Source: Pelagibacterales bacterium SAG-MED47
Lineage (GTDB): Bacteria > Pseudomonadota > Alphaproteobacteria > Pelagibacterales > Pelagibacteraceae
Length of the DNA: 64,000 nt
Assembly: GCA_014653355.1 (NCBI GenBank)
Contig: JACWEO010000003.1
Location: 49,279 to 113,278, forward strand
Direction of reading: 5' to 3'
The translations under genes and the position numbers were made by a program. Under the pieces are notes generated by a model, which was not told the DNA's origin, did not search any database, and was given only the letters and a program-made list of their open reading frames with translations. Positions 1-64,000 of this stretch are shown in pieces. The number at the start of each line of letters is the position of its first letter. The first letter of the stretch is position 1.

Positions 1-595
1 TAGATTGTGAATATTCTGAAAAAAAACCTTTAGTTCTACTATAAGTACTAAGCCCTAATTTATCTGTGCAGGTAGAGCATTCAGCGTATTTAAATTCTTT
101 GACATTAAATTTAGACCAGACATTTTTATCAAATAATTGCTTAAAACTATCATTTATAATATGGAACACTTCATGGTGAATTACACGTTCAAAATAATCT
201 TCGTTAAATTTGATATCTATGATTAATGTTTTCATTACATGATTAGGAATTCCAGCAGTATTAATTTTTGATATGGATAAATCCTCACACAGGACTATGT
301 ATTTAAGATTAATTTTTTTAAGAAATTCTTGACTATATCTATTTAAATTTTTTTTTATTATTTTGTATTTTTGATCGAGAATTTTCTTTTCAGAATTATA
401 ACAATTTATATTTTTTTCAATACCAAGAGTAAAAGGTTGTTTGGCATATAAGTATCTAAGTTTGTTTGGAGTTTTAATGTCATAAATTTCTAAATTTGGA
501 ATTTTTATAAGATTGTAAATAGTATCAGCTTGAGTTTGATTAAAAATAAATAAAGATAGTATAATTAATCTAATTAAGCTCATAAATTTACACAT
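1..595 (-). CDS. Secreted putative zinc metallopeptidase, partial at window edge (start 595 or 583)
   Basis: My own minus-strand translation (not in the ORF track): MCKFMSLIRLIILSLFIFNQTQADTIYNL...RVIHHEVFHIINDSF...YAECSTCTDKLGLSTYSRTKGFFSEYSQS; open to the window edge; signal-peptide-like N-terminus and an HExxH (HEVFH) motif. Confidence 0.7.
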   Translation of the reverse strand, partial: MCKFMSLIRLIILSLFIFNQTQADTIYNLIKIPNLEIYDIKTPNKLRYLYAKQPFTLGIEKNINCYNSEKKILDQKYKIIKKNLNRYSQEFLKKINLKYIVLCEDLSISKINTAGIPNHVMKTLIIDIKFNEDYFERVIHHEVFHIINDSFKQLFDKNVWSKFNVKEFKYAECSTCTDKLGLSTYSRTKGFFSEYSQS

Positions 596-636
596 AGAAG
601 ATATTCCAATTTAGATGAATGTGATACAATTTTACT

Positions 637-1596
637 GTGAAAAAAAAAAGAAATAAAGATCCAATCCAACCAGTAAGTGGAACCAAAGTGCCACGGTTTG
701 CTGGTCCTTCAACATTCGCAAGATTACCTGAGCTGAGAGATGTGGAGAGTTGCGATGTTGCAATTGTCGGGATTCCATTTGATGCTGGAACCAGTTACAG
801 ACCAGGTGCAAGATTTGGACCTCAAAGTATTAGACAAGCTTCCAGACACTTAAGAACAAATTACCATCCAAGTTATGATGTTGAACCTTTCAAAGTACAA
901 CAGGTAGCTGATGCAGGAGATATCACTTGCAACCCATTTAATATTGAAGAGGCAATTAAACAGATAGAGGTGGGAGCTGAAGAATTATTGAATAAAGTCG
1001 GGGGAATTATAAGTCTTGGTGGTGACCATACAATTGCATTTCCATTGTTAAAAGCTGTTAATAAAATTAACAATGGTCCAGTAGCTTTAGTGCATTTTGA
1101 TGCTCACCTAGATACTTGGGATACTTATTTTGGTGCACCTTACACTCATGGTACGCCTTTTAGAAGAGCAAGGGAAGAAAATTTATTTTTAGATGATGCT
1201 TCAATGCATGTGGGTATAAGAGGACCTTTGTACAGTAGAGATGATATCAAAAATGATGAAAGTTTTGGATTTAAGATTATTCATTGTGATGAGTTTCAAA
1301 CTCAAGGAACTGATAAAATTGCTGAAAGAATTAAAAAAAGAGTTGGAGATAACCCTTTATATCTATCTATTGATATAGATGTACTTGATCCTGCTTTTGC
1401 CCCTGGAACTGGAACACCAGAAATTGCTGGAATGACTTCAAGAGAAATGGTTAACACTATAAGAGGTTTATCAGGTTTAAATTTAATTTCAGCTGATGTT
1501 GTTGAGGTTTCACCAGCTTATGATCATGCTGAAGTAACCTCTCTTGCTGCAGCAACAATAGTTTATGAATTAACTAATTTGTTTGCAAAAAAATAA
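637..1596 (+). CDS. speB: Ureohydrolase family protein (agmatinase/guanidine-type amidinohydrolase), GTG start
   Basis: Mn-binding motifs GGDHTI, DAHLDT and SIDIDVLDPAFAPGTGTPE are typical of the arginase/agmatinase superfamily. Confidence 0.85.
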   Translation: MKKKRNKDPIQPVSGTKVPRFAGPSTFARLPELRDVESCDVAIVGIPFDAGTSYRPGARFGPQSIRQASRHLRTNYHPSYDVEPFKVQQVADAGDITCNPFNIEEAIKQIEVGAEELLNKVGGIISLGGDHTIAFPLLKAVNKINNGPVALVHFDAHLDTWDTYFGAPYTHGTPFRRAREENLFLDDASMHVGIRGPLYSRDDIKNDESFGFKIIHCDEFQTQGTDKIAERIKKRVGDNPLYLSIDIDVLDPAFAPGTGTPEIAGMTSREMVNTIRGLSGLNLISADVVEVSPAYDHAEVTSLAAATIVYELTNLFAKK

Positions 1597-1616
1597 GGAA
1601 AGGTTAGGAGTCTGCT

Positions 1617-3050
1617 ATGGAAAATAAAAAAAATTTTTATATAGATGGTAAATGGGTAACGGCTGTAAGCAAAGAAGAAATTAAAGTAATCAACCCTGCT
1701 ACAGAAGAAGAATGTGCTGTAATATCATTAGGAAACAAAGAAGATGTTGACTTAGCAGTAAACGCTGCAAAAAAAGCTTATAGTTCATGGGCATTTTCAC
1801 CGAAAGAAGAAAGAATAAGATTATTAGAAAAACTTTACGAGAATTATAAAAAAAGATGGGCAGATATTGCCAATGCAATTACTGTTGAAATGGGTGCACC
1901 AAAAGACTTTGCTACAAAACTTCAAGCTGGAACAGGTGCGGCTCATTTAAAGTCTTTTATTAAGTATTTAAAAAATTTCGAATTTGAAAAACCATTAGGT
2001 GAACATGCTCCAAACCAAAGACTTATCTATGAACCAAAAGGAGTTTGTGCATTAATAACACCTTGGAATTGGCCAATGAACCAAGTTTGCTTAAAAGTTA
2101 TGCCTGCAATTGCTTCTGGATGTACAATGGTTTTAAAACCATCAGAACTTGCGCCATTATCATCAATGATACTTGCTGAATTGATAGATGATACTAAATT
2201 TCCTGCAGGAGTGTTCAATTTAGTTAATGGAGATGGAGCCACAACAGGCGATGCACTAACAAGTCACCCAGATATAAATATGATTTCTTTTACAGGATCA
2301 ACTAGAGCAGGAGCTTTAATTTCTCAGAATGCCGCTAAAGATTTTAAAAGAGTGAGTTTAGAATTAGGAGGCAAAGGTGCAAATATTATTTTTAAGGATG
2401 CTGATCCTGAAGCAATTGAAAGAGGTGCGTTAAGATGTTTTAGAAATTCAGGTCAATCATGTAATGCCCCTACAAGAATGCTAGTAGAGAAATCTATGTA
2501 TAGTGATGCAATAGAAAGATTGAAAAAATATACAGAAAATTTTGAGGTGGGTGACCCTAAAAAAGAAGGAGAGCATATAGGCCCAGTGATTTCTGAAACT
2601 CAATATAATAAAATTCAAACATTAATCAAAAAGGGAATTGATGAAGGTGCTAAATTAGTTGCAGGTGGACCAGGTAAACCACCAGGACTAGACAAAGGCT
2701 ATTTTGTGAAACCTACTGTATTTGCAGATGTAAATAATAATATGGAAGTTGCAAGAACAGAAATTTTTGGACCAGTATTATCAGTAATTCCATTTGAAAC
2801 TGAAGAAGAAGCAATTGAAATTGCCAATGACACACCTTATGGGTTAACAAATTATATTCAAACTAAAGATTCGGAAAAAGTAAAAAGAGTTGCGAGAAAG
2901 CTGAGATCTGGAATGGTTGATGTAAATGGGGCTGGTATTGCTGTTGATGCTCCATTTGGAGGGTTTAAACATTCAGGAATAGGTAGAGAAGCTGGTGAAC
3001 ATGGCCTTGAAGAATTTTTGGAAGTAAAATCTGTGGGTGGCTGGAGTTAA
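1617..3050 (+). CDS. NAD(P)-dependent aldehyde dehydrogenase
   Basis: ALDH motifs TPWNWPMNQ, FTGSTRAG, LELGGKGANIIF, and active-site Cys in GQSCNAPTR. Confidence 0.92.
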   Translation: MENKKNFYIDGKWVTAVSKEEIKVINPATEEECAVISLGNKEDVDLAVNAAKKAYSSWAFSPKEERIRLLEKLYENYKKRWADIANAITVEMGAPKDFATKLQAGTGAAHLKSFIKYLKNFEFEKPLGEHAPNQRLIYEPKGVCALITPWNWPMNQVCLKVMPAIASGCTMVLKPSELAPLSSMILAELIDDTKFPAGVFNLVNGDGATTGDALTSHPDINMISFTGSTRAGALISQNAAKDFKRVSLELGGKGANIIFKDADPEAIERGALRCFRNSGQSCNAPTRMLVEKSMYSDAIERLKKYTENFEVGDPKKEGEHIGPVISETQYNKIQTLIKKGIDEGAKLVAGGPGKPPGLDKGYFVKPTVFADVNNNMEVARTEIFGPVLSVIPFETEEEAIEIANDTPYGLTNYIQTKDSEKVKRVARKLRSGMVDVNGAGIAVDAPFGGFKHSGIGREAGEHGLEEFLEVKSVGGWS

Positions 3051-4237
3051 TTTAGAAGAGATTGTTTTTTTAAACCATCTAAAAACTTTAAACACTTTTT
3101 TAATTCATCAAGTTCAATAAATTCATCTACTTTGTGAGCTTGTTCAATTGAGCCTGGACCACATACAACTGTACTCATACCAATTTCTTGAAATAATCCT
3201 GCCTCCGTTCCAAAAGACACAACTTCTCTTGAATTGTCACCAGTCAAACTTGAGACTAACTCACAGGCCTCAGATTTTTCAACTCGATCGAATCCTGTTA
3301 CTTCACCTATTATTTCTTTTCTAATATTTGATTTAGCAAAAACTTTTTTCATTTCTGGCAAAAGAACTTCATTTGCGTATTCATCAATTTTTTTATTTAA
3401 AAAGACACCATCCTCTTTAACAACTGGCCTCGTTTCCCAATTAATATGACACTTATCGGCTATAACATTATGTGCAATACCCCCAAATATTCCTCCTACT
3501 TGTAAAGTTGAAAAAGGAGGATCAAATATAGAATCTTTGGGTGCTCTTTTTTTAAGTTCACTCCTTAATTCAATTAATTTCGACGCATATCTCGCTGCAA
3601 ACTCGACTGCACTTACACCTTTATGTGGAGCAGAGCTATGTCCTGCTAATCCTTCAAAATAAGTCGTATATTCATAACAACCTTTGTGAGCATCTATGAT
3701 TTTCATTTTAGTAGGTTCACCAATAATACAAATTCCATCTTGTATACTTCTTTTTTGAAGTTCTTTGATTAAAATAGGAGCTCCTATGCATGCTGTCTCC
3801 TCATCAAAGGTAAACGAAAAATGAATATCTCTATTTAGTTTTATTTTTGCATAAATTGGAGCGAAAGCTAAAGTACATGCTATGAAACCTTTCATATCGC
3901 AAGAACCTCTACCGTAAAGTTTATCACCTTTAATTGTCGCTTTAAAAGGATCGGTAGTCCAACTTTTAGAAACAGGCACTGTATCAGTGTGACCAGATAA
4001 AATTATTGGTTTAATACCATTAGATTTTTTTGCCCTGATAGTTGCAAAAAGATTTACCCTTTTTTTTTTATTATCAAATGTCTTAAAAGATGTTGCTCCA
4101 ATTTTCTTTAATAAATTTTCACAATAATTAATCAACTCACTATTATCTTCTCCAGAAATAGTCCTAAAACCTATTAGATCTGATAAAATTTTAACTGAAT
4201 TATTGTATAATTCTTCTAAATTAATTTCTGTACTCAT
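3047..4237 (-). CDS. argE: Acetylornithine deacetylase / M20 peptidase family
   Basis: M20 motifs LSGHTDTVPV, YGRGSCDMKGF, DEETACIGA, GTEAGLFQE. Confidence 0.87.
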   Translation of the reverse strand: MSTEINLEELYNNSVKILSDLIGFRTISGEDNSELINYCENLLKKIGATSFKTFDNKKKRVNLFATIRAKKSNGIKPIILSGHTDTVPVSKSWTTDPFKATIKGDKLYGRGSCDMKGFIACTLAFAPIYAKIKLNRDIHFSFTFDEETACIGAPILIKELQKRSIQDGICIIGEPTKMKIIDAHKGCYEYTTYFEGLAGHSSAPHKGVSAVEFAARYASKLIELRSELKKRAPKDSIFDPPFSTLQVGGIFGGIAHNVIADKCHINWETRPVVKEDGVFLNKKIDEYANEVLLPEMKKVFAKSNIRKEIIGEVTGFDRVEKSEACELVSSLTGDNSREVVSFGTEAGLFQEIGMSTVVCGPGSIEQAHKVDEFIELDELKKCLKFLDGLKKQSLLN

Positions 4238-4266
4238 AACTAATAATTAATATAAATATTGCATTT

Positions 4267-4608
4267 ATGAAAGAAGAAATAACGTACGATATTTTTGATA
4301 AAATTGACATGAGGGTTGGGACAGTAATTTCAGTTAAAAAAAATGAAAAAGCTAGAAAACCCTCATTAGTTGTTCAAGTAGATTTTGGAAAAGAAATTGG
4401 CATCAAACAATCCTCAGCTCAGATCACTCATTTTTATAATGAAGAAAACTTAAAAGGTAAACAAGTTGTGGGTGTTTGTAATTTTGCAGAAAAAAATATA
4501 GCTGGAATTGTTTCGCAAGTTTTAATTTTAGGTTCTATTGATAAAGAAGGTAAAGTAATCTTAATTCATCCATCTCAAGAAACTGAAAATGGGCTGCCAA
4601 TAGCATAA
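4267..4608 (+). CDS. csaA: tRNA-binding-domain protein, CsaA-like chaperone
   Basis: EMAP-II-like tRNA-binding fold: FDKIDMRVGTV..., SSAQITHFY, VVGVCNF. Confidence 0.8.
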   Translation: MKEEITYDIFDKIDMRVGTVISVKKNEKARKPSLVVQVDFGKEIGIKQSSAQITHFYNEENLKGKQVVGVCNFAEKNIAGIVSQVLILGSIDKEGKVILIHPSQETENGLPIA

Positions 4609-4610
4609 AT

Positions 4611-5201
4611 ATGCATCCTGAAATATTATCGATTGCATTATTTTGGTTTGTGACAGCTTATACTCCTGGACCAAATAATGTTGTTGCTTCATATTCAGGT
4701 TTTAACTTTGGAATTTATAAAACTATCCCTCATATTCTTGGAGTGACCTTAGGTTTTACTTCATTAGTTTTTTTTTTAGCTATTGGTCTGACAAATATAT
4801 TTAGATTATTTCCAATTTTACAAATTATAATTAAATATTTAGGAACTTTATTTTTGATCTATTTAGCTATTAAAATTGCATTATCCACGATATCAAAAGA
4901 TAACAAAAAAAAAAATCCTGTTAGATTTATCGAAACATTTTTATTTCAATTTTTAAATCCTAAAGGTGTAATGGTCGCAGTTATAGTTGTATCTACTTAT
5001 GTAGAGTTAGGAGAAAATTATCTTAATTATGCAACTCAAGTTATCTTTACTGCTTTTATTTTTTCTTTCACCAGTATTATTTTATGGACCTTTTTGGGTA
5101 AATTTTTAAGGAAATTTGCGACAAATGATAAATTTATTAAATTCTTTAATTATGCTATGTCTGTACTTCTTCTTTTGAGCATAATTACATTTTATATATA
5201 A
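4611..5201 (+). CDS. LysE/RhtB family translocator
   Basis: N-terminal TPGPNNV motif and about 6 TM helices. Confidence 0.85.
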   Translation: MHPEILSIALFWFVTAYTPGPNNVVASYSGFNFGIYKTIPHILGVTLGFTSLVFFLAIGLTNIFRLFPILQIIIKYLGTLFLIYLAIKIALSTISKDNKKKNPVRFIETFLFQFLNPKGVMVAVIVVSTYVELGENYLNYATQVIFTAFIFSFTSIILWTFLGKFLRKFATNDKFIKFFNYAMSVLLLLSIITFYI

Positions 5202-5204
5202 ACT

Positions 5205-7874
5205 ATGAAACCAGGTAAAAAAAATTCTTATAACTGTTTGACGGAAATTAAAATTGGAGGAAAGGACTATAAATTTTATTCTATTCCTAAAGCGGAAGTA
5301 AATGGTTTGCAAGGAGTATCAAAATTACCTAAGTCACTCAAAGTATTACTTGAAAATCTTCTTAGATATGAAGATGATTTGTCTGTTACAAAAAATCAAA
5401 TTAAAGCAGTCAAAGATTGGCTCATAAATAAAAAATCAAAAACTGAAATTGCATATAGACCTGCAAGAGTTTTGCTTCAAGATTATACAGGAATACCAGC
5501 TGTGGCAGATTTAGCAGCAATGAGAGAAGCTGTTAAAAAAAAAAATAAAGATCCTAATACAATAAATCCTCTTTCTAAAGTTGATCTAGTAATTGATCAT
5601 TCGGTTCAAGTAGATCAATCTGCAAAACCAGATTCATTTGAAAAAAATGTTGAAATTGAATTTAATAGAAATAGTGAGAGATATTCATTTTTAAAGTGGG
5701 GTCAACAAGCATTTAATAATTTTAGAATAGTCCCTCCTGGAACAGGAATATGTCATCAAGTTAATTTAGAATACCTCTCAAAAGTTGTTTGGTCCTCAGA
5801 ATTTGAAAATCAAAATTATTTATTCCCTGATACTTTGGTAGGTACTGATAGCCACACAACAATGGTAAATGGTTTATCTGTTTTAGGGTGGGGTGTTGGG
5901 GGAATAGAAGCAGAAGCTGGAATGCTTGGACAACCAATATCAATGTTAATTCCAGAAGTTGTTGGTTTTGAGATTAAAAATAAAATGCCCGAAGGAACTA
6001 CAGCCACAGATTTAGTTTTAACTATAGTTAAAATGTTAAGAGATAAAGGTGTTGTTGGAAAATTTGTAGAATTTTATGGTGATGGTTTAAAAAATTTGAC
6101 ATTAGCAGATAGAGCAACAATTGCTAATATGGCTCCTGAATACGGTGCTACATGTGGTTTTTTTCCGATCGATGAAGAGACTTTAAAATACCTTAAATTT
6201 TCTGGAAGAGATCAATCTGAAGTTAAAATAGTTGAAGAATATGCAAAGATACAAGGATTGTGGGCAAGTAGTGATATTGAATTTACTGATACACTTAAAT
6301 TAGATATGTCCTCAGTTGTCCCAACAATCTCAGGGCCAAAGAGACCACAAGATAAAGTTTTACTTACTGAAGCTTCATATAAATTTAAAAAAAGTTTTGA
6401 AGAAATAACTAATAAAAAAAATTTTTCTATTTCTAAGGTTTTAGGTACAGATTTCGAAATTAAAGATGGATCTATTTTAATTGCCGCAATTACATCCTGT
6501 ACAAACACTTCAAATCCAAATGTACTAATAGCAGCTGGTTTACTAGCTAAAAAAGCTGTAGAACTTGGTCTTAATGTAAAACCTTGGGTAAAAACTTCTT
6601 TAGCTCCGGGATCTCAAGTGGTGACAGATTATTTAGCCAAAGCAGGCTTAAACATATATCTAGATAAATTAGGTTTCAATTTAGTTGGTTATGGTTGTAC
6701 TACATGTATTGGAAACTCAGGTCCATTAGCAGATAATATAGTTGAAGCAATTCAAAAGGAAAATATTTACGCAGTTTCTATTCTATCTGGTAATAGAAAT
6801 TTTGAAGGAAGAATTTCTCCACATATAAAAGCAAATTATTTATCTTCTCCTCCTTTAGTCGTTGCTTATGCATTGGCAGGGCATATGGGATTTGATTTAT
6901 ACAAAGATCCTTTAGGAAAAGATAAAAATGGAAATCATATTTTTATGAGGGATATTTGGCCATCTAATAAGGAGATAGAGGAAACTTTAAAATCATCTTT
7001 AAATGCTGAAATGTTTGTTAAAAGATATTCAAATGTTTCTGAAGGTCCAACACAATGGCAAAAAATTAAAACCGAAAAATCAAGTATTTATAATTGGGAG
7101 GAGAACTCTACTTATGTTAAAAAACCTCCTTTTTTTGATAATCTTTCTGATGAACCTGAGGGCTTCAAAGAGATAATTGATGCTAGACCATTATTAATTT
7201 TAGGAGATATGGTCACAACAGATCACATTTCTCCAGCAGGAAGTATTCAAAAAGAGAGTCCTACTGGTGATTATTTTATGAAGAATCAAATCTTGCCAAA
7301 AGATTATAACTCCTATGGGTCAAGACGAGGAAATCATGAAGTTATGATGAGAGGTACCTTTGCTAACATCAGAATTAAAAACGAAATGGTACAAGGAAAA
7401 GAAGGAGGTTTTACAAAATTATATCCTGAAGAAAAGATAATGCCAATTTTTGATGCTGTTGTTGAATACAAAAAAAGAGGCACAGACTTAGTAGTGTTTG
7501 GTGGAAAAGAATATGGAACTGGTTCTTCAAGGGATTGGGCTGCTAAAGGAACGAAGTTATTAGGTATTAAAGTTGTTATTGCAGAAAGTTTTGAGAGGAT
7601 ACATAGATCAAACTTGATAGGTATGGGAGTTTTACCTTTACAATTTATTAATGGAATTAATAGAATTAATTTAAGTTTGAAGGGTTCAGAACTAATAAGT
7701 TTAAAAGAAATTGAGAAAGGAATCAGTCCTTCAGATAAAGTCTATATTGAAATAAAATATATTTCTGGTGAGATTAAAAAAATTGAAACATTATGCAGAA
7801 TAGACACTAAGAATGAACTTGAATATTATAAAAATGGAGGGATACTCCAGTATGTTTTAAGAAATATGATTTAA
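5205..7874 (+). CDS. acnA: Aconitate hydratase (AcnA type)
   Basis: 889 aa; motifs GTDSHTTMVNGL, SCTNTSNP, GCTTCIGNSGPL, GSSRDWAAKG. Confidence 0.96.
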   Translation: MKPGKKNSYNCLTEIKIGGKDYKFYSIPKAEVNGLQGVSKLPKSLKVLLENLLRYEDDLSVTKNQIKAVKDWLINKKSKTEIAYRPARVLLQDYTGIPAVADLAAMREAVKKKNKDPNTINPLSKVDLVIDHSVQVDQSAKPDSFEKNVEIEFNRNSERYSFLKWGQQAFNNFRIVPPGTGICHQVNLEYLSKVVWSSEFENQNYLFPDTLVGTDSHTTMVNGLSVLGWGVGGIEAEAGMLGQPISMLIPEVVGFEIKNKMPEGTTATDLVLTIVKMLRDKGVVGKFVEFYGDGLKNLTLADRATIANMAPEYGATCGFFPIDEETLKYLKFSGRDQSEVKIVEEYAKIQGLWASSDIEFTDTLKLDMSSVVPTISGPKRPQDKVLLTEASYKFKKSFEEITNKKNFSISKVLGTDFEIKDGSILIAAITSCTNTSNPNVLIAAGLLAKKAVELGLNVKPWVKTSLAPGSQVVTDYLAKAGLNIYLDKLGFNLVGYGCTTCIGNSGPLADNIVEAIQKENIYAVSILSGNRNFEGRISPHIKANYLSSPPLVVAYALAGHMGFDLYKDPLGKDKNGNHIFMRDIWPSNKEIEETLKSSLNAEMFVKRYSNVSEGPTQWQKIKTEKSSIYNWEENSTYVKKPPFFDNLSDEPEGFKEIIDARPLLILGDMVTTDHISPAGSIQKESPTGDYFMKNQILPKDYNSYGSRRGNHEVMMRGTFANIRIKNEMVQGKEGGFTKLYPEEKIMPIFDAVVEYKKRGTDLVVFGGKEYGTGSSRDWAAKGTKLLGIKVVIAESFERIHRSNLIGMGVLPLQFINGINRINLSLKGSELISLKEIEKGISPSDKVYIEIKYISGEIKKIETLCRIDTKNELEYYKNGGILQYVLRNMI

Positions 7875-7876
7875 TC

Positions 7877-8521
7877 ATGGATGAAGATTTAGCAATTATT
7901 AATACAAATACTAGAAATGAAAAAATTAAAAAATTTTTTTTGAAATATAAAAAAATTTTTACTATTTTTATCACAGTATCTATTGTTTCTTTAATAAGCT
8001 TTTTTTTGTATACAGAATTTAAAAAAAGAGAAAAAATAAAAATTTCAAACCTATTCAACTCTACAATAATTAATTATTCTAAGATTAACAAAATTCAAAC
8101 AACAAAAAATTTGATAAACATCATAAACAAAAAAGACCCAACCTACTCAACTTTGTCTTTATATTTTGTTATTGATAACAAGTTAATTGAAGAAAAAAAA
8201 AGAATAAATTTATTATTTGATATTTTAATTAATAGTACTCCATTAGAGAGTGAGATTAAAAATCTTGTAATTTATAAAAAAGCACTTTTTAATGTTGATA
8301 ATATTGAAGAGAATGAATTATTAAAAACTCTTAAACCTATAACAAATTCAGAAAGTATTTGGAAGCCCCATGCTTTGTATCTGATAGCTGAATATTTTTA
8401 TTTTAAAGATGAGAAACAAAAATCAAAAGATTTTTTTAATCAAATAATAAATTCAAACAATGCAAACTCCGATATTTTACAAAAAGCTCAAAAAAGACTT
8501 AGTCGAGATTTAAGTGATTAA
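7877..8521 (+). CDS. Tetratricopeptide-like membrane protein (YfgM-like)
   Basis: Single N-terminal TM and YfgM-like length; immediately upstream of a BamB-like lipoprotein gene with 8-nt overlap. Confidence 0.55.
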   Translation: MDEDLAIINTNTRNEKIKKFFLKYKKIFTIFITVSIVSLISFFLYTEFKKREKIKISNLFNSTIINYSKINKIQTTKNLINIINKKDPTYSTLSLYFVIDNKLIEEKKRINLLFDILINSTPLESEIKNLVIYKKALFNVDNIEENELLKTLKPITNSESIWKPHALYLIAEYFYFKDEKQKSKDFFNQIINSNNANSDILQKAQKRLSRDLSD

Positions 8522-9815
8522 AGTTTTAAACTCTTTATTTTTATTAATATTTCTTTCTTCGTGTTCATTTCATGATAGTAGAGGTTTTTGGAGTAAAGAA
8601 AAAAAACTCAGTAAAAATGAGATAAAATTTACACCTGTTTTTAAATCTGAAGAAATTATTTCTAAAGAATTTAATTCAAATCTAAATTTGTCTTTAAAAA
8701 AAAATGAATTAAAATTAGATAAAAACTCATATTATAATAATAATGATGGTTTAAATTTTTTTAATGGTAATCTAAAAAAAATCAAAAAGTATTCTTTTTC
8801 TAAAATTAAAAATTTTTATAGATTTGAACCTAACTTAATTTTTCATAATAAAAAAATTATTTTTTTTGATAATAAAGGTTCAATTATTAGTTTTAATGAA
8901 AACTCAAAATTAGTTTGGAAAATAAACAATTATTCAAAAGAGGAACAAAAAATTGGACCACTAATTACAATGTCACAAAAAGATAATTTGATTATTGCTG
9001 CGGATAATCTTGGAAATTTTTATGCTTTAAATTTTTCAAATGGTAAAATTTTGTGGTCTAAAAAAAATGACTCCTCTTTTAACTCACAAATAAAAATATT
9101 TGAAAATTTTTTTTTCATTTTAGATGTAAATAATAACTTAAATTGTTTTTCTATAAAAGATGGAAATAAACTATGGTCTTATGCTACAGAAAAATCATTT
9201 GTTAATTCATATAAGAAATCTTCTATAATTATAAAAAACGAAAAAATATTTTTTACAAATTCATTAGGAGATTTAACGGCGCTAGATATTAATGAGGGTA
9301 AAATATTATGGCAATATTCAACTCTTAATTCAGATATTTTTGCAAATGTAATGAATTTAAACACTTCAAATTTAATAGAAAATGAGAATTCGATCTATTT
9401 TTCAAATAATTTAGGCAACTTTTATTCAATAGATACTAGAAGTGGGTCAATTAATTGGATACAAAAAATAAGCTCTAGCATCAAACCTGTTGTTGTTAAG
9501 AATCTGATTTTTACAATTTCAGAGGATGGATTTTTGTTTGTAATAGAAAAAAAAACAGGAAGTATTATAAGAATTACAAATCTTTCCTATAAATCGAAAT
9601 TTAAAAGTTTGAATTTTATTGAAACAACTGGATTTACACTAAATCATACAGATCTATTTGTATCTACAAAGAGTGGTGACTTAATAGTTGTAAATATTAG
9701 GACTGGAAAAATATCCAATGTTCTTAAAATCGATAGAGGAAAAATATCCAGAAGTTTTGTTTTTAAACAAAACATGTACTTGATAAGAGATAATTCTATA
9801 ATTAAAATAAACTAG
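8514..9815 (+). CDS. bamB: PQQ-like beta-propeller lipoprotein, BamB-like (GTG start)
   Basis: Lipobox-like LIFLSSCS; repeats such as FYALNFSNGKILW, LTALDINEGKILW, FYSIDTRSGSINW. Confidence 0.75.
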   Translation: MIKVLNSLFLLIFLSSCSFHDSRGFWSKEKKLSKNEIKFTPVFKSEEIISKEFNSNLNLSLKKNELKLDKNSYYNNNDGLNFFNGNLKKIKKYSFSKIKNFYRFEPNLIFHNKKIIFFDNKGSIISFNENSKLVWKINNYSKEEQKIGPLITMSQKDNLIIAADNLGNFYALNFSNGKILWSKKNDSSFNSQIKIFENFFFILDVNNNLNCFSIKDGNKLWSYATEKSFVNSYKKSSIIIKNEKIFFTNSLGDLTALDINEGKILWQYSTLNSDIFANVMNLNTSNLIENENSIYFSNNLGNFYSIDTRSGSINWIQKISSSIKPVVVKNLIFTISEDGFLFVIEKKTGSIIRITNLSYKSKFKSLNFIETTGFTLNHTDLFVSTKSGDLIVVNIRTGKISNVLKIDRGKISRSFVFKQNMYLIRDNSIIKIN

Positions 9816-9816
9816 A

Positions 9817-10245
9817 ATGTTACTTAAAATACTTGAAAAATTGGGAAGAAAAAAAGTTGTTCTTGATAGAGGAAAATCCCATCAAAAATATAATCAGGCT
9901 AAACCATGGATGAATAGGTACTATGTTCTTTTAAGACACCGACCCAAATGGTTTCCATTCAATATCCTAATACATGAAATGTTAGCTGATGATCATGGTG
10001 ATGGTGTTCATAATCATACCTTTCCTTATATAACAATAATACTAAGAGGTGGTTACTGGGAAACTTTAAGCACAGGTAAATTTTGGCGACCTCCAGGCTA
10101 TATAGGTTTTAGGTCTGCAAATAACTTACATCGAGTTGATCTTGAGCCAGGAACAAAACCTCTCACGATATTCATTTCAGGACCCTTTGGCCTTAGAAAA
10201 GGCCCAAGATCAGAATATGGAATTGATTTTAAAACCAAAAAATGA
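9817..10245 (+). CDS. Cupin-like protein of unknown function
   Basis: Small double-stranded beta-helix-like sequence with HGDGVHNHTFPYITIILRGGYWE and a distal H in NNLHRVDL. Confidence 0.55.
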   Translation: MLLKILEKLGRKKVVLDRGKSHQKYNQAKPWMNRYYVLLRHRPKWFPFNILIHEMLADDHGDGVHNHTFPYITIILRGGYWETLSTGKFWRPPGYIGFRSANNLHRVDLEPGTKPLTIFISGPFGLRKGPRSEYGIDFKTKK

Positions 10246-11288
10246 ACTTAAAAAAACTTTTTTTAAAACATTGTGAAAATAATCAATTTGAAATTAATCA
10301 AAACCAAATGGAGGTAATTAAAGATTTAGAAGAGTATTATTCAAATAATGTTAATCAAAATTTTTTTAATAAAATTTTTAAAAGTACCAAAAAAAATGTT
10401 GGTTTTTATCTAGTTGGAGATGTTGGGGTGGGTAAAACAATGATTCTGAATTTTTTTTTTGATAGTTTGGAGGAAAAAAAATTGAGATTACATTTCAATG
10501 AATTCATGATCAAATTCCACAATTTTATTTTTGAAAATAAGAATAAAAAATATGGAATAGAACTTTTTGTTAAAGGTATAAAAAAAAACACTGAAATTAT
10601 TTATTTTGATGAATTTCAAGTGACAAATATTGTTGATGCTATGATACTTGGAAAGCTATTTCAAAAAATTTTTGAAGAAAAAATTAGGGTTATTTTTTCA
10701 TCAAATATAGAGATCGATGAACTTTATAAAGATGGATTACAAAGAGAACAATTTATTCCATTTTTAAAGATTTTAAAAAATAATTGTTACCAAAAAGAAT
10801 TGCACATTAATGAAGATTATCGTTTAAGTAAAAATAGAGATTTAGATAGATTTTTATCTCCGATAGATGAACATACTAATTTTGTATTTAATAAGTTTCT
10901 AAGAAAAGTTACTAAAAATAAAAAAAAAACCTTAAAAATTTTACATGTTAAAGGACGCAACCTCACAATAAAAAATTTTTATCAAAGAATAATCAAATTT
11001 ACATTTGAAGAACTGTGTAATAAAAATTTAGGCTCAGAAGATTATTTAACCATTGCTGAAAATTCTGATTTTATTTTCATTGAAAATTTACCTGATTTCA
11101 ACGAAGATAACTCAGATCAACAACAAAGATTTATAACTTTAATTGATATTGTGTATGAAAAAAAAATTCCATTGATGATAACCTCAAAAGTAAATTTAGA
11201 AACAATTAAGTCCTCGGTTAGTATGATTGAACCATTTAAAAGAACAATTAGTCGTTTATATGAACTAACTTCAACAAATTATAACTAA
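10242..11288 (+). CDS. zapE: AFG1/ZapE-like cell-division ATPase
   Basis: Walker A GDVGVGKTM, Walker B IIYFDEFQVTNIVDAM, FIPFL; AFG1/ZapE family layout. Confidence 0.85.
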   Translation: MNLKKLFLKHCENNQFEINQNQMEVIKDLEEYYSNNVNQNFFNKIFKSTKKNVGFYLVGDVGVGKTMILNFFFDSLEEKKLRLHFNEFMIKFHNFIFENKNKKYGIELFVKGIKKNTEIIYFDEFQVTNIVDAMILGKLFQKIFEEKIRVIFSSNIEIDELYKDGLQREQFIPFLKILKNNCYQKELHINEDYRLSKNRDLDRFLSPIDEHTNFVFNKFLRKVTKNKKKTLKILHVKGRNLTIKNFYQRIIKFTFEELCNKNLGSEDYLTIAENSDFIFIENLPDFNEDNSDQQQRFITLIDIVYEKKIPLMITSKVNLETIKSSVSMIEPFKRTISRLYELTSTNYN

Positions 11289-11291
11289 TAT

Positions 11292-11711
11292 ATGAAACAA
11301 GAATTTTTTAATTTTATAATTAGTACTCATGGTCAAAAACTTTATGATTTTACGAGCGAGACGATAAATTGGATAAAAAAAAATAATTTTAAAAATGGTA
11401 TTCTAAATTTGAATATTCAGCACACCAGCGCATCTTTAATTGTCCAAGAAAATGCAGATCTAGATGTTCAAACTGATCTAATAAATTACTTTGATAAATT
11501 AGCTCCAATGGATAATTCTCTTTATATTCATACAACAGAGGGAAAGGATGATATGCCTGCTCATATAAAATCCTCTTTGACTAATAACCAAATAACTTTA
11601 AGTATTAAAGATGGAGAACTTTTACTTGGGACGTGGCAAGGATTATATCTTTTTGAACATAGGTTAGAGTCTCAATCAAGAATAGTTATTTTTCATTTTT
11701 TAGGAGACTAA
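11292..11711 (+). CDS. YjbQ family protein (secondary thiamine-phosphate synthase enzyme family)
   Basis: NIQHTSASLIVQENAD..., DMPAHIKSSL, GTWQGLYLFEHR. Confidence 0.88.
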   Translation: MKQEFFNFIISTHGQKLYDFTSETINWIKKNNFKNGILNLNIQHTSASLIVQENADLDVQTDLINYFDKLAPMDNSLYIHTTEGKDDMPAHIKSSLTNNQITLSIKDGELLLGTWQGLYLFEHRLESQSRIVIFHFLGD

Positions 11712-11715
11712 CTTT

Positions 11716-12177
11716 TTATCGATAAGGATTATAAGCCCATTGTAATATAGCTTGTCTTTGTCTCTTTCTACATCCAAGGTCACCTTTTTCACAGTTTTTT
11801 TCTATAGCTAAAACATGTCTTCTAAAATTTTTCCATCTTTTGATTTGTATTTCATCTATATTTGGAATTCTTCTTCCATTAGTGAATCTACAGTACCATT
11901 GAAACCAACCTAGTGGGTCTTCTTTAAATATCCATCCCTTTTCAATCCAATGCTCTCTTGAAAGCCCTGAAACAACTTTAAACCTATTTAGCTTTACATC
12001 AAAAATTTTACTTATCTTAACATTTTTGAACCACGATTTTGGATATTCTTTTATGTTAAATCCAAAGTATGCTCCTCCAAAAACACCTAGTTCCATCATT
12101 CTTTTTGGGGTCAATTCAGGTTTAAAAATTCTATAAAAATCTAAACTTTTAACTTTTTTTTTTTGAATTATTTTCAT
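11716..12177 (-). CDS. Conserved uncharacterised protein with WFQWYCRF / RQRQAILQWAY motifs
   Basis: Complete 153-aa ORF, Trp/Arg/Cys-rich with strongly motif-like C-terminal half. Confidence 0.75.
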   Translation of the reverse strand: MKIIQKKKVKSLDFYRIFKPELTPKRMMELGVFGGAYFGFNIKEYPKSWFKNVKISKIFDVKLNRFKVVSGLSREHWIEKGWIFKEDPLGWFQWYCRFTNGRRIPNIDEIQIKRWKNFRRHVLAIEKNCEKGDLGCRKRQRQAILQWAYNPYR

Positions 12178-12187
12178 TTAAGTATTT

Positions 12188-13315
12188 TTACTGATTTATA
12201 AGTTTTTGATACATTTCTTGATCAGTATCACCTTCGCATCCAATCAGTAAAACATTTGATTCTTTGTTTAATTCCATCTTTTCTTTAACCTTACCATCCT
12301 CACAACTAGTGATTAAACAGATTACTCCAGGTACTGAGTTTTCTCCTGCAATAATCTTATCATCACTTAAACTTGCATTTTCTAATAATTTCATAGTTTT
12401 TGCAATATTATCGTCAGGCAAACTAATACAATATTTAACTGAATTTTTTAAAATTTCCCATGGGACTAAAGATACTTCTCCACACGACATTCCTCCCATT
12501 AAACTCTCTCTTTTAATATCAATTTTTTCTATTTTTCCGGTTCTTATACTTTCTAAAACACATGCTGCACTATCAGGCTCAACTACTACTGTCTTAGGTA
12601 TATTTACCAAATATCTTGCAATACCAGCAATCATTGCTCCTGCCATTCCCCCCACACCTGCTTGTAAAATTATATGAGATATTTCGTTTTGTTTTATTTG
12701 ATCAGCTATTTCTTTCATCATGACTGTATACCCAGCCATAGTATATTTTGGAACAACCATATAATCTTTCCAAGCAACATCCTGAACTATATGCCAATTA
12801 TTTTGAGTTGATTGTTTAATACACTCCATCAATGAATTTTCATAATTACCTTTAACCCTAATTACATCTGCTCCTAGTTCAGACATTGCCATACCTCTCG
12901 CTTCACTTACAAACTCACTAATAAAGATTTTACATTTTAAGCCAAGTTTTTTTGCTCCCCAAGCAACAGATCTACCATGATTGCCTGCTGTAGCTGTTGC
13001 AACAACAATACTTTTATTTCCTGTAGAAACTTTTTCTACCGCATAGGCACCTCCAAGAGCCTTAAAAGATTTAAGATTAAATCTTTTACTTTCGTCTTTA
13101 TAATAGATTTTATTTAAATTTAGTTCTTTTGAGAGTTTATTTAATTCAATTAAGGGAGTTGGTGAATATCCTTCCCAATTAGAAATACTTAAGTAAGCTT
13201 CATCAATATCTTTTTTAGATAACGAATTCAAAATTTTTTTTTTATCAAAAGAAAAACTTTTATTTTCAATAAATTCGCTATGTTTCCACAAATGACCGTT
13301 AGATAAAATTGTCAT
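12188..13315 (-). CDS. dpaL: Diaminopropionate ammonia-lyase-like PLP enzyme
   Basis: PLP Lys in YYKDESKRFNLKSFKALGGAYAV; ATAGNHGRSVAWGAK; fold-type II family. Confidence 0.87.
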   Translation of the reverse strand: MTILSNGHLWKHSEFIENKSFSFDKKKILNSLSKKDIDEAYLSISNWEGYSPTPLIELNKLSKELNLNKIYYKDESKRFNLKSFKALGGAYAVEKVSTGNKSIVVATATAGNHGRSVAWGAKKLGLKCKIFISEFVSEARGMAMSELGADVIRVKGNYENSLMECIKQSTQNNWHIVQDVAWKDYMVVPKYTMAGYTVMMKEIADQIKQNEISHIILQAGVGGMAGAMIAGIARYLVNIPKTVVVEPDSAACVLESIRTGKIEKIDIKRESLMGGMSCGEVSLVPWEILKNSVKYCISLPDDNIAKTMKLLENASLSDDKIIAGENSVPGVICLITSCEDGKVKEKMELNKESNVLLIGCEGDTDQEMYQKLINQ

Positions 13316-13434
13316 ATTCTAACACTCTAGCGTATTATCTCGTTCCCACCTAGTAATAGCTTTGGTTTTATCAAAAATCTCCCATAGTATAATTAGGGTT
13401 GAAATTTGATTTAATCTTAACTTATAAAAAGTGG

Positions 13435-14373
13435 TTACTTAGTCCACCTCTGCCAAACTTTTTTGTTGTCAGCTAACCATTTTTTAGCAGCGTCTTCATG
13501 AGTCATTTTATATAAATCGACTAACGCAGCCATTGCTCCAATTTGACTAGTATTAAAAGACAGTTTGTTAAACATTGCTGCGGCTGCTGGATGTGTTTTT
13601 GGGAAATTCTCATTAACAACTTTTTTCAAATAACCGTCAGGAGCTCCACATTTTCCATCACCACCATCTACTGGTCTACAACCATCATAATAAGGTGGGA
13701 AATCAATAAATGTAAAACCAGCACCATCTGTAAAGTTAGGAGTCCAATTATAAATTATAGTTCCTCTTCTCTCTTTTTTAGCAGCTTTAAGCTCTGCCCA
13801 TAATGCATCTGCACCAGCAGCAAATTTTACTGTCCAAAGGTCACCAAGTCCAAGAGCTTCTATTCTTTGAGGTATAAGATCTCCGTGCCAACTTTGCGGA
13901 CCTTCGAGCATACGTCCTTTTCCACCAGAGTCTCGAGTTGCAAATTTTTTCGCACAATCAGGATTTTTTAAAGCATTCCAATCAGGTAATCCTGGACAAT
14001 ATTTTACAGCCCAATCTGGATAACCCATATCTGCAATTATTCTTGCTTCATGATCACCCCAGTCTATAACACCGCCTTTATCCCTTGCTGTATCAAAAGA
14101 TTTACCAAAAGCAGATTCCCAAACTTCATGTGAAATTGTTACGTCACCAATTCTAATAGACTCATAAACAGTTTGTGAGTCTGCTGGAACGTACTTAACG
14201 TTATTACCCATACTTTCAAAAATTCCACCAATTACATATGCCATAACAACTTGGCTTGACCAATGGTGAGTAGGAATAACTATGGGCTTTTTACTATCTG
14301 CAGCATTTGATAATCCTGTAAAGCTTACTAAAAAAATTATCATTGCAGACAAAAATGATATTATTTTTCTCAT
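13435..14373 (-). CDS. Glycine betaine/quaternary amine-type ABC transporter substrate-binding protein (OpuAC/ProX-like)
   Basis: Signal peptide plus PIVIPTHHWSSQVVMAYVIGGIFESMG, EVWESAFGKSF, LWAELKAAKKERRGTIIYNWTPNF. Confidence 0.82.
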   Translation of the reverse strand: MRKIISFLSAMIIFLVSFTGLSNAADSKKPIVIPTHHWSSQVVMAYVIGGIFESMGNNVKYVPADSQTVYESIRIGDVTISHEVWESAFGKSFDTARDKGGVIDWGDHEARIIADMGYPDWAVKYCPGLPDWNALKNPDCAKKFATRDSGGKGRMLEGPQSWHGDLIPQRIEALGLGDLWTVKFAAGADALWAELKAAKKERRGTIIYNWTPNFTDGAGFTFIDFPPYYDGCRPVDGGDGKCGAPDGYLKKVVNENFPKTHPAAAAMFNKLSFNTSQIGAMAALVDLYKMTHEDAAKKWLADNKKVWQRWTK

Positions 14374-14469
14374 TTATTCCCCTTTCTTAATATTAAGTAA
14401 CTTAAGTATGTGCCTAAGTAATATGATAGTCAACTACTAGATATTTATATAATATAAGAATAGAAAACA

Positions 14470-15432
14470 ATGAAAAATATTTTAATTATTGGTGGTGGAG
14501 CTATGGGTTCGGCATTTTCGATACCATGTTTAGAAAATAATAATAGGGTAACAATTACTGAACCTTATAGTAAAAAATTTATTAAAAACCTTTCATCTAA
14601 AAATAAATTTCATTCAGCTTTAAAAATAAAACTACCAAAAAAATTAAGATTTAAAAAATTTTCTCATGATTTATTTAATGAAAAATTTGATTTAATTGTA
14701 ATTGCTCTAAGCCTTTCCGGAATTGATTTTATTGGTAACTATTTAGATAATTTAAAGATTAAAACTTCAATTTTAGTCCTGACAAAAGGTTTAAAATATG
14801 AAAAAAAAAAAAGGAAAATTTTAACTATTTCAGAAAAATTTCAGAAAAATTATAATTTATCAAACATTTCTATTCTAAAAGGACCTTGCTTAGCTAAAGA
14901 ACTAGTAAGAAAAAATCAGACGAGTGTTGTTATTGCTAATAAAAACATCAATAAAGCTAAGCAAATTGGTAAAATGATTTCTACCGATTATTACTTAACA
15001 GAATTTTCTAGTGATATTATTGGAATAGAAGTTTGTTCAGCAATAAAGAATATTTATTCGATGATAATTGGGGCAGGACAAAGTTTAAATGCTTCATCAA
15101 ATTTGTTTCAGAAATCTGTCATAGAAATGAATTATTTAACCAAATATTTTAAAGGTAATGGGGAAACTACATTGAGTCTTGCGGGAGTTGGTGATCTTTA
15201 TGTAAGTGCAGCTGGGGGTAGAAACAGTAAAATGGGAAGTTATCTCGGTAAAGGTTTTACATTCAAAACTGCAAAAAAAAAATTTATGCCAAATGATACT
15301 GTTGAAGGAGAACAATTAGCAAGAGAAATAGCCCCTTTTATTTTTAAAAAAGTTAACAAAAAAAAAATTCCCTTGATGATAAACTTACTTAGAACAGTAA
15401 TTAGAAATAAGAAACTTAAAATTAAAGTTTAA
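14470..15432 (+). CDS. gpsA: NAD(P)-dependent glycerol-3-phosphate dehydrogenase-like protein
   Basis: Rossmann [50 protein letters not shown]. Confidence 0.75.
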
Positions 15433-17120
15433 AATAATCCCTCTGTTTCACCTTTTTTATTAAGTTTAATTGAATTAGCAGCAGGAACTTTTGGCAAACC
15501 TGGCATTGTCATAATTGATCCACAAACGACAACAATAAATTCAGCTCCAGATGATAATCTTACTTCTCTAATTGGTATTTCATGATTTGTTGGAGCTCCT
15601 TTACGTTTTGGATCAGTAGAAAAACTATATTGGGTTTTAGCTATACAAACTGGTAAATGTCCGTGACCATTATTTTCAAAAATTTTTAGTTGCTTTTTTA
15701 CCTCATCATTTGCTGAAATTTTATTAGCTCTATAAATTTCCTTAGCGATTAAATCAATTTTGTCCCACAATTTAAGTTCATTTTTATATAAAAAATTAAA
15801 TTTATTTTTGGTTTTGTTTTTTTTACAAATCTTAACAACTTTTTTTGCAAGATCTATTGTACCTTTTCCACCCTTTGCCCAATGTCTACATTCGCTTACT
15901 TCTACATTCACATTATCACAGAAATTCAAAACTGTTTTTACTTCTTTAGTTGTATCTAATACAAAGTGATTTATAGCAACTATTGGTTCTAAATTAAATT
16001 TTTTAATATTTTGAATGTGTCGTTCTAAGTTAACCAAACCTTTTTTTAAAGCATCAACATTCTCTATTTTCAAATCTTTTTTTTCAACACCTCCATGCAT
16101 TTTTAAAGCTCTTATTGTTGCAACAATAACAACACATCTTGGATTTAGACCAGCTTTTCTACATTTGATATCTAAGAATTTTTCAGCACCAAGGTCCGCT
16201 CCGAAACCTGCTTCTGTAACCACATAATCAGACAATTTTAAAGCTGCTTTGGTTGCAATAACTGAGTTACATCCATGAGCAATATTTGCAAAAGGACCTC
16301 CATGAATAATAGCTGGATTATTTTCTAAACTTTGAGTTACATTAGGCCGTATTGCTTCCTTAAGTAAAACAGTCATTGGTCCATGAGCATTAAGATCTTT
16401 AGCATAAAGTGGATTTCCCTCTTTATTATAACCAATAGTTATATTCCCAATTCTTTTTTCTAAATCTTTTAGATCATTTGATAGACAGAATATTGCCATA
16501 ACCTCTGATGCTACAGTAATATCAAAACCATCAACTCTCTTAAAATTTTTTGCTATCCCACTTGTATTAATATCTATAAATCTTAAAGCGCGGTCATTCA
16601 TATCCATTACACGTTTCCAAACAATATTGCTTTCATCTATGTTAAGTTTATTTCCCCAATAAATATGGTTATCAATCATTGCTGACAATAGATTATGAGC
16701 AGAAGTAATTGCATGAAAGTCTCCAGTAAAATGTAAATTTATTTGTTCCATAGGAACAACTTGAGCATAGCCACCTCCAGCTGCCCCTCCTTTCATACCA
16801 AATGAGGGTCCTAAACTTGGCTCTCTTAAACAGACAATAGATTTCTTTCCAATTTTATTTAAACCATCGTTTAAACCAACAGAAGTTGTTGTTTTCCCTT
16901 CCCCAGCTGGTGTGGGGGTTATAGCTGTGACCAAAATTAGGTCACCACTTTTTTTTTTTTTTAATTTATTCAAAAATTCAAAATTTATTTTAGCAATATG
17001 TCTGCCCATTGGACTGAAGGCACTACTTTTATCTGGTATATTTATTTTTGCTAAAATTTTATTAATTGGCTTCATTTTAGCCTTCCTTGCTATTTCAATA
17101 TCTGATTTAAATTTAGGCAT
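15429..17120 (-). CDS. fhs: Formate--tetrahydrofolate ligase
   Basis: [67 protein letters not shown]. Confidence 0.97.
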
Positions 17121-17241
17121 TATAATTCTTATTTAATAAAATCGCCTGATTAGTATCTCTTTTTATTAGCTTTGGAAATATCTAAAAATTATATATAAAA
17201 AAAATATGAACTATCTATATTCATTATTATAAAAATTAATC

Positions 17242-18498
17242 ATGCAAAAATATTCAATTTTTAGTCTAATAAAAAATGCCTTCTCTAATCACAAAAAATG
17301 GGACTTAGCCTGGAAAGATCCAACACCAAAAAAAGAGTATGATGTAGTGATTATCGGAGGGGGAGGCCATGGACTGGCAACGGCGTATTATCTCGCAAAA
17401 GAGCACAATATTACAAATGTGGCTATCATTGAAAAAGGATGGATAGGGGGAGGAAATGTTGGTCGTAATACAACAATAATCAGATCAAATTATATGTACG
17501 ACGATAATGCATTGTTTAGTGAATTTGGAATGGATCTTTGGAGAAAAATGAGTCAAGACCTAAATTATAATGTGATGTTTTCTCCAAGAGGGATTATCAA
17601 CCTTGCACACTCAGATGCACAAATGAATATTTATGCAAGACGAGGTAATTCTATGCGATTGAATGGAATTGATGCAGAATTATTAAACCGAGAACAAGTA
17701 AGAGAAATTATTCCAATGGTAGATTTTTCTGAAAATGTTAGATTTCCAATTTTTGGTGGGTTAATGCAACCTAGCGCAGGAACTGCAAGACATGATGCGG
17801 TAGCATGGGGTTATGCAAGACAAGCAGACTCAATGGGAGTTGATATAATTCAAAATTGTGAAGTAAATGGTTTCGATATAACTGCTGGAAAAATAAATGG
17901 GTTAAGAACCTCTAGAGGAAATATTAAAGCAAAGAAAATTGGATTATGTGTTGCAGGTAGTACTAATATTTTAGCTGAAAAATTAAACATGACACTGCCA
18001 ATTGAAACCCATCTTTTACAAGCATGTGTTTCAGAGCCAGTGAAACCTATTTTAGACAAGGTAGTTACTTTTGGTGCTGGACATTTTTATATAAGTCAAT
18101 CTGACAAGGGCGAGATGGTTATGGGTGGTGATTTAGATGGCTATAATAGTTATGCGCAAAGAGGAAATTTACCAACACTTCAACATGTATTAACTGAGGG
18201 GATAGCTATGATGCCATTCTTAAGCAAATTAAAAATGCTTAGAACTTGGGGCGGTATAATGGATATGTCAATGGATGGTTCACCTATTATAGATAAAACT
18301 CATATCGAAGGTTTGTATTTAAATTGTGGATGGTGTTATGGTGGTTTTAAAGCTACTCCCGCATCTGGTTGGACATTTGCCCATACTATTGCTCAAGACA
18401 GAGTTCATGAATTAAATGCTGGATATAGTTTAAATAGATTTAGTACAGGTCATCTTCTTGATGAGAAAGGACTTGGTACAAAAACTTGGATTTCTTAA
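17242..18498 (+). CDS. soxB: Sarcosine oxidase subunit beta
   Basis: DVVIIGGGGHGLATAYYLAKEH FAD motif; first gene of a four-gene B-D-A-G order. Confidence 0.93.
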   Translation: MQKYSIFSLIKNAFSNHKKWDLAWKDPTPKKEYDVVIIGGGGHGLATAYYLAKEHNITNVAIIEKGWIGGGNVGRNTTIIRSNYMYDDNALFSEFGMDLWRKMSQDLNYNVMFSPRGIINLAHSDAQMNIYARRGNSMRLNGIDAELLNREQVREIIPMVDFSENVRFPIFGGLMQPSAGTARHDAVAWGYARQADSMGVDIIQNCEVNGFDITAGKINGLRTSRGNIKAKKIGLCVAGSTNILAEKLNMTLPIETHLLQACVSEPVKPILDKVVTFGAGHFYISQSDKGEMVMGGDLDGYNSYAQRGNLPTLQHVLTEGIAMMPFLSKLKMLRTWGGIMDMSMDGSPIIDKTHIEGLYLNCGWCYGGFKATPASGWTFAHTIAQDRVHELNAGYSLNRFSTGHLLDEKGLGTKTWIS

Positions 18499-18768
18499 AT
18501 GCTTTATATTAATTGCCCACATTGTGGATTGCGGTCACAAAACGAATTTTCTTACGGAGGTGATGCAACTGTTAAAAGACCTGATTTAAATAAAGAAATA
18601 TCAGATCAAGACTGGGATAATTTTGTTTATAATAGAAAAAGTTTAAGAGGAAAACATTGGGAATTATGGCAACACATATCAGGTTGTCGCCAATGGATTA
18701 AAGTTGAAAGAGATACTTCTACTCATGAAATTTTTAATACACTTAAAGCTAATGAGGAAACAATATAA
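18499..18768 (+). CDS. soxD: Sarcosine oxidase subunit delta
   Basis: CPHCGLRSQNEFSYGGDA...LWQHISGCRQWIKVERDT; Zn-binding small subunit. Confidence 0.94.
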   Translation: MLYINCPHCGLRSQNEFSYGGDATVKRPDLNKEISDQDWDNFVYNRKSLRGKHWELWQHISGCRQWIKVERDTSTHEIFNTLKANEETI

Positions 18769-21764
18769 TGGTTCAAAGCTTTAGATTAGATGGAGTAGGA
18801 TTAATTAAAAGAGATAAAAAACTTTCATTCAAATTTAATGGAAAAATCTATTATGGATATGAGGGGGATACCCTTGCTTCAGCCTTAATAGCAAATGGTA
18901 TTCATTTAGTTGGTAGAAGCTTTAAATATCACAGACCAAGAGGTTTTTTTGGTGCAGGTGTTGATGAGCCTTATGCAATTGTTCAACTATTTAGAAATGG
19001 TGAAACTGAACCAAATATAAAAGCCACAGAACAGGAACTTTTTGAAGGGTTAGAGGCAAGTAGTGTAAATTGTTGGCCTAGCGTTAACTTTGATATTGGA
19101 GCAATAAATAATTTTTTAAAAATATTTTTACCTGCAGGTTTTTATTATAAGACATTTATGTGGCCAAAAAGTTTTTGGTATAAAATTTATGAGCCATTGA
19201 TCAGAAAAGCTGCTGGTTTAGGAACTGTGTCAACAAGCCATGACAAAGAAAGATATGAACATAAATACGAATATTGTGATTTATTAATAGCTGGTTCAGG
19301 GCCATCTGGATTAGCAAGTGCGTATGCTGCAGCCAAAAATGGAGCAAGAGTAATTTTAGCAGAAGACAAATCACGTTTCGGAGGCACTTTATTAACTAAC
19401 GATGTAAATATTGGAAATAAATCAGGCAAAGAATGGGCAGAAGGTATTATTTCTGAACTCAAAGAAATGCCTAATGTGATAGTTAAAAATAGGTCTCAGG
19501 TTTTTGGTTATTATGATCACAACATGTTAGTAATGACAGAAAGAATAAGTGATCATTTACCTATAACAAAAAAATTTCATCCAAAACAAAGACTTTGGTA
19601 TATTAGAGCTCAAGAAGTTCTGATCTCGAGTGGTTCTATAGAAAGACCATTGGTATTTGGAAATAATGATACTCCAGGCGTAATGCTTTCTTCAGCAGCA
19701 AAGGAATATTTAAAAGTTTATGGAGTTTTAGTTGGAAAAAAACCACTTATTTTTACCAATAATGACAGTGGTTATGAAACAGCAATTGAATTTAAAAAGA
19801 ACGGGATTGATCCAGTAATTTTAGATACAAGAAAAAATCCACAATCTGAAATAGTTGATGAGGCAAAACACTTAAAAATAAATATTAAGTTTAGTTATGT
19901 AGTTGTTGCTGCTAAAGGATATAAAAAAGTAAAATCTGCTGATATAGCTCAAATTTCTGATGATAAAGAACAACTTGGAAAGTTAGAGAATGTAAAATGT
20001 GATTGTATATGTGTTTCTGGGTTTTGGACACCTACTATCCACTTAGCTTCACAATCTGGGAATAAAACAACTTTTGATGAAAATATTGATGCTTTTGTCC
20101 CTGGGATATCAAAACAAAATGAAAGAACATTAGGTGCAGCCAATGGAGAATATAGATTATCTGAAACCTTAAAGAATTCATTTGAAACTGGTTATGAGCT
20201 ATCAAAAAAGATCACTAATAATGATAATAAAGTTTCTTTTCCAAATGTACTTGAAAAAAAATCAACTGTTCATGATAAATTTTGGTGTGTTCCATTACCA
20301 AAAGGTAAAAACTATAAAAGATTTTTAGATTTTCAAAACGATGTTGCAGTTTCAGATATAGAGATAGCACTTAAAGAGGGATATCGATCAATTGAACACG
20401 TAAAAAGATATACTACTTTAGGCATGGCAACTGACCAAGGTAAAACAAGTAATCTTAATGGTTTACAATTAGTTTCTAAAATAGAAAATAAAGTTGTTCC
20501 TGCAGTAGGTCATACCACTTTTAGACCTCCATATACACCAGTCTCTATAGGAGCAATTGTTGGAAGAGAAATTGGTAAACATTCAAAACCTACAAGAAAA
20601 TCTCCAATGCATTCATGGCATGAAAAAAATAATGCAGTTTTTGTTGATGCAGGAGTATGGTTGAGACCTAGATACTATAAACGAGGTAATGAAAATTTAT
20701 TTGAGGGATCAAAAAGAGAAGCAAAAAATGTAAGAAGAAATGTTGGTGTATGTGATGTTACAACTTTAGGTAAAATTGATATTAAAGGACCTGATGCAGC
20801 AGAGCTTCTAAATCGAGTTTATACTAATGCATGGTTGAAATTACCCATTGGAAAAGCTAGATACGGTGTCATGTTAAGAGAAGATGGAATTGTAATGGAT
20901 GATGGAACAACGACAAGAATCTCAGAAAACCATTATCATATGACTACTACTACAGCTCAGGCAGCAAATGTTCTATCTCATTTAGAATATTACTTACAAT
21001 TAGTTTGGCCAGAATTGAATGTAAATGTTGTTTCAACTACTGAACAATGGGCTGGGGCTGCGATAGCAGGACCAAAATCCAGAGATTTATTGCAAAAATT
21101 ATTTCCAAATTTCGATGTATCAAATGAGGGTTTACCTTTTATGGGTTATATGGAAGGAGAGTTATTTGGTGTAAAAGCAAGAATTTTTAGAATTTCTTTT
21201 TCTGGGGAGTTAGCTTATGAAGTAAATGTTGAGTCTGACAATGGGAACTTTATGTGGGAAAAAATTATGGAAATTGGTAAAGAGTTAAAGATTCAACCTT
21301 ATGGAACTGAGGCTTTATCAACATTAAGAATTGAAATGGGACATGTTGCGGGGTCTGAGCTCGATGGAAGAACGATACCTTATGATAATTCCTTAGAGGG
21401 ATTAGTAAGTAAGAAGAAAGACTTCATTGGCAAAAGATCTTTGTCCAAGAAAGCTTTTAGCGCAGACGATAGGCAAAAAATTGTTGGCGTTATACCTTTA
21501 GATAAAAAAACAAGTATCCCAGAGGGTTCACATTTAGTCAAAGATTCAAAGGCGTCATTACCTAACCCAAAATTGGGATATATTTCTGCTTCTTGTTGGA
21601 GTGTTGAACATGATAATCCATTTTCTCTTGCTATACTTAAAGATGGAAAAAACATGATTGGTAAAAAATTATTTGTAATGTCTCCACTTAAAAATAAAAT
21701 AATTCCAGTTGAGATTGTTTCATCACATTATGTTGATCCGAAAGGTGAAAGAGCAAGATCATGA
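18768..21764 (+). CDS. soxA: Sarcosine oxidase subunit alpha
   Basis: 998 aa; N-terminal 2Fe-2S-like fold, FAD domain LLIAGSGPSGLASAYAAAKNG, C-terminal GcvT domain. Confidence 0.95.
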   Translation: MVQSFRLDGVGLIKRDKKLSFKFNGKIYYGYEGDTLASALIANGIHLVGRSFKYHRPRGFFGAGVDEPYAIVQLFRNGETEPNIKATEQELFEGLEASSVNCWPSVNFDIGAINNFLKIFLPAGFYYKTFMWPKSFWYKIYEPLIRKAAGLGTVSTSHDKERYEHKYEYCDLLIAGSGPSGLASAYAAAKNGARVILAEDKSRFGGTLLTNDVNIGNKSGKEWAEGIISELKEMPNVIVKNRSQVFGYYDHNMLVMTERISDHLPITKKFHPKQRLWYIRAQEVLISSGSIERPLVFGNNDTPGVMLSSAAKEYLKVYGVLVGKKPLIFTNNDSGYETAIEFKKNGIDPVILDTRKNPQSEIVDEAKHLKINIKFSYVVVAAKGYKKVKSADIAQISDDKEQLGKLENVKCDCICVSGFWTPTIHLASQSGNKTTFDENIDAFVPGISKQNERTLGAANGEYRLSETLKNSFETGYELSKKITNNDNKVSFPNVLEKKSTVHDKFWCVPLPKGKNYKRFLDFQNDVAVSDIEIALKEGYRSIEHVKRYTTLGMATDQGKTSNLNGLQLVSKIENKVVPAVGHTTFRPPYTPVSIGAIVGREIGKHSKPTRKSPMHSWHEKNNAVFVDAGVWLRPRYYKRGNENLFEGSKREAKNVRRNVGVCDVTTLGKIDIKGPDAAELLNRVYTNAWLKLPIGKARYGVMLREDGIVMDDGTTTRISENHYHMTTTTAQAANVLSHLEYYLQLVWPELNVNVVSTTEQWAGAAIAGPKSRDLLQKLFPNFDVSNEGLPFMGYMEGELFGVKARIFRISFSGELAYEVNVESDNGNFMWEKIMEIGKELKIQPYGTEALSTLRIEMGHVAGSELDGRTIPYDNSLEGLVSKKKDFIGKRSLSKKAFSADDRQKIVGVIPLDKKTSIPEGSHLVKDSKASLPNPKLGYISASCWSVEHDNPFSLAILKDGKNMIGKKLFVMSPLKNKIIPVEIVSSHYVDPKGERARS

Positions 21765-22348
21765 GCTCAACATCAGCTTTAGAAAGCATTCATTCAAAAG
21801 GTAAATTTGGAGATCATAAATATAAAAATAAAAATGAAATTTTGAAAATTTCTGAAATAAAAAATTTATTAATAGTCCAGATAGCACAGTATAAATGTTC
21901 TAAAGTTTTAAGTGAGACCATTGATTTAGATAATTTAAAATTAAAAGACGTACCATTCAGTGTAGCTAATAATGATAATACAAGAATTTTATGGAACGGC
22001 CCGAAAAATTGGCTTCTAGTATCAACTAAAAAAAATTTACTTAAAGACATCTCAAAGATTTTAAAAGATAAAGATTTCGCTTTAACAGATATATCGCATT
22101 CAAAAGCCATTATTGAAATAGAGGGAAAAGATGTAAAGGAAGTTCTAAAAAAAGGATGTCCTTATAATTTCAATATTTTGGAAAAAAATAATTCAATTAA
22201 TTCAGTGTACAATGGGATAGCATTTACGGTTGATATGCTTCAAAGTGATCCAAATAAAGTAAGATTGTTTACTCTAAGAAGTTTTGGTGAATCTTTATAT
22301 CACTCTATTACAGATGCATCATTAGAATTTGGTTTTAAATCAATATAA
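21761..22348 (+). CDS. soxG: Sarcosine oxidase subunit gamma
   Basis: Position and fold-like features (LWNGPKNWLLVS, ALTDISHSKAIIEIEGKDVKEVLKKGCPYN). Confidence 0.88.
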   Translation: MSSTSALESIHSKGKFGDHKYKNKNEILKISEIKNLLIVQIAQYKCSKVLSETIDLDNLKLKDVPFSVANNDNTRILWNGPKNWLLVSTKKNLLKDISKILKDKDFALTDISHSKAIIEIEGKDVKEVLKKGCPYNFNILEKNNSINSVYNGIAFTVDMLQSDPNKVRLFTLRSFGESLYHSITDASLEFGFKSI

Positions 22349-22353
22349 TTATT

Positions 22354-23202
22354 TTAATCTCTAGTTGCAATATAAACACCCACTGAGGTAATTATAAAAC
22401 CTATAATATCTAAGAAAGTCAAGTCTTCATTAAGGAAAAACCATGCCATGAAAGCAGATGTAGTTGGTATCAAAAAAAATATTGAAACTGTTTTACTTGC
22501 TGAATTTTTTTTAATTAAAAACATTAATATTGTAAATGCTCCAAAAGATACTAAAAAAATTTGGTGACTCATTGCAATAAAAAATGTTTTAGTAAAATCA
22601 ATATATGGTTTGACAAAAAATATGATTACAAGAATATGAAAAAGATATCCACCGAGTGCTTGATAAAAATTACTTATTACTAATGGAAGATTTTTACTTA
22701 ATTTTTTTTGCCAAATTGTAGAAAATGTAATTGAAATAAGAGCAACTATAGTTGCAATCAATCCTAAAAGTGGAATATCTGAACCAATATCTACACCTAG
22801 AACTAATACCGCTCCTACAAATCCCAATGAAATGCCAATCCACTGTTGTATTGATACTTTTTCATTTAACATAGGTCCAGTTAAAATATTTGTTAAAATT
22901 GGTTGCAGTGTCACAATTAAAGCCGCTATGCTTGTTGGCATTCCAACTGAAATAGAATAAAAAACTCCTCCTAAGTAAAGTCCATGAAAAAGAACTCCAC
23001 TAAATAAAGCCTCTACCAAATTTTTTTTACTTATAATTATTGACTGCTTTAAATAAATCGAAAATATATAAAAACCTATTGCTACAAAAAAAAATCTAAA
23101 CGCTAATGCTGAAAATGGATCACTATTATCAATTATTGGCTTAGTAGTAATAAAGGCAGAAGACCATAACAATACAAATATAATTGGAAAAATTCTGACC
23201 AT
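22354..23202 (-). CDS. EamA/DMT family transporter
   Basis: About 10 TM helices; internal repeat; LLWSSAFITTKPII. Confidence 0.88.
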   Translation of the reverse strand: MVRIFPIIFVLLWSSAFITTKPIIDNSDPFSALAFRFFFVAIGFYIFSIYLKQSIIISKKNLVEALFSGVLFHGLYLGGVFYSISVGMPTSIAALIVTLQPILTNILTGPMLNEKVSIQQWIGISLGFVGAVLVLGVDIGSDIPLLGLIATIVALISITFSTIWQKKLSKNLPLVISNFYQALGGYLFHILVIIFFVKPYIDFTKTFFIAMSHQIFLVSFGAFTILMFLIKKNSASKTVSIFFLIPTTSAFMAWFFLNEDLTFLDIIGFIITSVGVYIATRD

Positions 23203-23262
23203 TTCAGGTTTTATAATGCATTTATACTTACATTAGATTATTAAATTTAGTTAAATTTACTT

Positions 23263-23652
23263 ATGAAAATTAGCCTTTTAAGTTCTATCTTGAGTTGTAT
23301 TACAAAATGTATAAAAATCTTAATTATTATGATTAGAAAAAAAATAATTTTTGGATTATTTTTAATCAGTACACTTGGAGCTTGTGGAGCTCCAACAGCC
23401 ATGTTGGGACCAGCTTATACTTTTTCATCTACAGGTAGTGCTTTACAATCTGGGTTTTCTTACGGTTCAAATGAACTTATAAAAAATTATACAGGTAAAA
23501 CTCCATTAGAAAATTTAGAGGAAATTGTTACAAACAACCCTACAATTGAAAATAACATTCAAAAACAAACTTTAGAAAGTGACGATTTTTATCAATTAGT
23601 TAAAAAAAAAATTCAGATGACTAAAGGTAAAATCAAATTGTCTAGTCAATAA
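23263..23652 (+). CDS. Small lipoprotein of unknown function (likely true start about 23331)
   Basis: Internal ATG giving MIRKKIIFGLFLISTLGACGAP, a good lipobox. Confidence 0.55.
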   Translation: MKISLLSSILSCITKCIKILIIMIRKKIIFGLFLISTLGACGAPTAMLGPAYTFSSTGSALQSGFSYGSNELIKNYTGKTPLENLEEIVTNNPTIENNIQKQTLESDDFYQLVKKKIQMTKGKIKLSSQ

Positions 23653-24049
23653 TTTTAAGAAAAATTAAGTGGTTTTGTTTGGTTTCTTTACACCACAATT
23701 CATAACTCTCACACATTCTCCACAAATGATCAAAAGATCGTTGAGATAATTCTAGTGGGAAATGACTTTTTGCGTAATACAGTTTAGGAAATTGAATTAG
23801 TTGTTTTATCATCATATCTTTTTGAATATAAAGTAACTTTAATGTTTCTTTAGGAACTTTTTTTTCAAATTTTTTTATTAATTTATCATGAAATTTACCA
23901 CTACTTATTTCATTGTACTCATTTGTTCCAATAAAAGCTTCTAAGGAATTTATGATTGAAAAGTCAGAATTTTTCTTTTTAATTTCAGATATTTTTAAAT
24001 AAATTGACTCAGCTACATAAAGCACATACGGCTTTTCACATATAGACAT
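23642..24049 (-). CDS. Hypothetical protein
   Basis: Complete 135-aa ORF, convergent with the preceding gene; no family recognised. Confidence 0.55.
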   Translation of the reverse strand: MSICEKPYVLYVAESIYLKISEIKKKNSDFSIINSLEAFIGTNEYNEISSGKFHDKLIKKFEKKVPKETLKLLYIQKDMMIKQLIQFPKLYYAKSHFPLELSQRSFDHLWRMCESYELWCKETKQNHLIFLKIID

Positions 24050-24051
24050 TC

Positions 24052-24798
24052 TTATTTTCTATATTTATTCATAGCTGAATTAGCTAGAATTAGATTAGGA
24101 TCTAAAAAAATCTTTGATGATTTAATTGTTTTAAAAGATTTAAATGCAAAAATAGCTATAGGTAATTCAGTACAACCAAGAATTATTTTTTTACATTTTT
24201 TTTTAATTAGATAATTAATTGCAGGTTTAATTACTCTACTTGCTGCTTTTATTTTACCCATCTTTACAAACTTGATAGCTTTATTTACAGAATTATTTTG
24301 ATTAAAACTATTTGGGAAAATTAATCTATAATCTTTGTCAAAAAATTTGTTATAGACACCAGTATTTAAAGTCCCTTCAGTAGCAAGCAAGCCAATACTT
24401 GAATTTTTTTTACATTTTTTTTTTGTATAATTAAGAACTTCTTTTGGCATATTTACAATTGGTAGATTAATTTTTTTTTGTAAATCATCATACCAATAAT
24501 GAGCAGTATTACATGGTATAACAATAAACTTACATTTGCTTTTTTTAAGAACTTGACATCCATAAATTAGACTGTTTAAGACTAATGAATATTTTTTTTT
24601 ACCTACTTTATTGTTTTTCTTTTTAGATAAATTTTTTGTATGAATTCCTATAGATTCAGGTCTTCCTGGAATATTTGATTTATTATAAAGAATGAATAGT
24701 GGATAATCTTGATCAATTTTTCCCCTATTTAAAATTGCTAATTTATTACAAAAGTCAAGACCAGCTTGAGTTCCCATTCCACCTAGAATACCAATCAT
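24052..24798 (-). CDS. Aspartate/glutamate racemase family protein
   Basis: GILGGMGTQAGLDFCNK, VIPCNTAHYWYD, IILGCTELPI. Confidence 0.9.
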   Translation of the reverse strand: MIGILGGMGTQAGLDFCNKLAILNRGKIDQDYPLFILYNKSNIPGRPESIGIHTKNLSKKKNNKVGKKKYSLVLNSLIYGCQVLKKSKCKFIVIPCNTAHYWYDDLQKKINLPIVNMPKEVLNYTKKKCKKNSSIGLLATEGTLNTGVYNKFFDKDYRLIFPNSFNQNNSVNKAIKFVKMGKIKAASRVIKPAINYLIKKKCKKIILGCTELPIAIFAFKSFKTIKSSKIFLDPNLILANSAMNKYRK

Positions 24799-24905
24799 AG
24801 TAAAATTATTTATAAGTTTCAGAGTAGTTCATTGGCTATAAAATAAATCAATTCTCAATAAAAGAATTGGAAATAATTACAGCCAATAAAATGATATTAT
24901 GAAAA

Positions 24906-25112
24906 TTATGCAGTTTTTAAGTTAACTGCTGAAGGACCTTTAGGACCATCTTCAACATCGAAAGTCAAAGCTTGACCCTCATCTAAACCGTTCATACCAG
25001 CATCTCTTACTGCTGAAACATGTACAAACACATCTTTTTCTTTATCTTCTCTTTCAATAAAACCAAATCCTTTGGTTGGATTGAACCACTTTACTTTTCC
25101 TTGTAGACTCAT
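24906..25112 (-). CDS. Cold-shock domain protein (CspA family)
   Basis: [31 protein letters not shown]. Confidence 0.97.
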
Positions 25113-25230
25113 ATTTATCTTCTTACTTTTTGTTGTGTTAATATATTACTTATAATTAAGTAATTTTAGCTTTCTTCATAATTTATAGGGTTTTGTCAAC
25201 TAAATAGATGTTTTTGGGGCTTTTTTTGTA

Positions 25231-25698
25231 CTAATCGTTGTTTATCTGTTTAGTTAAATAGATAGAATTTATATCCTCTTTATAATGTGCGAAGGGCTCA
25301 CAAGGAGCAAAATCACATTTTTTAAATAATTTTCGTGCTGGTTCAAAAAATTTACCTGCACCCGTTTCTATACTTAATCTTTTTATATTTAATTTTTTAG
25401 CCTCAAGGATTAAATAGTGAATTACTTGTATACCATTACCTTTGTTTCTATAATTGTCGTGAATCCGAATTGATTTAAATTCTCCATGTTCTTTTGTAAG
25501 AAATTTCAAAGCACCACAGCCAAATAACTTTTCCTCTTGCCATAGACTCCAAAATTTAATTGATGGAGTTTTAAGCCCAGGTATATCAAGAACATGTGTA
25601 CTTCCTTCAGGGGACGCAGCTTTTAATTCTATAAAATGTTTTGTCAAAAGCTGATTAACTTCAGGATGATCAAAATTTCCCTCTATTGATTTAAGCAT
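25231..25698 (-). CDS. GNAT family N-acetyltransferase
   Basis: LFGCGALKFL...GEFKSIRIHDNYRNKGNGIQVIHYLILEAK acetyl-CoA binding motif. Confidence 0.85.
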   Translation of the reverse strand: MLKSIEGNFDHPEVNQLLTKHFIELKAASPEGSTHVLDIPGLKTPSIKFWSLWQEEKLFGCGALKFLTKEHGEFKSIRIHDNYRNKGNGIQVIHYLILEAKKLNIKRLSIETGAGKFFEPARKLFKKCDFAPCEPFAHYKEDINSIYLTKQINND

Positions 25699-26745
25699 TT
25701 AAAGTAAAGTTGTTATATGACCCATTTTTCTTTTCTCTTTTATTTCTTTCTTTAGATAATCAAAAAAAAATTCATTCTTACCTAGTTCTAAATTTTTTCG
25801 ATAAGGTTCAATTTGGTTGCCAATTAAATTTACCATTTTAGCATTAGATAATTTTTTTAACGCAACTTTTTCAAGTGAGCATACAGCTCTTACATGATTT
25901 TCAAATTGACTTACATTATAAGCATTAATAGTTAAATGGCCAGAATTATGAACTCTTGGTGCAATTTCATTTACGTATAGATTTTCATTTCTATCAATAA
26001 AAAATTCTACACACAATGTACCAATGTATTTAAGTTCTTCTGCAATCATGATAGCCCAATCTTTTGATTGATTTAAAATTTTTTTACTAATTTCAGCAGG
26101 TATAACTGAATATTTAAGAATTTGATCTTGATGGGTATTTTCTATTGGATCATAAATCTCAAAGTTATTATTACCATATCTTGTCACTATAACTGAAATT
26201 TCTTTTTTTAGCTTTACTAGCTTTTCTAGTATGTAGCCTTTAGAAAAATCTATATCTAATGAATTTATATCCTCAGCTGTTTTGATTGGATACTGACCTT
26301 TTCCATCATAGCCCATTGTAGTAGTTTTCAAAATTCCTGGTAAAAAATCTCCCAATGTTTCAATATCAGATTTTTTTTCTATAGATACATATCTTGTTGT
26401 TCTTATATTGAGCTTATTTACAAAATCTTTTTCAGCAATTCTATGCTGTATAAGTCTGTTAACTGATGGTTTTGGCAAAACAGGTTTTAATTTATTCATT
26501 TCATTAAGAGTTTCATAAGGAATATTTTCAAATTCATAACTAATAACGTCAACTTTACTAATAAATTCTAATATTTTTTGTTTATCATCGTATCCTCCAA
26601 AAATAAATTCATCACAAAAATTTTGTGCTGGAGCATCTTTATCGTCTGAGTAAATGACTGTTCTTATATCTAACTTTTTTGCTGCTGATGACATCATGCT
26701 ACCTAATTGACCTCCACCAATGATTCCAAGATTTTTTAATGCCAT
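25699..26745 (-). CDS. purK: 5-(carboxyamino)imidazole ribonucleotide synthase
   Basis: GIIGGGQLGSMMSSAAK; ATP-grasp; EIAPRVHNSGH. Confidence 0.95.
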   Translation of the reverse strand: MALKNLGIIGGGQLGSMMSSAAKKLDIRTVIYSDDKDAPAQNFCDEFIFGGYDDKQKILEFISKVDVISYEFENIPYETLNEMNKLKPVLPKPSVNRLIQHRIAEKDFVNKLNIRTTRYVSIEKKSDIETLGDFLPGILKTTTMGYDGKGQYPIKTAEDINSLDIDFSKGYILEKLVKLKKEISVIVTRYGNNNFEIYDPIENTHQDQILKYSVIPAEISKKILNQSKDWAIMIAEELKYIGTLCVEFFIDRNENLYVNEIAPRVHNSGHLTINAYNVSQFENHVRAVCSLEKVALKKLSNAKMVNLIGNQIEPYRKNLELGKNEFFFDYLKKEIKEKRKMGHITTLL

Positions 26746-26752
26746 CCTTTTA

Positions 26753-27244
26753 TTATTTTGGATTTTTTTTTACTGATTTGGTTTGAGATAATCGCCAACT
26801 TTTCAATTTTTTCTTTATAACAGGATTACTATTTGCAAGAATTGAGGCAGCTAATAAAGCAGCATTAATTGCTCCATCTTCTCCTATTGCTAAAGTTCCC
26901 ACAGGGATACCTTTTGGCATTTGGGCAATAGACAAGAGGCTATCTAGACCTTTTAGTTTTTTACTCTCAATTGGAACACCTAAAACAGGAATCGTAGTTA
27001 AAGCTGAAATCATACCTGGAAGATGAGCGGATCCTCCTGCACCAGCAATTATTACACCAATATCATTTCTATCTGCAGAACTTGCATATTCAAACATTCT
27101 ATTTGGGGTTCGGTGAGCTGATATTATTTTTGTTTCAAATTTAACACCTAAGTTTTTAAGGATTTTAGTAGCTAATTTCATAGTTTTATAGTCAGATTGA
27201 CTACCCATAACAATAGAGACTTTAAGTTTTTTAATATTTTTCAT
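26753..27244 (-). CDS. purE: 5-(carboxyamino)imidazole ribonucleotide mutase
   Basis: [39 protein letters not shown]. Confidence 0.96.
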
Positions 27245-27346
27245 GATATTGTAAGCTTAATCTTTATTTCAAAATTAAATAATAAATTCAATAAAATAAA
27301 TAGTATTTAAAAAACATATTGGTATGCTTAATTATTATTCATCAAA

Positions 27347-28312
27347 ATGAAATTTAAAATAGATAATTTACAATACTGCAATTGGTCTAGAAAAATTTTT
27401 GAAATTAATAGAGAGGCTGGGCTTGATGCAGTGCATGTAACAATAGTATATCATGAGGATTTTGATGAACATTTGAGTGAAATCCAAAAATGGAAAAAAT
27501 TATTTGAAGAAAACTCAGACTTAATTTTTCTCGGAAACAATTTCAAGGATATTGAGAAAGCTAATAAAGAGAAAAAAACAGCAATTTTTTTTGGATTTCA
27601 AAATTGCTCACCTATCGAGGATGATATTAATTTAGTTGAAAAAGTTCATGAACTTGGATGTAGATTTATGCAACTAACTTATAATAATCAATCCTTACTA
27701 GCTACTGGATGTTATGAAAAAATTGACAGTGGGGTAACAAACTTTGGCCGAGAAGTAATAAAAGAAATGAATAAAGTAGGTGTTGTTGTAGACATGTCTC
27801 ATTCAGCAGAGAAAAGTACTTTTGATGCAATAGAAATAAGTGAAAAACCAATTGCTATAACTCACGCTAACCCATCATTTTGGCACGCTGCTAAAAGAAA
27901 TAAATCTTCAGAATTATTAAAAACTTTGAGTGATAGTGGTGGTATTCTAGGTTTTTCTCTTTATCCGCATCATTTAAAAAATAATACAAATTGTACTTTA
28001 GAAAGCTTTTGTGAAATGATAGCCAGAACAGCTGAAGTTATGAGTGTAAAAAATATTGGAATTGGTTCTGATCTTTGTTTAAATCAACCGGATGAAGTTG
28101 TTGAATGGATGAGAAATGGAACTTGGTCTAAAAGTAAAAATTATGGAGAAGGATCCAAAAATAAACCAGGTTTTCCAATTCAACCAAAATGGTTTGAAGA
28201 TGCAAGAGGTTTTAAAAACTTAGAAACAGGTTTAAAAAAAATCGGGTTTTCAGAAACTGAGACTAATGGAATACTTGGCAATAATTGGTATAATTTTTAT
28301 AAAACTATTTAG
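27347..28312 (+). CDS. Membrane dipeptidase family (peptidase M19)
   Basis: LGCRFMQLTYNNQS, VVVDMSHSAEKSTFDAIEIS, ITHANPSFWHAAKRN, IGIGSDL. Confidence 0.87.
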   Translation: MKFKIDNLQYCNWSRKIFEINREAGLDAVHVTIVYHEDFDEHLSEIQKWKKLFEENSDLIFLGNNFKDIEKANKEKKTAIFFGFQNCSPIEDDINLVEKVHELGCRFMQLTYNNQSLLATGCYEKIDSGVTNFGREVIKEMNKVGVVVDMSHSAEKSTFDAIEISEKPIAITHANPSFWHAAKRNKSSELLKTLSDSGGILGFSLYPHHLKNNTNCTLESFCEMIARTAEVMSVKNIGIGSDLCLNQPDEVVEWMRNGTWSKSKNYGEGSKNKPGFPIQPKWFEDARGFKNLETGLKKIGFSETETNGILGNNWYNFYKTI

Positions 28313-28314
28313 AA

Positions 28315-29976
28315 ATGAATGTAGAATTAAGAGATCCCAATATCATTATGAAGCTTTCAAGGCTGGGTTCATTTCACCAATCTAGATTGTCTTTTTTAAG
28401 AAGTTTTTTAAATGAATTTAAAGATTGGGATTATAAAAGAGATTTATTTGATTTAGATAAAGATGGATTTGGAACAGCAGTATATTCTTTTAAAAAAAAA
28501 GACAGAATTTATTCTTTAATTTGTTACGCCAACAAAATCAATGATAATGAAAGATCAGATAGAGTAATAGCAACCAAGTGGGACGCAGCTTTTACATTGC
28601 ATGATGGTGTGCCTTTAAAAGAAGATATTGAACGATTAAGAAATGAAGTTCCAAAACAAGAAGTTGGTAGATTGTCTTATAAAGAATTAACATTATCAAG
28701 AGCAAATAAATCAGTAAGAGTATTTGATCATGTAGTTGAAAGTTTAAGCAATGGATCTCAACCAAATTTAAACTTACTTGAAAAAGTGGGATATTTGTAC
28801 AGAACAACAGCAGTATATGGATCAGGTAAGTTTGGTTTAGCAGATCGATTTAGAATTAAAAATAGAGAAGAAATTAACGGACCATTTAGATTAGAAATGA
28901 TGCTAGTTTATCTAGTCAGACAATTTACATTTGATCAAGTTAATCACGTAGCAAAAAATAGAAATCCTAAATCAGCTGTTAAACTTGATCCAAAAATTTG
29001 TAGAAATTTGGGAATTGGAAATTCAACTGGATTAGGGATGGCCCCATTTATTGTTAATCATCCAACATTACTTAATAATTGGATACTTAGTAGAGAAGTT
29101 GCACTCAAAAAAATTAGAGAAATTAAAATTGCTGAAACTAAAGATATAAGTTTGTTTAAAGAGTGTGTCAAAAATTCTCTTAAAAATATTACTAGTTGGA
29201 ACACAGAGAGTGAATATCAACTTAAAAAGATAAAGCTTTTACTTCAAGATGTTAGAAAATTTATTAATTTTCTTGAAAACGAATTTAACTTTAAAAAAAA
29301 TTATCCTTTTAATGAAATTTACTTTTGGCTAGAGAAAGAAACCTGTGAGGAGTGTATTGAGTATATTGTTTCAATAATGATGGAACCATTTGGTGAAATA
29401 GTTCAACCTTTGATTAGTCAAATGAGCTCAGAAGAAGAAAAATACTTTAATATTCCTACTGAGCGAAATGTAGAAGACTTAAAGAAAATTTTAGAAAATA
29501 AGTATTCAGATATTCTGAAAATTGATTTTAATAAAGAAGATAGTAATCAAAAATTTTGGTTTATTTCAAAAAACAAAGAAGAACCAAGATTGGCTAATCG
29601 TTTTGAAGAGAGTGGTGCAGATTTAGAACAACCCCTAGCCATAGCAAGAGATATAAAAAAACTATATGAAAGACTTTTGTCTTTGAAAAATAATTTGAAA
29701 ATTAATCAGTTTTTAATTGATAATTCTGATTTAAGACATGTTGTAAGAAGGGCTTTTATTATTGAAAACTTTCCATATTCAGAAATACAAGACAATACTA
29801 TAGGAGAAAATATAGTACCAATTGATATGCTGCGATTGAAATTATCTTTTTTTGGAGCTTTAAAGTTTGACCCCAGATCTGACAAGTGGCTGAGAATATG
29901 TATGTTTCAAGGTGCACCACTTCCAAGTGAATTAAAAGATTACGATGAGCAATGGGTTTATAAAACCTTTTCTTAA
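28315..29976 (+). CDS. Conserved uncharacterised 553-aa protein
   Basis: Long intact ORF starting 2 nt after the M19 stop; no catalytic motif recognised. Confidence 0.8.
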   Translation: MNVELRDPNIIMKLSRLGSFHQSRLSFLRSFLNEFKDWDYKRDLFDLDKDGFGTAVYSFKKKDRIYSLICYANKINDNERSDRVIATKWDAAFTLHDGVPLKEDIERLRNEVPKQEVGRLSYKELTLSRANKSVRVFDHVVESLSNGSQPNLNLLEKVGYLYRTTAVYGSGKFGLADRFRIKNREEINGPFRLEMMLVYLVRQFTFDQVNHVAKNRNPKSAVKLDPKICRNLGIGNSTGLGMAPFIVNHPTLLNNWILSREVALKKIREIKIAETKDISLFKECVKNSLKNITSWNTESEYQLKKIKLLLQDVRKFINFLENEFNFKKNYPFNEIYFWLEKETCEECIEYIVSIMMEPFGEIVQPLISQMSSEEEKYFNIPTERNVEDLKKILENKYSDILKIDFNKEDSNQKFWFISKNKEEPRLANRFEESGADLEQPLAIARDIKKLYERLLSLKNNLKINQFLIDNSDLRHVVRRAFIIENFPYSEIQDNTIGENIVPIDMLRLKLSFFGALKFDPRSDKWLRICMFQGAPLPSELKDYDEQWVYKTFS

Positions 29977-29979
29977 ATT

Positions 29980-30591
29980 ATGAAATCTTTAAGTGAAATT
30001 GAGACAACAGTAAAAAGAGCAAGTCGAGCCGCTGGTTATTCTTGGGGTATAGCTGAAGAGGTTGGGAAATCTATAAGGTTATCTGAATTATTTGGTTTCC
30101 CAGGAATTAAACACCTTAATCAATATTATCAAAATAAAAAAAAAGAAAATTTTGATAATATAAAATTAATCAATAAGGTTAACAAATCAAATGGATTATC
30201 TTTTTGTCCAATCACTTTAGGAGTAAATTTTATTGATCAAGTTAAGAACATAGAAACTTTAACAAAGTGTTCAGTTGAAAAATTAGCTTATCCATTATTA
30301 CTTTTGCCTTTTTTAAGTAGAGGTTCAGAAATAATTGGAAAAAAATTATTATTTTCATTTGATGATAGTAAATTTTTGTTAAATTTCAATGTAAGTATTT
30401 CCTCAAATTTTTGGAACAAAGAAATTCCAATATTAGCAAATCAAGTAGAAATAAGTTTTTTAAACAATGAAGATAATTTTTCTGACAACGATTGGAAAAA
30501 TCTTTACAAGCTTGCTGAGGATACTTTTGTAGAGGAAACAGATAGTTTAAAGGAGAGTGCTGCAGGCGCTGGTTTGACTGACAATGATTGA
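29980..30591 (+). CDS. DUF3726-like protein
   Basis: MKSLSEIETTVKRASRAAGYSWGIAEEVGKSIRLSELFGFPG resembles the DUF3726 N-terminus from recall; 3-nt gap to the previous gene. Confidence 0.6.
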   Translation: MKSLSEIETTVKRASRAAGYSWGIAEEVGKSIRLSELFGFPGIKHLNQYYQNKKKENFDNIKLINKVNKSNGLSFCPITLGVNFIDQVKNIETLTKCSVEKLAYPLLLLPFLSRGSEIIGKKLLFSFDDSKFLLNFNVSISSNFWNKEIPILANQVEISFLNNEDNFSDNDWKNLYKLAEDTFVEETDSLKESAAGAGLTDND

Positions 30592-30742
30592 AGATGAAGA
30601 AATTGAGAAAAACTTAAGAGATTTAGATAATATATGTGATGAATGCAAAGAAGAGGATGAAAGTGTTTCCCAAAACTTAATTTTAACTGGTTTTAAAATT
30701 TGTAAATCTTGTAGAATTTCAAAAACTATTTTTCCAATTTAG
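30584..30742 (+). CDS. Unannotated 52-aa zinc-ribbon-like small protein
   Basis: My translation: MIEDEEIEKNLRDLDNICDECKEEDESVSQNLILTGFKICKSCRISKTIFPI; two CxxC knuckles; overlaps the upstream stop by 8 nt. Confidence 0.65.
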   Translation: MIEDEEIEKNLRDLDNICDECKEEDESVSQNLILTGFKICKSCRISKTIFPI

Positions 30743-31305
30743 CTCAACATATTGCTATTCCCTTGAAACAAAGAGAGAATATATAAAATAAAAATAATTT
30801 GAGGGGCTAATGATATCAACAATGTTTTAATATAATTTTCATAATTTAATATAATATTTAAACCAATTATCAATGAAACATTATACCAAACATAAGTAAC
30901 AATTATAAAAAATAAAAAAGTTTGATTAAAAACAATAAAATTTAAAAGAAGAGGAGACTGCGCAAAAGCTACCAATATTATTATTTTTCTAAAATTGCAT
31001 TTCGTCTTTTTGTTAGGAAATAATACAACCCCAATAAAGTATAAGTAAATTGATTTGAAGACCCACATTAGGAATGATGAAATTATTACAGCTTTTAAAG
31101 ATGGCCCTTTTATTTGGCCTAAATTGAAATTAAGACTCATATAGTTCAAAAACGAACTATTTGGAATAATACTTATTATAGATCCAATTAAAATAATTGA
31201 AACAGCAAAATAAATAGATGCTTCACCAAAGTTTTTATTGTTACTATAAAGTGATTTGTCTAACCTTATCGATTTTATTATTATACTTAGAAATTCGTTT
31301 AACAT
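30739..31305 (-). CDS. Polytopic membrane protein, YIP1-like
   Basis: Five or so TM helices; YIP1-like character, weak. Confidence 0.5.
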   Translation of the reverse strand: MLNEFLSIIIKSIRLDKSLYSNNKNFGEASIYFAVSIILIGSIISIIPNSSFLNYMSLNFNLGQIKGPSLKAVIISSFLMWVFKSIYLYFIGVVLFPNKKTKCNFRKIIILVAFAQSPLLLNFIVFNQTFLFFIIVTYVWYNVSLIIGLNIILNYENYIKTLLISLAPQIIFILYILSLFQGNSNMLS

Positions 31306-31404
31306 CTATTTTTTCTTCTCTTCTTTATAAGAAACAATTAGTGGAATAATTATTAAAGCAATAATAATTATTATGCAAACTGCAATTAAGAAACCCTTAG
31401 CCAT
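31306..31404 (-). CDS. Putative 32-aa single-TM small protein
   Basis: Translation MAKGFLIAVCIIIIIALIIIPLIVSYKEEKKK; directly abuts the downstream ATG at 31305. Confidence 0.5.
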   Translation of the reverse strand: MAKGFLIAVCIIIIIALIIIPLIVSYKEEKKK

Positions 31405-31416
31405 TTTTTAAATTTA

Positions 31417-31441
31417 AAAGGGGAGTTAAACTCCCCCTTTT
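31417..31441 (-). terminator. Intrinsic terminator hairpin (symmetrical, possibly bidirectional)
   Basis: aaaaggggagttaaactccccctttt just after the stop of the minus-strand GcvT-family gene. Confidence 0.75.
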
Positions 31442-31449
31442 AAATAGAA

Positions 31450-32808
31450 TTAGCCTTTTACAACTTCTCTTGTATTAGCATTGAATGACTCCTTAAATGG
31501 AATATCAACTATTACTGCATCTACTGGTGTACCCGCTTTGTCAGAATATTTTTCAGGTAGGTGAACTTTATACTTAGTACCAACTTTACCTTTAGGAAAT
31601 CCATTTTGATTTAGTGTTCCGTCAAAAGGAACATATCCCATTGCAATATTAGTTTTTTTTTCAGGATGATACCAAGGAGAAGTTAGAAATCCTACAGGTT
31701 CTCCTCCATCTTCATTTGAGATTAACCAAAAATCTGGTGCATAATCTTCAATTGGTTTTCCTCCTAATTCAAGACCTACCAATTGTAGTTTATAGGGTTT
31801 TTTTCCAGCTTTGATTTCATCTTTCATTTTTTCAAGAGCAGGTTTACCAACATAATCAGCTTTCTTATTCCACTCCCCTTTACCAGATAATGAAACTTGG
31901 TAACCTAAATTACATTGGAAAGGATTATGTTGCTGATCCATGTCTTGTCCCCAAGAAAGAATTCCTGCTTGAATTCTTCTATGATGAGCTGGCGCTATAA
32001 CCATTAAATTATGTTTTTTTCCTGCATCTAAAACTGCATTCCACATATCCTCAGCATACAAAGTTGCATCTCTTAAATATATTTCATATCCCGCTTCACC
32101 TGAGAAACCTGATTGTGAAATAACACAACTTCTACCACCAACCTTAACTTCAGCTAGACCATAAAATGGCATATTGTCAAAATCGACTTGATCTCCACAA
32201 AGATCTTTCATTAAAGCTTTAGACTTTGGACCTTGAATTTGAACAGGACAAGCATCTATTTCTTCAACTGTACAATTAAATCTTTGATCTGCATTTACTC
32301 CTTGTAAATACATACCAATATCTGAGTCAGATAAAGAAAACCAAAATTCATCTTTAGAAATTCTTAAAAGAATTGGATCATTTAAAACTCCACCATATGC
32401 ATTACATAAAATTACATACCTTGCTCTCATGGGAGAAATCTTAGTTGCATCTCTTGTTATTACATAGTCTGTAAACTTTTCTGCATCAGGACCTTTAACT
32501 CTAATTTGTCTTTCAACAGCAACGTTCCACATTGTTACATGATTTACAATTGCATCATATTCGACCATTGCTCCACCATCCTCTGGTTTTACATATCCTC
32601 TTGGATGATAAATACGATTGTATACAGTTGCTCTCCAACAACCTGCTTGCATTGATAAATGCCAATAAGGCGATTTCCTTACTCTTGTTGAAATTAACAT
32701 TTCAACCTTCGTTGGTCCACTTTGTCTTAAATTGTATGGTACTTCTCGATCAGATTGATCAACAGAGGTAACATGTTTTAATTTAGTATAGTCAAATTCT
32801 TTAGACAT
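31450..32808 (-). CDS. GcvT/DmdA-like THF-dependent demethylase/aminomethyltransferase paralog
   Basis: GcvT-fold motifs: WNVAVERQIRVKGPDAEKFTDYVITRD, VQIQGPKSKALMKDL, SQSGFSGEAGYEIYL; 452 aa, longer than the SAR11 DmdA I recall (about 370 aa). Confidence 0.82.
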   Translation of the reverse strand: MSKEFDYTKLKHVTSVDQSDREVPYNLRQSGPTKVEMLISTRVRKSPYWHLSMQAGCWRATVYNRIYHPRGYVKPEDGGAMVEYDAIVNHVTMWNVAVERQIRVKGPDAEKFTDYVITRDATKISPMRARYVILCNAYGGVLNDPILLRISKDEFWFSLSDSDIGMYLQGVNADQRFNCTVEEIDACPVQIQGPKSKALMKDLCGDQVDFDNMPFYGLAEVKVGGRSCVISQSGFSGEAGYEIYLRDATLYAEDMWNAVLDAGKKHNLMVIAPAHHRRIQAGILSWGQDMDQQHNPFQCNLGYQVSLSGKGEWNKKADYVGKPALEKMKDEIKAGKKPYKLQLVGLELGGKPIEDYAPDFWLISNEDGGEPVGFLTSPWYHPEKKTNIAMGYVPFDGTLNQNGFPKGKVGTKYKVHLPEKYSDKAGTPVDAVIVDIPFKESFNANTREVVKG

Positions 32809-33530
32809 AACTATTCTCCTTCAACCACTTGTTAGTTTCCTTCAAGCCGCCGAATGTATAAATGTGGAAGAAATCAGTATGCGATTTAACTTTCCCAATT
32901 AAATCATTAGGGTCTTTAGGTTTTAATAAATCTAACGCCTTACTAAAATTAGATTTAAGAAAATTTAAGGAATTTTTTGCTCCAACAATATTAGCAAATT
33001 TTATTAAGCTAGATATTTTAAGAGGGCCAGTAATTCCCACATGCACTGGTACGCTTTGTTTAGAAATAAAATCTATAATAGGCTGAGGATCCATTAACCA
33101 TTGGGTTACAATATAATCAGCATAAGGCTTTTTATCTATCATAGCTTTTTCTAAATCTGAGACGGATATATCAGGACTCCCCTCAGGGTGTCCAGCAATT
33201 CCTATCTTCATTTTTTCAAAATAACCTGTTTCTAAAAGTTGAAATGAACTATCAAATTTTCCCATTGGTTCTCTTCCACCACCAATAATCAGAGCTTGCT
33301 TTACACCCCCATCTTTACATCTAGACAAATAATCTTTTAACTCCTCTTCATTCTGAATAGATCTAGCTGGGAAATGAGGTACTGGATTAAACCCTTTTTT
33401 TTACAAGCTCAATTGCCTTTTGGGCAGTTTCTTTATAGTCACCACCTGGCAACATAGTAATGTAAACATCACTTACCGCTGGGACTGTTTCAAGGTCTGT
33501 GTTGGGACCAATTTCTAATGAAAAGTTCAT
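32801..33530 (-). pseudogene. Methylenetetrahydrofolate reductase-like protein, interrupted by a +1 A in an A8 tract (authentic pseudogene vs sequencing/slippage unresolved)
   Basis: 33530..: MNFSLEIGPNTDLETVPAVSDVYITMLPGGDYKETAQKAIELVKK then RV*; deleting one A in 33395-33402 restores GFNPVPHFPARSIQNEEELKDYLSRCKDGGVKQALIIGGG... in frame with the ORF track. Confidence 0.8.
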
Positions 33531-33594
33531 TTTTTCAGATCATTATCCTTTTTAAAAAAGCTGTCAAAGAAATTCATCTATTGATTAGATAAAA

Positions 33595-34044
33595 TTGTTG
33601 CCAAAGATTATGTGTGTTGTTAACAACTTATTAACTATGAAGATAATATTAATTATGGGTTTACCCGGGTCAGGAAAAACAACATTGGCTAATGAATTGG
33701 CACCCAAACTAAATGCCAAAAGGTTAAATGCCGATGAAGTTAGAAAAAAGGCAAATGACTGGGACTTTTCAGAAGAGGGAAGAAAAAGACAGGCAAAAAG
33801 AATGGCAGATTTTGCATTAAAACTTAAAGACGATGGAAGTTATGTTGTAGCAGATTTTATTTGTCCAACACCTCAGGCTAGAAGTTTATTCCCAGCAGAT
33901 TTTGTTATTTGGGTTGACACAATAAAAGAAGGAAGATTTGAAGATACTAACAAAATGTTTGTAAAACCTGATAAGTATGACTTTCATGTTACTACACAAG
34001 ATGCTAAAAATTGGGCACCAAAAATACTTAAGGAGATAAAATAA
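33595..34044 (+). CDS. APS-kinase-like P-loop small-molecule kinase (probable start 33637)
   Basis: MKIILIMGLPGSGKTTLANELAPKL Walker A; RLNADEVRKKANDWDFS; VVADFICPTPQARSLF as in CysC-type kinases. Confidence 0.8.
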   Translation: MLPKIMCVVNNLLTMKIILIMGLPGSGKTTLANELAPKLNAKRLNADEVRKKANDWDFSEEGRKRQAKRMADFALKLKDDGSYVVADFICPTPQARSLFPADFVIWVDTIKEGRFEDTNKMFVKPDKYDFHVTTQDAKNWAPKILKEIK

Positions 34045-34418
34045 TGGCTTATGAGTGGGATAATAAAAAACCAACAGCACAAATGTTAGGAAGATGGCAA
34101 CCATTTCATGACGGTCATTATACTTTATTTAAAGAAATAATAAAAAAAACTGGTCAAGTTTGTATTCAAGTTAGAGACGTCCAAGGGGTTGATGACAATC
34201 CGTTTGATTTTGAGACAGTTAAAAAAAATATTGAAGATAAACTTAATCCAGAATTTGAGGGACGATTTAAGATCATGGTGGTACCTAATATTACTAATAT
34301 TTGTTACGGTAGAGGAGTCGGATATAAAATAGAAGAAATTGAGCTTTCAAAAGAAATTCAAGAAATTTCAGCTACCAAAATAAGAACCAAGATGAGAGAA
34401 GAAGGTAAACTTAAATAA
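34044..34418 (+). CDS. Nucleotidyltransferase (HxGH superfamily adenylyl/cytidylyltransferase)
   Basis: GRWQPFHDGHYTLF (HDGH) and ISATKIRTKMREEG (ISxTxIR-like). Confidence 0.85.
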   Translation: MAYEWDNKKPTAQMLGRWQPFHDGHYTLFKEIIKKTGQVCIQVRDVQGVDDNPFDFETVKKNIEDKLNPEFEGRFKIMVVPNITNICYGRGVGYKIEEIELSKEIQEISATKIRTKMREEGKLK

Positions 34419-34424
34419 TTTTCA

Positions 34425-35195
34425 ATGAACATTAAGGTCATTAATAAAAAAAATATTTCAAGAGTCATAATTAATGAACCCAAAACTTACAATTCTTTAT
34501 CTTTTAAAAATTTAAATGATCTAATTAAAGTTTTTAATAAATTAGATAAAGATAAGAACATTAAAGTGATTATTCTTGAAGGAGCTGGCAAAGGATTTAG
34601 TGCAGGACATAACTTAAAAGAAGTAAGAAGTTTAAAGAAAAAAGAAAAATATCAAAAATTATTTAATCTTTGTTCAAAATTGATGCTGAAAATAGTTGAA
34701 GGAAAAAAACCAGTAATTGCTAAAGTACATGGTGCTGCCTACGCTGCAGGATGTCAGTTAGTTGCAAGTTGTGATTTAGCTTATAGCACTAGAGATGCTT
34801 TATTTGCTACACCAGGAGTAAATATTGGATTATTTTGTAGTACTCCAATGGTAGCGGTTAGCAGAAAGATAAACAGGAAACCAATGATGAAAATGTTACT
34901 AACAGGAGAACCTATTAAAGCAAATTATGCAAAAGAAATTGGTCTGATTAATGACTGTTTCTCAAAATCAAAATTAAACAATGAAGTTTTAAAAATAGCC
35001 CAAAAAATTGCTTCAAAATCAAACTTAACTATTAAAATTGGTAAACAAACTTTTTATAAACAGTTAGAGATGCCTTTAAGAAAAGCTTACGCCTACACTA
35101 GTAAAATGATGACAATTAATATGATGGCAATGGATGCAAAAGAGGGAATTTCTGCATTTCTAGAGAAAAGAAAACCGATTTGGAAAAATAAATGA
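34425..35195 (+). CDS. Enoyl-CoA hydratase/isomerase (crotonase) family
   Basis: GKGFSAGHNLKEV, VHGAAYAAGCQLVASCDLAY, ATPGVNIGLF. Confidence 0.9.
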   Translation: MNIKVINKKNISRVIINEPKTYNSLSFKNLNDLIKVFNKLDKDKNIKVIILEGAGKGFSAGHNLKEVRSLKKKEKYQKLFNLCSKLMLKIVEGKKPVIAKVHGAAYAAGCQLVASCDLAYSTRDALFATPGVNIGLFCSTPMVAVSRKINRKPMMKMLLTGEPIKANYAKEIGLINDCFSKSKLNNEVLKIAQKIASKSNLTIKIGKQTFYKQLEMPLRKAYAYTSKMMTINMMAMDAKEGISAFLEKRKPIWKNK

Positions 35196-35244
35196 CCACA
35201 CAGCAAGCTAAAGAATTTTGTGAAGATCAGATTAATAAGGATAA

Positions 35245-36621
35245 GTGATGAATGATTTAGAAAAAATAAATAATACTTGTTGTGGGCCCGGTTATCCTAG
35301 TCCATCTGAAGCAATTAAAGCACCTAATGAAAAACTTTTATATACAATAGCTATTTATACTGGAACAGGAATTCAAAAACCTGATTATCTTGCAACTGTC
35401 GATGTTGATCCAGATAGTCCAACTTATTCAAAGGTTATTCATCGTTTAGAAATGCCAGGAATTGGAGATGAATTACATCATATGGGATGGAATGCATGTT
35501 CTTCATGTCACGGCGACACAGGGATGAGTAGAAAATATCTTTTAGTACCAGGTGTTAGATCAAATAATATTCATGTAATAGATACTGCAACAGATCCATT
35601 TGCTCCAAAAATCCACAAAGTAATTAAAGGCTCAGAAATAAAATCCAAAACTAATTTGTCAGGACCACATACGGTTCATTGTCTAGGATCTGAAATTATT
35701 ATTTCTTTTCTCGGTAATGCCAAAGGGGAGGCTCCTGGAGGATACTTGCACCTCAACAAAGATTTTGAAATTGTTGGAAGATGGGAAAACTCAATGGGAG
35801 ATATCCCTTTTAGCTATGATTTTTGGTATCAGCCACGTCACAACGTGATGGTAAGTTCAGAATGGGCTGCACCTAATACCTTTATGCCAGGCTTTGATTT
35901 GGAAGAAGTCGGACACTTAAAATATGGACGAAGACTTCATATCTGGGATTTTAAAAAAAAAGAACCAATTGAAACAATGTATCTTGGTGAAGATGGTCTA
36001 ATACCATTGGAAGTAAAATTTAAGCATGATCCTGATAGCACTCATGGATTTTGTGGGGCTGCACTAAGTTCTAACGTTATTCATTTTTGGAAATCCAAAG
36101 AAGGAAAGTGGGAGTGGGAAAAAGTTATAGATGTCAATAATGAACCTCACCCAGATTGGCCCATACCTATTCCTGGAGTAATGTCTGCAATTCTTGTTTC
36201 AATGGACGATAAATATCTTTATTTAAATAACTGGCTTCATGGAGACATGAGACAATACGATATAACAGACCCACACAAACCAAAATTAACTGGACAAGTT
36301 TGGATTGGTGGACTTTTAGGTAAAGCACCAATTATAAATGGAGTAAAAATTGCAGGAGGTCCTCAAATGTACCAATTATCTTTAGATGGTAAACGAATGT
36401 ACGTAACAACTTCCCTATTTTCAACTTGGGATAATCAATTTTATCCTGACATAAGAACACAAGGCGGCGCTATGGTTATGATTGACTGCGATGTTGAAAA
36501 TGGTGGTATGAAAATCAATAAAGATTTTATAGTTGATTTTGGTAAAGAACCTAATGGCCCAAGTAGATGTCATGAAAGTAGATATCCGGGTGGAGATTGT
36601 ACAAGTGATATATGGCTGTAA
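35245..36621 (+). CDS. SBP56/selenium-binding protein family, methanethiol oxidase-like (probable start ATG 35248)
   Basis: Closely SELENBP1-like: CCGPGYPSPSEA, DYLATVDVDPDSPTYSKVIHRLEMP, ELHHMGWNACSSCHGD, FWYQPRHNVMVSSEWAAPN, YLNNWLHGDMRQYDITDP, C-terminal YPGGDCTSDIWL. Confidence 0.95.
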   Translation: MMNDLEKINNTCCGPGYPSPSEAIKAPNEKLLYTIAIYTGTGIQKPDYLATVDVDPDSPTYSKVIHRLEMPGIGDELHHMGWNACSSCHGDTGMSRKYLLVPGVRSNNIHVIDTATDPFAPKIHKVIKGSEIKSKTNLSGPHTVHCLGSEIIISFLGNAKGEAPGGYLHLNKDFEIVGRWENSMGDIPFSYDFWYQPRHNVMVSSEWAAPNTFMPGFDLEEVGHLKYGRRLHIWDFKKKEPIETMYLGEDGLIPLEVKFKHDPDSTHGFCGAALSSNVIHFWKSKEGKWEWEKVIDVNNEPHPDWPIPIPGVMSAILVSMDDKYLYLNNWLHGDMRQYDITDPHKPKLTGQVWIGGLLGKAPIINGVKIAGGPQMYQLSLDGKRMYVTTSLFSTWDNQFYPDIRTQGGAMVMIDCDVENGGMKINKDFIVDFGKEPNGPSRCHESRYPGGDCTSDIWL

Positions 36622-36989
36622 AGAAAATTACTATTATCAATCGTGAAAATAAAACTTTTGAGGTCTCAGACAAAAAACCCTTGCTACAAGAATTACGTGC
36701 TCAAGGAGTCGATCTTCCTTACGGTTGTGAATATGGAGGCTGCATAACTTGTGCAGCAAAACTTATTAATGGTGAAGTAGATCAACGTTCCCAAGTAGCT
36801 TTAAATAATAGACAGATTAACAATGGTTATGTTGTTTTATGTGTTGCTCGACCAAAAACTGATTGTGAAATTGAAATTGGAGTTGAAAGTCATGATAAAC
36901 TCTACCGCAATCCTTTTCTTGACCCACTTGCACCACATGAGTTAAAAGCTGATATTGCAACTCAAAAAAATATTAAAAAGAATAAGTAA
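36612..36989 (+). CDS. 2Fe-2S plant-type ferredoxin
   Basis: LPYGCEYGGCITCAAKLINGEVDQ...YVVLCVARP: CxxxxCxxC...C cluster ligands. Confidence 0.92.
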   Translation: MAVKKITIINRENKTFEVSDKKPLLQELRAQGVDLPYGCEYGGCITCAAKLINGEVDQRSQVALNNRQINNGYVVLCVARPKTDCEIEIGVESHDKLYRNPFLDPLAPHELKADIATQKNIKKNK

Positions 36990-37439
36990 ATGGACCATAC
37001 CAAGCCTTATAGTGATGAATATTTAAAAGATATTTTGCAATCTGTTAAGACTATAGCAATGGTTGGTGCTAGCCCTGATAAGACTAAATTTAGTTATGGA
37101 GTCTTAAGAGTCCTCCATGAAACTGGATATGATATGATACCAGTTAATCCAAAACCTGAAATCAAAGAAATACGAAATCTAAAAGTATATCCTAATCTTG
37201 CATCAATTGATCGTCCTGTCGATATGGTTGAAGTTTTTAGGAAACCTGAAGATCTATATGGTGTTGCTGAGGAAGCAATTGCAATTGGTGCTAAAGTATT
37301 ATGGGGACAAATAGGTGTTATCAATCATGAAGCTGCTAATCTTGCAGAAGAAGCTGGTTTAAAGGTAGTAATGAATAGATGTCCAAAGATTGAACTCTTT
37401 CGACCATTTTGGAAACCAAGACTTGATCAAAAAATATAA
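36990..37439 (+). CDS. CoA-binding domain protein (succinyl-CoA synthetase-like fold)
   Basis: KTIAMVGASPDKTKFSYGVLRVLHETGYDMIPVNPK; VLWGQIGVINHEAANLAEEAGLKVVMNRCPKIE. Confidence 0.9.
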   Translation: MDHTKPYSDEYLKDILQSVKTIAMVGASPDKTKFSYGVLRVLHETGYDMIPVNPKPEIKEIRNLKVYPNLASIDRPVDMVEVFRKPEDLYGVAEEAIAIGAKVLWGQIGVINHEAANLAEEAGLKVVMNRCPKIELFRPFWKPRLDQKI

Positions 37440-37511
37440 TACAAAAACACAATTCGAGTATAATAAAATTACAATACTTATATTATTTGATTATACTATA
37501 AAAGTATTTAA

Positions 37512-38081
37512 ATGAAAAAAATTTTTCTTATATATGGTCATTATGATGATAAATCATTTAATGCCGCTATTAAAAATACTTTCACTAAGATAGTTGAAGA
37601 AAATGGTCACTTAGTTGACAGTGTTGATTTATATCAAGAAAAATTTAATCCAGTTTTTGCAGGTGAAGAACCAGATGAAATAGTTTTGGATCATAGAAAA
37701 AGAATAGATGCATGTGATACAATTGTATTAATTGCACCTATATGGAATTTTAGAATGCCGGCAATAGTTGAAGGGTGGATAGATAAAGTATTAGCTCCAC
37801 CTTGGGCATTTAAATTTCAAAAGCTCTGGGGCAATTATGGGTATCCAATAGGAAACCTTAGAGATAAAAAAGCAATTATTTTTTGTACTTATGGATCACC
37901 CAGATTAGCAATCACAACATTTTTTTTAAACTTACCAATTAGAAGATTGAAAAGGGGTGTTTTCCATATGTGCGGCATTTATAATATCAACTATAGAAGA
38001 TATTTTGCTGTACCTTTTGTAGGTGATAAAAAAAGAGAAGAGTTTCTAAATGATGTTAAAAAAACTGCCCTTAATATCTAG
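37512..38081 (+). CDS. Flavodoxin-fold NAD(P)H dehydrogenase (quinone) family
   Basis: KIFLIYGHYDDKSFNAAI, DTIVLIAPIWNFRMPAIVEGWIDKVL. Confidence 0.85.
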   Translation: MKKIFLIYGHYDDKSFNAAIKNTFTKIVEENGHLVDSVDLYQEKFNPVFAGEEPDEIVLDHRKRIDACDTIVLIAPIWNFRMPAIVEGWIDKVLAPPWAFKFQKLWGNYGYPIGNLRDKKAIIFCTYGSPRLAITTFFLNLPIRRLKRGVFHMCGIYNINYRRYFAVPFVGDKKREEFLNDVKKTALNI

Positions 38082-38526
38082 TATAGTTACAATCATTATT
38101 TTAAATATTTCATATTCAAATGCTGATTTAAAATTTCCAAATAATTTAATTTTACCAGCAGAAGTAATCAAGATTCAGTTAGTAGGTCTAATGGATAATG
38201 ACAAAGATTTTAAAGACAGTGGGATTGAACAAACTTGGAATTTTGCTCATCCAAATAATAAAAAGAATACTGGCCCTTTACCAAACTTTAAAATGATGAT
38301 TAAAGGAAATTCTTACCAAATGTTAATTGATCATTTGAATCACAATATTACAGAGCTTGGAAGTAGTGACAAATGGGCTCAATTTGAAGTTATTATTTTA
38401 GATAAAAACAAAATTTATCATAAATTTAATTGGCAGGTTGAAAAATATACTATGGATGGACCCTTAAAAGACTGTTGGTTGACTACCATGGTATCTAATC
38501 CCATATCATTGGGAAGTTCAATTTGA
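38050..38526 (+). CDS. Secreted hypothetical protein
   Basis: Signal-peptide-like N-terminus (LISSIVTIIILNISYSNA); overlaps upstream gene by 32 nt. Confidence 0.6.
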   Translation: MMLKKLPLISSIVTIIILNISYSNADLKFPNNLILPAEVIKIQLVGLMDNDKDFKDSGIEQTWNFAHPNNKKNTGPLPNFKMMIKGNSYQMLIDHLNHNITELGSSDKWAQFEVIILDKNKIYHKFNWQVEKYTMDGPLKDCWLTTMVSNPISLGSSI

Positions 38527-38582
38527 TATTCTTAGATACAATTTTGTTTCGAAATGAATAAAAATTTAGTAGGAATCGCTTA

Positions 38583-41015
38583 ATGAAATCTAAAACAAAA
38601 GTAGTAGTTGTAGGTGGTGGAGTAGTAGGAGTCAGTGCACTTTATCATTTAGCTAAAAAAGGGTGGTCTGATGTAGTTCTTGTAGAGAGAAAAGAATTAA
38701 CTTCTGGATCAACTTGGCATGCTGCAGGATTATTACCACTTTTCAATATGAGCTACTCTGTAGGTCAATTACATAAATATGCAGTCGATCTATATAAAAA
38801 ATTAGAAGATGAGACAGGAAAGAATGTTGGATTTAGTGTTGTATCAAACATTCGTTTAGCAAGTACAAAAGATAGAATGGATGAATACCATCAATATGCG
38901 GGAGTAGCTAAAACTATTGGTGTCGATGTAAAATTTTTAACACCTCAACAAGTAAAAGAAATTTGGCCTTTATGTCATACTGATGATTTAGTAGGTGCTA
39001 TTCAACATCCTGAAGATGGCTATATCCAGCCTGCAGATTTAACCCAAGCACTTGCTACAGGTGCAAGAAATATGGGAGCCGAGATTTACAGAAATACTAC
39101 AGTGATTGCAATTAAGCAAAATAAAGAAGGATGGATTGTTGAAACAGACAAAGGATCGATTGAATGTGAACATATAATTTCTTGTTCAGGAAACTTTGCA
39201 AGACAAACTGGGGAAATGGTTGGATTAGATATTCCAGTGATTCCTGTTGAACATCAATATATTGTTACTGAACCTCATCCAGAAATTCAAAAAAGAAAAA
39301 AAGAAGGTCTTCCTGAAATGGGAGTACTAAGAGATAGTGATAGTAGATGGTATATGAGAGAAGAGGCTGGCGGATTAATATTAGGTCCTTACGAAGATGG
39401 TGCTCCTGCTTGTTATGTAGAGGGTCCATCTAAGAGTTCAGAATATGAATTATTTCAAGAAGATTTAGATAGACTTGCCCCCCACATAGAGGGAGCAATA
39501 CATAGAGTTCCTGCTTTTGGTGAAGTAGGAGTTAAAAAAGTTTATAATGGTGCAATTTGTTACACACCAGATGGAAATCCTATAGTTGGACCAGCATGGG
39601 GTTTGAAAAATTTTTGGATTAATGAAGGTCATAGTTTTGGAATTACTGCTGCTGGTGGAGCTGGTTGGCAATTAGCAGAATGGATAGTAGATGGAGAACC
39701 AACCATTGATATGCTAGGTGTTGAGCCAAGACGTTATGGAAACTACGCAACTAAATCTTATCTAAAAGCTAAAAATGAGGAGGCTTATAGCCATGTTTTT
39801 ATTACTCACTATCCGGATGAAGAGAGACCAGCTGCAAGACCTCTAAGAACTTCACCATGTTATGAAAGAATGAAAAATTTAGGTGCAGTATTTGGACAAA
39901 AATTTGGTTGGGAAAGACCAAACTTTTTTGCAACTGATGACATGGAGCAAAAAGATGATTGGTCTTTTAGAAGGTCTAAATGGTTTGATGCTATAAAAAA
40001 AGAGTGTCAAAATGTTAAAGAAAATGTTGGCCTTTTAGATATGACAGCATTTGCAAAATGTAGAATAAGAGGGCCAAAAGCAGAGGAATTTTTAGATTAT
40101 TTAGTAGCAAACAAGCTTCCAAAAAAAATTGGTAGAATAAATTTATGTCATGCTCTTAATACTAAAGGGGGTGTTCATTCAGAATTTACAATTATGAAAG
40201 AAGCTGAAAATAAATATTATCTTGTTTCAGCAGGTGCAAATTTAAGATTAGATCATGACTGGATTCAAAAATGGATGCCCACAGATGGCTCAGTTATATT
40301 TGAAGACTTAACAAATAGTACAGGAGTACTTGTTGTAGCAGGACCAAAAGCAAGAGAATTAATGCAAAGGGTTTCTACAGATGATTTTTTAGGAGAAAAC
40401 TTTAAATGGTTAACAGCCAAAAATGTTAACGTCGGGTATGCTCCTGTTAATGCTATGAGAGTAAACTTTGTTGGTGAATTAGGCTGGGAACTTCATCATC
40501 CAGTTGAGTATCAAAACCATATATTCGATAAATTAATGGAAGAAGGAAAAGATTTAGGAATTAAACCTTTTGGAATAAGAGCAATGAATAGCTTGAGACT
40601 TGAAAAATCTTACAAATTAGTTGGTACAGAATTATCTATTGAGTATTCGCCATATGAATCTGGTTTAGATAGATTTATTCATCCTAATAAAGGTAATTTT
40701 ATTGGGCTTGAGGCTTTAAATAAATGGAGAGAAAAAGGTTTTGATAATAAATTAGTTACACTAGAAGTTCATAATACAACAGACTCGGATGTTTTAGGAA
40801 ACAATCCTATTTACAAAGATGACAAAGTTGTAGGAAGAGCTACAGGTGGTGAATATGGATTTAGACTAGACAAATCTATAGCTTTAGCAATGGTGAAACC
40901 TGATCTTGCTAATGTTGGTGAAAAACTTAAAGTTGATATATTGGGAAAAATGTATGAAGCTACAATTTTAGAAGAAAGTCCATACGATGTTGAAAATAAA
41001 TTATTGAGAGCTTAA
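38583..41015 (+). CDS. Dimethylglycine/sarcosine dehydrogenase-like FAD + GcvT-domain enzyme
   Basis: N-terminal [37 protein letters not shown]-terminal GcvT domain; 810 aa as in DMGDH-type enzymes. Confidence 0.88.
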
Positions 41016-41764
41016 TGAAAATTTTAGTCGCAGTAAAAAGAGTTATTGATTACAATGTTCAAATTAGAGTTAAAGAGGACAATACAGGCGTAGTCACTGA
41101 TAATGTTAAGATGTCAACAAATCCTCCAGATGATAATGCCATTGAAGAAGCAGTAAAAATTAAAGAGTCCGGAAAAGCAACTGAAGTTATAGCCGTCACC
41201 ATTGGGGAAGAGAAAGCTCAAGAGACAGTTCGTAAAGCTCTAGCTGTAGGTGCTGACAAAGGTATACTCGTTAAAACAGAGGGGATTTTAGAACCATTAG
41301 CAGTTTCTAAACTTTTACAAAAAATTGTTGAAAAAGAAAAACCAGACTTAGTTTTTATGGGCAAACAAGCAATTGATGATGACTGTAATCAAACTGGTCA
41401 AATGTTAAGCGCATTACTCAATTGGCCCCAAGCAACTTTTGCATCTAAGATTGAGATTAAAGATAAATCCTTAGAAGTTACAAGAGAAATTGATGAAGGA
41501 TTAGAAACAATCGAAATAAATCTTCCAGCAATTGTTACATGTGATCTAAGATTAAATGAACCTAGATATGCTTCATTACCAAATATAATGAAAGCTAAAA
41601 AGAAGCCAATTGAACAAATAAATGCGTCAGAATTAGGGGTAGATATAACTCCAAGAATCGAGCAAACTAAAGTTGAAGAACCACCTAAGAGAAAAGCGGG
41701 AATAAAAGTTTCTAGTGTGGCTGAACTTGTTCAAAAACTAAAAAATGAAGCAAAGGTAATATAA
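41015..41764 (+). CDS. etfB: Electron transfer flavoprotein subunit beta
   Basis: [22 protein letters not shown]-beta signature [43 protein letters not shown]. Confidence 0.96.
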
Positions 41765-42718
41765 ATGTCAGTTTTATTAATCGCAGAGCACAACAATAAA
41801 GAACTTAAACCTTTTACACTTAATGCAGCAACAGCAGCTTCTCAAATAGATACTGACGTTCATGCGGTAATTATTGGTCACAATTGTGAAGAAGCAGCTA
41901 AAGCACTTTCAAAATTAGAATTAGTTAAAAAAGTGATTCAAGTCGAAGCTCCTCACTATGAAAATTTTGTTGCTGAAAATTTTGCGCCAGTAATTGTAAA
42001 GTTATCAGAAAATTATTCTCACATTGTTTCTTCTGCAAATACTTTTGGAAAAAATTTAATGCCAAGAATTGCTGCGGCAGTAGATACTTCTCAAATTAGT
42101 GATATTACAAAAGTAATTTCTAACGATACTTTTTTAAGACCAATTTATGCCGGAAATGCTTTTGCAACAGTCAAAAGTAAAGATAAAAAAAAATGTGTTA
42201 CAATAAGACCCACTTCATTTGATCCTTGTGAAAGTTCGGGTGGTTCAGCACCTATTGAAAAAGCTGAAGCAGGTGAAGAATTTGTACTAACAAAATTTAT
42301 AAAAAGAGAAGAAATTAAATCTGATAGACCTGAACTTGGAACTGCTAGAGTAGTTGTTTCAGGTGGTAGAGGAATGCAGAGCGGCGATAATTTTAAATTA
42401 ATTACATCATTGGCTGATAAATTAAATGCAGCGATTGGGGCTTCTAGAGCAGCTGTTGATGCGGGTTATATAAGCAATGATCATCAAGTTGGACAAACAG
42501 GTAAAGTTGTAGTGCCAGATTTATATATTGCTGTAGGTATATCTGGAGCTATTCAACATTTAGCTGGAATGAAAGAAAGCAAAATAATAGTTGCAATCAA
42601 TAAGGATGGCGAAGCACCAATTTTTAGTGTTGCTGATTATGGTCTTGAAGCTGATCTTTTCGAAGCACTTCCTCAACTCTTAGAGGAATTGAACAAATTA
42701 AACACTATACAAAAATAA
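41765..42718 (+). CDS. etfA: Electron transfer flavoprotein subunit alpha
   Basis: Terminal signature LYIAVGISGAIQHLAGMKESKIIVAINKDGEAPIFSVADYGLEADLFE. Confidence 0.97.
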   Translation: MSVLLIAEHNNKELKPFTLNAATAASQIDTDVHAVIIGHNCEEAAKALSKLELVKKVIQVEAPHYENFVAENFAPVIVKLSENYSHIVSSANTFGKNLMPRIAAAVDTSQISDITKVISNDTFLRPIYAGNAFATVKSKDKKKCVTIRPTSFDPCESSGGSAPIEKAEAGEEFVLTKFIKREEIKSDRPELGTARVVVSGGRGMQSGDNFKLITSLADKLNAAIGASRAAVDAGYISNDHQVGQTGKVVVPDLYIAVGISGAIQHLAGMKESKIIVAINKDGEAPIFSVADYGLEADLFEALPQLLEELNKLNTIQK

Positions 42719-42741
42719 TATAATCTGTAAAAAATTAACTT

Positions 42742-44361
42742 ATGTCCAGAGAGACAATGGAATATGATGTTGTGATAATAGGTGGTGGACCATCCGGTCT
42801 ATCAACAGCTATTAAACTTAAACAGCTTGATTCAAATTTAAATGTTTGTTTACTAGAAAAAGCATCAGAAATAGGTGCACATATTTTGAGTGGAAATGTT
42901 TTTGAGACTAGAGCATTAGATGAATTAATTCCTAATTGGAAGGAATTAAACTCACCTATTAAAACTAAGGTTAGTAAAGAAAAATTCTTATTTTTAGGAA
43001 AAACAAAATCATTAAGCTGGCCAACTTGGCTTTTACCCTCGGTTCAACAAAATCATAAAAATTATATTATCAGTCTTGCAAACTTATGCAGATGGCTTGC
43101 TGAACAAGCTGAAGCATTAGGTGTTGAGATTTTTCCAGGGTTCCCAGCTAGTGAAATTTTATATAATGAGGATGGCTCTGTCAAAGGAGTAGCAACTCAA
43201 GATATGGGTATAGATAAAGAAGGAAATAAAAAAGATAGTTTTGAACCAGGTATTGAACTTTTAGGTAAAGTAACAGTCTTTGCCGAAGGTTGTAGAGGTC
43301 ATTTGGGAAAACAGTTAATTAAAAATTTTGAGCTAGATAAAGGCAAAGATCCTCAACAATATGGCATTGGTTTCAAAGAAATTTGGGAAATAGATGAGAA
43401 AAATCATGAAGAAGGAATGGTAATGCACACCGCTGGATGGCCGCTAGATAAAAACACATATGGTGGAAGTTTTATCTATCATGCTGAAAATAAGCAGGTT
43501 TTTTTAGGATATGTAATTGGTTTGGATTATAAAAATCCACATTTATCTCCGTTTGATGAATTTCAGAGATTTAAAACTCATCCTGCAATTAAAAAGATTG
43601 TTGAAGGTGGAAAAAGAATTTCTTATGGAGCTAGAGCTTTAATTGAGGGAGGATTTCAAAGTTTACCTAAAATGTTTATGCGAGGGGCACTATTAGTTGG
43701 ATGTGATGCTGGTACATTGAATATGCCAAAAATTAAAGGATCACATACTGCAATGAAAAGTGGAATTATTGCAGCAGAAGCAATTCATGAACACATAAAG
43801 GATAAAAAAGATTTATCAATCTTTGAAGAAAAATTTAAAAATAGTTGGTTACATGAAGAATTATATAAAGCTAGGAATGTAAAGCCGAGTTTTAGTTGGG
43901 GATTAATATTTGGTATTATTTTCACAGGAATAGACCAAATCTTATTTAGAGGTAAATTACCATTTACTCTTAAGCACAAACATACAGATCACGAAACTTT
44001 AAAACCTGCAAATGAAATGCCAAAAATTGATTATCCAAAGCCAGATAATGTAATTACTTTTGATAAGACAAGTTCAGTTTATTTGACAGGAACAAATCAT
44101 TCAGACAATCAACCTGTTCATTTACAATTAAAAGATCCAAATTTACCTATTAGATATACGTTAGAAAAATTTGATGAACCAGCACAAAGATATTGTCCAG
44201 CAGGTGTATATGAAATTCAGAAAGAAAATGAAGTAAATAAATTTGTAATCAATGCTCAGAATTGTATTCATTGTAAAACCTGTGATATTAAAGAGCCTTC
44301 TCAAAATATTAATTGGGTAACACCAGAGGGTGGTGGCGGCCCTAAATATGGAAATATGTAG
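42742..44361 (+). CDS. Electron transfer flavoprotein-ubiquinone oxidoreductase
   Basis: FAD domain DVVIIGGGPSGLSTAIKLKQ and C-terminal 4Fe-4S CPAGVYEI...NCIHCKTCDIKEPSQNINWVTPEGGGGPKY. Confidence 0.96.
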   Translation: MSRETMEYDVVIIGGGPSGLSTAIKLKQLDSNLNVCLLEKASEIGAHILSGNVFETRALDELIPNWKELNSPIKTKVSKEKFLFLGKTKSLSWPTWLLPSVQQNHKNYIISLANLCRWLAEQAEALGVEIFPGFPASEILYNEDGSVKGVATQDMGIDKEGNKKDSFEPGIELLGKVTVFAEGCRGHLGKQLIKNFELDKGKDPQQYGIGFKEIWEIDEKNHEEGMVMHTAGWPLDKNTYGGSFIYHAENKQVFLGYVIGLDYKNPHLSPFDEFQRFKTHPAIKKIVEGGKRISYGARALIEGGFQSLPKMFMRGALLVGCDAGTLNMPKIKGSHTAMKSGIIAAEAIHEHIKDKKDLSIFEEKFKNSWLHEELYKARNVKPSFSWGLIFGIIFTGIDQILFRGKLPFTLKHKHTDHETLKPANEMPKIDYPKPDNVITFDKTSSVYLTGTNHSDNQPVHLQLKDPNLPIRYTLEKFDEPAQRYCPAGVYEIQKENEVNKFVINAQNCIHCKTCDIKEPSQNINWVTPEGGGGPKYGNM

Positions 44362-44736
44362 CTAAGAAAGATCTATTGCAAATTTTTTTAAAGTTTCAAT
44401 AGGCAAAATTTTTAAAGTATTTTCATGGGTTCTTTTTAAAAAAATTGGACATCCTTTTCCAGCTTCTACTGCTCTTGCATACCAAGTGGCACAAATACAC
44501 CAGCCATCTCCATCTTTAAGCCCTGGAAACCCAAATTCTGGATGAGGTGTAATTAAATCATTACCAGCTTCTTTACACCATTCTAAAAATTCAGTAGTTA
44601 CTTTTGCACATACAGTATGTAAACCACGGTCATTCTCATCTGTGTTACAACAACCATCTCTGTACCATCCAGTTAAAGGGTCTAAAGAACACTCTTCTAG
44701 ACTTTCACCTAGAACATTTTTTTGGTTTTTGTTCAT
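44362..44736 (-). CDS. DUF2237 family protein
   Basis: NVLGESLEECSLDPLTGWYRDGCCNTDENDRGLHTVCAKVTTEFL...GDGWCICATWY. Confidence 0.85.
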   Translation of the reverse strand: MNKNQKNVLGESLEECSLDPLTGWYRDGCCNTDENDRGLHTVCAKVTTEFLEWCKEAGNDLITPHPEFGFPGLKDGDGWCICATWYARAVEAGKGCPIFLKRTHENTLKILPIETLKKFAIDLS

Positions 44737-45204
44737 TTATATTTTTGTAGGATTCGGTTGACCTTTATAAACTTTTTCTGGATCAAATTTTTTTTCTTTT
44801 TCAGTAAAATTCATTTCTACTTCTCTACCATTATCTATTGGTCCTAAAGGGATAGATCTATAAAAACAAGATCGATAACCTACATGGCAGCTTGATCCTT
44901 CTCCAATATCAACAGTTAACCATATTGAGTCTTGATCATCATCAATTCTAATTTCAGTAACTTTTTGCGTAAAGCCACTTGTTTTACCTTTATGCCATAA
45001 TGCATTTCTTGATCTACTAAAATAATGAGCTTCCTTTGTTTCAATTGTTTTTTTTAAAGCTTCAACATTCATGTATCCGTGCATTAAAATTTCTTTTGTT
45101 TTAGCACACATCGTAATGACTGGAATAAGCCCATCATTATCAAATTTTGGAGAAAGGAGATTCCCTTCCTCGATTTCAAGTACATTTTCTCTTTTTTTGA
45201 ACAT
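44737..45204 (-). CDS. hisI: Phosphoribosyl-AMP cyclohydrolase
   Basis: MHGYMNVEALKKTIETKEAHYFSRSRNALWHKGKTSGFTQKV; CHVGYRSCFYR. Confidence 0.95.
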   Translation of the reverse strand: MFKKRENVLEIEEGNLLSPKFDNDGLIPVITMCAKTKEILMHGYMNVEALKKTIETKEAHYFSRSRNALWHKGKTSGFTQKVTEIRIDDDQDSIWLTVDIGEGSSCHVGYRSCFYRSIPLGPIDNGREVEMNFTEKEKKFDPEKVYKGQPNPTKI

Positions 45205-45280
45205 AAATGGTAATTTTGTAGCACATATATAGATATATTAAATATTTTAAAAATGTGCATTTATAGGTATAAAACTCCTC

Positions 45281-45895
45281 ATGAAATTGGTTAAAGATAT
45301 AGATAATAACGAAAATTCAAAAAAAATTTCAGACAAAGAAGCTGAAGAGGCATTCAAGACAATATTATCTTGGATGGGAGAGGATCCTAATAGAGAAGGA
45401 TTGTTAGAAACACCTAAAAGAGTTGTTAAAGCATTTAAAGAATATTTTAAAGGCTACAAAGAGGATCCAGCACAAATTTTAGATAAAACTTTTGGTGACG
45501 TTGACGGTTATGACGATATGGTTGTTCAAAAAAATATTTCAGTGCAAAGTCATTGTGAGCATCATATGGCTCCTATTATTGGAAAAGCTCATGTAGCTTA
45601 TATTCCAAAAGAAAGAGTGGTTGGGTTAAGTAAATTAGCTAGAGTTGTTGACGTATTTTCAAAAAGATTGCAAACCCAAGAAAGATTAACTATGCAGATT
45701 GCGAATACCCTTATGGAATCTTTAGATGCAAAAGGAGTAGCTGTAACAATAGATTCCACTCATCAGTGTATGACTATGAGAGGTATTAAAAAAGAACAAG
45801 CTACAACAGTAACAAACTATTACTTAGGTCAATTTAAAGAAGACCTTAGTTATCAAAACAGATACCTAAGATTTATTAGCATAACAAAAGATTAA
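45281..45895 (+). CDS. folE: GTP cyclohydrolase I
   Basis: SHCEHHMAPIIGKAHVAYIP, GLSKLARVVDVFSKRLQTQERLT, HQCMTMRGI. Confidence 0.97.
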   Translation: MKLVKDIDNNENSKKISDKEAEEAFKTILSWMGEDPNREGLLETPKRVVKAFKEYFKGYKEDPAQILDKTFGDVDGYDDMVVQKNISVQSHCEHHMAPIIGKAHVAYIPKERVVGLSKLARVVDVFSKRLQTQERLTMQIANTLMESLDAKGVAVTIDSTHQCMTMRGIKKEQATTVTNYYLGQFKEDLSYQNRYLRFISITKD

Positions 45896-45896
45896 A

Positions 45897-46898
45897 GTGT
45901 CTGATCAATTTAAAGCATTAATTTTAAATCAAAAAGGTGAAGAGTTTACCCGTGAGGTAAAATCAATAGATAAAAGTTTTTTAAAGCACGGGGATGTTAC
46001 TATTAAAGTAGATTACTCAGATCTCAATTTTAAAGATGGGATGATCTTAAAAAATGGCGGAAGATTAGTTAAAGAGTTTCCTCACATCCCAGGCATTGAT
46101 TTCTCAGGGACAGTTTTAGAAAGTGAAAATTCAAATTTTAAAGAAGGTGATGAAGTAATCTTAACAGGATTTAGAGTAGGTGAAATTTTTTATGGTGGAT
46201 ACTCTCAAGTTGCAAAAGTTAATGGAGATTTTTTAGTTAAAAAACCAAAAAATTTAACTAGTAAACAAGCAATGATACTTGGTACTGCTGGTTTTACATC
46301 ATTAATGAGTGCTTTTGCAATTAAAGCAAGAGAAGAAATATTACTTGGAGAAAAAGTAAATAATGTTTTAGTAACTGGAGCAACAGGTGGTGTTGGAAGT
46401 GTTGCAGTGATTGCATTAAATAAAATGGGATACAATGTTACTGCAGTTACAGGAAAAGATTCTAAAGCAGATTATTTAAAATCTTTAGGTGCTAAAACTG
46501 TTGTAAATCGAGCTGAATTTGACAAAGATCCAAGACTTATAGATAAAGGTTTATGGGATGGTGTTGTAGATACCGTTGGTGGAAAGATATTAGCTAACGC
46601 AATAGTTCAAACTAATCCAAATGGAATTATAGCAGTTTGTGGAAATGCAAATACTAACGAACTTAATACAAGTGTTATCCCCTTCATGCTTCGAGGAATT
46701 AAACTTTGGGGAATGGACTCAGCAAACTGTAGTATTAAAAGAAGAGAATTTATTTGGAGTGAAGCTGCAAATTTAATTGATTTTGACTTACTAGAAAAAT
46801 CTATTCAAACAGTTAGCTTGGAAGAGTTAATCGAAACTTATCCTAAAATATTAAAAGGTGAAATTTCAGGAAGAGTTTTGGTTGACCTTAATAAATAA
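45897..46898 (+). CDS. acuI: Acrylyl-CoA reductase AcuI/YhdH-type MDR oxidoreductase (GTG start)
   Basis: YSDLNFKDGMILKNGGRLVKEFPHIPGIDFSGTV, VTGATGGVGSVAVIALNKMGYNVTAVTGK. Confidence 0.88.
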   Translation: MSDQFKALILNQKGEEFTREVKSIDKSFLKHGDVTIKVDYSDLNFKDGMILKNGGRLVKEFPHIPGIDFSGTVLESENSNFKEGDEVILTGFRVGEIFYGGYSQVAKVNGDFLVKKPKNLTSKQAMILGTAGFTSLMSAFAIKAREEILLGEKVNNVLVTGATGGVGSVAVIALNKMGYNVTAVTGKDSKADYLKSLGAKTVVNRAEFDKDPRLIDKGLWDGVVDTVGGKILANAIVQTNPNGIIAVCGNANTNELNTSVIPFMLRGIKLWGMDSANCSIKRREFIWSEAANLIDFDLLEKSIQTVSLEELIETYPKILKGEISGRVLVDLNK

Positions 46899-47788
46899 TG
46901 GATTGGGATAAATTAAAGATATTTCACGCAGTTGCAGAGGCAGGAAGTTTCACCAATGCAACGGTAAATTTAAATCTTAGTCAATCAGCGATCAGTAGAC
47001 AAATCCAATCGTTAGAACAAGATTTAAAAGTTCAATTATTTGAACGACACGCAAGAGGTCTAACTCTCACAGAGAATGGTGAATATGTATTCAAAACGGC
47101 CCATGAGGTGATTAGTAAGTTAAAAGAAGTAGAAACATCATTAGGAGATCAAAAAAACAAACCTACAGGTAAATTAACCATCACAACTGTAAGAAGCTTT
47201 GGAACTCACTGGCTAACTCCAAGAATTCAAGAATTTATGAGACTAAATCCTGAAATCGAGATAGAGCTGGTTTTTGACGATAAAGAGTTAGATTTGAGTA
47301 CAAGACAAGCAGATATAGGTATTTTTATGAGAAGACCAAAACAGCTTAATTATATTCAAAAAAAACTCGTTGATATTAAGTACTTTATATATGGCTCTAA
47401 TAAATATTTAGAAAAATACGGAATGCCCAAAACAATTGGTGATTTAAACAAGCATAAATTCATCTCATTTGGAAAAGGTGCTCCATCTCCAGTTTATAAT
47501 CCTGATTGGGCTTTAAAATTAGGCATGCATGATGGTAAAAAAAGAAAAACAATAATGAAAGTAAATAGTGTAATGGGACTACTTTTAGCTGTTGAGTCTG
47601 GAGTTGGCCTAGCTGCTTTGCCTGAATATTTGGTAAGTAATTCAAGCAAAGTTATAAAAGTATTACCTAAATCAGAGGGCCCAATAACTGAAGCACATTT
47701 CGTTTATCCCCAATCCCTAAAAAATACTGCCAGAGTTCAAGCTTTTAGAAACTTTCTTTTTAGTAAAATAGGCGACTGGGTAGCTTAA
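46898..47788 (+). CDS. LysR family transcriptional regulator
   Basis: N-terminal wHTH: FHAVAEAGSFTNATVNLNLSQSAISRQIQSLEQDLKVQLFERHARGLTLT. Confidence 0.95.
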   Translation: MDWDKLKIFHAVAEAGSFTNATVNLNLSQSAISRQIQSLEQDLKVQLFERHARGLTLTENGEYVFKTAHEVISKLKEVETSLGDQKNKPTGKLTITTVRSFGTHWLTPRIQEFMRLNPEIEIELVFDDKELDLSTRQADIGIFMRRPKQLNYIQKKLVDIKYFIYGSNKYLEKYGMPKTIGDLNKHKFISFGKGAPSPVYNPDWALKLGMHDGKKRKTIMKVNSVMGLLLAVESGVGLAALPEYLVSNSSKVIKVLPKSEGPITEAHFVYPQSLKNTARVQAFRNFLFSKIGDWVA

Positions 47789-47810
47789 TCTTCCTGCGAC
47801 ACTATTGCGA

Positions 47811-47846
47811 TTGATAATCATTATCATTGCGAATAATTATCATTTT
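47811..47846. promoter_or_regulatory. Fur-box-like iron-regulatory site
   Basis: ttgataatcattatcattgcgaataattatcatttt: overlapping GATAATNATTATC-type repeats directly upstream of an iron ABC SBP. Confidence 0.72.
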
Positions 47847-47883
47847 CAATTACTAATATGCGGAATAACAGAAAAAGTAAAAA

Positions 47884-48912
47884 ATGAGGAAAATTTCAAT
47901 TTTAACGCTAATTGCATCAATATTTGTTTCAACTTTTGCGGTTGCTAACGAAGTTAACGTATTTAATACTAGGCATTACAAGGCTGATGCAGAACTTTAT
48001 TCTAAGTTCACAAGTATGACTGGAATTAAAGTTAATCTAATTAATGGAAAATCAGGAGCACTTGAAAAAAGAATAATTGAAGAGGGCGCAGATTCATCTG
48101 CAGATCTTTATATTACTGCTGATGCTGGAAGATGTGGTGCTATGGATGCAAAAGGTCATCTTCAAGGTGGCTTAACATCTGCTGCTATAAAAGCTGCTGT
48201 TCCAAAAAGCTTTAGAACAAGTAAATGGGTTGGAATAGCAAAAAGAGCTAGAATAATTTATTATTCACCTGAAAGAGTTACTGGTGCTGAATTATCTGGA
48301 ATGTCTTATGAAGGTCTAGCTGATCCTAAATGGAAAGGAAGATTAGTAATAAGAAAATCTAGCAACATATATAACAAATCTCTTGTAGCTTCATTAATTG
48401 AAAATAATGGAAAAAAAGCTACAGCTGAATGGGCAAAAGGAGTTGTTGCAAACATGGCTAGAGACTCTAAAGGAAATGATAGAGCTCAGATCATGGCAGT
48501 AGCAGCAGGAGAAGCTGATATTGCAGTAGCTAACACTTATTACTTAGCTCTAATGCTGTCTGGTAAAAAAGGTGCTGAACAACAAACAGCAGCTAAAAAA
48601 GTAAAAGCTTTCTTTCCTAATCAAAATGGCAGAGGAACGCACATGAATGTTAGTTGTGCAGCCTTAGTAAAAGGAGCACCGAATAAAGATAATGCTGTTA
48701 AACTTGTAGAATTTTTATTAACTCCACAATCTCAAGAGCACTTTACTAACAATACATTTGAGTTTCCAATGATTGATGGTGTTTCACCAAGTCCATTAGT
48801 AGTAAATAACTTAGGATTAGATTTTCAACAAGACATGAAAACTAAACTAGCTTCTTATGGAAAAAATCAAGCTGCTGCATTAGAAGTAATGACAGCTGCT
48901 GGTTGGAAGTAA
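47884..48912 (+). CDS. Fe(3+) ABC transporter substrate-binding protein (FutA/FbpA-like)
   Basis: Signal peptide; NEVNVFNTRHYKADAELYSKFTSMTGIKVNLINGKSGALEKRI; DLYITADAGR. Confidence 0.92.
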   Translation: MRKISILTLIASIFVSTFAVANEVNVFNTRHYKADAELYSKFTSMTGIKVNLINGKSGALEKRIIEEGADSSADLYITADAGRCGAMDAKGHLQGGLTSAAIKAAVPKSFRTSKWVGIAKRARIIYYSPERVTGAELSGMSYEGLADPKWKGRLVIRKSSNIYNKSLVASLIENNGKKATAEWAKGVVANMARDSKGNDRAQIMAVAAGEADIAVANTYYLALMLSGKKGAEQQTAAKKVKAFFPNQNGRGTHMNVSCAALVKGAPNKDNAVKLVEFLLTPQSQEHFTNNTFEFPMIDGVSPSPLVVNNLGLDFQQDMKTKLASYGKNQAAALEVMTAAGWK

Positions 48913-48919
48913 ACAAATA

Positions 48920-49090
48920 ATGAAAGAAGAAAAAAAATTTATGTCTGATATTGATTTAAATAAGTCTTCCAGTGCATGTTCCCCATGTAAACAGGAGTGT
49001 GAAAAAATCAATAAAAGACTAAATAAAAGAAAACTAGAAGAAATTGAATCTAAGGAAGTTCCGCATCTCCTTAAAGTATTTAATTTTTAA
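48920..49090 (+). CDS. Unannotated 56-aa Cys-containing small protein
   Basis: My translation: MKEEKKFMSDIDLNKSSSACSPCKQECEKINKRLNKRKLEEIESKEVPHLLKVFNF; starts 8 nt after the SBP stop. Confidence 0.6.
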   Translation: MKEEKKFMSDIDLNKSSSACSPCKQECEKINKRLNKRKLEEIESKEVPHLLKVFNF

Positions 49091-49101
49091 TTTTTCTTTC
49101 T

Positions 49102-49226
49102 TGTGTCCACTACAGATGGGGATTTGTGGCGGGCACATAAAAATTTCTATATATCAATCTATTTTAAGAGTGTTCATTCTAGTCAAGTTGTCTCCTACAT
49201 TATGATGTGCACTCTTTAAATAGATT
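49102..49226 (+). ncRNA. Candidate structured RNA/leader with two stem-loops between iron SBP and permease genes
   Basis: Stem 1: tgtgtcc(ac)...(gtgg)cgggcaca at 49102-49138; stem 2: aatctattttaagagtg (49156-49172) vs cactctttaaatagatt (49210-49226), 16/17 complementary. Confidence 0.4.
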
Positions 49227-49264
49227 AAATAGACCTTCTTAAAAATCATATATTAATATATAAA

Positions 49265-50896
49265 TTGAAAATGTTTAGAAATTTTAATGTTTGGTTTTTA
49301 TCATCATTATTAGTTTCTATAATTGTTTCTATTCCAATTTTAACTGTATTAACTAGTTTCTTTGAGGATACATCAAATTATTATGAAATTTTAAAAGATA
49401 CTTTTTTATTTGAGTATTTTTCTAATTCTTTTATTTTATTATTTTGTGTATTGATTCTTACGTTCATAATAGGAACCACCTCGGCCTACTTAGTGTCTTT
49501 TTTTGAATTTCCATTAAGCAATTTTTTTAAATGGGCCCTCATCTTATCTTTTGCAGTACCACCTTATATCTATGCGTATTCTTTAACAGCTTTCTTTGAG
49601 AATTATGGTACAGCCTTTACAATCCTTAAAAATTTATTTGGGGATGCAAATTATAATAAAAATATTCCTAAGTTTGATGGTATGTTTGGGGCAATATTGT
49701 CGATTACTTTTTCTTTATATGCATATGTGTATATTTTAGCTAGAGCATCTTTTTTATACCAATCTCAAAATTTAATTGATTTGGGTAGAAATCTTGGTTT
49801 TTCAAAATTTAAATCCTTTTACAAGATTATATTACCAGCAGCGCGACCTGCAATAGTTGCTGGCCTATCTCTTGTAGCCATGGAGACTTTAGCTGAATTT
49901 GGTGCAGTAGATTTTTTTTCAATAAATACACTTACAACTGGTATTTATAATTCATGGATAACATTTGATGATTTAGCTTTTGCAAATAGAATATCGTCCT
50001 TTTTGCTCTTGTTCATTTTTTCATTATTTATTATAGAAAATTTATCCAGAAAAAAGGCAAGGTATCACCTCAATGTCAGAGGTGGATTTAAGCAAAAAGA
50101 TAAAACTAAGCTTTATGGTGGTAAATCTTTTTTAGCCTTTACCTTTTGTTTTTTTATATTTTTTTTGAGTTTTTTATTCCCGTTAAGTCAGATGTTGTAT
50201 TGGACAATTAAATTTCCGGAAAATTTCTTTGATTTACCAATGATTGATCTTTTATTAAACACTCTTTATTTAGTAATATTATCTAGTTCAGTTTTAATAG
50301 TATTTTCTTTAATTTCAAATTATGGAAATAGAGTTTCTAAAAATAAAACTTTAGATATTTTATCAACTTTATCAATTTCAGGCTATGCAATTCCTGGAGT
50401 TATATTAGCCATAGCTTTTATTACTTTTATTGCTTGGTTTGATAATAGTATAATTAAATTTTTAGGATTTACTTCAATCAAAAAATTTTTTATTGGTTCA
50501 ATCCTCAGTTTAGTATTAGTTTATTTTATAAGATTTTATTCTTTAGCTTTTAATGGGATAAAGTCAGGATATGAAAAAATCAATATATCAGTCGATGAGA
50601 GTGCTTATTTGTTAGGCTACTCAAAAAGAAAAACATTTATGAATATTCATATTCCTTTTTTGAGAAATTCTCTTTTATTTATAATTATTTTAGTCTCACT
50701 AGAGATAATAAGAGAATTACCCATCACTTTAATTTTAAGACCTTTTAATTTTGAAACTTTTGCAACTACAGCATATATTTCTGCTTCCGAGGACTTATTG
50801 GAGGCTGCTGCAGTGCCTTCATTATTTTTAATATTAATCGCTTCTTTATTCATTATAATTAGTTCAAAATATATTTTAAGAGAGAACAATGAGTAA
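49265..50896 (+). CDS. Iron ABC transporter permease (FbpB-like; probable start ATG 49271)
   Basis: Twin permease domains with EAA-like loops: DLGRNLGFSKFKSFYKIILPAARPAIVAG and DESAYLLGYSKRKTFMNIHIPFLRNS. Confidence 0.92.
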   Translation: MKMFRNFNVWFLSSLLVSIIVSIPILTVLTSFFEDTSNYYEILKDTFLFEYFSNSFILLFCVLILTFIIGTTSAYLVSFFEFPLSNFFKWALILSFAVPPYIYAYSLTAFFENYGTAFTILKNLFGDANYNKNIPKFDGMFGAILSITFSLYAYVYILARASFLYQSQNLIDLGRNLGFSKFKSFYKIILPAARPAIVAGLSLVAMETLAEFGAVDFFSINTLTTGIYNSWITFDDLAFANRISSFLLLFIFSLFIIENLSRKKARYHLNVRGGFKQKDKTKLYGGKSFLAFTFCFFIFFLSFLFPLSQMLYWTIKFPENFFDLPMIDLLLNTLYLVILSSSVLIVFSLISNYGNRVSKNKTLDILSTLSISGYAIPGVILAIAFITFIAWFDNSIIKFLGFTSIKKFFIGSILSLVLVYFIRFYSLAFNGIKSGYEKINISVDESAYLLGYSKRKTFMNIHIPFLRNSLLFIIILVSLEIIRELPITLILRPFNFETFATTAYISASEDLLEAAAVPSLFLILIASLFIIISSKYILRENNE

Positions 50897-51950
50897 TAAT
50901 TTTTTTGAAGTTAAAAATGTTGATTTTAAAGTTGGAGGCAAAACTAAGGTAGCAAATGTATCTTTTGCTATTGAAAATGAAGGTGATGTGATTTGTCTTT
51001 TAGGTCCATCAGGTATTGGAAAAACTACTATTTTAAGAACAATTGCGGGTTTAGAAAAAATTAATAAAGGATCAATAGAACTTAAGGGAAGTATACTATC
51101 TTCAGAAAAAAAAAATCTTGATCCAGAGGATAGAAATATATCTCTTGCGTTTCAAGAAAATAGTTTATTTCCCCATTACACTGTAGAAAAAAATATATTA
51201 ATAGGTACAGAAAGAAATAAAGGTAAAAAAGATCATCAAGTCAACTTTCAAGAAATTATAGAGTTATTAGATATTTCTCTAATATTAAATAAATATCCAC
51301 ATGAAATTAGTGCTGGTGAAGCACAAAGATCTTCTCTTGCAAGATCTTTACTAACTCAGCCTGACTTATTATTGTTAGATGAACCACTATCCAATGTGGA
51401 TCAAAGTTTTAAGGAAGAAATACAAGAAAAATTAAAGAAAATATTAAAGAGTTCGAAAATTACAACAATAATTGTTACTCATGACTCTTATGAAGCTTTT
51501 TATCTAGGATCTAAATGTGGAATAATTTTGAATCAAGAACTAAAACAATTTGATGATCCGTATAATGTTTATCATTTACCAAACTCCATTGAGGTAGTTA
51601 ATTTTTTAAATAGAGGGACACTTATTCCTGCTGAAGTAACAAGCCCTAAAAGTTTGGAGAATAAAGATCTTGGAACAATTACTGGTAATTTTATTAAGCC
51701 TTTTCCAATAGGATCAAAGGTACAGCTTTTAATACAACCAGAGGACTTACACCATGACGATAAAAGTAATTTAAAATTTGAAGTGGTTGACAGAAAGTTT
51801 AGAGGCACTAATTTTATTTACACGCTTAAAACTCCAAGCAATACCTTAATTCCAGTTTTTGTTCACTCCCATCACATCCATCAACATGAAGATCATGAAA
51901 AATTTGGTATCAAAAGGCCAATTCATATTGATCATATAGTTTGCTTTTAA
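50889..51950 (+). CDS. ABC transporter ATP-binding protein (iron, FbpC-like)
   Basis: Walker A LLGPSGIGKTTILRTIAGLE; LLLLDEPLSNVD; C-terminal TOBE-like domain. Confidence 0.93.
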   Translation: MSNNFFEVKNVDFKVGGKTKVANVSFAIENEGDVICLLGPSGIGKTTILRTIAGLEKINKGSIELKGSILSSEKKNLDPEDRNISLAFQENSLFPHYTVEKNILIGTERNKGKKDHQVNFQEIIELLDISLILNKYPHEISAGEAQRSSLARSLLTQPDLLLLDEPLSNVDQSFKEEIQEKLKKILKSSKITTIIVTHDSYEAFYLGSKCGIILNQELKQFDDPYNVYHLPNSIEVVNFLNRGTLIPAEVTSPKSLENKDLGTITGNFIKPFPIGSKVQLLIQPEDLHHDDKSNLKFEVVDRKFRGTNFIYTLKTPSNTLIPVFVHSHHIHQHEDHEKFGIKRPIHIDHIVCF

Positions 51951-51969
51951 TAGAAAGCTTTTAAATAAA

Positions 51970-52662
51970 ATGAATAGTAATTTTAAAATATTCTTAAAAG
52001 GAATTATTGATGTAAGTCCATTGATGATACCCGTTGTACCATTTGGTTTAATATTTGGTGTCCTAGCTATTGATATAGGATTTACACCTTTAGAAACAAT
52101 GGGAATGTCTTTAATAGTATTTGGTGGCGCTTCCCAAATTGTCCTTTTACAATTATTTTCTGGAGGCGCTTCTTCTTTAGTTATCATTAGTTCAGTTGGG
52201 GCTGTAAACTCAAGACACTTACTTTATGGAGCAGTAGTGTCTGAACATTTATCAGATTTAAAATTAATTTGGAAAATTATAATTTCTTACTTTCTAATTG
52301 ATCAAGCATTTGCAATATCCAATGAATATTTAAAAAAAAATAAAGATAGAAACCGATATTTTCATTTAGTTGGTGGTGGGGCGACTTGTTGGGTTATCTG
52401 GCAATCAACAACAGTATTAGGAATTGTATTAGGTGAATCTATACCTGAAAAGCTGGGGCTAAGTTTTGCTGTTCCATTAACTTTTTTGGCATTATTAGTT
52501 AATGACTTTAGAAAATTTATAAATGTAATAGTAATAATTATTTCAGGAACAGTAGCTACTCTAGGTTATAATTATGTTCCTTTCAAAGCTTACGTAATAG
52601 TCGCAGCATTAGCTGGGTTATTAACTGCCATGATATTAACTAAAACCATTAAAACAAAATGA
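51970..52662 (+). CDS. azlC: AzlC family branched-chain amino acid exporter subunit
   Basis: PVVPFGLIFGVLAIDIGFTPLETMGMSLIVFGGASQIVLLQL; followed by AzlD-like gene. Confidence 0.9.
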   Translation: MNSNFKIFLKGIIDVSPLMIPVVPFGLIFGVLAIDIGFTPLETMGMSLIVFGGASQIVLLQLFSGGASSLVIISSVGAVNSRHLLYGAVVSEHLSDLKLIWKIIISYFLIDQAFAISNEYLKKNKDRNRYFHLVGGGATCWVIWQSTTVLGIVLGESIPEKLGLSFAVPLTFLALLVNDFRKFINVIVIIISGTVATLGYNYVPFKAYVIVAALAGLLTAMILTKTIKTK

Positions 52663-52973
52663 GCAATTGGACTTTAATTATAAGTTGTGGATTAATTACT
52701 TATCTCACTAGATTTACAATGATAGCATTAATTAAAAAGGAAATGTTTAATGACAGGATAAGAGAGATATTATCATTTGTACCATCTGCAATATTCCCGG
52801 CTATTATTTTCCCTGCAATTTTTATAAATGAAACTGGACTATTCCAAATAGGGGAAAACCCAAAGATATTAGCAGCAATAATTGCAATGATGATTGGGAT
52901 ATTATCTCGAAGCATAATTGCGACAATTTTTTCTGGATTAGCATCTTATTGGTTTCTAATTTTTGTAGTATAA
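52659..52973 (+). CDS. azlD: AzlD family protein
   Basis: Small TM protein with 4-nt overlap with azlC; LITYLTRFTMIAL. Confidence 0.87.
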   Translation: MSNWTLIISCGLITYLTRFTMIALIKKEMFNDRIREILSFVPSAIFPAIIFPAIFINETGLFQIGENPKILAAIIAMMIGILSRSIIATIFSGLASYWFLIFVV

Positions 52974-52980
52974 AGAACTT

Positions 52981-53370
52981 ATGAAAAAAATTTTAACATT
53001 TATCTTTTGTATATTTGCTTTTAGTGCTAATGCGATGGAAAAAAAGACAACCTTTAATAAAGAGTTGTTTGATAAAGCGCAGTCAGAGGGTAAATTTGTA
53101 GTAGTAAGTTCTTGGATTAAGTATTGTTCATCTTGTGCAGGTCAGATGAAAATTTTAAAGCAAGCCAAAAATGAAGGTGGACTATCTGATATTAAATTTG
53201 ATAATATTGAATATTTTTCATTTGATGTAACGAATGAAGAAATTGCTAATTTACTAAACGTACAGTACCAAACTACACTTTTAATTTTTAAAGATAATGA
53301 AGAAATTTATAGAAGTGTTGGTGAGACAACTAAAGATTTAATTTACGAGGCTATTAAATCTTCAATTTAA
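52981..53370 (+). CDS. Secreted thioredoxin-fold protein
   Basis: Signal peptide; VVVSSWIKYCSSCAGQMKILKQAKNE with CxxC. Confidence 0.78.
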   Translation: MKKILTFIFCIFAFSANAMEKKTTFNKELFDKAQSEGKFVVVSSWIKYCSSCAGQMKILKQAKNEGGLSDIKFDNIEYFSFDVTNEEIANLLNVQYQTTLLIFKDNEEIYRSVGETTKDLIYEAIKSSI

Positions 53371-54053
53371 AGTTCAGCACCTAATTTAAGATTATTTGCA
53401 ACATTAAAATCTATTGCTGCAGGCTTCTTTAAATTTAGGTTGTTCATTATCTCAATATATTCCTCAACATTATTAACCTGTAATCTTGGGTTAAATTTCT
53501 TTTCTTTTCCAATGGTACTAACTTTTTCTCCCTTATAATCATGCGCGGGGTAGACAAGAGTTTCGTCAGGTAGTTTTAAAAGTCTATTGAATAACGAATT
53601 ATAAGCATCTTTTGAATTACCATTTTGGAAATCTGTTCTCCCAGTTCCATTAATGAGCAAGGTATCTCCTGAAAATAAATAATTATCCATTAAAAAACTA
53701 AAGCTGTCAGAAGTATGGCCTGGAGTATAAAGAGCTTTAATTTTTAATTGATCAAGTTTAATTATTTCTTCATCTTTAACTTTTATCTCAACAGCATCTG
53801 TTGGGGTATGTTCTCCCATAATAATTACACATTGAGTTTTGTCTCTCAATTTACCAGCACCAGTGACATGATCAGCATGAATATGGGTATCTATTACCTT
53901 TACTAGTTTTAAATTTAATTCAGTAAGTAACTTTATGTAGTCTTCGACATTTTCTAAAACAGGATCGATGATTAAAGCTTCTCTTCCCTCTGCTGAGGCA
54001 ATTATGTAGGTGTAAGTGCTGGATTTTTGATCAAAAACTTGTTTAAAAATCAT
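53367..54053 (-). CDS. MBL-fold hydrolase, persulfide dioxygenase/ETHE1-like
   Basis: THIHADHVTGAGKLRDKT, YTPGHTSDSFSFLMDNYLFSGDTLLINGTGRTDFQNG, VYPAHDYKG. Confidence 0.87.
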   Translation of the reverse strand: MIFKQVFDQKSSTYTYIIASAEGREALIIDPVLENVEDYIKLLTELNLKLVKVIDTHIHADHVTGAGKLRDKTQCVIIMGEHTPTDAVEIKVKDEEIIKLDQLKIKALYTPGHTSDSFSFLMDNYLFSGDTLLINGTGRTDFQNGNSKDAYNSLFNRLLKLPDETLVYPAHDYKGEKVSTIGKEKKFNPRLQVNNVEEYIEIMNNLNLKKPAAIDFNVANNLKLGAEL

Positions 54054-54075
54054 AAGTAAATATTATCATAAAATT

Positions 54076-54513
54076 ATGGAAACCACTACATTTGACTGGT
54101 CCTGTAAAAATACTTGGAAACAAAGCGCAAAAAATACTGCATGGTGTTTGCTCGGATGTGCCATAGGAGATTTTGGTACTATTTTATTTTTTCAATTAAC
54201 AGAAATACCATTTCCGGTTTTAGGAATAATGATTCTCGCAATAATCAATGGAATTATCACAAGCATAATTTTAGAGACAATTATTTTGATGAAACAAAAA
54301 TTTGGTTTTAAGAACGCTTTAAAAACTGCAACTGGTATGAGTTTAATTTCAATGTTGAGTATGGAAATTATGATGAACTTAACAGATTATTTGCTTACTG
54401 GAGGTGCAATTTTAACATGGTGGGTAATTCCAATAATGTTAATCGTTGGATTTTTAACTCCTTGGCCTTATAACTATTGGAGACTTAAAAGATTTAATAT
54501 TGCTTGCCACTAA
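54076..54513 (+). CDS. DUF4396-like small membrane protein
   Basis: AKNTAWCLLGCAIGDFGTI...MEIMMNLTDYLLTGG...TPWPYNYWRLKRFNIACH. Confidence 0.65.
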   Translation: METTTFDWSCKNTWKQSAKNTAWCLLGCAIGDFGTILFFQLTEIPFPVLGIMILAIINGIITSIILETIILMKQKFGFKNALKTATGMSLISMLSMEIMMNLTDYLLTGGAILTWWVIPIMLIVGFLTPWPYNYWRLKRFNIACH

Positions 54514-54544
54514 TCTAAGAAAAAAATAAATCCAAATTCATTAA

Positions 54545-55852
54545 ATGCAAAAATCGTCAGTATCTTATATTCTAAAACTATCGATACCCATTTTCTTTGC
54601 CAATTTAGCAATTCCACTAGTAGGTATTATCGATACAGCTCTAATGGGAAACCTTGGAAATCTTTCTTATTTAACTGCAACATCAATTGCAGCAAATTTA
54701 TTTTCGATGATATTTTGGAGTTTTGGTTTTTTAAGAATGGGAACGGTAGGTATGGTTTCACAAGCTATGGGACAAAATAATTATCAAGAAATTTTAAATA
54801 TAGTTTTAAGAAATATATTCTTTGTATTAATTATTTCAGCCTTAATCTTTGTATCTCAATTATTTATTTTGAGTTTGAGTTTCAAAATATTTAATCTATC
54901 AGAGTTAACTAAAGAATTTTATACTCAATATTTTAAAATTAGAATTTATTCAGCTCCTGGTGAGTTAACTTTGTATGTAATAACAGGTTTATTTGTTGGT
55001 CTACAAAAAACTAAAGTTTCTAGCTTGGCAGTGGGGTTTTTTTCTATTTTAAATATATTTTTGAGTATTATCTTGGTTTCAAAATTTGATTTAAATATTA
55101 GAGGAGTTGCATATGGCACCCTGTTTTCTGCGTTAGTCACATCTATAATATTTTTGATTTATACTTTTAACTATCTCAGCAAATTTACTACTATTAAGAT
55201 CAATTTATCCAAACTTTTAAACGTAGAAAAAATGAAAGAAATTTTTAATATAAATTTTGATATTCTTATTAGAACCATTTTGTTAACATTTTCTTTTTTA
55301 TGGTTTACATATTTAGGAACTCAAATTGGAGAAGATTATGTTGGTGCTAATGCTATTTTAATTAATTTAGTTTTCTTATCAGCATTTATATTAGATGCCT
55401 ATGCATTTTCAACTGAGGGAATGATTGGATATTCTCTTGGTAAAAAAGATTTAGAACTTTTTAAAAGCATTGTTAAAAATTCTTTTATACTGAGTTCTTT
55501 AACAGGTTTTTTTATTTCAATTATTTATTTCTTCATAAATGAAAGTGTAATTAATTTAATGTCTGATATTGAAGAAATTAGAAAATTAAGCTTGTCTTAT
55601 GTAATTTGGTTAATCTTATTACCTTTCATTGCATCTTTCTGTTATCAATTTGATGGTATTTTTATTGGATCTTCTCAAACAAAAGAACTGAGAAATGCTA
55701 TGATTTTTTCTGTATCTTGTTATTTATTAATTTCAATAATTTTAACAAAATATTTATTTAATACAGGGGTTTGGATTTCACTTTGTTTGTTTATGATAAT
55801 AAGAGGAGTATCATTATTTTATTATCTAAATAGAATTTATAAAAGATTTTAA
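54545..55852 (+). CDS. MATE family efflux transporter
   Basis: LAIPLVGIIDTALMGNLG; about 12 TM; DinF-like. Confidence 0.9.
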   Translation: MQKSSVSYILKLSIPIFFANLAIPLVGIIDTALMGNLGNLSYLTATSIAANLFSMIFWSFGFLRMGTVGMVSQAMGQNNYQEILNIVLRNIFFVLIISALIFVSQLFILSLSFKIFNLSELTKEFYTQYFKIRIYSAPGELTLYVITGLFVGLQKTKVSSLAVGFFSILNIFLSIILVSKFDLNIRGVAYGTLFSALVTSIIFLIYTFNYLSKFTTIKINLSKLLNVEKMKEIFNINFDILIRTILLTFSFLWFTYLGTQIGEDYVGANAILINLVFLSAFILDAYAFSTEGMIGYSLGKKDLELFKSIVKNSFILSSLTGFFISIIYFFINESVINLMSDIEEIRKLSLSYVIWLILLPFIASFCYQFDGIFIGSSQTKELRNAMIFSVSCYLLISIILTKYLFNTGVWISLCLFMIIRGVSLFYYLNRIYKRF

Positions 55853-55876
55853 TTTTTAAATAATATTAAAAGAATC

Positions 55877-56587
55877 ATGGTAAAAATGAATATTAAAAAT
55901 TGGGATAATAAAACTTGGCTTTCTTCCAATGATTACATTAGGTCATTTAATAAATTTTTATTCAAAAATATAAAATTAAATCCAAATTCTGAAATATTAG
56001 ATATTGGATGTGGTCGAGGTAAAATCTTAGGTACAATAAAATCAAGTTTAAAACTTAAAGTTAAGCCTACTGGTATTGATATTATAAATCACAAAGATAA
56101 AGATAAAAGGATAAATTTCAAAAAATCAGATGCCACATCGTTCTTTTTAACTAGTAAGAAAAAATTTGATTTAATTTTGATTAAACAAACAATTCATTTG
56201 TTAACCTTTAAAAAAATAAAGAGATTATTATTTCTTTGTAAGAAAAATTTGAAACATAATGGTAAAATTTTTATTTTAACGTTAGATGGTAAAAGAAATG
56301 AATTACCAACATTTAGAAAAATGAAAATAAGACTTAATAAATCTCTTAAAAGAGATAACGAAGTTTTAAAACTCATCACTACACTTTATCCTAAACGAAA
56401 AAGAAAAAACTTTATCTATAAAGTTAAAATCAATAAAAAAAAATATCTTACTATGATTGAGAACAAGTATATCTCAATTTTATTACCATTATCAAAAAAT
56501 GAAATTTTAGAAGGTATTGAAGAAATTAATTATAAATACAAAAATTACATTCAATTTATAGATAAACTGGATTGTTTTATTTTATAA
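55877..56587 (+). CDS. Class I SAM-dependent methyltransferase
   Basis: EILDIGCGRGKILGTIK motif I. Confidence 0.83.
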   Translation: MVKMNIKNWDNKTWLSSNDYIRSFNKFLFKNIKLNPNSEILDIGCGRGKILGTIKSSLKLKVKPTGIDIINHKDKDKRINFKKSDATSFFLTSKKKFDLILIKQTIHLLTFKKIKRLLFLCKKNLKHNGKIFILTLDGKRNELPTFRKMKIRLNKSLKRDNEVLKLITTLYPKRKRKNFIYKVKINKKKYLTMIENKYISILLPLSKNEILEGIEEINYKYKNYIQFIDKLDCFIL

Positions 56588-57202
56588 GATTTTTTTTAGT
56601 AAGTTTTCTTTAAATAAAACTTTATGGGCTATTACTGCAAAAATATGTAATGAAATTAAGGCAATCAGACAATAATTTGAAATTATATGGATATCATAAA
56701 ATAGTTCTGCAAGTTCAAAATTATCTTTGATTTCTAGATTAAAGAAAAATAGATCAAGTATTTCACCATTAAATAATTTTTTTAAAGCACCTGAAATAGT
56801 AATAGTCAAAATAGTTATATACAAAAGAATATGGTTCATTTTTGCTATCAATCTTTGTCCTGGAAAGATACTGTATCCTAAAGATGGAGTAGGATTGAAA
56901 ATTTTATAGATCAACCTCAATATAGTTACATAAAATATTGAAAGACCAACAACAACATGAATACTTTCAATAGTTAATCTTGTTTCATTGAAATCAAGAT
57001 CAACCAAATAGAAACCCAATGGTATTTGAACAATTAATGCTGCGGCACTTAACCAATGAAATGTTTTGGAAATAAAACCATATTCTGTTGAGTTATTTGT
57101 TAGTTTCATAGGATTTAAGCATATCATAAATAAAATTTTAAAGGAGTCTGTGTTCTTTAAATAACTGTGACCAAGTTGTGCAATTTTGATATTATCCTTC
57201 AC
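56582..57202 (-). CDS. Cytochrome b561 family protein
   Basis: FHWLSAAALIVQIPLGFYLVD; TM His pattern, HVVVGLSIF, ISLHIFAVIAHK. Confidence 0.85.
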   Translation of the reverse strand: MKDNIKIAQLGHSYLKNTDSFKILFMICLNPMKLTNNSTEYGFISKTFHWLSAAALIVQIPLGFYLVDLDFNETRLTIESIHVVVGLSIFYVTILRLIYKIFNPTPSLGYSIFPGQRLIAKMNHILLYITILTITISGALKKLFNGEILDLFFFNLEIKDNFELAELFYDIHIISNYCLIALISLHIFAVIAHKVLFKENLLKKIL

Positions 57203-57246
57203 ATTTAATTATTGATATAAGTTTTAGTAAATAATTATTATTAAAC

Positions 57247-57729
57247 ATGATACTAAAAAATAACTTAATTAGGCTATCTGTCTTAATGATATTAACAATA
57301 TCATTCTTTTATAGTATTAATTTTGCAACATATGAAAAAAATGCTTTGGCTAATACTAACAATAAACAGATTGTTGAAGTTTTTAAAACTCCATCTTGTG
57401 GATGTTGTAATGGATATGTTTTATTTTTAGAAAAAGAAAAATTTAAAGTAAAACAAACAAACATGGGAAGTCTTCATACAATTAAACAAAAATTTAATAT
57501 TCCGTTAGAAATGCAGTCTTGTCATACTACAATTATGGACAAATACTTTATTGAAGGTCATGTTCCGCTAGAAGCGATAAATAGATTATTAAAAGAGCAA
57601 CCTGATATTGATGGAATAGCATTGCCTGGAATGCCGATTGGCACACCAGGTATGCCAGGTGATAAGGATGAGCCTTATGTTATTTATCAACTTATTGACG
57701 GGAAATTCTCAGTATTCATGACAATATAA
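57247..57729 (+). CDS. DUF411 family (metal-binding) protein
   Basis: VEVFKTPSCGCCNGYVLFLEKEKF, MQSCHTTIMDKYFIEGHVP, GTPGMPGDKDEPYVIYQ. Confidence 0.92.
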   Translation: MILKNNLIRLSVLMILTISFFYSINFATYEKNALANTNNKQIVEVFKTPSCGCCNGYVLFLEKEKFKVKQTNMGSLHTIKQKFNIPLEMQSCHTTIMDKYFIEGHVPLEAINRLLKEQPDIDGIALPGMPIGTPGMPGDKDEPYVIYQLIDGKFSVFMTI

Positions 57730-57734
57730 AGTTT

Positions 57735-58184
57735 ATGTTACAAAAAATAAAAATAATAAAAATATTTATAATTATTTTTTCCTTAATCTTTCCTTTTTCC
57801 ACCAACGCTCAAACTGTAGAAGAAATTATTAAAGGTAGAAAAGCATTATTTAGTAAAAATTACAGTACTGCTAAGAGGGTTCAAACTTTTGCCAGTAAAG
57901 GTGATTTTGTTAAGGCTTCAAGCTTGATGAAAGAAATGAGTGAAAATTACTTAACTTTACTCGAATATTTTCCAGATAATACAAAAGAGGGTTTTAAAAC
58001 AGGGGCTTTACCAATTATATGGGAGAATAAAGATGAGTTTAACAGTTTGATGAAAAAATCCTCTACTGACATGATCGAGCTAGTTAAAGTTATAGATTCT
58101 AGTGACGATGTTAGAGCTACCTTACAAAATTTTATGTGGGCTAATTGCAAGGCATGTCACAGTAAATTCAGGGCACCCCACTAA
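57735..58184 (+). CDS. Cytochrome c prime-like protein
   Basis: Signal peptide and C-terminal heme-binding CKACH (MWANCKACHSKFRAPH). Confidence 0.85.
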   Translation: MLQKIKIIKIFIIIFSLIFPFSTNAQTVEEIIKGRKALFSKNYSTAKRVQTFASKGDFVKASSLMKEMSENYLTLLEYFPDNTKEGFKTGALPIIWENKDEFNSLMKKSSTDMIELVKVIDSSDDVRATLQNFMWANCKACHSKFRAPH

Positions 58185-58226
58185 ATTTTAAATTGATTTA
58201 GTAATAAATATATATAAGCTTATAGG

Positions 58227-58406
58227 ATGAAGTATATTAGCGGCCTAATAAACTTAATAGTTAGCTTAGTTGTCTCTACAATTATTATTTATGCTATAAA
58301 TATTGTAGCTGGTTTTGCTGGAGCAGATTATTCATTTACCAATGGTGAAGTATTTGTAATGTGGATTTTGATGGCAATTTTAGTTAATAACTGTTTTAAA
58401 AAATAA
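58227..58406 (+). CDS. 59-aa small membrane protein
   Basis: My translation MKYISGLINLIVSLVVSTIIIYAINIVAGFAGADYSFTNGEVFVMWILMAILVNNCFKK; upstream aggatgaa context. Confidence 0.5.
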   Translation: MKYISGLINLIVSLVVSTIIIYAINIVAGFAGADYSFTNGEVFVMWILMAILVNNCFKK

Positions 58407-58417
58407 ATCTTCTTTGG

Positions 58418-58705
58418 ATGAGCAACTCAGTAAAGACTGATGATGTCATTTTTAATTTTTTTAAACAAATCTGTGATGAAAAAGACGATCTAAAGTGCGT
58501 AGAGTTAGGAAATAGTTGGATTAAAGCTATGGAAACTAACTTAGCTAGTATGGAGGCAAATTTAGACGAAAAAGATAAAGTTAAACACAAAGAGGATATT
58601 CAAAATAACCGTAATCATTTAAATAGTCTCAAGGGTAAAAGTTCAGCAGAGTGGAAAGAATATGCAACCAAATGTATGATTGAAATTATGGATAATAAAG
58701 TGTAA
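58418..58705 (+). CDS. Hypothetical protein
   Basis: Complete 95-aa ORF with no recognised family. Confidence 0.55.
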   Translation: MSNSVKTDDVIFNFFKQICDEKDDLKCVELGNSWIKAMETNLASMEANLDEKDKVKHKEDIQNNRNHLNSLKGKSSAEWKEYATKCMIEIMDNKV

Positions 58706-58713
58706 TTTTAATC

Positions 58714-58778
58714 CAAAGGGGTGTCTTAACAGACTGAGATTAAACCCAAAGAACCTGTCCGGTAATTCAGAAAGGGAT
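58714..58778 (+). promoter_or_regulatory. TPP (THI-box) riboswitch
   Basis: aaaggggtgtcttaacagactgagattaaacccaaagaacctgtccggtaattcagaaaggga carries GGGGUG, CUGAGA and ACCUG...GGUAAU...GGGA core elements. Confidence 0.9.
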
Positions 58779-58782
58779 AACA

Positions 58783-60225
58783 ATGAATAAAACATTTTTT
58801 TTAAGTCAATCTACATCACTAACATTAGTTATTATTATAAGTTTAATATTTGTTATTTTAGGCTTATATAATTCGAAAAAATATCAAGGTCTAAATAACT
58901 ATTTAACTGCCAATAGAAACATTGGATTATTTTCTTTAACAACAAGTTTGACTGCTTCAGCTTTAGGTGCATGGATTTTATTTGGTCCAGCTTCAGCAGC
59001 AACATGGGGAGGAATAGGGGCAGTCATAGGATACTCACTAGGTACAGCTTTTCCAATGTTTTTTTTAATATATCTTGGAAAAAAAATTAGAAAAGAATTT
59101 CCAAAAGGCTCTTCTTTAATTGAGTTTATGCGCAAAAAGTTCGGAAAAAGTTTATTTAAATTAATTTTATTAATGACAATTTTTTATATGTTCATTTTTT
59201 TATGTGCTGAAGTTACAGCAGTAGCTGTTTTAATTAATTATATTTCAGGCACTGAACTTTGGATAACAGCTTTAATTGTCTTACTTTCTACTCTTGCTTA
59301 CACTTTATATGGAGGCTTAAGGGCTTCTATATTTACTGATAATATTCAAATGGTTGTAATTGGAGTTCTTTTGTTAATTTCTCTATTTTACATAACCTCA
59401 TTTACAGGCTCTGAATTTTCTTTTAATTTTATAAAAGAAAAAAATCCTCAACTATTAAGCTTATCTTATGTACCAAGTTATACAGCTGGTTTGACTTTTT
59501 TTATTGCTGTAGCTGCAACTAATTTATTTCATCAGGGTAATTGGCAAAGAGTATATGCTGCTAAAAATTTTGAAACTCTTAAAAAAGGTTTAATTATATC
59601 TTTTTTCATTATTATACCTGTTGTATTTTACATGGGATTTACAGGAATGGTTGCTTTTTCAATAGACCCGACCATAAGACCAGATCTTGGTTTTTTTACA
59701 TTATTGCTCAAAGATCAAACAGAACTACTTTCTATTGTAGTAATTATATTAGGCTTAGCATTAACCATCTCTACTGTAGATACTTTAGTAAATGCAATAT
59801 CGAGCTTGATTGTTGTAGATGGTAAAGCAACATTTAATTTATATAAAAAAACAAATTACTTAAACGTATCTAAATATTTAATTTTGTGTTTATCATTAAT
59901 TTCTTTTATTGTTGCATCCAAAGGATTTGATATTTTATATTTATTTTTACTAGCTGATTTGTTCTGTTGCGCTTTTGTGATCACTGTTTTCTTCAGTTTC
60001 TATAATAAGAATATTAATGAAAAAACTGCATATGTAACAATTATTGTAGGATTAATTGGAGGTTTTTTGATGTTTCCTGCTCCAGATTTTTCTAAAAGTT
60101 TATTGGTGGGCATACTTTTGCCTAAAGAATTATTTGCACCTTTTGTAGCACAATCGTTATTATTTTTATCTTTTGTAATAGCAACCTTTTTACCACTATT
60201 TGTTTTAAGATTTTTTAAGTTTTAG
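58783..60225 (+). CDS. thiV: Sodium:solute symporter, probable thiamin-precursor transporter (ThiV type)
   Basis: SSS-family topology, GAWILFGPASAATWGG; preceded by a TPP riboswitch. Confidence 0.82.
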   Translation: MNKTFFLSQSTSLTLVIIISLIFVILGLYNSKKYQGLNNYLTANRNIGLFSLTTSLTASALGAWILFGPASAATWGGIGAVIGYSLGTAFPMFFLIYLGKKIRKEFPKGSSLIEFMRKKFGKSLFKLILLMTIFYMFIFLCAEVTAVAVLINYISGTELWITALIVLLSTLAYTLYGGLRASIFTDNIQMVVIGVLLLISLFYITSFTGSEFSFNFIKEKNPQLLSLSYVPSYTAGLTFFIAVAATNLFHQGNWQRVYAAKNFETLKKGLIISFFIIIPVVFYMGFTGMVAFSIDPTIRPDLGFFTLLLKDQTELLSIVVIILGLALTISTVDTLVNAISSLIVVDGKATFNLYKKTNYLNVSKYLILCLSLISFIVASKGFDILYLFLLADLFCCAFVITVFFSFYNKNINEKTAYVTIIVGLIGGFLMFPAPDFSKSLLVGILLPKELFAPFVAQSLLFLSFVIATFLPLFVLRFFKF

Positions 60226-61817
60226 TTTATAGTTTTTTTATAAAGAAAATAATCAGAATGATCACCAAGAAGATAAAATTTTTTGAATATTCCTGAGTAT
60301 TCATTTACGAATTTATGATAATTATATTTTTTAACTAAATCATAATTTTGTTTAAACCAGGTTATTTCAGTTTCACTTAGGCTATATTTTCCATCATGGG
60401 AAAATCCATCATAAATATTTTTTCTATCAACAATAAAAGTTGGTCTATTTTCTTCGATAAAATCTAACCACCATCTCTTATTATTTTTATTTCTAAATTT
60501 AAAAATTTCTTGAGATGTCAATCCTTCTGTATCAAATGTTTTTATTTTAGCAATATATGGAATATAACCTGCTGGTTCTAAAAACAAGGTATCTTCTCTG
60601 GGATTTTTTGATAGATCGAAAATATCTTTTCCAACAACACTTCTGTAAGAATTTTCTTGAAAACCAATATTTTTTAAAACTAAAAATTGAAAAATAGTAA
60701 TAGTAAAGATTAAAATTACAAAAATGTTTTTTATTTTATAAGAGTTTTTTAAATTTAATAAAAAGATCGCAATTAAAGCATATGTTAAAAATGAATAAGG
60801 GTATAAATACCAATCCCAAACAACTCCAGAGATTACATAGGATAAAGGTAAAAAAATTATTGAAGCAGAGATTGATATTAAAAAAATTTTTTGTTTATAA
60901 TTTAGATTATTAAATTTATTAATCATTAGATACTTGAAATTATAAAAGGAGTAGATTAGAACTAAAATTCCAGAGAAAGTGTATATAAATTTAGGTATAA
61001 ATTTAGAAATTATTCCTAAGAAAAAACTTCTTTCTCCAAAGAACCAATGATTTAGATCTATTATAACTCTATCTAAAGAAAAACTATTTGAAATACTTGA
61101 TATACTTAATTTAGAAATAGCTGTGGTTGGAATTAAACCACCATCAAACATATTATTTAAATAAATGTTAAATAGCAGACCAAAAATTCCAAAAATTAAT
61201 ATTATTAAGGAAGTTTTCCATTTTAAAAAATATAAATATAGAAAAGAGAAGATTAAAACAAAACCAATTAACTCTATTCTTATTACTGGAATAAAGAAAA
61301 CGAGCGAAAGTAAAACTTTATTATCTTTAATTACTCCAAACAGAACTAAAGACATAAATAAAACTAAGATAGAAAATTCTAATCCAGCGATACTAATTAT
61401 TGAAATACTTGGATTAAGAAAAGTTACTACAACTAGAAAAAAAATATCATTTCTAGAAAAAATTTTATTATTATAATTAAATAATTCCTTCAAACTTATA
61501 AAAATTACTAAACTTGAAAGAAAACTTATTATACTATTGAAAATAGTTATTGAATATATTGCATATTCTTTAAATATAACTTTTAGAAGTGAACATATTA
61601 ATCCGAATATTTTACTAGTTGTGGCTGACCTTGAATCATCTAAATTGTAGGAAAAATTACCATACTCAGCAAAATTAAATGCTGCCCTAAACATTATGAA
61701 GGCATCTTCTTGAATAAAGCCCGAAAAAAAAAATAGAATTTTAAAAGTTATGATTAATATTATTAATATTAATAAATCATTGAAAGTTAAGTCTTTAATA
61801 TTATTATATAAAAACAT
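60222..61817 (-). CDS. Large polytopic membrane protein, GT-C-like
   Basis: About 10 or more TM helices; early acidic motif FIQEDAFIMFRAAFNFAEYG resembles GT-C catalytic-loop context. Confidence 0.5.
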   Translation of the reverse strand: MFLYNNIKDLTFNDLLILIILIITFKILFFFSGFIQEDAFIMFRAAFNFAEYGNFSYNLDDSRSATTSKIFGLICSLLKVIFKEYAIYSITIFNSIISFLSSLVIFISLKELFNYNNKIFSRNDIFFLVVVTFLNPSISIISIAGLEFSILVLFMSLVLFGVIKDNKVLLSLVFFIPVIRIELIGFVLIFSFLYLYFLKWKTSLIILIFGIFGLLFNIYLNNMFDGGLIPTTAISKLSISSISNSFSLDRVIIDLNHWFFGERSFFLGIISKFIPKFIYTFSGILVLIYSFYNFKYLMINKFNNLNYKQKIFLISISASIIFLPLSYVISGVVWDWYLYPYSFLTYALIAIFLLNLKNSYKIKNIFVILIFTITIFQFLVLKNIGFQENSYRSVVGKDIFDLSKNPREDTLFLEPAGYIPYIAKIKTFDTEGLTSQEIFKFRNKNNKRWWLDFIEENRPTFIVDRKNIYDGFSHDGKYSLSETEITWFKQNYDLVKKYNYHKFVNEYSGIFKKFYLLGDHSDYFLYKKTIN

Positions 61818-61826
61818 TTTAAAAGT

Positions 61827-62354
61827 TTAATGACCTGGAAATTCAATTAAATTTTCAACATTATATTTTTTTTTAATTAATTTATTATAGCCTCCTAAAT
61901 CAAATAAATTAATTACAAAGAAAAATGCTGCAACATTTCCTTTAGAAATTTCAATTAATTTTGCAGCAGCCTCTGCTGTACCACCAGTTGCTATTAAATC
62001 ATCAATAATTAAAATATTATCGTTTTCTTGTATAGAATCTTTGTGAATTTCTATAGTGGCTTTACCGTATTCAAGCTGAAAATCCACTGAATGAACATCA
62101 GCGGGAAGTTTATTTTTTTTTCTAAGCATTATAAAAGGTTTCTTTAAAATATAAGAAACTGCAGAAGCAAAAACAAAACCTCTTGATTCTATTGCAGCAA
62201 TTTTATCAAATTTAAATTTGCTGCTTCTTTTAATGATTTGATTAATTGTTTCCGAAAAAGCTTTTTCATCTTTGATTAATGTAGTTATATCCCTAAATAA
62301 AATCCCTTTTTTTGGATAATCTGGAATAGATCTAATAAAATCTTTTAAATTCAT
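61827..62354 (-). CDS. apt: Adenine phosphoribosyltransferase
   Basis: IPDYPKKGILFRDITTLIKD, AIESRGFVFASA, ILIIDDLIATGGTAEAA. Confidence 0.96.
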   Translation of the reverse strand: MNLKDFIRSIPDYPKKGILFRDITTLIKDEKAFSETINQIIKRSSKFKFDKIAAIESRGFVFASAVSYILKKPFIMLRKKNKLPADVHSVDFQLEYGKATIEIHKDSIQENDNILIIDDLIATGGTAEAAAKLIEISKGNVAAFFFVINLFDLGGYNKLIKKKYNVENLIEFPGH

Positions 62355-62392
62355 AATAGTTATTTATAAATATGTAATAATTAATCTTTTAT

Positions 62393-63265
62393 ATGACTAT
62401 TAATAAATTAGCAATTATTGGTGGTAGTGGCCTTTATGATGTTGAGGAGTTTAAAGATAGAGAGTTAATTGATATTAATACTCCTTGGGGAAAGCCATCA
62501 GATCAAATATTAAAAACAAATTATAATAATAAAGAAGTATTCTTTCTGCCAAGACATGGAAGAGGTCATTTTATTTCTCCAACAAATATAAATTTTAGAG
62601 CTAACATAGATGCTCTTAAACAACTTGGAGTAACTGATATAGTTTCCGTATCAGCTGTTGGTTCATTAAAAGAGGATCTTCCCCCAGGAAAATTTGTAAT
62701 TGTAGATCAATTTATAGATAGAACTTTTGCTAGAAATAAAACTTTTTTTGATGATGAAATAGTAGCCCATGTTTCTATGGCACACCCTACCTCTAATGGT
62801 CTTATGAATGCTTGTGAGGAAGCAATAAAAAAAGAAAAAATTGAATTTCAACGAAATGGCACTTATGTAGTTATGGAGGGTCCTCAATTTTCAACATTAG
62901 CCGAGTCAAATCTTTATAGATCATGGAAAGCAGACGTTATTGGGATGACTAATATGCCAGAGGCAAAATTAGCAAGAGAAGCTGAAATTAGATACGCATC
63001 AGTCTCGATGGTCACTGACTATGATTGTTGGCATCCAGATCATGAAAATGTTGATGTTCAACAAGTTGTTAAAGTTTTATTAGGTAATGCTGTCAAAGCA
63101 AAAAATATGATTAAAAATTTAATAGAAAATTTTGAAAATCATATTGACCCAAAAGATCCAACAAATAATTGTTTAGATGTAGCAATTATTACAGCATCTG
63201 AAAAAAGAACAAAAAAAACAAAAGATAAACTTAATACAATAGCTGGAAGAGTTTTAAATAAATGA
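62393..63265 (+). CDS. mtnP: S-methyl-5'-thioadenosine phosphorylase
   Basis: AIIGGSGLYDVEEF, LPRHGRGH, VVMEGPQFSTLAESNLYRSW, DVIGMTNMPEAKLAREAEI. Confidence 0.95.
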   Translation: MTINKLAIIGGSGLYDVEEFKDRELIDINTPWGKPSDQILKTNYNNKEVFFLPRHGRGHFISPTNINFRANIDALKQLGVTDIVSVSAVGSLKEDLPPGKFVIVDQFIDRTFARNKTFFDDEIVAHVSMAHPTSNGLMNACEEAIKKEKIEFQRNGTYVVMEGPQFSTLAESNLYRSWKADVIGMTNMPEAKLAREAEIRYASVSMVTDYDCWHPDHENVDVQQVVKVLLGNAVKAKNMIKNLIENFENHIDPKDPTNNCLDVAIITASEKRTKKTKDKLNTIAGRVLNK

Positions 63266-63597
63266 AAATTGAAAATAAAGAGTATCGTACAATTTGGTTT
63301 GAGAATAATGTTGTCAAAATTATTGATCAAACAAAACTTCCACATCAATTTATCATAAAAGATCTTAAAGAAATTAAAGATGCAATTAATGCAATTAAAG
63401 TTATGGAGGTAAGGGGAGCACCTTTGATAGGCGCTACAGCAGCTTATGGATTAGTATTAGCAATTCTTGAAAATAATGATCAACCATTTTTAAATAAATC
63501 TGCAGAAGATTTAATTAGCTCAAGACCAACAGCTATAAATTTAAAATGGGCTGTTGATAGAATGATGAAAAAATTATCAGGTGTTAATAGTGATTAA
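63262..63597 (+). pseudogene. mtnA: S-methyl-5-thioribose-1-phosphate isomerase, N-terminal fragment only
   Basis: YRTIWFENNVVKIIDQTKLPHQF...MEVRGAPLIGATAAYGL...PTAINLKWAVDRMM; ends abruptly at an inversion junction. Confidence 0.9.
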
Positions 63598-64000
63598 GGC
63601 TGTAACATATTTTGCAGGTGTTACATCAAAAGCTAGATTCATAACTTTACTTTTTTTTGGATATATTAAAATTTTTTTTTATATTTCCTTCTTCATCAAA
63701 ACCTTCCATATGTGATAATTCATTCGAATTTCTTTCTTCAATTGGAATATCTTTATGATCTTTAATATTCCAATCAATTGTTGAACTCGGAAGAGCTACA
63801 TAAAAAGGAATTTTGTTATCAAAAGCAGCTAATGCTTTTAAATATGTCCCAACTTTATTACAAACATCTCCATTAGATAAAGTTCTATCAGTCCCAACAA
63901 TACACATGTCAACCTCACCTCTTTGCATTAAAATTCCACCTGTATTATCTGCAATGATTGTATTTTTAATACCTTCCTCGTTTAACTCATACGAGGTCAA
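63598..64000 (-). pseudogene. mtnA: S-methyl-5-thioribose-1-phosphate isomerase, C-terminal fragment in opposite orientation, with an internal A8 frameshift; runs off the window
   Basis: [76 protein letters not shown] then, one frame over, [21 protein letters not shown]. Confidence 0.88.

Follow-up and report, generated by a model that had tools for sequence, protein, structure and literature searches.

Several described systems bear on the locus considered here. In the catabolism of trigonelline (tgn genes) a two-component flavin monooxygenase is used; an N-methylpyridinium carboxylate is opened, and an aldehyde dehydrogenase (ALDH) then acts on the product. The N-methylglutamate pathway is encoded by gmaS-mgsABC-mgdABCD, in which mgd specifies a heterotetrameric enzyme related to sarcosine oxidase. 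An M19 gene lies beside betaine catabolic genes in the pepD-hp-dgcAB-fixAB region of Pseudomonas and Vibrio, where pepD precedes and adjoins dgcAB in both P. aeruginosa and Vibrio natriegens (PMC12093977), in agreement with what the preliminary description of our locus had said of pseudomonads. Finally, homarine (N-methylpicolinate) is an osmolyte drawn down quickly by R. pomeroyi (PMC12817926), and Mgd takes part in its catabolism (PMC13390433); the latter paper cites a 2026 study of a conserved homarine pathway (Ferrer-Gonzalez et al., Nat Microbiol), which we know through this citing paper.

The window analyzed is a 64,000-nucleotide stretch from Pelagibacterales bacterium SAG-MED47 (Pelagibacteraceae, SAR11), the assembly of which comprises 1.13 Mb in 43 contigs; in a scan of contigs from other genomes the best 80 matches were all SAR11, with uncultured Pelagibacteraceae nearest. 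At positions 27347-30742 of the forward strand the window carries a cassette of four genes, encoding an M19-type protein, a protein of an unnamed family (P553), a DUF3726 protein and a small CxxC/CxxC peptide (Table 1). The coordinates of their ORFs (321, 553, 203 and 52 aa, respectively) agree with the spacings of 2, 3 and -8 nt first described. We propose that the cassette is the SAR11 form of a betaine-catabolic module, in which the products of its first three genes, hereafter the triad, would act as one heteromeric enzyme that opens the ring of a cyclic N-methyl betaine, for which homarine is the likeliest candidate; we give this reading an even chance of being correct.

Table 1. Features of the window that are discussed in the text, with positions counted from the first nucleotide of the window.
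Feature	Position	Strand	Basis
M19-like protein, 321 aa	27347..28312	+	PF01244 242 bits; PDB and family alignments
P553, unnamed family, predicted alpha/beta fold	28315..29976	+	no family, no PDB relative; AlphaFold2 model
DUF3726 protein, 203 aa, truncated Ldh_2 relative	29980..30591	+	PF12525 78 bits; Foldseek
52-aa CxxC...CxxC peptide, 8-nt overlap with DUF3726	30584..30742	+	102/102 loci; Cys kept; codon-position bias
soxB/mgd-type beta subunit, probable partner enzyme	17242..18498	+	TIGR01373 676 bits; linked in many SAR11 genomes
soxD/mgd-type delta subunit	18499..18770	+	PF04267 3e-34
soxA/mgd-type alpha subunit (soxA-1)	18768..21764	+	TIGR01372 1296 bits; linkage; tree
soxG/mgd-type gamma subunit	21761..22348	+	TIGR01375 2.8e-19
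OpuAC-type betaine-binding protein	13435..14373	-	PF04069 119 bits

The view that these genes form one functional unit was upheld by a survey of gene order, in which they proved inseparable rather than rarely co-located, the triad staying together both in SAR11 and in other Proteobacteria. Of 97 genomes of the order, 70 carry P553 and 69 the M19 protein; the mismatches between the two are a partial P553 match in one genome (G096) and a weak M19 match only in another (G085). Order and orientation of the M19, P553 and DUF3726 genes are kept in all of the first 30 SAR11 loci, except that one (L004) is without DUF3726, and are retained across 113 SAR11 loci, in two of which DUF3726 was undetected. 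Throughout these 113 loci the gap between the M19 and P553 genes is always -4 to +3 nt, and that between P553 and DUF3726 is -4 to +9 nt, while the overlap of DUF3726 with the 52-aa ORF is exactly 8 nt in each of 102 loci; such tight spacing is more than chance.

The 52-aa ORF itself is a real, translated gene, because both CxxC motifs (C18, C21, C40 and C43) are conserved in more than 95% of its 102 copies and because its nucleotide differences from one relative are concentrated in third codon positions (5, 2 and 17 at positions 1, 2 and 3). None of three loci examined from the second SAR11 family (L168, L169 and L172) showed it, and it therefore looks like a lineage-specific addition, apparently confined to the genus; a search 3' of DUF3726 in 20 non-SAR11 loci likewise revealed no Cys-rich small ORF. 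Of the earlier label "zinc ribbon", the four Cys residues stand, but no family supports the name: the peptide has no Pfam match above cut-off and, like the other three proteins, no NCBIfam name, and weak matches to zf-Tnp_2, zf-C4pol, TmcA and Cas12f2, all below their cut-offs, were set aside. The peptide is perhaps a metal-binding accessory.

Membership of the first protein in the M19 family is plain, the PF01244 profile being matched from position 34 to 317 of 319 (E 1.2e-71). The match thus begins only at profile position 34, and the HxD motif of the alpha metal, whose place in M19 enzymes we take from general knowledge of the family, is replaced by L8-Q9-Y10 (an ID[GN]LQY-type sequence), all three residues being invariant in 23 homologs (alignment A2). 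Similarly, Q85 opposes the bridging Glu of the membrane and renal dipeptidases 3id7 and 1itq, and this Gln is invariant in the same alignment. Retained in common with those enzymes, apart from the fold family, are the aligned and invariant beta-metal residues H152 and H173 and the catalytic D242, although one Shinella copy has Asp instead of the first His. Among solved structures 2i5g is much the closest (E 1.6e-56); presumably a P. aeruginosa protein, it also carries Gln at the bridging-Glu position. Since the metal ligands are lost even in the remote members described below, which lack HxD and have Gln in place of the bridging Glu, the protein is not filed here as the dipeptidase it was first taken for, and probably is not one.

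As first described, the 553-aa protein is without a recognizable motif, and it matched no known enzyme: nothing in Pfam exceeds its cut-off, there is no NCBIfam name, and no relative was detected by sequence in the PDB. A 17-bit hit to CesT_Tir_1 (Pfam cut-off 27) was treated as chance. About 100 columns are invariant among 26 diverse members (alignment A1), which argues that the protein is enzyme-like. The AlphaFold2 model is confident (pLDDT 86.1, pTM 0.88), and a Foldseek comparison of this model with the PDB gave no fold match (best E 0.63, TM about 0.1). Having neither a recognized family nor a recognized fold, P553 probably represents an enzyme of a new type; it is also the probable catalytic core of the triad.

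The third protein had been called "DUF3726-like", and the Pfam match is a true one. Its structural matches are Ldh_2-family enzymes (a family that includes type 2 malate/lactate and ureidoglycolate dehydrogenases), which make up all of the top 17 Foldseek hits of the window protein, with probability mostly at least 0.9 and E values of 0.02 or worse; this evidence of kinship is supportive, if not conclusive alone. A gammaproteobacterial homolog also approaches the Ldh_2 profile (38.5 bits, 1e-9, against a cut-off of 38.8). In both sequence and fold, the alignment covers the N-terminal part of Ldh_2; with 203 aa here and about 190-255 aa elsewhere, as against about 335 aa in Ldh_2, DUF3726 falls short of the full-length catalytic and NAD(P)-binding enzyme and is a truncated derivative of it. 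The SAR11 and roseobacter proteins share a strongly conserved C-terminal tail, AGAGLTDND. A literature search for DUF3726 gave no match.

Outside SAR11 the same proteins travel together. DUF3726 was detected in 21 of 299 genomes of the phylum and P553 in 22, these being the same genomes and one remote, and in all 22 DUF3726 loci outside SAR11 P553 lies directly upstream. The wider loci contain genes for a LysR regulator, ALDH, the M19 protein, a BCCT transporter, P553 and DUF3726, often with RidA (found in several gammaproteobacterial operons) or a full-length Ldh_2 enzyme. In Phaeobacter porticola and Ruegeria TM1040 a sox-type BDAG operon, a helix-turn-helix regulator and LysR accompany the series ALDH-M19-BCCT-P553-DUF3726-Ldh; the triad occurs with a BCCT transporter in Pseudomonas MPC6, and in Aminobacter and Shinella a betaine ABC transporter replaces BCCT. 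Next to the operon, two unrelated types of betaine transporter take each other's place, and this is good evidence that the substrate is a betaine. Remote P553 relatives (28-31% identity) occur in Sinorhizobium meliloti and Variovorax, which keep only the triad, namely P553, an M19 protein and a 236-242-aa protein that gives weak matches to Ldh_2 (0.005-0.025) and to the DUF3726 profile. In these loci the transporters and downstream enzymes differ, the S. meliloti locus holding also an aminotransferase, SSADH and RidA. Persistence of the triad amid this variation argues that P553, DUF3726 and the M19 protein constitute the functional core.

In the window itself, no gene for a transporter permease, ALDH or Ldh adjoins the SAR11 cassette. 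A sox/mgd-type operon is situated 5 kb upstream of it, at a distance similar to that in many members of the genus, and the OpuAC-type protein is a possible uptake component. Uptake by BCCT transporters in SAR11 was rejected, none being present in 16 SAR11 genomes. Beside the sox/mgd operon, at 15429-17120, is a formate-THF ligase-like gene, so named by reading its sequence. In genomes of the second SAR11 family the soxA-1 operon can be contiguous with the cassette, as can ALDH and Ldh genes, and many genomes of that family with P553 lack soxA-1. The cassette-linked Ldh of this family is 50% identical to that of Phaeobacter, compared with 34.5% for another SAR11 Ldh; at 36%, orthology of its ALDH with the roseobacter enzyme is not clear. 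A type III glutamine synthetase (GmaS-like) adjoins the cassette in one of its loci (L172). In phylogenetic trees the cassette-linked heterotetramers of Phaeobacter and TM1040 group with Mgd proteins linked to gmaS/mgs (support 100/100) and not with the glyA-linked sarcosine oxidases. SAR11 soxA-1 is placed outside the Mgd clade, between it and the sarcosine oxidases, whereas a second copy, soxA-2, joins the glyA-linked sarcosine oxidases through long branches. A functional link to Mgd therefore holds for the two roseobacter heterotetramers, the linked SAR11 heterotetramer being only related. The resemblance to the N-methylglutamate pathway extends to the Mgd clade; the roseobacter cassettes lack adjacent mgs and gmaS, and that pathway does not include the triad.

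These partners bear out the suspected connection with N-methylated and betaine compounds, in that betaine transporters and an Mgd-type partner enzyme share the operons, and they weigh unequally on the explanations that can be offered. That the cassette processes peptides, with the M19 protein a true dipeptidase and P553 and DUF3726 aiding the use of dipeptides, would accord with the strength of the M19 profile match and with the retained beta-metal-side His and Asp. We consider it very improbable, given that both HxD and the bridging Glu are gone from every aligned member and that the operon partners are of betaine type, no peptide transporter co-occurring; a peptide-utilization cassette was rejected on these grounds. 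A role in dimethylglycine and glycine-betaine catabolism, on the pattern of the pseudomonad region, is better rooted in the evidence, for pepD does adjoin dgcAB, 2i5g with its matching Gln is the closest M19 structure, and the window is rich in genes of the GcvT/DMGDH type. Nevertheless, P553 and DUF3726 have no described counterpart in the dgc region, the annotations of the named plasmid loci show no dgcAB next to P553 (in Shinella an NADH:flavin oxidoreductase lies some 9 kb away), and the roseobacter partner is of Mgd rather than sarcosine oxidase type. The best associations of the cassette being with Mgd and betaine uptake, this assignment, made in the preliminary description, appears improbable.

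Less easily set aside is a module of the same type directed at some other N-methylated osmolyte that joins the N-methylglutamate route, such as trigonelline, a pipecolate-type betaine or another cyclic one, beta-alanine betaine, or a substance from which methylamine is released. The operon partners indicate a betaine and an N-methyl amino acid without saying which; the GmaS-like synthetase of L172 and the RidA of gammaproteobacterial operons would fit the release of methylamine; and linkage of tmaR and mgd persists without TMA genes (PMC13390433). Homarine, by comparison, is the one compound for which we found a literature link to Mgd outside methylamine oxidation, and we regard a different substrate as possible though on balance doubtful.

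If homarine is indeed the substrate, its degradation could proceed as follows. Ring opening falls to the triad in this scheme because it is the only step without a recognized enzyme once ALDH, Ldh and Mgd have been assigned; the formation of a complex, its substrate and the order of reactions are likewise inferred. The triad would open the N-methylpyridinium ring hydrolytically or reductively, an unusual early step; ALDH would then oxidize the resulting aldehyde, and the full-length Ldh_2 enzyme would reduce an imine or enamine to an N-methyl dicarboxylic amino acid, either N-methylglutamate or a close relative. Demethylation by the sarcosine oxidase/Mgd-type heterotetramer would yield glutamate together with a C1 unit. 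N-methylglutamate would result if one carbon of the ring were lost as formate, and the formate-THF ligase-like gene noted above fits such a loss, as weak evidence. Alternatively, the route might pass through methylamine release by way of RidA and GmaS, or begin from another betaine. The likeness to trigonelline catabolism is a chemical analogy, the cassette being without a two-component flavin monooxygenase.

The homarine operon reportedly bears the name homABCDER, for five genes and a regulator; this set would match ALDH, M19, P553, DUF3726 and Ldh together with LysR, which is a lead and not a test. In so far as the published homarine pathway (Ferrer-Gonzalez et al. 2026) can be judged from the paper citing it, Mgd is involved there as well, and the roseobacter P553 operon comprises five enzyme-like genes and LysR beside mgd-type genes; the SAR11 cassette of the window differs in having no adjacent ALDH, Ldh, LysR or transporter gene and in the extra 52-aa gene. 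That study, again going by its citation, may already describe the P553 operon, and the roseobacter form is likely to be the published one, which limits the novelty of our observations and leaves the status of the cassette as an "undescribed system" uncertain.

A more far-reaching interpretation, which we think rather unlikely in its entirety, is that P553 founds a new enzyme fold and, with repurposed M19 and truncated Ldh_2 subunits, opens the homarine ring without flavin or Rieske oxygenase, the SAR11 copy having been streamlined and supplemented with the CxxC peptide; this would constitute a widespread, unrecognized step in the organic nitrogen cycle of the ocean. SAR11 bacteria rank with the most numerous of all ocean cells, and P553 is carried by 70 of the 97 genomes sampled from the order. 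Tied to betaine and N-methylglutamate metabolism, the triad would provide a gene marker with which to follow how an abundant osmolyte of plankton is turned over. It would also represent a new enzyme architecture, in which two folds of familiar type that have lost their standard active sites are combined with a new one.

Uptake of the pathway substrate, most likely homarine, could be served by the OpuAC-type binding protein encoded in the window, since the BCCT-type betaine transporter is absent from the SAR11 genomes tested (n=16). No permease or ATPase was recognised adjoining the OpuAC-type gene.

The predicted membrane protein following the cassette belongs to no Pfam family and keeps its position among relatives, with identities of just 29-38% in most. 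The GcvT-fold protein is likely a methyltransferase within the C1 metabolism group; its top match, DMSP demethylase (229 bits), lies below the cut-off of 410. A 2Fe-2S ferredoxin-like protein comes after the methanethiol-oxidase relative. In the second SAR11 family, the beta-hydroxylase-like protein, assigned to PF05118 in its L168 and L172 copies, is a possible 2-oxoglutarate oxygenase of the pathway, and in one SAR11 genome a GmaS-like gene is also close to the cassette.

Features in the window and at loci of other genomes
Feature	Location	Strand	Remarks
Glycine-betaine binding protein, OpuAC-type	window 13435-14373	-	close to sox/mgd operon
Predicted membrane protein, 188 aa	window 30739-31305	-	immediately 3' of cassette, convergent
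GcvT-fold protein, 452 aa	window 31450-32808	-	GCV_T, 135 bits
Methanethiol-oxidase relative, 458 aa	window 35245-36621	+	163 bits vs cut-off 650
Aspartyl/asparaginyl beta-hydroxylase-like protein, ~200 aa	L168:2012-2641; L169:18070-18699; L172:8117-8716		near cassette
Type III glutamine synthetase, GmaS-like	L172:8719-10059	-	603 bits
Remote triads	L154:8947-12393; L157:8941-12437		S. meliloti pSymA and Variovorax

Different transporters lie beside the remote triads of S. meliloti pSymA and Variovorax, and the S. meliloti neighbours also include an aminotransferase, SSADH and RidA. These triads may represent a second use of the same three-protein core (P553, M19 and a DUF3726 or Ldh_2-like small protein).
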